A stretch of DNA of 25,389 nucleotides from Rhizobium favelukesii. Its GTDB lineage: Bacteria > Pseudomonadota > Alphaproteobacteria > Rhizobiales > Rhizobiaceae. A model generated the notes under the pieces. It searched no databases. It was not told the origin of the DNA and saw only the letters and a program-made list of their open reading frames with translations. The position numbers were made by a program, and so were the translations under genes. Shown in pieces: positions 1 through 25,389 of the stretch (positions are counted from its first letter, which is position 1; every line of letters begins with the position of its first letter). The stretch covers positions 1 to 25,389 of the forward strand of contig NZ_CBYB010000036.1 in the NCBI RefSeq assembly GCF_000577275.2, written 5' to 3'.

Positions 1-47
1 AGAGCTCAAAGGGCGTATCGTTGAAGTAGGAACTCAACGTATCTGGC

Positions 48-269
48 TTGTCAGCCTATCGCATGCCTCAACAGGAACCCGCACTGGAGAGTCATCATGA
101 CAAAGCGATTGAGCAGGCCTTTTCGAAGATCAAACACTGGATGCGGCACGCGCAGCGCCGAACAATTGACGAAACCTGGCGGCACATCGGCAGGCTAGTC
201 GAAACAACCCAGCCCGACGAATGCGCCAACTATCTCGAAAACGCGGGCTATGCTTCTGTCAAAACATGA
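48..269 (+). pseudogene. IS630-family transposase, C-terminal remnant
   Basis: The last ~55 codons read AIEQAFSKIKHWMRHAQRR, then RLVETTQPDECANYLENAGY and a TGA stop. This is the usual end of IS630-type DDE transposases, where the final Glu of the catalytic triad lies in the 'PIEQAF' block. Upstream of that block the expected LPPYSPDLNP segment is missing and the reading frame is unrelated, so the DDE core is absent. Only a 3' scrap survives, apparently joined to foreign DNA near base 105. The element's right end should lie just past the stop, next to the truncated integrase on the other strand, but I could not fix its terminal repeat. It cannot encode an active enzyme. Confidence 0.7.
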
Positions 270-508
270 AATGCTCTAACTTGGAACACCGACGCCGATG
301 CGGCGAAGCCAACAGCGAGCGTGTCAATCTCGAAGCCGGTCGCTCGCACCCAGTCACTCCATAGCGCCAACAGACGCACCACCTCCACGATCGTTGCAGG
401 CGAATAATTCCGCTGGGATAACCACTCCTTGAACCCATCGACATGCGGCTGTAGCCAGTTGATCCGAACATTGATACTGCGGCGATGTCTATACTTTCGC
501 TTTGTCAC
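248..508 (-). pseudogene. tyrosine recombinase/integrase, N-terminal fragment
   Basis: Translation most likely starts at GTG 508, preceded by GGAGG with a 5-base spacer, giving about 86 codons. The segment VDGFKEWLSQRNYSPATIVE followed by RLLALWSDWVRATG resembles the SAM-like core-binding domain at the N terminus of phage-type integrases. The catalytic domain with its R-K-H-R-H-Y residues is missing. The frame runs into the IS630 remnant and stops at 248, so the truncation is probably due to that insertion; real homology likely ends near base 310. It lies downstream of, and in the same direction as, the TOTE-type helicase, suggesting both once belonged to one mobile element. The family call is moderate because only one domain remains. 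Confidence 0.55.
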
Positions 509-606
509 TATTACCTCCAGTTGCTTGTCGGCGCCGGGGAAGTCCGGCGTGTTGAACAAATCGGAGGTTTAAAATCCATTCCAGAAGTCGGTATGCAGCT
601 CATCCG

Positions 607-3016
607 TTATCGGCACGGCGAGTTTGGCCTCACAGGCCCACGTGTCTTGCTGCTGTCATAATCGACGACCAGGACGTCCCGCTTACCATCATGCTGACGA
701 TGCAGACGGCCGACATACTGCGCCAGAGTTCCCTTCCAGGCGATCGGCATGGTCAGGAACAACGTGTCGAGCCGGGCGTCATCGAAGCCTTCCCCGATAT
801 AGCGGCCTATCGCAAGTATCAGGCGCTCGTCATCGTCCGCAACATTCAACGCCGTGTTGGCTTGCTTGCGATCCTTCGCCGACATGCCGCCGCGCAGCAC
901 CACCAGATTTTTCACGAACGGCGAGAACTTCTGCTGGGAGATAATCGAGGTGATCCTTACGCTCTGTCAGCAGTATGGGCGAACGTTTGGCCTCGAGGGA
1001 TTTCAGCACGTCATCGAATATCAGGTCATTTCGGCCTTGGTCCTGCGCAAGGGCCGCATAGATCGTTGGCATTGACGGGCGCTCGGCCGAGACGAGTGAC
1101 GCTGGCAACTCAAACTTCGTCGAACGGTCGCGGGCACGGTGGCGAATACCACGCTCGGCAGCCTGAACTCTTGCATCGACCCGATGGCGAACAGGGCCGC
1201 ATTGCATGAAGATGATCGGATGATGACCGTCCTTTCGGGCAACGGTGGCAGATAAGCCGACGACATATCGCGCCTTGGATCTGCGAGCGACAAGTTCAAA
1301 ACTTGCAGCGGACAGATGGTGGCACTCATCGACAATCAGATGACCGTAATTGCCGACAATGTCATCGACCTCGCCATTGCGAACCAGGCTTTGGATCAGC
1401 GCCACATCGACGATCCCTGTCGGCTTCCTTTTCCCGCCACCGATAATGCCGATCTGCTTTGGTTCGATGCTCAGGAAGGAACTCAGACGCTCTACCCATT
1501 GGGTGAGAAGCTCCCTGCGGTGAACAAGAACCAGCGTGTTGCGGCTTCGATGCGCTATGAGTGCAGCTGCGACAACTGTCTTGCCGAAGGCGGTCGTGGC
1601 GGCGAGCACGCCGTTATCGTTGGCGACAAGAGCATCAAAGGCCCGCGATTGTGGCCGTCGCAGTTCCCCTTGGAACGAAACGCCGGCGGGTAGAGCCTCT
1701 CCATCTTCGCGGAGATCCTCCAAAATGGCGATCGCGCCATGGCTCCTGATCAGCTCTACAGTTTCGTCGAAGCAGCCTCGTGGCAGCGCGACATGGCGTG
1801 GGTGAAGCTCGGCACATGAGATGATCCGCGGCTTGCCGAATGTCGGCAATCGCATTGCTTGCGCACGATAGAATTCCGGGTTCTGGAATGCTGCCAGGCG
1901 CACGAACTGCGCAATCAGCGCGGACGGAAGCTCGGTCCTATCAATGTAAACCTGGTCGGCGATCACGACCTTGATGCTTTGCGGGATCGCAGCCTCAATT
2001 CGCCGCGGCTCGCTCCGACGCGACGGTAACATCTTCCAAGGCTCGTCGGCATGTTCGTCATCGACCGGCATCCGAACGCCCAAGACCCGCCCGGACAATT
2101 CGGCTTCGTCGGCGATCCTGAAGACTTCGTCCGCCGACAACCTGGGTAAAGACGACAGGTATGCCCACTGGTCATCGTAGGGTTGCAGGTCGCCATCGAC
2201 AAAAACGCTGTTGCCATTTTCACGGGCTTTCCTTTGCAGGGGAAGCGCGATCAGATTGCCAAAGCCGCCAAGTGGCATCGTATCCTGATTGGGAAAGAAG
2301 CGATCATAAGACGTGAAGCCGATCTCAGGGCGGTTCTCCATCGTCTCTGTTATCAGCGCGGCCCCCAGTTGTCGGGCGATCTTCGCCGGAACGGGTTCGG
2401 AGAAGAATATCCAGACATGGCCTCCGTTTCCCGACCTCGACCGTTCGAGGGCTGCGGCAATTCCTTTTGCACGACAGGTTGCCAGCAACGCTCTGGTATC
2501 GTCCGCCCAGCTTTCCTTGTCGAAGTCAGCAGCAAGGAACCAGCATGTTTCGTCTTGCAGCAATGGATATACGCCGGCAACAAAGTCGCTTGAGCGGGCA
2601 TCGCCGCCACGAAGGTGCTTTTCGATGATATCCTCGGAATACGGGATGAACGCCTGATGGGGGCAGTCCCCACATTTCACCTTCGGCTTGCCGCAGATCC
2701 CTTTCGCCCACTCGTTGGAACAGGATGGCGAATAGCCGGTGCGTCCATCCTTTCTATTTTCCCATCGTACCGGAAAGACATCTGGGCGCCCGGCAAACAA
2801 CTGCCGGAATAACTCCACCTTCTCCATCGACGGTGAGCTGTTGGTAACAGGGGCATCGGCGAAGGCTGGCTTCTCGGCGTTGGCCTGGCTATCGGAAATC
2901 AGCTGTTGCTCAAACACTTCCAGCTCACGCTCAAGCACCATCCGCTCGTCATTCAGATCGGCTAACCGCCCTCGAATGCGAGCAATGTTCTCCCAAGCAT
3001 TATTCTTTTCCGCCAA
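607..3016 (-). pseudogene. TOTE-type archaeo-eukaryotic primase + SF2 helicase, frameshifted
   Basis: In order, the product has an N-terminal coiled coil (residues 8-40), a four-Cys cluster (CSNEWAKGICGKPKVKCGDC), an AEP primase domain with the hhhDhD motif (FLAADFD) and the SGNGGHVWIFF strand carrying its conserved His, FPNQD and GNLIALPLQ. It then has an SF2 helicase: motif I TAFGKT, motif II DECHH, motif III GLSATVARKDG. The frame is lost after ERKDHLDYL. Removing one base from GGG 936-938 restores LQQKFSPFVKNLVVLRGGM and motif VI (QYVGRLHRQ). The restored frame stops at 607 soon after VVDYD, about 30 residues early. TTG 3016 is the only in-frame start after an upstream TAG; ATG 26 codons later is an alternative. 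TOTE proteins are predicted conflict/transposon-associated enzymes. Full activity is unlikely in this copy. Confidence 0.8.
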
Positions 3017-3117
3017 ATTTGCAGCTTTCGCCTAAATGATCATGCGGATCAGCATAGGCCAAAGACGTCCGCATTTTAAGACGCACTATCCATCTCAGCG
3101 GCACAGATGGCTCCGGA

Positions 3118-3186
3118 ATTATGCGGAGTAAAATCCACCGCAAACACCGGCAAAAGCAGGCTTCAGCGGCCAACACTCCGCATAAT
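3118..3186. repeat. 12-bp inverted repeat with extra GCATAAT copy
   Basis: ATTATGCGGAGT at 3118-3129 is matched exactly by its reverse complement ACTCCGCATAAT at 3175-3186, with 45 bases between. A third related word, GCATAAT, follows at 3197-3203. Related TGCGGA words occur near 3040 and 3070. The pair sits exactly between the TOTE-type gene and the point where the DUF736 gene loses homology, so I infer an end or recombination site of the element that carried the primase-helicase and integrase. No matching copy was found near the other end. Confidence 0.55.
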
Positions 3187-3351
3187 CCCGCTCTCTGCAT
3201 AATCGACATTGCCCGCGTAGATGCGGAAATGCGGACCCTTGTCGGAGGGGTTGCCGACGCGGGCGATGCGGGCCTTGACGTTGAGTGCGAGGGTGCGGAT
3301 CGAGCCGGTAAAGCCGTTTTCGTTTGCGGTGAAGGTGCCGATGGTAGCCAT
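3163..3351 (-). pseudogene. DUF736 family protein, 3'-truncated
   Basis: ATG 3351 is preceded by AAGGA about 8 bases upstream. The product begins [20 protein letters not shown] and continues with [28 protein letters not shown], which is the conserved first half of DUF736, a small protein family common on rhizobial and other alphaproteobacterial plasmids with no proven function. The family is usually about 100 residues and continues with a Trp-containing segment and a C-terminal strand (SVKLDDPSF type). Here homology stops at NVDY and the frame ends 10 codons later, at residue 62. The break coincides with the TATGCGGAG repeats, so insertion of the neighbouring element probably removed the 3' half. 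Confidence 0.8.
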
Positions 3352-4263
3352 GTCCAGTTCCTTTCGGTTGTTTCGGGCCGCGCCCTTCGCGGCCTCGATG
3401 GCTGTCGCAAGGATCGGGGACGATCGGACCGCACCCCGGAGGGGGCCGAAACGAAGTGGAGGGCGGCCGGAAGCGACTTTGTTGTTCCGCGAGGAATGGG
3501 AACGCAGTCGCAGGGGAAGAAAGTTGCGGATGGCCGTTGCGGAGAACGATCGAGGCGAAGCCGGTCTCCGATCAGACATGCCTCATCGAGCCCGGGGAGG
3601 ACGTGGCCTATGACAGCGGTGGGAGGAACCTGACGATAGTGACACTCGTCAGGCGTTTGCCGTGCCGGAACGTTGCAGCCGCGAACCTGTTGCCCTGTCT
3701 CAATGTCAGAGCACTACATTGGACGCGACAAACTCGGCCTCCCGGGTAGTTGCCTCCTCTCAGCAACGCAATATTGCTGGGGCGCAATTCGTCGCCTGGA
3801 GGATCTATGCGTTTGCAGACAAAGCCGTTTATCGTCGAAATCTAGCGGTCCCGAAACCTGAAAGCCACCGATCGAAACCCATCGATCTGAGGGAAGCCTG
3901 ACCTCACATCCGATCCGCATGCCCCTCGCGGAGAGAGAGAGCCGAAAGAGCTGTCGGCCGTTGCGGTGACAACGACCGACCTTGACGTCTCCTATGCATA
4001 CTCTCTCTCGTCGGCCTAAATGGGCTGGAGACCGTGCAGGAAGCTGGCCCGTCTGTCGCCGGATAGAATCTTCAGCCACGAGCCGAGGAAAGATGCATGG
4101 TCCGGCCGAGACTCCACCTCCGGCGCGCCCCCCGCAAAGGAAGCAGCTTCCAAGTTCGGCGATCAGTTCCGCGGGAGCGCGCTCCGTTCTGTCCCTCGAA
4201 TACCTGCTGAGGTCTCGTCCAGAGCCGGGCTCGAATTCGGTCTATCGAGTCATTAAGTTCGTC
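3352..4263. other. no supported gene; DUF736 upstream region
   Basis: I see no coherent protein on either strand in this 0.9-kb stretch. The part nearest DUF736 holds a GGCCGC/GCGGCC hairpin (3376-3381 with 3389-3394) within its likely 5' leader. From memory, the DNA of about 3440-3580 resembles a well-conserved leader upstream of DUF736 on rhizobial plasmids, but this needs an alignment. From 3600 to 4260 only short open frames occur, with no recognisable motifs. It is probably scrambled transposon debris like the next kilobase. Confidence 0.4.
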
Positions 4264-4362
4264 CTGCAACGACCGAAGCTGCTCATTCTCGATGAGGCGA
4301 GTTCCGCGCTCGACGAGACGACTAAGCGAAACATCTACGCAGGCCTGCGCAAAATGGGCGGC
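4264..4362 (+). pseudogene. ABC ATPase remnant, inverted C-terminal piece
   Basis: The plus strand encodes LQRPKLLILDEASSALDETT then KRNIYAGLRKMGG. This is the Walker B plus D-loop segment of an export-type ABC nucleotide-binding domain (LLILDEASSALDE). It ends at about 4360, exactly where the Q-loop half of the same kind of domain ends on the opposite strand. The signature SGGQ block that should join the two is absent. I infer that this 100-bp piece was inverted in place with a small deletion. It is not functional. Confidence 0.7.
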
Positions 4363-4556
4363 CCCGCTCTCCAATCTGGAAATCAAGCCCTTCTGCCAAC
4401 TCTTCAAGCTTGTCGCCTAGGTTCACACTGTGCAACACCGGTGCAATCTCCCCGTCTATAAATTGACGCCCGAACAAGACGTTATCGCTCAAGCTTAGGT
4501 TCATGAGGCTCCTGCGCGACATAGCCAATCTGAGATAGACAAGCGTCCTTGTCCAG
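4358..4556 (-). pseudogene. ABC ATPase remnant, Q-loop half
   Basis: Reading leftward, one frame gives LDKDACLSQIGYVAQEPH (Q-loop region, 4556-4503). After a frame change near 4500, another gives LSLSDNVLFGRQFIDGEIAP, then VLHSVNLGDKLEELAEG and LDFQIGERGR (4498-4358). Together they form the helical part of an export-type ABC nucleotide-binding domain, from the Q-loop to just before the signature motif. The Walker A half is absent, replaced by an IS701-like fragment fused at about 4557. The Walker B half lies inverted immediately to the left. This is debris of one transporter gene, not a working gene. Confidence 0.7.
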
Positions 4557-4709
4557 GTATTTGCGGGGCTGTCCAGCCTTCGCGACTGGGAGGGCAACGT
4601 CGGCGGGATAGACGTTCTGGCGTCGCGACAGACCAACTGCCCACAGCAGACCGCGCTTGCTCAAAGCCTGACGGAAAGGTCCGCTGGAGCCAGTGCCGAT
4701 GACGAGCAT
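4557..4709 (-). pseudogene. IS701-like transposase fragment
   Basis: The residues GSSGPFRQALSKRGLLWAVG, LSRRQNVYPADVAL and PVAKAGQPRKY match, by memory, the IS701-family DDE transposase block that normally reads 'AGYG..FRQGL..RGL.WAVG...KVYPADV....GRGRPRK'. Only about 50 residues remain and the key 'ADAGYG' Asp motif is degraded to VIGTG. The frame passes without a stop into the ABC-ATPase fragment at about 4557, so two unrelated genes are fused in frame. Family call moderate; no function expected. Confidence 0.55.
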
Positions 4710-4859
4710 GTCGACTTCCGGTGGAAGGACTATCGACGCCAAAGACATGATCGCGAGAAGATCATGCGCCTTGACCCGCTCGAGTTTATCCGGCGCTTCC
4801 TTCTCCACGTACTACCCGACGGCTTTCACCGTATGCCTCACAGCGAAGTTTACGCTGGC

Positions 4860-5025
4860 CACACTCATCGCAGGCATCGACATGGCCACCGAGCCTGGGT
4901 GTGCGGCAAGCTTCGATCGCGCCCATGACACGTCGTTCGCCGCGACCAAGATGACCGGCGTTCTCTTGCCTGTAGGAGCCACCGTGTTGCCGAAAGATGT
5001 CGGCAACTTCGAAAGCCGGTCTCAA
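4860..5025 (-). pseudogene. IS91-family transposase, N-terminal fragment
   Basis: The frame starts at TTG 5025, five bases after the integrase stop, and reads RPAFEVADIFRQHGGSYRQE, then VMGAIEACRTPRLGGHVDAC and DECGQ. This is the start of IS91-type (HUH, Y2) transposases, where an EACRTAALGGH...CDDCG zinc-binding block precedes the 'NRHCPKCQ' motif. Here homology stops after DECGQ at about 4860, so the HUH and tyrosine motifs are gone. The tight coupling to an upstream integrase gene is the usual arrangement of this IS91 subgroup. Confidence 0.65.
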
Positions 5026-5029
5026 CCGA

Positions 5030-5894
5030 CTATAATACCGGCGGCGTCACCTCCAGTCGCAATCGGTCAAGCGGGCTTGCCGTGGAGCGGATCGTGTCGG
5101 TGGAAACCCGCGTGTAATGTGCCGTGCTCGACAGGTGTGCATGACCGAGCAGTACTTGGATAATACGAATATCGGTCCCGTTCTCGAGCAGGTGAGTAGC
5201 AAAGGAATGGCGCAGCGTATGGACGGTGACGTGCTTGGAGAGACCCGCCGCCGCAACCGCCGAACGGCAGGCGGCATGCAGCACCCACGGCTCGATCGGC
5301 TTCTCAGGATCGCGCCCAGGTAACAGAATGCCCTTGGGCCGCGCCAAGCCGCCAATAGCTGCGCAAAATCCCGAGCAGTTCCGGCGACAGCATGACATAG
5401 CGGGCTTTGCCGCCCTTGCCACGCGTGATGTGAATCACCATGCGCGAGCTGTCGATATCACCGATGCTTAGTCCGCAGACTTCCGAGACCCTGAGACCGG
5501 CTCCATAGGCGCAGGTTAGTGCCACACGCGCCTTCAGGCTGGAGACAGCTTCCAGGAATTGGACTACCTCGTCCGTCGACAGAACGATGGGCAGCTTCCG
5601 CGGTGCGCGGGCATAGGGGATGCGCTCCGGGATCTCATTCTGACCGAGCGTGACCCCATAAAAAAACCGCAGCGCGCAGACGATCTGGTTCAATGCCGCC
5701 CAGGATATTCCACCTGAGACAAGGTAGACCTGGAACGCGCGGACGTCTTCAAGATCGAGCCGATCGGGCGAGCGGCCGAAATGGCGGCTGAACTTCTGGA
5801 CGGCATTGATATAGGATCGTTGGGTGGCCGGAGACAGATTGCGGACCGTCATGTCCTCGATCATCCGGCGGCGAAGAGGGCTTATCTCGGCCAT
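5030..5894 (-). pseudogene. IS91-associated tyrosine integrase, frameshifted
   Basis: ATG 5894 follows GGAGG with a 6-base spacer. The N-terminal core-binding domain (MTVRNLSPATQRSYINAVQK) is followed by a catalytic domain with the first Arg (GAGLRVSEVCGL), the beta-hairpin Lys ([10 protein letters not shown]), [25 protein letters not shown] with the nucleophile Tyr, and a C-terminal tail to TAG at 5030. All catalytic residues are present, but the frame breaks after RSYWRL. Removing one A from AA 5346-5347 (minus-strand TT) restores [15 protein letters not shown] and a protein of about 287 residues, normal for this family. Its partner transposase begins right after it. The gene is a fresh pseudogene, or the break is a sequencing error. 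Confidence 0.8.
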
Positions 5895-5977
5895 CTGGAC
5901 CTCCTGTCTGAAGGGTGGGTTTACAAACACCACCATCCTCTCAGGCAGGAGGATCCGCTCAAAGCTCGCAAAAAATC

Positions 5978-6046
5978 GCCGCGATCAGCGGCTTAGTTCA
6001 ATCCCAAAAATCGCCGCCCGCTAAAAATCTCCCAAAGTAGTGGGAG
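5978..6046. repeat. candidate IS91-type element end: hairpins and direct repeats
   Basis: About 80 bases upstream of the integrase start lie the direct repeats AAAAATCGCCGC at 5971-5982 and 6006-6017, a hairpin GCCGC-GATCA-GCGGC (5978-5992) and a second perfect hairpin CTCCCA-AAGTAG-TGGGAG (6029-6046). IS91-type elements end in short hairpin-forming ori/ter sites rather than classical inverted repeats, and this is where one end should fall. I did not identify the other end; the transposase side is truncated. Confidence 0.4.
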
Positions 6047-6211
6047 GGCGGGGTACGGAGCGAAACAGGGTCTCAGCGGAACGGCTTCGCCGCATCGATG
6101 ACCAACCTCACGACGCCGCTCCCGTTCTCACTAGGCGGGCAGCGTTCGTACTGCACGACCTCTCCACGTTGATCGTGTCCCTAAGGCGCCAGTTGAGACA
6201 AGGAGGCTGCC

Positions 6212-7247
6212 TCACTGGCTCAATATGCGGGAGCATCCCTCGTTCGCGAGGCTGTGATCGTCGAGCAGCTTCGCGACGTCGAGCATCCTTGTGGCGAACC
6301 CATATTCGTTATCGTACCAGCCGAACACCCGTAGCAAACCACCAGGCGAGACCGATATCTCCGGACCTGAAATCACCAACGACTCCGGACGCGCTCGCAT
6401 GTCCACGGAAACCAGTGGCCGTTCCGTCCATCCCAGAACACCTGAAGCGAGTGCCCGCTTCTTCAGTTCCTCTCGAGCGTCGGACAGCGAGGGTTCGATG
6501 CCGAGCGAGACGGTGAGGTCGATGGCGGACACGCTCGCCGTGGGCACCCGAATAGCGCGGGCCTCGATCTTGCCAGCGAGGTGGGGGAGTACCTTGCCAA
6601 CCAGCTTGTGCGCGCTGGTTGTCGTTGGCACCATCGACAGCGCTGCCGCTCGACTTCTAGCGGGATCACTCCTTGGCTGATCGACGGTGGGTTGGCTGCC
6701 TGTATAGCAGTGCACCGTCGTCATCTGGCCTCCAATTACCTCGTATGCTTCGTCGATTATCTTGAGGAGAGGGGCGAGCGCGTTCGTGGTACAGGAGGCG
6801 TTGGAGACTATCCTGCTCCCGCCAATGATCTCCTCGTTGGCGCCGAGCACCACGGTTATGTCGGCCGACTCTGCCGGTCCCGAGATCAGAACACCCCTGG
6901 CTCCGGCCTCGAGTGCCCGCGATACAAACTCTCGCGTATAGGGCTGCCCCGTGCACTCGAGAAAGATGTCGACAGAGGAAAGATCGAGGCTCCTGACGTC
7001 TGGGGCATTGTGGAAGGGAAAGGCAACGGAGCCGATCCTGATCGATCGATCAAGTACGTCGACGTCTTCCGGCCCAGGGCCCGAATACGCTGTCGAACTG
7101 AAACAGGTAAGCGCAGCTATCCAACGGAGCGACATCATTGATGAGGATAAGTTCAAAGTCCTGTCGCTTTTCCAGCAGGATCCGGAGGATCGTGCGGCCG
7201 ATGCGGCCAAATCCGTTGATAGCTACACGCGTCTTCCTCATGGTCAT
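6212..7247 (-). pseudogene. gap: type I glyceraldehyde-3-phosphate dehydrogenase, frameshifted
   Basis: GAPDH oxidatively phosphorylates glyceraldehyde-3-phosphate with NAD(P)+ in glycolysis. The start is ATG 7247 after GGGAGG (spacer 4); ATG 7241 is an alternative. The NAD-binding start TRVAINGFGRIGRTILRILL runs to FQFDSVFG, where the frame is lost. Deleting one C from CCC 7080-7082 restores PGPEDVDVLD and the rest: ECTGQ, the active-site SNASCTTNALAPL with its Cys, the catalytic His in TTVHCYTGSQPT, RAAALSMVPTTTSAHK, and the C-terminal GWYDNEYGFATRMLD. Restored length is about 344 residues, normal for the family. It stands alone with no glycolytic neighbours and is divergent in its middle part, so it is probably an accessory paralogue that is now inactive. 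Confidence 0.82.
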
Positions 7248-8266
7248 TTCGCCTCCCAGATCTCTAGTCGCCTGAGTACAGAGAGAGCTGCCATTTCGCA
7301 ATGAGGCTTCAAAGGAACGCACGCGCTAGCCGACGGCTCTTCCAAATCTGTCCGCAGTAACATTTACCACCAGGAAGCACGCACCGTGGGGCGGCGAAAA
7401 CAACGTGGACGGAGCGCCGCAGGAGGTCCGAATCGAGCGAAGATGAGTCGATATTTTCAGCCGAACTCGGGAAATTTCCTGCGTCTCCGCCTTGCAATTG
7501 GACCTCTAGGGCCGCGACAAGCACAAAAAAACGTCACTTTCTAATTGTCGTGTCCGAGGGTTTGGACTACCAATCGAGCACGCATAGACTGCTTATTCTC
7601 GCTCTGCTCGTGCCCCGTGCCACCGCTTGCGGCGTCGCCAAATTTTCGGATCGATCGTGAGAAGACGGAGACAACGGCTCCTGGGGAGGATCAGTTGCTG
7701 GGAGGGGTCGGGAACGTAGCGAAACCGACTATGGCACCGAAGCAATCCAATCCGCTTGTCTGTGACGGCGTCCTGGCCCGGTTCCGGATCTTCTACGATC
7801 AACCCATAAAGGGTCCGCTAGCAAGCTGCGGGCCGCTTCGGCTGCGCATTGCGGTGATCGCGCCGGACCCGAGGCTTTGAGGAGCCATCGAGCGAGATTG
7901 GCCGGCTCCCGGATGGAGCCTCTCAAATGTCGCACGATCTTTCCCTTGCACAGTCCCACGCCTTCGAGGTCGACGGTGAATACGGCGTCCTTCCAGGACG
8001 AGATCGACGCAGACGACGACATTGAGATCATCCGTGAATTTTTTCCCTGGTCGGCTCATCGAGCCGGCTCCTGCCTTTGGCGTGCCTCTTGCGAGCTGCA
8101 GGCCGCAAGGGAGGCTACGCCGCGGTCGACCCGACCATTGCATGATCCGACAATTGCCAGCCGCGCCATTGCCGCCTTTGCTCTTCGCGGCGGTCTGAAG
8201 GGTGCCCGCAAAACGATGGGCAAGGAAAAGGCAACGGAGGCCGATCGCCGAGCGATCGGGAGCAAG
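7248..8266. other. no supported gene
   Basis: Roughly 1 kb with open frames on both strands but none with a recognisable family, a good ribosome site and consistent length. The minus-strand frames at 7729-8031 and 7799-8143 and the plus-strand frame at 7545-7880 overlap each other and show no motif. The plus-strand frame entering the DUF3991 gene extends upstream to 7877 only because stops are absent. It is probably intergenic DNA plus decayed remnants upstream of the DUF3991 gene. Confidence 0.4.
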
Positions 8267-9175
8267 ATGAAGAGAAGAGCAATTGAGGCGTTACGAGAAC
8301 GGGTGAACTGCGCGGCCGTTCTCGAACAGGCGAGCTTCGCCATGGACAAGCAGGGAAGCACACGGCGGGCCATCAAATTTCGCCGCGGTGGGGAGATTAT
8401 CATCGTCACGCATGAGGGGCGCGGATGGTTCGATCCGCTCAGCGATGCGAAAGGCGATGTGTTCGGGCTTGTCGAACATATCGATCATGTCGGATTTCTC
8501 GAGAGCGCCGAGAAGGTGGCAGATCTCGTCGGCTTCACGATGACCGAACCGGAACGGCAGCCTGCGAGGTGTGGCGAAGGATACAACCCTTCTATCCTTC
8601 AGCGTTGGCAGACGCGCCGTAGCCCATGGCCTGGATCATCGACATGGAATTACCTTCATGACGAGCGCTGTGTACCTGCACCTTTGCTCCGCGCGGCGAT
8701 CAAGAAAGACCTTCTGCGAGAAGGCCCGCACGGCAGCATATGGGCGGCGCATACCGATAGTACTGGCGTTGTGACCGGCTGGGAGGCGCGCGGTCCGCAA
8801 TATAGAGGTTTCGCGTCCGGAGGGACGAAGGTTCTCTTCCGTCTCGGGCCGGCGACTGCTCTGCGTCTGGCAGTCACGGAAGCCGCGATCGATGCCATAA
8901 GTCTTGCGGCAATCGAAGGGTTGCGCGAGGGCACGCTCTACCTCAGTACCAGCGGCGGATGGTCGCCGGCCACGCAAGCGGCGCTGCGGGAACTGGCCTC
9001 CCGGCCAGGCGCACGGCTGGTCGCGGCGACGGACGCCAATTCTCAAGGCGATATGTTTGCCGAGCGGTTGCGGGCGCTTGCTGAGGACGGCGGTTGCGAC
9101 TGGACGCGGCTGCGCCCGCCCGAGGAGGACTGGAACGAGACGCTAAAGATCAGAGAGAAGGAAAAACGGGAATGA
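8267..9175 (+). CDS. DUF3991 and Toprim domain-containing protein
   Basis: I chose ATG 8267, after GGGAG at 4 bases, because family members begin with a short lead into the ALRERVNCAAVLE helix; ATG 8216 in the same frame is possible. The N-terminal DUF3991 part shows IKFRRGGEIIIVTHEGRGWF, DPLSDAKGDVFGLVEH and WPGSSTWNYLHDER. The Toprim part has the acidic motif VTEAAIDAISLAAIEG and LVAATDANSQGD, where the usual second Asp of DxD is Asn. Length 302 aa is typical. Toprim folds occur in DnaG-type primases and topoisomerases, and these plasmid proteins are thought to act in plasmid DNA metabolism, but their reaction is unknown. It is intact and is followed at once by a strong hairpin. A plasmid maintenance or transfer role is inference. 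Confidence 0.85.
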   Translation: MKRRAIEALRERVNCAAVLEQASFAMDKQGSTRRAIKFRRGGEIIIVTHEGRGWFDPLSDAKGDVFGLVEHIDHVGFLESAEKVADLVGFTMTEPERQPARCGEGYNPSILQRWQTRRSPWPGSSTWNYLHDERCVPAPLLRAAIKKDLLREGPHGSIWAAHTDSTGVVTGWEARGPQYRGFASGGTKVLFRLGPATALRLAVTEAAIDAISLAAIEGLREGTLYLSTSGGWSPATQAALRELASRPGARLVAATDANSQGDMFAERLRALAEDGGCDWTRLRPPEEDWNETLKIREKEKRE

Positions 9176-9200
9176 AAGAAAAGAGGCGTGCCGCATTCGC

Positions 9201-9257
9201 ACCGCCCGCGTCAAGGGAGGCTTTCGCCCGGCGGAGCCGGCCCTTGACGCGGGCGGT
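9201..9257. terminator. perfect 17-bp hairpin downstream of DUF3991 gene
   Basis: ACCGCCCGCGTCAAGGG (9201-9217) pairs perfectly with 9241-9257, leaving a 23-base loop that contains an inner GGCT/AGCC stem (9219-9222 with 9234-9237). It begins 26 bases after the DUF3991 stop. There is no T-run, so it is not a standard intrinsic terminator; it could be a 3'-end stabilising structure, a bidirectional terminator or a protein-binding site. Confidence 0.55.
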
Positions 9258-9587
9258 CACGATGCCGGCGGCTCGGAAGGGGTCATAGCGGACTGAAAAG
9301 AAGACGGCGAGGTCGAGAGGACGGCGCCGCACTTCGGTCCGAAAACGCCCTCTCCCGCAATCGCCAAGGTTTTTCAGGGTGGCCAAATGGCGTATGAACA
9401 GTCTCCGCTCTAGGTTCAGATACCGTCGCAAGCCGGGCTCGCATGACGCGGGTTGGAGAAGCGATACAATGATTCACCCTTCAGGCCGACTACCCTCGGA
9501 TCCTTCAGACTCTCCGGGCGAATGTCGCAAGACGCTGCATTACGTTTAAGGCAATCTTGAAGCGACCGGCGCCTGCGGATGTGCCGT
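9258..9587. other. no supported gene
   Basis: No open frame here has a recognisable family or ribosome site. The stretch separates the hairpin after the DUF3991 gene from the end of the leftward LuxR-type gene, so it lies between two converging units. Confidence 0.4.
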
Positions 9588-9788
9588 TTAGTCGGATTGT
9601 CTGAGCTTCTCTTTCTCAAGCGCCTGTTCTATGGATCCGGCATTGAGCGAAACAACCGCGCGCTCCAGATAAAGCTCGATTTCGGCGATATTCTTACCCT
9701 CGATCAACGCGATCTCAGCAAGGGTCCTGCCTCGCGATACCCACCAAAGGCAGGTTCTTTCAAACGGGGAGAGCATCCTTGTCTTCAT
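9588..9788 (-). CDS. small LuxR-type helix-turn-helix protein
   Basis: The 66-residue product reads LSPFERTCLWWVSRGRTLAE, then IALIEGKNIAEIELYLERAV and a C-terminal helix ending KEKLRQSD. This fits the four-helix LuxR/GerE DNA-binding domain: the leading 'LSxxERxxLxWVxxGxT' helix, the HTH, and a final 'A...L' helix. There is no receiver or autoinducer-binding domain, so it is a stand-alone HTH protein, a size known in rhizobia. The start is ATG 9788; the ribosome site is poor and the second ATG at 9776 lies too close to AAGG to be better. The recognition helix is divergent (Glu/Asn rich). It points the same way as the nag-type operon that ends 80 bases upstream. Its target is unknown. Confidence 0.5.
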   Translation of the reverse strand: MKTRMLSPFERTCLWWVSRGRTLAEIALIEGKNIAEIELYLERAVVSLNAGSIEQALEKEKLRQSD

Positions 9789-9870
9789 GGCAAATCGGTC
9801 CCGTTCTTCATACGGTAGAAACTCGCCATCGACTGCGCGACTGCAGGCGCGGCCATTGGAATGCGTTCAG

Positions 9871-10514
9871 CTAATGCTCAGCGGGTTTCCGCACAGAAAA
9901 CATGGCCTTTACCAAAGGAGAAACTCCAAAAACTCGACTTAAAATCACATTTGAACGTTGGCTTCGAAAACCCTCCGTCCAGCTATCTAGCTTGACTTCC
10001 AGTTCCAGCTCGGGCGTCAGCAGTACAAAATCGGCGTCGGCTCCAGCCACAGACCGGCCTTTTTGCTTAGCAATACGCCACGGCGTCGGCGGGATAGGCT
10101 GAGCCATCCGAAACGCTTCCTCCAGTGGAAGCCCGCGCCTTTCATGCACAAAACGCACGGAGGAGAGCATGTCGGCGCCGGCGAGGGTGCCGTCATAAAC
10201 CGTCAGTCGTCCGCCGTCGCGCAAAATTTCGCGGCCGTTCAAGCGTGTCATGTCGGTGGCGATGGTCGACATCGCATCGGTTACCAGGAAAATCTGGCCG
10301 GGGCCTTGTTTGCTTCGGATTGCGATGCCCATCGCTGCCGGGACGACATGGAAGCCATCGGCGATTATCCCCGCAAATAATGTCCCGGTCGCCAGCGCAG
10401 CGCCGACGACACCTGGGTCGCGGTTCGCCCGGCCTCGACAACAAGAGCGGCATCGTCATGCCATTCCATGCCGTCGAAGATCCGAGCGCCCTTTATTTGT
10501 AGGTTCGAACTCAT
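9871..10514 (-). pseudogene. nagA: N-acetylglucosamine-6-phosphate deacetylase, internal deletion
   Basis: NagA hydrolyses GlcNAc-6-phosphate to GlcN-6-phosphate and acetate. ATG 10514 overlaps the upstream SIS gene's TGA (ATGA), and the N terminus SSNLQIKGARIFDGMEWHDD is normal. After about 37 codons the frame is lost and homology resumes in another frame with ALATGTLFAGIIADGFHVVP, GPGQIFLVTDAMS (catalytic Asp), DGTLAGADMLSSVRF and AGADADFVLLTPELE. Roughly 170-200 residues are missing, including the first metal-binding Glu and His residues. The extreme C terminus is also unusual, running into SQRSNVILSRVFGVS. This cannot be a sequencing error: a large internal deletion is needed. The operon therefore lacks its own deacetylase. 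Confidence 0.85.
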
Positions 10515-11545
10515 CGCGTTTCCGTGACCTTCTTCAGGTTTGCGGGTGCATCCGGATTGTGGCCTCGCGAACGTGACCAGGCCTCCACAAAACCATAAAA
10601 TGGCACGATTAGCGCCAGCGCATCGGTGATCGGGTGACCGGTCTCGACGAAGGGCAGGGGATTTGCCGTTGCTGAAAGGGGCGAGGTGATATGGACGAAG
10701 GCGCCCTTGGCAACCAGTTCGTCAGCCACTTCCGCGACCGAACCTTCGGCGGCGTCGCGGGCCGCAAGCGCCAGTATCGGAAAACGCGGTCCGACGAGTG
10801 CGACGGGTCCGTGCAGCACTTCCGCCGCGGAAAAGGCCTCGGCATGAATCCCGGTCGTCTCCTTGAACTTCAACGCCGCTTCGTTGGCGATCGCCAGTGC
10901 CGGGCCGCGACCCAGCACATAGATGGATTCGGCTTCACCGGCGTCGGCGGCAAATTCCCGCCATTCGAGTTTCGCCGCTGCGGCAAAGTGCATCGGTAGA
11001 TCCGCCACCGCGCATTTAAGCGCAGAATCCCCCGTCCACTCTCCCAGCACCGCAAGGCCCGCAACGATGGAGTTGACATAGGATTTGGTGGCGGCTACTG
11101 CATTTTCCGGGCCGGCCAGAATGTCGACGGAATGGTTGCAGGCTTCCGCAAGCGGCGAGGGCAGCGTATTCGTCAGAGCGATCGAGGTGGCGCCGGCGCG
11201 CGTGGCTGAGTCGGCCAGGGCGACAATATCGGGGCTTTTACCGGATTGCGAGATCGCGATGGCTGCGCCGCGACTAAGGTTGAGCTCGGTGCCGTAGATT
11301 GACGCAAGCGAGGGTCCAATCGAAGCGACGGGCAATTTGGCCGTGAGCTCGATCGCATACTTCAGGAACAAGGCAGCATGGTCGGAGGAGCCTCGCGCGA
11401 CTGTGACGACGAATGCGGGATCCTTGGTGCGCAAAGCCGCGCCGGCGGCAGCGAAGTCTTTCACTAAGCGATCAAGCAATCTGGCAGCAGCTTCTGGAAT
11501 TTCGTCGATCTCTCGGCGCATGTTCGTCTGCACGGTGGCCTGCAT
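10511..11545 (-). CDS. SIS-domain glucosamine-6-phosphate deaminase/isomerase (GlmS-isomerase-like)
   Basis: The 344-residue protein has two SIS sugar-isomerase domains and no glutaminase domain. Visible motifs are VVTVARGSSDHAALFLKYAI, AISQSGKSPDIVAL (phosphate-binding Ser/Thr loop), AATKSYVNS, LKFKETTGIHAEAFSAAEVL with the catalytic Glu, HGPVAL, and the C-terminal NPDAPANLKKVTETR tail typical of GlmS isomerase domains. Such stand-alone proteins (NagB-II, AgaS, GlmD types) convert GlcN-6-P to fructose-6-P plus ammonia. ATG 11545 follows AGGA at 8 bases, 31 bases after the GntR gene. Its stop overlaps the nagA start, indicating translational coupling. It acts in the cytoplasm on the phosphorylated amino sugar. 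An aldose-ketose isomerase for another phosphosugar is the alternative. Confidence 0.85.
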   Translation of the reverse strand: MQATVQTNMRREIDEIPEAAARLLDRLVKDFAAAGAALRTKDPAFVVTVARGSSDHAALFLKYAIELTAKLPVASIGPSLASIYGTELNLSRGAAIAISQSGKSPDIVALADSATRAGATSIALTNTLPSPLAEACNHSVDILAGPENAVAATKSYVNSIVAGLAVLGEWTGDSALKCAVADLPMHFAAAAKLEWREFAADAGEAESIYVLGRGPALAIANEAALKFKETTGIHAEAFSAAEVLHGPVALVGPRFPILALAARDAAEGSVAEVADELVAKGAFVHITSPLSATANPLPFVETGHPITDALALIVPFYGFVEAWSRSRGHNPDAPANLKKVTETR

Positions 11546-11576
11546 GATAGGGATCCTGTCTTGTGAGAAGTGCGGT

Positions 11577-12341
11577 TCAGTTTTCGAGAAAGGTGAGTTC
11601 GGTGACGAAGCCGTCGGCATCGCCTCGGAAAAGGCAGCGGGTGAATTCTATCGCGCGGCCCGAAGCAAGATAGGCGACGCGCTTCGTCAAGAGACCGGCC
11701 GTTCCAATGGTGCCGCCGAGCATGTTGGCGTCCGGGTCTTCGATGTTGCATGCGAAAATGCGCTCGATCGCTCGGACGGGTCTAAAGTCTGCGTCCACGG
11801 GTGTTTTGTCGGTCGAGGAGGTAACGCTAAGCGAGTCGGGCAGGAACTCCGAGGAAATACATATGCGTTCGATAGCAAGCGGCCGGCCCGCCGAACTCCG
11901 CAAGCGCGTGAGGCGCGTGACGCGGCTGTCGCCGGACAGGCCGAGTGTCATCATCTCCTCTGATGCGGGATGCGACGTGCTGCGCTCGATCCACACGACT
12001 TCCGTGTCCGATCCGCGCCAGGAGACCTCACCTGTCAAAGACACCGCGCATGACAGAGGCTGATCTGCGCGGAGGGCTGAGCCGGAAACGAAGGTTCCCG
12101 AGCCGGGTCGACGAACCAAAAGCCCGTGGCGTACGAGATGGTCGATTGCCTTGCGGACCGTGACACGGCTGACGTGGACATGTGCAGCCAGATCCCGCTC
12201 GGGATAAAGAACATCGCCCTCTTTGAGTTTACCCGAGAGGATTGGCTCTTCAAGCGCCAGGCGAAGCCTATGATAGAGCGGACCGGCGCCCCTGATGTCT
12301 ATGCCCCATCGTGGAGGCATGGCCGCAAGCCTGTCACTCAT
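11577..12341 (-). CDS. GntR-family (HutC/UTRA type) transcriptional regulator
   Basis: 254 residues from ATG 12341, which overlaps the kinase stop as ATGA. The N-terminal winged helix reads PLYHRLRLALEEPILSGKLK, then DVLYPERDLAAHVHVSRVTV and RKAIDHLVRHGLLVRRPGSG. The C-terminal UTRA ligand-binding domain shows SGDSRVTRLTRLRSSAGRPL, AIERICISSEFLPD and ends FTRCLFRGDADGFVTELTF. Regulators of this shape (NagQ/NagR/DasR type) usually respond to amino-sugar phosphates. Encoded inside the catabolic operon, it probably represses or autoregulates it. A second, ROK-type regulator lies just beyond the operon, so the locus has two candidate sensors. Family call is firm; the effector is inferred from context. 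Confidence 0.88.
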   Translation of the reverse strand: MSDRLAAMPPRWGIDIRGAGPLYHRLRLALEEPILSGKLKEGDVLYPERDLAAHVHVSRVTVRKAIDHLVRHGLLVRRPGSGTFVSGSALRADQPLSCAVSLTGEVSWRGSDTEVVWIERSTSHPASEEMMTLGLSGDSRVTRLTRLRSSAGRPLAIERICISSEFLPDSLSVTSSTDKTPVDADFRPVRAIERIFACNIEDPDANMLGGTIGTAGLLTKRVAYLASGRAIEFTRCLFRGDADGFVTELTFLEN

Positions 12342-13219
12342 ACGATCGCCTTCAGATGCCTGAAGCGCGAGACCGCCAGGGCTACGGCCCCCGTCAGTGC
12401 ATCGCCCACGGGTGTGGCCAGTAGATTTTGATGCCGTGCGGCGATCCATGACGGATAGAGCGGCCCCAACCCACCGAGCAGGCAAATCTTCTGTGTCCCT
12501 CGTGCGACGAGACGATCCAGCACTTCGTCAACTGAAACAGCGGCTTCTTTCAACAGGCGCGCGGCAACGGCATCGCCCTGTTTCGCATGCTCGAATACCC
12601 GCGGCGCATAACGACCGAAGTCACCGGGCTTTGCCTGACGCGCAAACTCGACAATATTCCGTGGATCGTTTTTGAATTCCGCAAGGACGGAGCCGCTCAC
12701 TCCGGAAATAGCATGGATGCCGTCGTGAGCCAGCAGCGTTTCTTGCAGAAGCGCATGTCCTATACGAGCGCCGCTGCCAAGGTCGCCGATCGTAAAGCCC
12801 CATCCGCCAATGTAAGTCACCGTATTGCGCTGGCGTGAGATGTAGATCGTGCCGGTTCCTAAAATGGCGACAGCTCCGTCGTCATTGCCAAGCGCACCTT
12901 GTAGCGCGATAAGCCCGTCTGACTCGATGTCTGCCTCGGGGAAGGGCAGCCGGTTTTTTACGTGGCGAACCGCGTCGCCGACATTGTTGCCCGCAACGCC
13001 GAGAACTGCACGCGCCGAGCCGATACAACGCGCATCAATACCTTCCGCGTTGAAAGCCGCACGGGTCGCATCGGCAATGCTCTCAAGCGCCGTATCCGGA
13101 TCAGAGAGAATATTGGCTGGGCCGGATTGGGCCCGCGCAAGAATACGTCCGTCTGGACCGGCAACCGCCGCACGGCAGCTCGTGCCTCCGCCATCGATTC
13201 CAATCAGGTAGATCGTCAT
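12338..13219 (-). CDS. BadF/BadG-type N-acetylglucosamine/glucosamine kinase
   Basis: 293 residues with the actin-like ATPase fold. The phosphate-1 loop is LIGIDGGGTSCRAAV, the conserved ALGNDDGAVAILGTGTIYIS block supplies phosphate-2, and WGFTIGDLGSGARIGHALL and KICLLGGLGPLYP follow (adenosine motif). This is the family of NagK/GspK-type kinases that use ATP to make GlcNAc-6-P or GlcN-6-P in the cytoplasm. ATG 13219 follows AGGGA; a longer upstream frame lacks a better start. It is the first gene of the leftward operon and is driven by the promoter-like site at 13298-13324. Since the binding-protein transporter does not phosphorylate its cargo, a kinase is needed before deacetylation or deamination. 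Exact sugar is unproved. Confidence 0.85.
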   Translation of the reverse strand: MTIYLIGIDGGGTSCRAAVAGPDGRILARAQSGPANILSDPDTALESIADATRAAFNAEGIDARCIGSARAVLGVAGNNVGDAVRHVKNRLPFPEADIESDGLIALQGALGNDDGAVAILGTGTIYISRQRNTVTYIGGWGFTIGDLGSGARIGHALLQETLLAHDGIHAISGVSGSVLAEFKNDPRNIVEFARQAKPGDFGRYAPRVFEHAKQGDAVAARLLKEAAVSVDEVLDRLVARGTQKICLLGGLGPLYPSWIAARHQNLLATPVGDALTGAVALAVSRFRHLKAIV

Positions 13220-13297
13220 GGGCCCGGTTCCCTCAGGGCAAGGTAGTTCGACGCAACGCCGTTGAGCCGCGCTCATCACACCGCTTGTTCGTACGTG

Positions 13298-13324
13298 CGT
13301 CGCACAAACATACTGGATTGTCAA
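13298..13324 (-). promoter_or_regulatory. promoter/operator of the kinase operon
   Basis: On the minus strand TTGACA (13324-13319) is followed by nine bases and then GTTTGTGCGACG (13309-13298), about 80 bases before the kinase start. The same TTGACA-N9-GTTTGTGCGACG string precedes the transport operon. A GACGCA hexamer 17 bases after TTGACA could be the -10. Continuing into 13286, the site makes an imperfect inverted repeat, TGTTTGTGCG with CGTACGAACA. I infer an operator for a shared regulator. Confidence 0.65.
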
Positions 13325-13371
13325 TTGGAAACAGAAGAGGATACGATCACCTAACTCAAGGAACCTTCAAT

Positions 13372-13831
13372 CTTTCCTGCAGACACCGAGCGCCATGCCA
13401 TCTGGAAATGCTCATGCGCAAAGACGTCGACGGCTTCGTCGCTCAGGATTGGACGGTTTGCTCCATCCTTCAAGTTTGACGGGTTTTGCGGACTGGATGC
13501 GAAGGGCTCGCTCGATCCCGCAGGTTGGGAAGTACGGTTTCCAACAGTCGAAGCCTACCGTGATGCGTGGCTCGGAGATTGCCTAGCGCTCGGCTTCCAC
13601 CCGATATGCCGAGGACCGCAGAGAGGCTCTTTACCGGGCATCAAATATGCTGGACATCCGCGTGGAACGGCAAACGGCGACCGCTCGGAAGACTTTCAAC
13701 GACGCAATTGCTCTTGCGGAAGGAGGCTCTCAGATATTGAACTGGCAATCGGTGTTCTTTTGCACCAAGGAGGGGGAGCTTGGAAAATAACCGGCTTTGT
13801 GGGTTTCCTGCCGGTCTCACTTAAAGCCTGA
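13372..13831 (+). pseudogene. decayed NTF2/SnoaL-like small protein gene
   Basis: The three plus-strand frames, read in turn, give a coherent protein. They are MLMRKDVDGFVAQDWTV (from ATG 13408), then PSFKFDGFCGLDAKGSLDPA plus GWEVRFPTVEAYRDAWLGDC, then RYAEDRREALYRASNMLDIR plus FNDAIALAEGGSQILNWQSV, then WKITGFVGFLP with TGA at 13831. The last block is the typical closing strand of NTF2-like folds ('GxWKIxGFxGxLP'). At least three frame changes are needed, so this is a decayed gene. The family assignment is from fold-like pattern only. It sits between the two sugar operons and may once have belonged to the locus. The start position is approximate. Confidence 0.55.
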
Positions 13832-13939
13832 GCGTCTTCTTAGCGCGTTGTTGCGCTGCTGACGGGACGCTGGCGCTGCCTCCCGCCAAACAGCCACTTT
13901 TCAGCTGTTGCTTTAGCGAGCCGAATACATCCTGTCGCC

Positions 13940-15199
13940 TTAGATGACCACTTTAAGATGGCTTGATAAAACCAGACCTGCGGCTCCACGTAGCGCCGTA
14001 TGCCCTTCGCCTATACCATTCACCGTTATGGAAATTTCCTGACCTGGTCTCTTCACCACCATCTGCTCGACATGCCGTCTGATCCGCTCTGCAGCCTTTG
14101 TCCCGCCTCCGGCGACGTCTCCATGGAGGACGTAGGAGTTAAGGGATAATGTTTGCTGTAGGTTAACGATGCCGAAAGCTACATTGCGCGCGTAGCGGTC
14201 GAGAAGATCATCGGCTGCCTTCGAGCCCTCGTCCGCTTCCTTGACAAGGCGAGCACAGGTGATGCTTGCCGGCTGCGGCAAACCCGTCCGGGCGGCCTCT
14301 TTTCGCAGCCAGGGAAGGGCAGCCACGGTCTCCCAGCAGCCATGCTTTCCACAATTGCAAAGTGCGCCATCGATCTGGACCACGCTATGACCGAGTTCGC
14401 CGCCGGAACCAGCAAGTCCGCGGTAGACTTTGCCATCGATGAAGAAGGCTCCGCCGAGAACCTCACCGGTATAGACCGCCGCAAAATTTTGTTGGCCACG
14501 TCCGGGTCCAAACCATCGGTCACCGACAAGCAAGGCACGGGGGTGATGATCGATGACAACCGGGAGAGAGAAGTGTTCTTGTAATATGGCTACAAGGGGA
14601 AGGCCCGTCAGAACGGGAGCAAGGTTGACAGTGAGAATGACCCCATTGTCGCTGTCGATCATTCCAGCGGACGCCACGCCAATGCCGAATGGTGCCTGCT
14701 GGGCTTGAGACAGGGTAGAAGTAAGTGTCTTTGTCATAACCGCTATTAATGCTTGCTTGTCGCCAAACGGATCGAACTCGGCTTTCGTCACGGCCTTGAT
14801 CTCACCGGTTAACGCGACGAGGCAGGCCTGCATCGTGCCGGGCAGAAGGAGGACTGCGCCGAGCATCGGTGCATCAGGGTTGAAATAAAGCGGACGAGCC
14901 GGCTTGCCGCCTTTGACGTCGGAAGGCGACGCATCCCCCTCGACAAGAAGCCGGTCCTCGATCATTGGCTGCACGATACCGGTTATCGTCGTGCGGTTGA
15001 CGCCTGCAAGCCGGGCGAGATCTGCCCGACTTTTTGGCCCGTTATCATATAACGCTTGCAGAACTCGACCCCGGTTGATGGCGCCAAGTGCTGATTGCGA
15101 GACAAGCGTCACGTTGCTGCCATTCTCGCCGGCAGGGACTTCTCTGCTCGTTGGCGTGCGCTGGCCCAACGAATAGGACGGCTGGCTCTCAAATTTCAA
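13940..15199 (-). CDS. ROK-family transcriptional regulator (NagC/XylR type)
   Basis: 419 residues. A winged helix-turn-helix reads INRGRVLQALYDNGPKSRAD, LARLAGVNRTTITGIVQPMI, EDRLLVEG. The ROK sugar-binding fold follows: GIGVASAGMIDSDNGVIL, VVIDHHPRALLVGDRWFG, GGELGHSVVQ with the EXGH-type signature, and the zinc cluster CNCGKHGCWE. The start is TTG 15199, after GGAGA at 6-7 bases; a GTG about 28 codons in is the alternative. It is transcribed away from the transport operon. ROK regulators of the XylR group bind AGTTTGT-type palindromes, and the transport promoter carries exactly such arms (AGTTTGT/ACAAACT), so I infer this protein represses both sugar operons until its ligand binds. Confidence 0.87.
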   Translation of the reverse strand: MKFESQPSYSLGQRTPTSREVPAGENGSNVTLVSQSALGAINRGRVLQALYDNGPKSRADLARLAGVNRTTITGIVQPMIEDRLLVEGDASPSDVKGGKPARPLYFNPDAPMLGAVLLLPGTMQACLVALTGEIKAVTKAEFDPFGDKQALIAVMTKTLTSTLSQAQQAPFGIGVASAGMIDSDNGVILTVNLAPVLTGLPLVAILQEHFSLPVVIDHHPRALLVGDRWFGPGRGQQNFAAVYTGEVLGGAFFIDGKVYRGLAGSGGELGHSVVQIDGALCNCGKHGCWETVAALPWLRKEAARTGLPQPASITCARLVKEADEGSKAADDLLDRYARNVAFGIVNLQQTLSLNSYVLHGDVAGGGTKAAERIRRHVEQMVVKRPGQEISITVNGIGEGHTALRGAAGLVLSSHLKVVI

Positions 15200-15340
15200 T
15201 TTTCATCTCCAATCTGCCGGATCCCTTTGTAGCCTGTACAGTCTCGAACGGCCAGACAGCATAAGGCCTTTCCCATGACGCAATTGGATGGCGGCGGCGC
15301 GTCGCGGTTGATGCCCGCAAATTTTCAGTGCGGCAACTTC

Positions 15341-15375
15341 TTGACACTATCATAAGTTTGTGCGACGTACAAACT
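15341..15375 (+). promoter_or_regulatory. promoter/operator of the transport operon
   Basis: TTGACA (15341-15346) is followed by nine bases and GTTTGTGCGACG (15356-15367). A perfect inverted repeat with arms AGTTTGT (15355-15361) and ACAAACT (15369-15375) and a 7-base centre overlaps the expected -10 region; GACGTA lies 17 bases after TTGACA. A regulator bound here would block polymerase. A further CAAACT half-site lies near 15391-15396. The first gene starts about 110 bases downstream. Confidence 0.7.
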
Positions 15376-15484
15376 AACTGCTGACAAAAGCAAACTAGGG
15401 GTAACAATCTCAGTATCTACAGCGGAAGCCAAGGGCTGCGCTGACCGGTCGGGGTTGGATTACAGATCAACTGAGGAGGCTCTT

Positions 15485-16942
15485 ATGACGATCGATATCG
15501 GAAATATGTCGCGACGTGACCTGCTGAAAAGCGCTTCCGTCGCAGCTCTTGTGGCTGGCGCGGGTTCGTTGGCCATTCCACGGCGAGGTGCCGCACAGGA
15601 TGCGAACACGGTCCGCGTCCTGTCCGTTGAAGACCCATTCTTCTTCTCGATGAAGGCGCTGGTGCCGGAATACGAGAAGGAAACCGGCATCAAGGTGGAA
15701 TTGGAGAGCCTCTCCTATGACGCCCTTCAGTCGCGCCTCGTGTCGGCCTTTGTCGCCAAGACCTCGGACGCCGATGTCATAGTTGTTGACCAGATGTGGC
15801 TCGGGCAGTACCTCGACAATGGCTGGATCATCTCGCTGAACGATTTTATTGCCAAGGACAGCGAATTCGACCTTTCCGACTTCATCCCGGAGGTCCTCTA
15901 CTCCTCGAACATGTGGCGCGGCCAGGTCGGCACACTGCCGGTTGCCGCCTATGCGCAGGGGGTCATGTATCGCAAGGACGTCTTTGACGAGCTTGGTATC
16001 GCAGCGCCGCCGACCGAAACGTCGGAAGACTGGACCTGGACGAAATACGTCGACACACTGAAGTCGATGGAAGGCAAGTCATTCGCCGGCAAGCCGCTGT
16101 TTCCAACCGTCGTTTGCGGTTCCCAGCCGTCGCCGATCGTCCATATGTTCACGCAGGTTTCGGCAAGCCACGGGGCGAACTGGTTCAAATCGTTCCCGGC
16201 CGCCCCGTGGGATTTCTCCCCACAACTGACAAGCCCCGCTTGGATCAAGTCTGTCGAAGTCTACAGGCAGCTCTACAAGCTGTCTCCGCCTGAAGCGATC
16301 AACTATGTCTGGTTCGACGCCGGCACCCGGTTTGCCAAGGGCGACATCGGCATGTTCTACTGGTGGACCCCGTACTTCTATCTGATCAAGAATTCCGGTT
16401 ACATGACCGGCAAGAAATCGGACGTAATGGACAGGTACGCAACGGCGGCCTTGCCGAAAGCCGAGGGCGTGCCTCAGACAGTCAGCCTCGGCGGCTGGAG
16501 CCTTGGCATCCCGTCCAGTTCCGAAAGACAAGAGGCCGGCTACGCCTTCATCAAATGGGCGACCTCGAAGGCCACGCAGAAGAAAATGGCTCTTTGGCCG
16601 GACCTCAACTATCAGTTCTCCGACTTTGCGCGCGCTTCGCTCTATGAGGACGAAGAGGTCAAGGCGATCTATCCTTACCTCGATGTGCAGTATGCAATGA
16701 TGAAGCAGGGAAATGGCAAGGTCACACGTCCGCCTGTTCCTGGTTATACGGCCGTCGAAAGTGTGCTGGGCCTCACACTGAACCAGCTCCTGACCGGCAG
16801 CGAAGAACCGAAGACCGGCCTCGAGCGCGCCAACAGCCTGTTCGAGAGCATCCTCAAGGGCAATCTCATGATCCCCTACCAGAAGGATAGCTACGCGGAT
16901 ACTCTCCATGGGGCCAAAGCCCTAATCGCCAAGAAGAAATAG
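15485..16942 (+). CDS. ABC sugar transporter, periplasmic binding protein (Tat-exported)
   Basis: 485 residues from ATG 15485, with GAGGAGG five bases upstream; the longer frame from 15455 has no such site. A twin-arginine signal (MSRRDLLKSASVAALVAGAG) precedes a likely cleavage near GAAQD. The mature part is a type 1 extracellular solute-binding protein: VLSVEDPFFFSMKALVPEYE, VIVVDQMWLGQYLDNGWI, GTLPVAAYAQGVMYRKDVFD, GDIGMFYWWTPYF and SLGGWSLGIPSSSERQEAGY. Many Trp/Tyr residues fit carbohydrate stacking. It captures the sugar in the periplasm for the two permeases that follow. Amino-sugar specificity is inferred from the kinase and deaminase operon next door. A hairpin after its stop likely raises its yield relative to the permeases. 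Confidence 0.9.
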   Translation: MTIDIGNMSRRDLLKSASVAALVAGAGSLAIPRRGAAQDANTVRVLSVEDPFFFSMKALVPEYEKETGIKVELESLSYDALQSRLVSAFVAKTSDADVIVVDQMWLGQYLDNGWIISLNDFIAKDSEFDLSDFIPEVLYSSNMWRGQVGTLPVAAYAQGVMYRKDVFDELGIAAPPTETSEDWTWTKYVDTLKSMEGKSFAGKPLFPTVVCGSQPSPIVHMFTQVSASHGANWFKSFPAAPWDFSPQLTSPAWIKSVEVYRQLYKLSPPEAINYVWFDAGTRFAKGDIGMFYWWTPYFYLIKNSGYMTGKKSDVMDRYATAALPKAEGVPQTVSLGGWSLGIPSSSERQEAGYAFIKWATSKATQKKMALWPDLNYQFSDFARASLYEDEEVKAIYPYLDVQYAMMKQGNGKVTRPPVPGYTAVESVLGLTLNQLLTGSEEPKTGLERANSLFESILKGNLMIPYQKDSYADTLHGAKALIAKKK

Positions 16943-16954
16943 AGTTCTCCTCGG

Positions 16955-16980
16955 GCCGGCGCGACAGCGATCGCGCCGGC
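16955..16980 (+). terminator. intercistronic hairpin after binding-protein gene
   Basis: GCCGGCGCGA (16955-16964) pairs perfectly with TCGCGCCGGC (16971-16980) around a six-base loop, 12 bases after the binding-protein stop. There is no T-run. Such stems commonly protect the upstream mRNA or cause partial termination, giving more binding protein than permease. Confidence 0.6.
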
Positions 16981-17009
16981 AGCCAACGGAAGAAGAACTG
17001 GATTTGGCA

Positions 17010-17939
17010 ATGCACACGACAATTGTTCGCTCTTCGCGAGCCCTCGGGCCTGCCCGGAAGAGCTTTATCCGACGAAACCTACCTTACTTGCTGATTGCGC
17101 CTTCGGTGGTAATGCTGCTCGCTCTGATCGCCTACCCCTTGCTGTTTGCTCTGAGATCGAGCTTCTACTTCTGGAACCTGCAAATCGGACCGGAACCGCT
17201 CCAATTCGTTGGCTTCGAGAACTATGTGCAGGCCTTCAACGCCTTTGACTTTCGCGCCGCGCTCGCCAACACGCTGATCCTGTCAATCCTTGGCACGGCA
17301 CTTGAGTTCACATTCGGGCTTGCGATCGCGCTCATCCTGCTCAAGGCCTTGCCTGGCATGAACGTTGTGCGTGCCCTGCTGATCCTGCCCACCACGATCG
17401 CGCCCATCGTCGTCGGCTTTTTGTTCCGCTACCTCTATGATCCCGGCGGTGGACTGTTGAGCTGGGTGTTGCAGTCGCTCTGGCTCCCCGTTCCCGCGGA
17501 AGGCATTCTCGGCTCGCCGTCGACAGCGCTTGCGGCCATCCTCTTCGTCGACATCTGGCAATGGACGCCGTTCTTTGCAATCGTTCTCTATGCAAGCCTC
17601 CTGGCCGTCCCCGACGAGATTTTGGAGGCCGCACGACTGGATCGGGCATCTGCATGGACGATCCTGATGCGGATCAAGCTGCCGCTGATCAAGCGCACGG
17701 CGATCATCATCGTCATGTTGCGCTTCATGCAAATCTTCAACACCTTCGACACGGTGCTTGTGCTCACCCGCGGCGGACCGGGCACCTCCACCCGCACCCT
17801 CGGATACTCGCTGTACGAACAGGGCCTCGTGAACTTCAACATCGGTCTCGTCAGTGCAATGACCTGGATCACAGTGCTGATCGTCAACGTCATCGTTGCC
17901 CTCTACGTGTTCTTCGCGTTCCGAAACGAGGAGTGGTAA
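17010..17939 (+). CDS. ABC sugar transporter permease (MalF-type)
   Basis: 309 residues with about six membrane helices. The first is LLIAPSVVMLLALIAYPLLF (from about residue 28), and later ones include ALLILPTTIAPIVVGFLF and the last WITVLIVNVIVALYVFFAF. The cytoplasmic EAA loop, which docks on the ATPase, reads EILEAARLDRASAWTILMRI then KLPLI. This is the inner-membrane subunit type that pairs with a MalG-like partner. ATG 17010 is preferred; TTG 17004 in frame is possible, and the ribosome site is weak (AGAAGAA about 12 bases away). The stop is one base before the next gene's ATG, so the two permeases are coupled. Confidence 0.9.
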   Translation: MHTTIVRSSRALGPARKSFIRRNLPYLLIAPSVVMLLALIAYPLLFALRSSFYFWNLQIGPEPLQFVGFENYVQAFNAFDFRAALANTLILSILGTALEFTFGLAIALILLKALPGMNVVRALLILPTTIAPIVVGFLFRYLYDPGGGLLSWVLQSLWLPVPAEGILGSPSTALAAILFVDIWQWTPFFAIVLYASLLAVPDEILEAARLDRASAWTILMRIKLPLIKRTAIIIVMLRFMQIFNTFDTVLVLTRGGPGTSTRTLGYSLYEQGLVNFNIGLVSAMTWITVLIVNVIVALYVFFAFRNEEW

Positions 17940-17940
17940 A

Positions 17941-18774
17941 ATGTTCCGTCGCCACACGAGCTTCAACACGGCACTCACTTACGCCGCCGGCCTCCTCTTC
18001 CTGGCAATCTTCGTTGGGCCGATCCTCTGGTTCATCGCTCTTGCGATCCGCCCGGCCGAGACGGCGTTCATCATGCCGCCGCAACTTACCTTCGAGCCCA
18101 ATCTCGACGCGTTCCGGCATATCCTCGTCGATCCCGGCACCAATGCGCCGCAACTGGTCAACAGCCTTATCGTCGCAATCGGTGCTGTGTTGCTCAATCT
18201 GCCCTTTTCGGTTCCCGCTGCCTACGCGTTGTCCCGTTTCAAGCTACGCGGCAAGAAGAACATCATGTTGTGGTATCTCGGCCTGCTGATGGCCCCGCCG
18301 GTCGCGTTTCTGATCCCCTATTTCATCCTCATCACGCGCATCGGTCTGCAGGGTTCCTACTTCTCGATGATCCTGGTTCTCCAGACACTGACGATCCCGT
18401 TTTCCGTCTGGTTGATGAAGAGCTTCATCGACGAGGTTCCAGTCGAACTGGAGGAAGCTGCCCGGGTCGACGGCGCCCGTTGGTATACGATCATGTTGCG
18501 GATCACACTGCCGATCGTTCGTCCCGGCATCATTGTCACCTCGATGTTCGCCTTCGTGTTCGCATGGAACAACGCCGCCTTTCCGCTGGTGCTGAGCTCG
18601 CGCTCGACCGCCACCCTTCCGATCGGAACACTTGGATATTTCGCCACGAGCGGAGTGACGTGGAATTACATCGCCGCCGCTGCCGTGCTCGCGATGATAC
18701 CGCCGATGATCATCTTCCTTGTTTTCGATCGATATGTCGTTCGAGGCCTCACCTTTGGTTCGGTGAAGGGCTGA
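17941..18774 (+). CDS. ABC sugar transporter permease (MalG-type)
   Basis: 277 residues, six predicted helices, starting with AAGLLFLAIFVGPILWFIAL. The EAA loop is ELEEAARVDGARWYTIMLRI then TLPIV, closer to consensus than in the partner permease. FAWNNAAFPLVLSS is the usual MalG-family periplasmic/helix block. ATG 17941 comes one base after the upstream TAA (TAAAATG). The long overlapping frames on this stretch are shadows. It forms the membrane channel with the preceding permease and uses the ATPase encoded two genes on. Confidence 0.9.
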   Translation: MFRRHTSFNTALTYAAGLLFLAIFVGPILWFIALAIRPAETAFIMPPQLTFEPNLDAFRHILVDPGTNAPQLVNSLIVAIGAVLLNLPFSVPAAYALSRFKLRGKKNIMLWYLGLLMAPPVAFLIPYFILITRIGLQGSYFSMILVLQTLTIPFSVWLMKSFIDEVPVELEEAARVDGARWYTIMLRITLPIVRPGIIVTSMFAFVFAWNNAAFPLVLSSRSTATLPIGTLGYFATSGVTWNYIAAAAVLAMIPPMIIFLVFDRYVVRGLTFGSVKG

Positions 18775-18802
18775 GCTTTCCCTTTATGAATGGAGTAATG
18801 CA

Positions 18803-19828
18803 ATGTGCAAAATGCGAATGGGCGTCATCGGCGCCGGTCTCTGGGGCGGCAATCACGCCCATACCTTTAATGTCTTGCCGGAGACCGAGCTGGTCGGCGT
18901 TTGCGACCTCGATGAGGGCAGGGCGCTGAAGATGAAGGAAACCTACGGCGCAACGCGGGCCTTCATCGACTACCACAAGCTGATCTTAAGCGATCAGATC
19001 GATGCGATCTCGGTCGCGACACCTGACTTTACCCACACGCCGATCATTCTCGCTGCTCTGAAAGCCGACAAGCACGTATTGAGCGAAAAGCCGCTTGCAA
19101 CGACAGTGCGTGAAGCCGAGGAAATTGCTGCGGCTGCCGCAAAGTCCAAGGGCAAGCTGATGATTGATTTCCACAACCGTGTGAATCCGATCCTTGCCCA
19201 GGTCCGCGACATGATTCAGGACGGTCAGATCGGCCTGGCCAAGCACGGCACCGCGCGTCTTTCGAATACGACATTCGTTCCATTCGAAATGCTGAGCTGG
19301 GCTGCAAAATCTTCGGCACTCTGGTTTTTGGGCAGCCATTTGGTCGATGTCCTGCGTTTTATTCTCGCAGACGAGGTCGTGCGTGTTTATTCCGTCGCCC
19401 GCTCGGGTACCCTGTCTGCCGGCGGCGTGGATACGAAGGACTTCCATGTGTCGGTGCTTGAATTTTCCAAGGGCACGGTCGTGACCATGGAGAACAGCTG
19501 GATCCTGTCGCGTGACAATCCTTCGCTCGTCGATTTCAAGATCGAGTTTGTTGGTGAAAAGGGCCAGGTGCAGGCAGACCCGACCCATAGCGGCGGCCTG
19601 CGCCGGATCGTCGATGGCGGACTAAAATACAATGACTATATCGGCATAACACCCACCGGCGCGACGCGTATCGGCGGCTTTGTCCTGGAATCCATTGCTC
19701 GCTTTGTCGATAGCGTGGTGCGTGACGCTCCGCTGCTGGCAGATGCACAGGACGGCCTCGCAAACACCAAGATCCTGGCCGCGATCGAGGAATCCGTCGC
19801 GACCGGCAAGGCTGTGAACATCGGCTAA
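18803..19828 (+). CDS. Gfo/Idh/MocA-family NAD(P)-dependent oxidoreductase
   Basis: 341 residues from ATG 18803, with GGAG seven bases upstream. The N-terminal Rossmann fold carries MGVIGAGLWGGNHAHTF; the family EKP motif is in KHVLSEKPLATTVREAEEIA; DFHNRVNPILAQVRDMIQ opens the C-terminal substrate domain. WFLGSHLVDVLRFI supplies the conserved catalytic-region His. These enzymes oxidise or reduce sugars and sugar derivatives. Lying between permease and ATPase genes, it should act on the transported sugar, for example oxidising a hydroxyl before or instead of deamination. Its presence hints that the true substrate may be more than plain glucosamine. Family call firm, substrate unknown. Confidence 0.9.
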   Translation: MCKMRMGVIGAGLWGGNHAHTFNVLPETELVGVCDLDEGRALKMKETYGATRAFIDYHKLILSDQIDAISVATPDFTHTPIILAALKADKHVLSEKPLATTVREAEEIAAAAAKSKGKLMIDFHNRVNPILAQVRDMIQDGQIGLAKHGTARLSNTTFVPFEMLSWAAKSSALWFLGSHLVDVLRFILADEVVRVYSVARSGTLSAGGVDTKDFHVSVLEFSKGTVVTMENSWILSRDNPSLVDFKIEFVGEKGQVQADPTHSGGLRRIVDGGLKYNDYIGITPTGATRIGGFVLESIARFVDSVVRDAPLLADAQDGLANTKILAAIEESVATGKAVNIG

Positions 19829-19906
19829 AGCCGGAACGAAAAGCGCGGGGCATGTCCACACGAACAGTGCGGCTTGCCTCGCTTGAAAATACGGGGAGTA
19901 GATAAA

Positions 19907-21073
19907 ATGGCGTCCATGACCTTCGACGGGATCGGCAAGACCTTTCCGGACGGAACCGTTGCTGTTGCAAATGTCACTTTTTCGGTCGCGGACGGAGAAT
20001 TCGTCGTGTTGGTCGGCCCGTCGGGTTGTGGCAAGTCGACATTGTTGCGGATGGCAGCAGGCCTTGAAACGCTAAACAGCGGTCGGCTGCTCATGGATGA
20101 CGCTGATGTCACCGAGACCGAGCCCCAGGACCGGGATATTGCGATGGTTTTCCAGAACTACGCGCTTTACCCCCATATGACCGTTTACGACAACATGGCC
20201 TTCGGTCTTCAGCAGCGCAAAATGCCCAAGGACAAGATCGACAAGCTGGTGCGCGACGCAGCAGAAATGCTCGATCTCACCCGCTATCTTGAGCGCAAGC
20301 CCGGGGCATTGTCCGGTGGTCAGCGCCAACGCGTGGCGATGGGTCGAGCGATCGTTCGCCATCCCTTGGCCTTCCTGATGGACGAACCACTTTCCAACCT
20401 GGATGCCAAGCTCCGCGTGCAGATGCGCGGTGAACTGAAGCTGCTTAATCAGCGGCTTGGCGTAACGACCCTCTATGTAACCCACGATCAGGTCGAGGCC
20501 ATGACCATGGGCGATCGTGTGGCTGTGCTGAAGCCGGTGTTCAACGGACAGGAAAGTAATCTCCAGCAGATCGACACCCCGCAGATGCTCTACGACAAGC
20601 CTGCCAACCTCTTCGTCGCCGGGTTCATCGGCTCGCCCGCCATGAATTTCATCCGCGTCGAGCTGACGGCGGAAGCCGGCTCGCTCAAAGCTGCGGTCAC
20701 TGGAACTAAGATATCCTTCTCCATACCAGCCAAGGCGGCATTGTCGGCCTATGCAGGGCGACAAGTCATTGCCGGGATCCGCCCGGAGATGTTCCAGGTT
20801 TGTCCGGAGGCTGAGGCATTGTTCAACGAGCAGATACCAGTCGCTGAAGCGCTTGGAGCTGACACCTTCGTCTTTTTCGACATCGCGTCACCGCCGATAA
20901 ATATAAACGATGCCGAAGACACGGAAGACTTTCCCAATAAGGGCAAGAACCGGCTTGTGGCGCGTATCCCACCGGCGCTGACACCACGTCCCAATCAGCT
21001 GCTGCCACTGACTGTCGATCTGGAGAAGTTGCATTGGTTCGACCCTGTAACGGGGACCGCGATCCGCGACTGA
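19907..21073 (+). CDS. ABC sugar transporter ATPase (UgpC/MalK-type)
   Basis: 388 residues from ATG 19907, after GGGGAG at 8 bases; the longer frame from 19874 has no ribosome site. Walker A is VGPSGCGKST, the Q-loop is MVFQNYALYPHM, the signature is ALSGGQRQRVAMGRAIVR, Walker B is LAFLMDEPLSNLDAKLR, and the switch His is in TLYVTHDQVEAMTMGDR. A C-terminal TOBE/OB regulatory region follows from about residue 245, as in MalK-type energisers that can serve several permease pairs. It drives the two MalF/MalG-type permeases above. The TOBE region carries an acidic insert (NINDAEDTEDFPNKG), unusual but in frame. Last gene of the transport operon. Confidence 0.92.
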   Translation: MASMTFDGIGKTFPDGTVAVANVTFSVADGEFVVLVGPSGCGKSTLLRMAAGLETLNSGRLLMDDADVTETEPQDRDIAMVFQNYALYPHMTVYDNMAFGLQQRKMPKDKIDKLVRDAAEMLDLTRYLERKPGALSGGQRQRVAMGRAIVRHPLAFLMDEPLSNLDAKLRVQMRGELKLLNQRLGVTTLYVTHDQVEAMTMGDRVAVLKPVFNGQESNLQQIDTPQMLYDKPANLFVAGFIGSPAMNFIRVELTAEAGSLKAAVTGTKISFSIPAKAALSAYAGRQVIAGIRPEMFQVCPEAEALFNEQIPVAEALGADTFVFFDIASPPININDAEDTEDFPNKGKNRLVARIPPALTPRPNQLLPLTVDLEKLHWFDPVTGTAIRD

Positions 21074-21252
21074 CAGAACATGCACGAACTATCGCCAGCT
21101 AGGGTTCAACTCTTTCTCCTGCCCTCCCAGGCAACTTGGCTGTCATCGAACACGAGTTCGGCGGCAGCCATTTTTTTAAACTCAAGACATCAAACGATCA
21201 GAACCTGAACATCCATGCACCGTGAGTGCCACTGGGCTTAGAGGAGTGGCTT

Positions 21253-23184
21253 GTGAAACACGTTTCCATTGTCGGTAAGTTCTTTATCATCATGGCTGTC
21301 TTTGGCGTCATGGCGCTCGGTCTGGCGTTCTACCAGAGCCGGCAAATGCTGAAGGTTAACGACAGCTATCGAGGGCTTCTCGACAGAGATGCATCTGCAG
21401 CACTTCGCTTGACCCAGTCGAACCGAAGTCTAGAAACAGCGCGTGCCAGCATCAGCGACATGGTGATGACGCGGTCCAAAGAGGCGAGGTCGCGCGCAGA
21501 AGCTGGCCTGAACGACGCGCGAGAAAACTTCGTCAGATTCATGGATATGGCGATCGCTGTGGTTCCGGAGCAGAGCGAATTGCCAAAGTTGAAGTCGGAT
21601 GGTTTCTCCGTCCTGACCGATACATGTGGTGCAGCCATCGCAGTTGGCCGCGGCGCGACCAGTGAAGCCGAGCTCGCCATGGTGCAGCAACTCTATCTCA
21701 CTTTGTGCCAACCCGCCTTTGCTGCCATCTCGCCGCGGTTCACATCCGTGACCGAACAACTCGCCTCCGATGCAGAGCAAAAGCGTGCTGATGTTTCACG
21801 CGTGGTCCGTGACACGTCCATGCTGAGTTTGGGAGCGGCTATTGGGGCACTCCTCGTTATCTCGTGCTTCGGTTTTCTCGCAATTCGGACCTGGTTGGTC
21901 AAACCCATCAAGCAGATGGTGGTGACGATGAAGATCATTGCGGACGGCGATCTCACATCGACCATCGAGGGAACGATCCGCCGTGACGAGATCGGATCGA
22001 TGGCCCGAGCGGTGCAGATCTTCAAGGACAACGAGTTGAGGGCGCGGGATCTAGAAAAGGATGTGGAGGCCAGTCGTGGCGCAAACGAGATTGAACGTGC
22101 GCGCATCGCCGAGACCGAGCGTCAGCGGGCACAGGATATGGCTGAGGCCACGGTCAGCCTGGCAGAAGGCCTGAAGCAACTCGCCGGCGGCAACCTCGTG
22201 TTCAGGCTCGACGGCAATTTCGCCGGGGACTTCGAACCGTTGCGCGCGAACTTCAACGCTGCTGTTGCCCAACTCGCTGAAAGCTTGAGAGCCGTGTCCG
22301 ACGCCACCGGATCGATAGATGACGGCGCGCAGGAAATCAGTGTGAGCGCCCAAGACCTGTCACGCCGCACGGAGCATCAGGCTGCTTCCTTGGAGCAGAC
22401 CGCCGCCGCACTGGATCAAATTACCCAGAACGTCGCCAGTTCCTCAAGGCGCACAGCGGAGGCGCGACATGTTGCGATCGAGGCAAACAAGTCGGCGCGC
22501 CGCTCCGGGGAAGTGGTCTCCAGCGCTGTCGCGGCAATGCAACGCATCGAACGGTCATCCTCGCAGATCTCGAGTATTGTCGGTGTCATCGACGAAATCG
22601 CGTTTCAGACCAATCTTCTGGCGCTCAACGCCGGCGTCGAGGCCGCACGGTCGGGTGAGGCTGGAAAAGGATTCGCGGTGGTTGCCCAGGAAGTGCGGGA
22701 GCTTGCTCAACGCTCCGCGCATGCCGCGAAAGAGGTCAAGGATCTGATCCTCAATTCGGTCGATGAAGTCAGCAATGGTGTCAAGTTGGTCCGGGATACC
22801 GGCGACACGCTCAAGATCATCGAGGAACAGATCATACTGATCAACACTCAGCTGGATGCCGTCACGGCCGCTTCCAACGAGCAGTCCGTAACCCTTTCTG
22901 AGGTCAACCGGACAGTCAATCAAATGGATCAGGTTACCCAGCAAAATGCGGCTATGGCCGAGGAATCCACGGCTGCAAGTACGGCACTTGCCGTCGAGGC
23001 AAAGCGGTTACGAGAGATTGTGTCGGAGTTTCAGATCGACGAAGGCGATGCAACTCGTGGGCGGCAAACGGGTGATATCGACCCGCACTCAACGTCCTCG
23101 CCCGCCCGCCGAATGCTGGAAAAGGTCGCGAACGCACTCGGAATGGCAAGCAATAGTGACGCGGAAGAACGATACCGGTCGTGA
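21253..23184 (+). CDS. methyl-accepting chemotaxis protein (4HB-HAMP)
   Basis: 643 residues. I chose GTG 21253 because AGAGGAG lies seven bases upstream and the first membrane helix ([20 protein letters not shown]) then sits at the N terminus. A helical periplasmic domain (~30-185) is followed by a second helix ([19 protein letters not shown], ~192-212), a HAMP domain ([20 protein letters not shown]), a second HAMP-like unit ([20 protein letters not shown]), and the signalling hairpin with tip [20 protein letters not shown]. The tail ends DAEERYRS with no NWETF-type docking pentapeptide. It follows the transport operon by 180 bases and may sense the same sugar through the binding protein, but that is inference. 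No CheA/CheW gene is nearby. Confidence 0.92.
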
Positions 23185-23202
23185 GCGCAACGGGTGGCGC
23201 TC
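23183..23202. terminator. weak hairpin at chemoreceptor stop
   Basis: GAGCGC (23183-23188) pairs with GCGCTC (23197-23202) around eight bases, starting inside the TGA stop. It has only six pairs and no T-run, so terminator function is uncertain. Confidence 0.25.
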
Positions 23203-23373
23203 CGCAGCCTCGAATGATATGCACGCCGAACAATCGCTACGGGAGAAGCGTTTTCCCCGAAGTTATGAAGAAATCGCAAGGGTCAGGCGAGTTGCGCCGA
23301 AGACCATAGGCAAATCTGTTCAGAAAGTTTTTATATAGATCAGTCGGACTTTCTAAATTGCGCGAGTTAGACG

Positions 23374-24456
23374 ATGGCATCGGCACAACAACTCATAGGG
23401 CTTGTAAAGAGCCATGCTGAAGGCGACGCGGATCGTTTTTACGATCTCGCGATGCAACTGGCTGCGGCGGAATCCCAGAAGGGTCACGACCGTCTGGCCG
23501 AGCAGTTGAGGCAATGGGCAGAAGCCGGGGCGGCGACCCCCGAGGCGAAGCGGCCCACGCTGACGCCTCTCGCAGCTCCTCGAGGGGAACTGGCAGGATT
23601 TTTAGCGGCCAGTTATCCGACAGCACGAATGGCCGATGTGATTGTGCCCGCTATCATCGAAGACGAACTGAAGCACCTCGTCACTGAAATTCACCACGCT
23701 GAAAAGCTTGAGGAACGAGGTTTGCGGCCGAGAAGGCGTGTTCTTCTTGCCGGCCCGCCAGGAGACGGGCAAGACGCTGACAGCCGCAGCTTTGTCGGCG
23801 GAGTTGCGGTATCCTCTGTTCACCGTTCTGCTTCACGGTCTGATTACGAAGTTCATGGGCGAGACCGCACAGAAGCTTCGTATGGTCTTCGATGCGATCA
23901 AAACCACGCGGGGCGTCTACCTCTTCGACGAGATCGACGCGCTTGCATCAAGCCGCGGGAACGAAAATGACGTTGGCGAGGCCCGCCGTGTCCTAAACTC
24001 CTTCCTGCAGTTTCTGGACGAGGATATGGGCCCTTCTATCATCGTCGCGACCACGAACCTGTCGGAGTTGCTCGACCGTGCCGTACTGCGCCGTTTCGAT
24101 CTCGTGCTCTCTTACGATCTTCCCAACCAGGACGCCATCGAGAAGGCAATGCGCCGGCGACTTCACGGTTTTGGAGTTGCCAACATCGACTGGGTCGGAT
24201 CGCAGGTTGTGCGGTTGGCTTGTCGACAGCAGACGTGATCGCTGCTGCGGAAGACGCGGCCCGCCGCGCGGTCATTCTCGACATGGGTGCGGTTGAGACG
24301 GCTGCTGTCATCGCATCGTTGGAGCGGCGACGTTCGCTTCAAGGCATAGGAACGGAAAAGCATGGCTCGAGACCGGCGCCACTTCACGCTGAACGGACTG
24401 GGAAAAGTGCGCCCGTTCGCGGCCAAAACAGGCGGGTCAGCAAGTCATCCAAGTGA
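23374..24456 (+). pseudogene. AAA-family ATPase paired with S8 protease, two frameshifts
   Basis: From ATG 23374 a helical N-terminal region (SAQQLIGLVKSHAEGDADRF) leads to a classical AAA module. Walker A is broken by one extra G at 23764; removing it turns GPPGDGQ into GPPGTGKTLTAAALSAEL. Walker B is GVYLFDEIDALASSRGNEND, sensor 1 is IIVATTNLSELLDRA, and the arginine-finger region is VLRRFD. A second break near 24198-24201 (one base missing) separates NIDWVG from AGCAVGLSTADVIAAAEDAA. Repaired, the protein is about 360 residues, and its end overlaps the protease start. This pair of ATPase and subtilisin-like protease recurs in bacteria, probably as a regulated proteolysis or defence module; that role is not established here. 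Confidence 0.78.
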
Positions 24457-25389
24457 CGTCAATAATCGCCAAGCGCATGCGCAGGCACTTCTCGCTGCGC
24501 TCGATCATCTTCCCGACCTCGCCCAAGACAATCTGCCAGGCGTCTATCTCGCGATAGAGGGCAGGCCAAACGAGGTCATGGTCACCAAGAGCCTCAACGC
24601 CAGTGGGCTCACGCTCCTTCGTGTCGAAAAGCCGGCTGGCGCGCCAGCCGAAGCGACAGTCTTTGCCTCCGAGAAGGGATTGGCGAAGCTGCGACAAAAG
24701 ATCGAAGCGTTTGGCGGCGACATCCCGCGCAAAGAGGATGGCTCCACTGGGGCACCCCAAAATGCCGATCTTGTGCAAAGCATCAGCGCCATTTCCGAGG
24801 CGGGTCTGCGTGCCCTTTGGCGCAGCCCCGGCGCGCGTTTCCCTGCACAAGTTGGCAAAAAGCCATGGGAAGTCTGGCTCGACAAGAATAGCGCGGCCGC
24901 TTTTGTCGATAGAGCGGCGGAATATGGGGTCGCCGTGGGGACGGACAGGCTTGAGTTCCCTGAGGACCTTGTTGTCATTGCAGTCGCGACCAACGAGGAA
25001 CTGGCCGCCGCGGTTCGCAGCCTCGGATGCGTGCGGGCTCTAGCGACACCGACGCGCACCGCCGATGACTTCGACGCAATGCCGGTGGAAGAGCAGCTTG
25101 ACTGGGTTGATGACCTTTCCAATCGAACGACGTTCGAAGCAACCGTGGATCCGAACTTCATCACATGCTCGATCGCGGCGTCAGCCGGGCACATCCACTG
25201 ATACAGCCGGCGCTTGCGGCCGGTGACCGGCATGCGGCGGAGCCTGCATGGGACGTTAACGACTATGTCGGCCATGGTACCCAACTCGCGGGGCTCGCAC
25301 TTTGCGGCGACCTGAGTACCGCGCTGCAAACCACATTGCCGATCTCGATTCGACACAGGCTCGAGTCCGCGAAAGTCATGCCGGAGGCA
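24362..25389 (+). pseudogene. subtilisin-like S8 serine protease, frameshifted, runs off window
   Basis: ATG 24362 follows GGAACGGAAAAGC. The long N-terminal region begins ARDRRHFTLNGLGKVRPFAA and contains VYLAIEGRPNEVMVTKSLNA and ALWRSPGARFPAQVG. The open frame stops at 25201, but after FIT a missing base at about 25164-25165 (ACC to AC) shifts the frame. The restored frame reads TMLDRGVSRAHPLIQPALAA, with the catalytic Asp block in a D-R-G form instead of D-T/S-G, then DVNDYVGHGTQLAGLAL with the catalytic His. The Ser region lies beyond the window, as the frame is still open at 25389. It is translationally linked to the AAA ATPase gene. Confidence 0.8.

Follow-up and report, generated by a model that had tools for sequence, protein, structure and literature searches.

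Candidate operators of a ROK-family regulator at two divergent amino-sugar operons of Rhizobium favelukesii

Two divergent operons in a 25,389-nucleotide stretch of Rhizobium favelukesii DNA (assembly GCF_000577275.2, contig NZ_CBYB010000036.1; hereafter, the window) carry the same string, TTGACA-N9-GTTTGTGCGACG, at 13324-13298 on the minus strand and at 15341-15367 on the plus strand, with no mismatch in either 27-mer, and a gene of a ROK-family regulator lies between the two units, both as the original prediction had placed them. We consider it probable (roughly 75%) that both sites are operators of this intervening ROK protein, which would repress a transport and a kinase operon for amino-sugar uptake and breakdown.

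Gene content and replicon

The minus-strand unit is formed by a kinase, a GntR/UTRA regulator, a deaminase and a broken nagA-type deacetylase, and the plus-strand unit by an ABC transporter (binding protein, two permeases and ATPase) and a Gfo/Idh oxidoreductase; a chemotaxis receptor comes next (Table 1). In 13 of 21 named loci, a homologue of this receptor stands at the same place, in one case as a fragment. The window very probably belongs to a plasmid, since the same DNA is found on plasmid pT136b (806,677 bp) of Rhizobium sp. T136, with 99.9% identity across 3,781 bases, and matches to the locus are present in 54 plasmid records. Legume nodules are the origin of many among the 40 plasmid records listed with it. 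In comparison with the relative locus L035, the nagA-type gene (9871-10511, minus strand) has lost about 590 bp internally, and the name NagA would be safe only for L035, because the full-length gene there passes TIGR00221. The kinase operon seems to be decaying.

Table 1. Positions of the genes and putative regulatory elements of the two units in the window
Feature	Position	Strand	Basis
C-terminal remnant, nagA-type deacetylase	9871..10332	-	nagA profile positions 267-373 only
SIS-domain deaminase, NagB-II-like	10511..11545	-	NagB_SO3506 269 bits, below cutoff 430; start from pT136b annotation
GntR/UTRA regulator, NagQ-like	11577..12341	-	PF00392 and PF07702; start from pT136b annotation
Kinase, N-acetylglucosamine kinase-like (BadF type)	12338..13219	-	PF01869; NagK_SO3507 186 bits, below cutoff 370; pT136b annotation: N-acetylglucosamine kinase
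Candidate kinase operator, centre 13300	13287..13313	-	Left half and core perfect, right arm degraded; symmetric-matrix score 27.3
TTGACA, putative -35 of kinase operon	13319..13324	-	Exact; TTGAC in 18/20 unique kinase promoters
ROK-family regulator with TTG start, candidate repressor of the two operons	13940..15199	-	PF00480 E 2.3e-41; pT136b annotation: ROK regulator
TTGACA, putative -35 of transport operon	15341..15346	+	Exact; TTGAC 5' of site in 19/19 unique transport promoters
Candidate transport operator ATAAGTTTGTGCGACGTACAAACTAAC, centre 15365	15352..15378	+	Palindrome 15355-15375; GTTY-N11-RAAC in 19/19 unique transport promoters
ABC transporter solute-binding protein	15485..16942	+	PF01547
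ABC permease 1	17010..17939	+	Profile searches; start from pT136b annotation
ABC permease 2	17941..18774	+	Profile searches; start from pT136b annotation
Gfo/Idh/MocA-type oxidoreductase	18803..19828	+	Profile search; same name in pT136b annotation
ABC ATPase, UgpC type	19907..21073	+	NF008653 440.7 bits, above cutoff 432; start from pT136b annotation
Methyl-accepting chemotaxis protein, 3' of transport operon; putative operon member	21253..23184	+	Profile search, pT136b annotation

Some further features of the locus are worth recording. The deaminase match is likewise short in several R. leguminosarum-type loci (L120, L126, L127 and L130). Between the ROK gene and the kinase promoter, positions 13371-13812 are 85% identical to a 160-amino-acid open reading frame of L035 (11750-12232, minus strand), which is divergent from the kinase and has no PFAM match; in the window, about 13361-13828 forms one forward frame without stops, and a promoter-like pair at 13318-13347 points the same way. 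At 830-3016 (minus strand), a DEAD/DEAH helicase-type protein is encoded, with a partial PrimPol match below the cutoff.

The shared string and operator architecture

Allowing up to three mismatches, the 27-mer occurs in the window only at these two positions, with an expectation of 0.03 from shuffles, none of 100 of which reach two. The perfect palindrome AGTTTGT-N7-ACAAACT claimed for the transport operon is indeed exact at 15355-15375; at a tolerance of three mismatches, 35 of 100 shuffles contain at least one match, and the match in the window has none of these mismatches. Across the 7.57-Mb genome, the 12-mer GTTTGTGCGACG was found four times, the two copies outside the window having no TTGACA at N9, and the consensus GTTTGTGCGACGCACAAAC occupies four distinct places with up to three mismatches and only the two window sites with up to two. 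Thus, no third regulon member was found in the own genome within two mismatches of one consensus, a search that weaker sites would escape, and the regulon would have two members if the operator defines it. As for dyad symmetry, 10 of 13 pairs are symmetric at 15365 and 9 of 13 at 13300. Since ten window positions, 15365 included, reach 10 or more pairs, symmetry alone is unremarkable, and the strength of the case lies in repetition and conservation.

The two promoters differ in how much of the site they keep. At the unique transport promoters, TTGACA is separated from the site by 9 nt in 17 cases and by 10 nt in 2. In the kinase promoters, GTTTGTGCGA is present in all 20 unique sequences and the full two-arm GTTY-N11-RAAC in 2, the right arm not being RAAC in the other 18, the window included (GTAC for RAAC). 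Because the kinase promoters keep GTTTGTGCGA but mostly not the right arm, the shared string is to be taken as the left half-site plus core of the putative operator, and not as the whole of it. The palindrome had been expected to lie over the -10 element. It is present, but its overlap with a -10 is deduced from the -35 only, as no -10-like hexamer was found 16-18 nt after TTGACA at either promoter by the promoter scan.

The same scan bears on a different reading, in which the transport operon would have a second promoter, CTGACA-N16-AACAAT (15381-15408), and the ROK protein, bound 5' of it, would act as an activator of this operon. That pair was detected, and 17 of the 19 unique upstream sequences contain a loose (T/C)AACNA within their final 110 nt, with the second hexamer lying in this block. 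However, the scan returned two promoter-like pairs (the other being TTGTCA-N18-TACGAT, 13318-13347), both on the plus strand, against a shuffle average of 0.7; the first hexamer, CTGACA, is not conserved between lineages; the kinase promoters have no such block; and the feature that both operons have in common is TTGACA upstream of the site. We thus regard activation as unlikely.

Recovery of the kinase sites with a weight matrix

A weight matrix was built from six unique transport sites, the window being excluded, and run over chosen loci from 35 sources, 626 kb in total. With the symmetric form, scores of 23.0 or higher were obtained for the transport and kinase sites, among them the G028 site that precedes a decayed kinase; the site linked to an IclR gene (see below) scored 16.2, and shifted copies, background and everything else at most 14.9. 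With the one-directional form, the IclR-linked site reached 26.2, ahead of 22.8 for the kinase site of the window and ahead of other sites; the lowest score of a kinase site, that of L042, was 18.4 (19.4 on the other strand), little more than the 17.6 of the best unrelated match. The symmetric matrix therefore separates the kinase sites with a clear gap and the one-directional form less well. The kinase after the second site of G028 was read as decayed by eye; no match to a kinase was obtained at that place by tblastn at 1e-10. Sites that overlap with a 4-bp shift, of the kind named for Bacillus xyl, were also considered and were discarded, given that such matches reach at most 14.9 with the symmetric matrix and stem from the repetitive arms.

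Conservation across genomes

The genus was scanned in 148 genomes, with a threshold of E 1e-60 or better for ROK matches. Of the 31 matches, the one in G094 is a 55% paralogue, leaving 30 orthologues of 81-100% identity. The pattern GTTTGTGCGANNYACNNAC was found in 35 of the 148 genomes, namely in all 30 with a ROK orthologue and in 5 of the 118 without, and the form ending GTACAAAC is present in each of the 30. The palindrome before the transport operon is likewise kept in 30/30, and, among the 21 named loci, it precedes the binding-protein gene in 20 by the exact pattern, so that the conservation upstream of orthologous operons by which the original prediction was to be checked is observed. 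The remaining locus, from Aureimonas (L053, ROK 71% identical), has the variant arms GTTCGTGCGAGCCTCGAAC in place. The Fisher value for the ROK orthologue versus the site (1.6e-26) is to be taken with caution, since the transport site physically adjoins the ROK gene, and the association is partly trivial because that site lies 166 bp from the ROK start. Among the five ROK-less genomes with the pattern, four (G021, G069, G092 and G118) have GTTTGTGCGATATACGAAC in common; in the fifth, G138, the kinase operon and the kinase site are kept, with no ROK match at E 1e-60 in its 320-contig assembly.

In a draw of 297 genomes from the family, a ROK match at 1e-120 or better was present in two, the own genome and G314 (69%), both with the full palindrome, and ten other genomes, without that ROK match, have the looser pattern used there. 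The palindrome also occurs in Shinella, Aureimonas (variant arms) and another family member, with ROK proteins 69-73% identical. In the 19 unique transport upstream sequences, the stretch from the ROK gene to the site is scrambled between lineages, the constant elements being the operator with its TTGAC and, for the most part, the ribosome-binding region. Most lineages also keep the block GGGGTAACAATC (window 15398-15410), which lies 3' of the transport operator.

It could be argued that the shared string belongs to the promoters themselves or to a global regulator and has no ROK link, given that both promoters are most constant in TTGAC and GTTTGTGCGA. We give this very little credence, since only two sites exist in the genome within two mismatches, the site is rare in the genomes without the ROK gene (the five mentioned above), and it takes a palindromic form at the transport promoter.

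The ROK protein as candidate reader of the sites

The ExGH (sugar-binding) and CxCGxxGCxE (zinc) motifs characterize the ROK family, and the translation of the intervening gene carries ELGHSVVQIDGALCNCGKHGCWE, which covers both. Its C-terminal domain (residues 124-411) matches PF00480 with 142.7 bits; in the N-terminal HTH region, MarR_2 scores 21.9 bits, under its gathering score of 27, and the alignment with Lmo0178, which starts at residue 38, spans the region. The best solved relatives are Lmo0178 (3.4e-32), followed by Mlc/NagC types, and the matches are strong. As to the ROK-family criterion of a two-arm operator near the own gene and the target operon, two arms are found in 19 of 19 transport sites and in 2 of 20 kinase promoters.

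ROK paralogues of 44-48% identity have a similar HTH stretch, which we take to be the recognition helix, and another conserved AT-rich stretch upstream of their genes. GTTYG-N9-CRAAC was absent from the 19 stretches read upstream of these paralogues (at least 27 in number), so an operator common to the ROK protein and its paralogues, which had been considered, was not found there; we read each ROK protein as probably having its own operator. A conserved AAGTATATTATAAAATATATT-like stretch upstream of the paralogues (L148-L166) is a candidate for one of their own. Network work on R. etli names ROK regulators, and no operator is given in the available portions of those papers (PMC11387232, PMC9611204).

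The GntR/UTRA protein of the kinase operon is the other regulator to be weighed, as it could bind the shared sites and control both operons, with the ROK protein reading something else. Its gene is part of the kinase operon, and in alphaproteobacteria N-acetylglucosamine (GlcNAc) genes are under the control of NagQ, likewise a GntR protein (PMC5343134). However, in 13 of the 30 genomes with the ROK orthologue no kinase match exceeds about 50%, i.e., no intact plasmid-type kinase or GntR, and the transport site is retained in all 13, independently of the plasmid-type GntR protein; remains of the plasmid kinase were looked for in G028 only. The best GntR of these genomes is 45-46% identical and adjoins or overlaps a chromosome-type kinase in 13/13. 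Such a chromosome-type kinase-GntR pair is also present in the own genome, on the 4.2-Mb contig C59, and the kinase, the GntR protein and the ATPase are 48-49% identical between the plasmid and chromosome types. The two GntR proteins (49% identical) have the stretch VSRVTVRKAID unchanged, and the chromosome-type relative sits behind TGGTATT repeats, the direct repeats described for NagQ (PMC4494728). Among 132 genomes with a kinase match, 13 loci giving 12 unique promoter sequences of the chromosome type were compiled. These promoters are strongly conserved; 10 of the 12 contain two exact TGGTATT 10-11 bp apart and the other two one exact copy, whereas for the plasmid type no TGGTATT is present on either strand in any of 20 kinase and 19 transport promoters. 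Moreover, most HutC-type sites are compact, with GT and AC 4 nt apart (PMC4494728). On the strength of the 13 genomes and the boxes of the relative, the GntR protein was rejected as the reader, and we consider control by it a very slim prospect.

The ROK protein, and not the GntR protein, is therefore likely to read both sites, because the sites persist without the plasmid-type GntR, because the chromosome-type promoter has the TGGTATT box and the plasmid promoters none, and because the site layout fits the printed RokB site (see below). Of the two-operon regulon that had been put forward, both operons and the ROK protein as the best candidate hold, but the kinase site is without a mirror arm.

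In one chromosome-type locus (L129, 7750-8013), TGGTATT/AATACCA boxes lie between the kinase and a divergent gene of a binding protein, likely a NagQ divergon. The plasmid transport operon was also considered as a paralogue of the chromosomal operon beside the chromosome-type kinase, which was rejected, as no more than 29 residues of the binding proteins align and identity between the permeases is 31-33%.

Comparison with known regulators

RokB of Streptomyces coelicolor is a ROK protein whose site on novH, measured by SPR, is TTTGTTC-N11-GAACAAA, with the arm spacing of GTTY-N11-RAAC; the same paper describes T-rich 5' ends and A-rich 3' ends for several ROK sites (PMC4856308). In a comparison of four sites with the novH arms, the R. 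giardinii kinase site shares 13 of the 14 letters, with identical spacing, and the transport site of the window shares 9. Unlike here, RokB's five sites in its own genome have no inverted repeat, and its targets are described as mostly other than sugar genes (PMC4856308).

The arms had initially been likened to those of XylR-type ROK proteins. Bacillus-type XylR does resemble the plasmid case in having its repressor gene divergent from a sugar operon and GTTT...AAAC arms, but its site is printed as GTTT-N7-AAAC (PMC9104551), versus N11 here. A solved XylR chain matches the plasmid ROK protein at E 9.5e-9, far weaker than Lmo0178, and no xylose genes are among the genes named in the window. Arms of this kind are thus not specific for XylR, as the spacing is that of the RokB site and the IclR-linked site has the same arms.

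NagC is a ROK regulator of GlcNAc genes as well, although from gammaproteobacteria (PMC5343134), and the TransRegNagC model gives 93 bits for the plasmid ROK protein versus a cutoff of 650. NagQ (GntR/HutC) controls the same type of genes and the chromosome-type pair has its repeats; the difference is that the plasmid-type promoters are without them and the NagQ-like gene lies inside an operon with a ROK-type site.

Proposed mechanism and significance

In the mechanism that we favour, a ROK dimer without its sugar ligand would occupy GTTTG-N9-CAAAC, covering the region just 3' of TTGACA and thereby blocking both promoters, so that the ABC-transport operon and the kinase-GntR-deaminase-(nagA) operon would be repressed. 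An amino sugar or its phosphate (GlcNAc type) would release the protein, and uptake and breakdown would begin at the same time. Having a single good arm, the kinase site is expected to be the weaker of the two, and the NagQ-like GntR gene would travel in the kinase operon without its product reading the sites. For comparison, sites of the ROK repressor XylR of Caldicellulosiruptor bescii lie over promoter elements or 5' UTRs (PMC8579813).

Different groups use different regulators for the GlcNAc pathway (PMC5343134), and ROK control of GlcNAc genes is already known from NagC. What appears to be new is the plasmid alphaproteobacterial case, in which the NagQ boxes are absent, both promoters have putative ROK-type operators and a NagQ-like gene is carried along. 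Among the matches listed, no paper was found describing the operator or the regulon, a weak negative given that most subscription papers and regulon databases fall outside the coverage. The regulon is ordinary-looking and local, unusual mainly by the absence of the switch of a second, related regulator. It nevertheless yields a concrete candidate operator, a likely regulator and a short list of two target operons, and the paralogous pair, with NagQ-type boxes on the chromosome and ROK-type operators on the plasmid, may serve as a model for a catabolic operon changing its regulator. As many of the listed plasmid records come from legume nodules, the sensed sugar may matter in the root zone. A more speculative scenario, which we find doubtful, is that the plasmid nag operon was rewired from NagQ to ROK but still carries a NagQ-like gene whose HTH stretch is unchanged, and that the GntR product of this gene, for which neither plasmid promoter has a NagQ box, may act in trans on the chromosomal TGGTATT boxes; if true, the plasmid would tie the GlcNAc operon of the chromosome to the sugar sensed by its own ROK protein.

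A look-alike site beside an IclR gene

The arms do not name the regulator family, because GTTTGTGCGATATACGAAC stands beside an IclR gene. In L122 (G021), it is located between this gene and a CoA-transferase/thiolase operon; in L125 (G069), L133 (G092) and G118, it is known from the identical match only. We regard it as a candidate for a separate regulon with look-alike arms.
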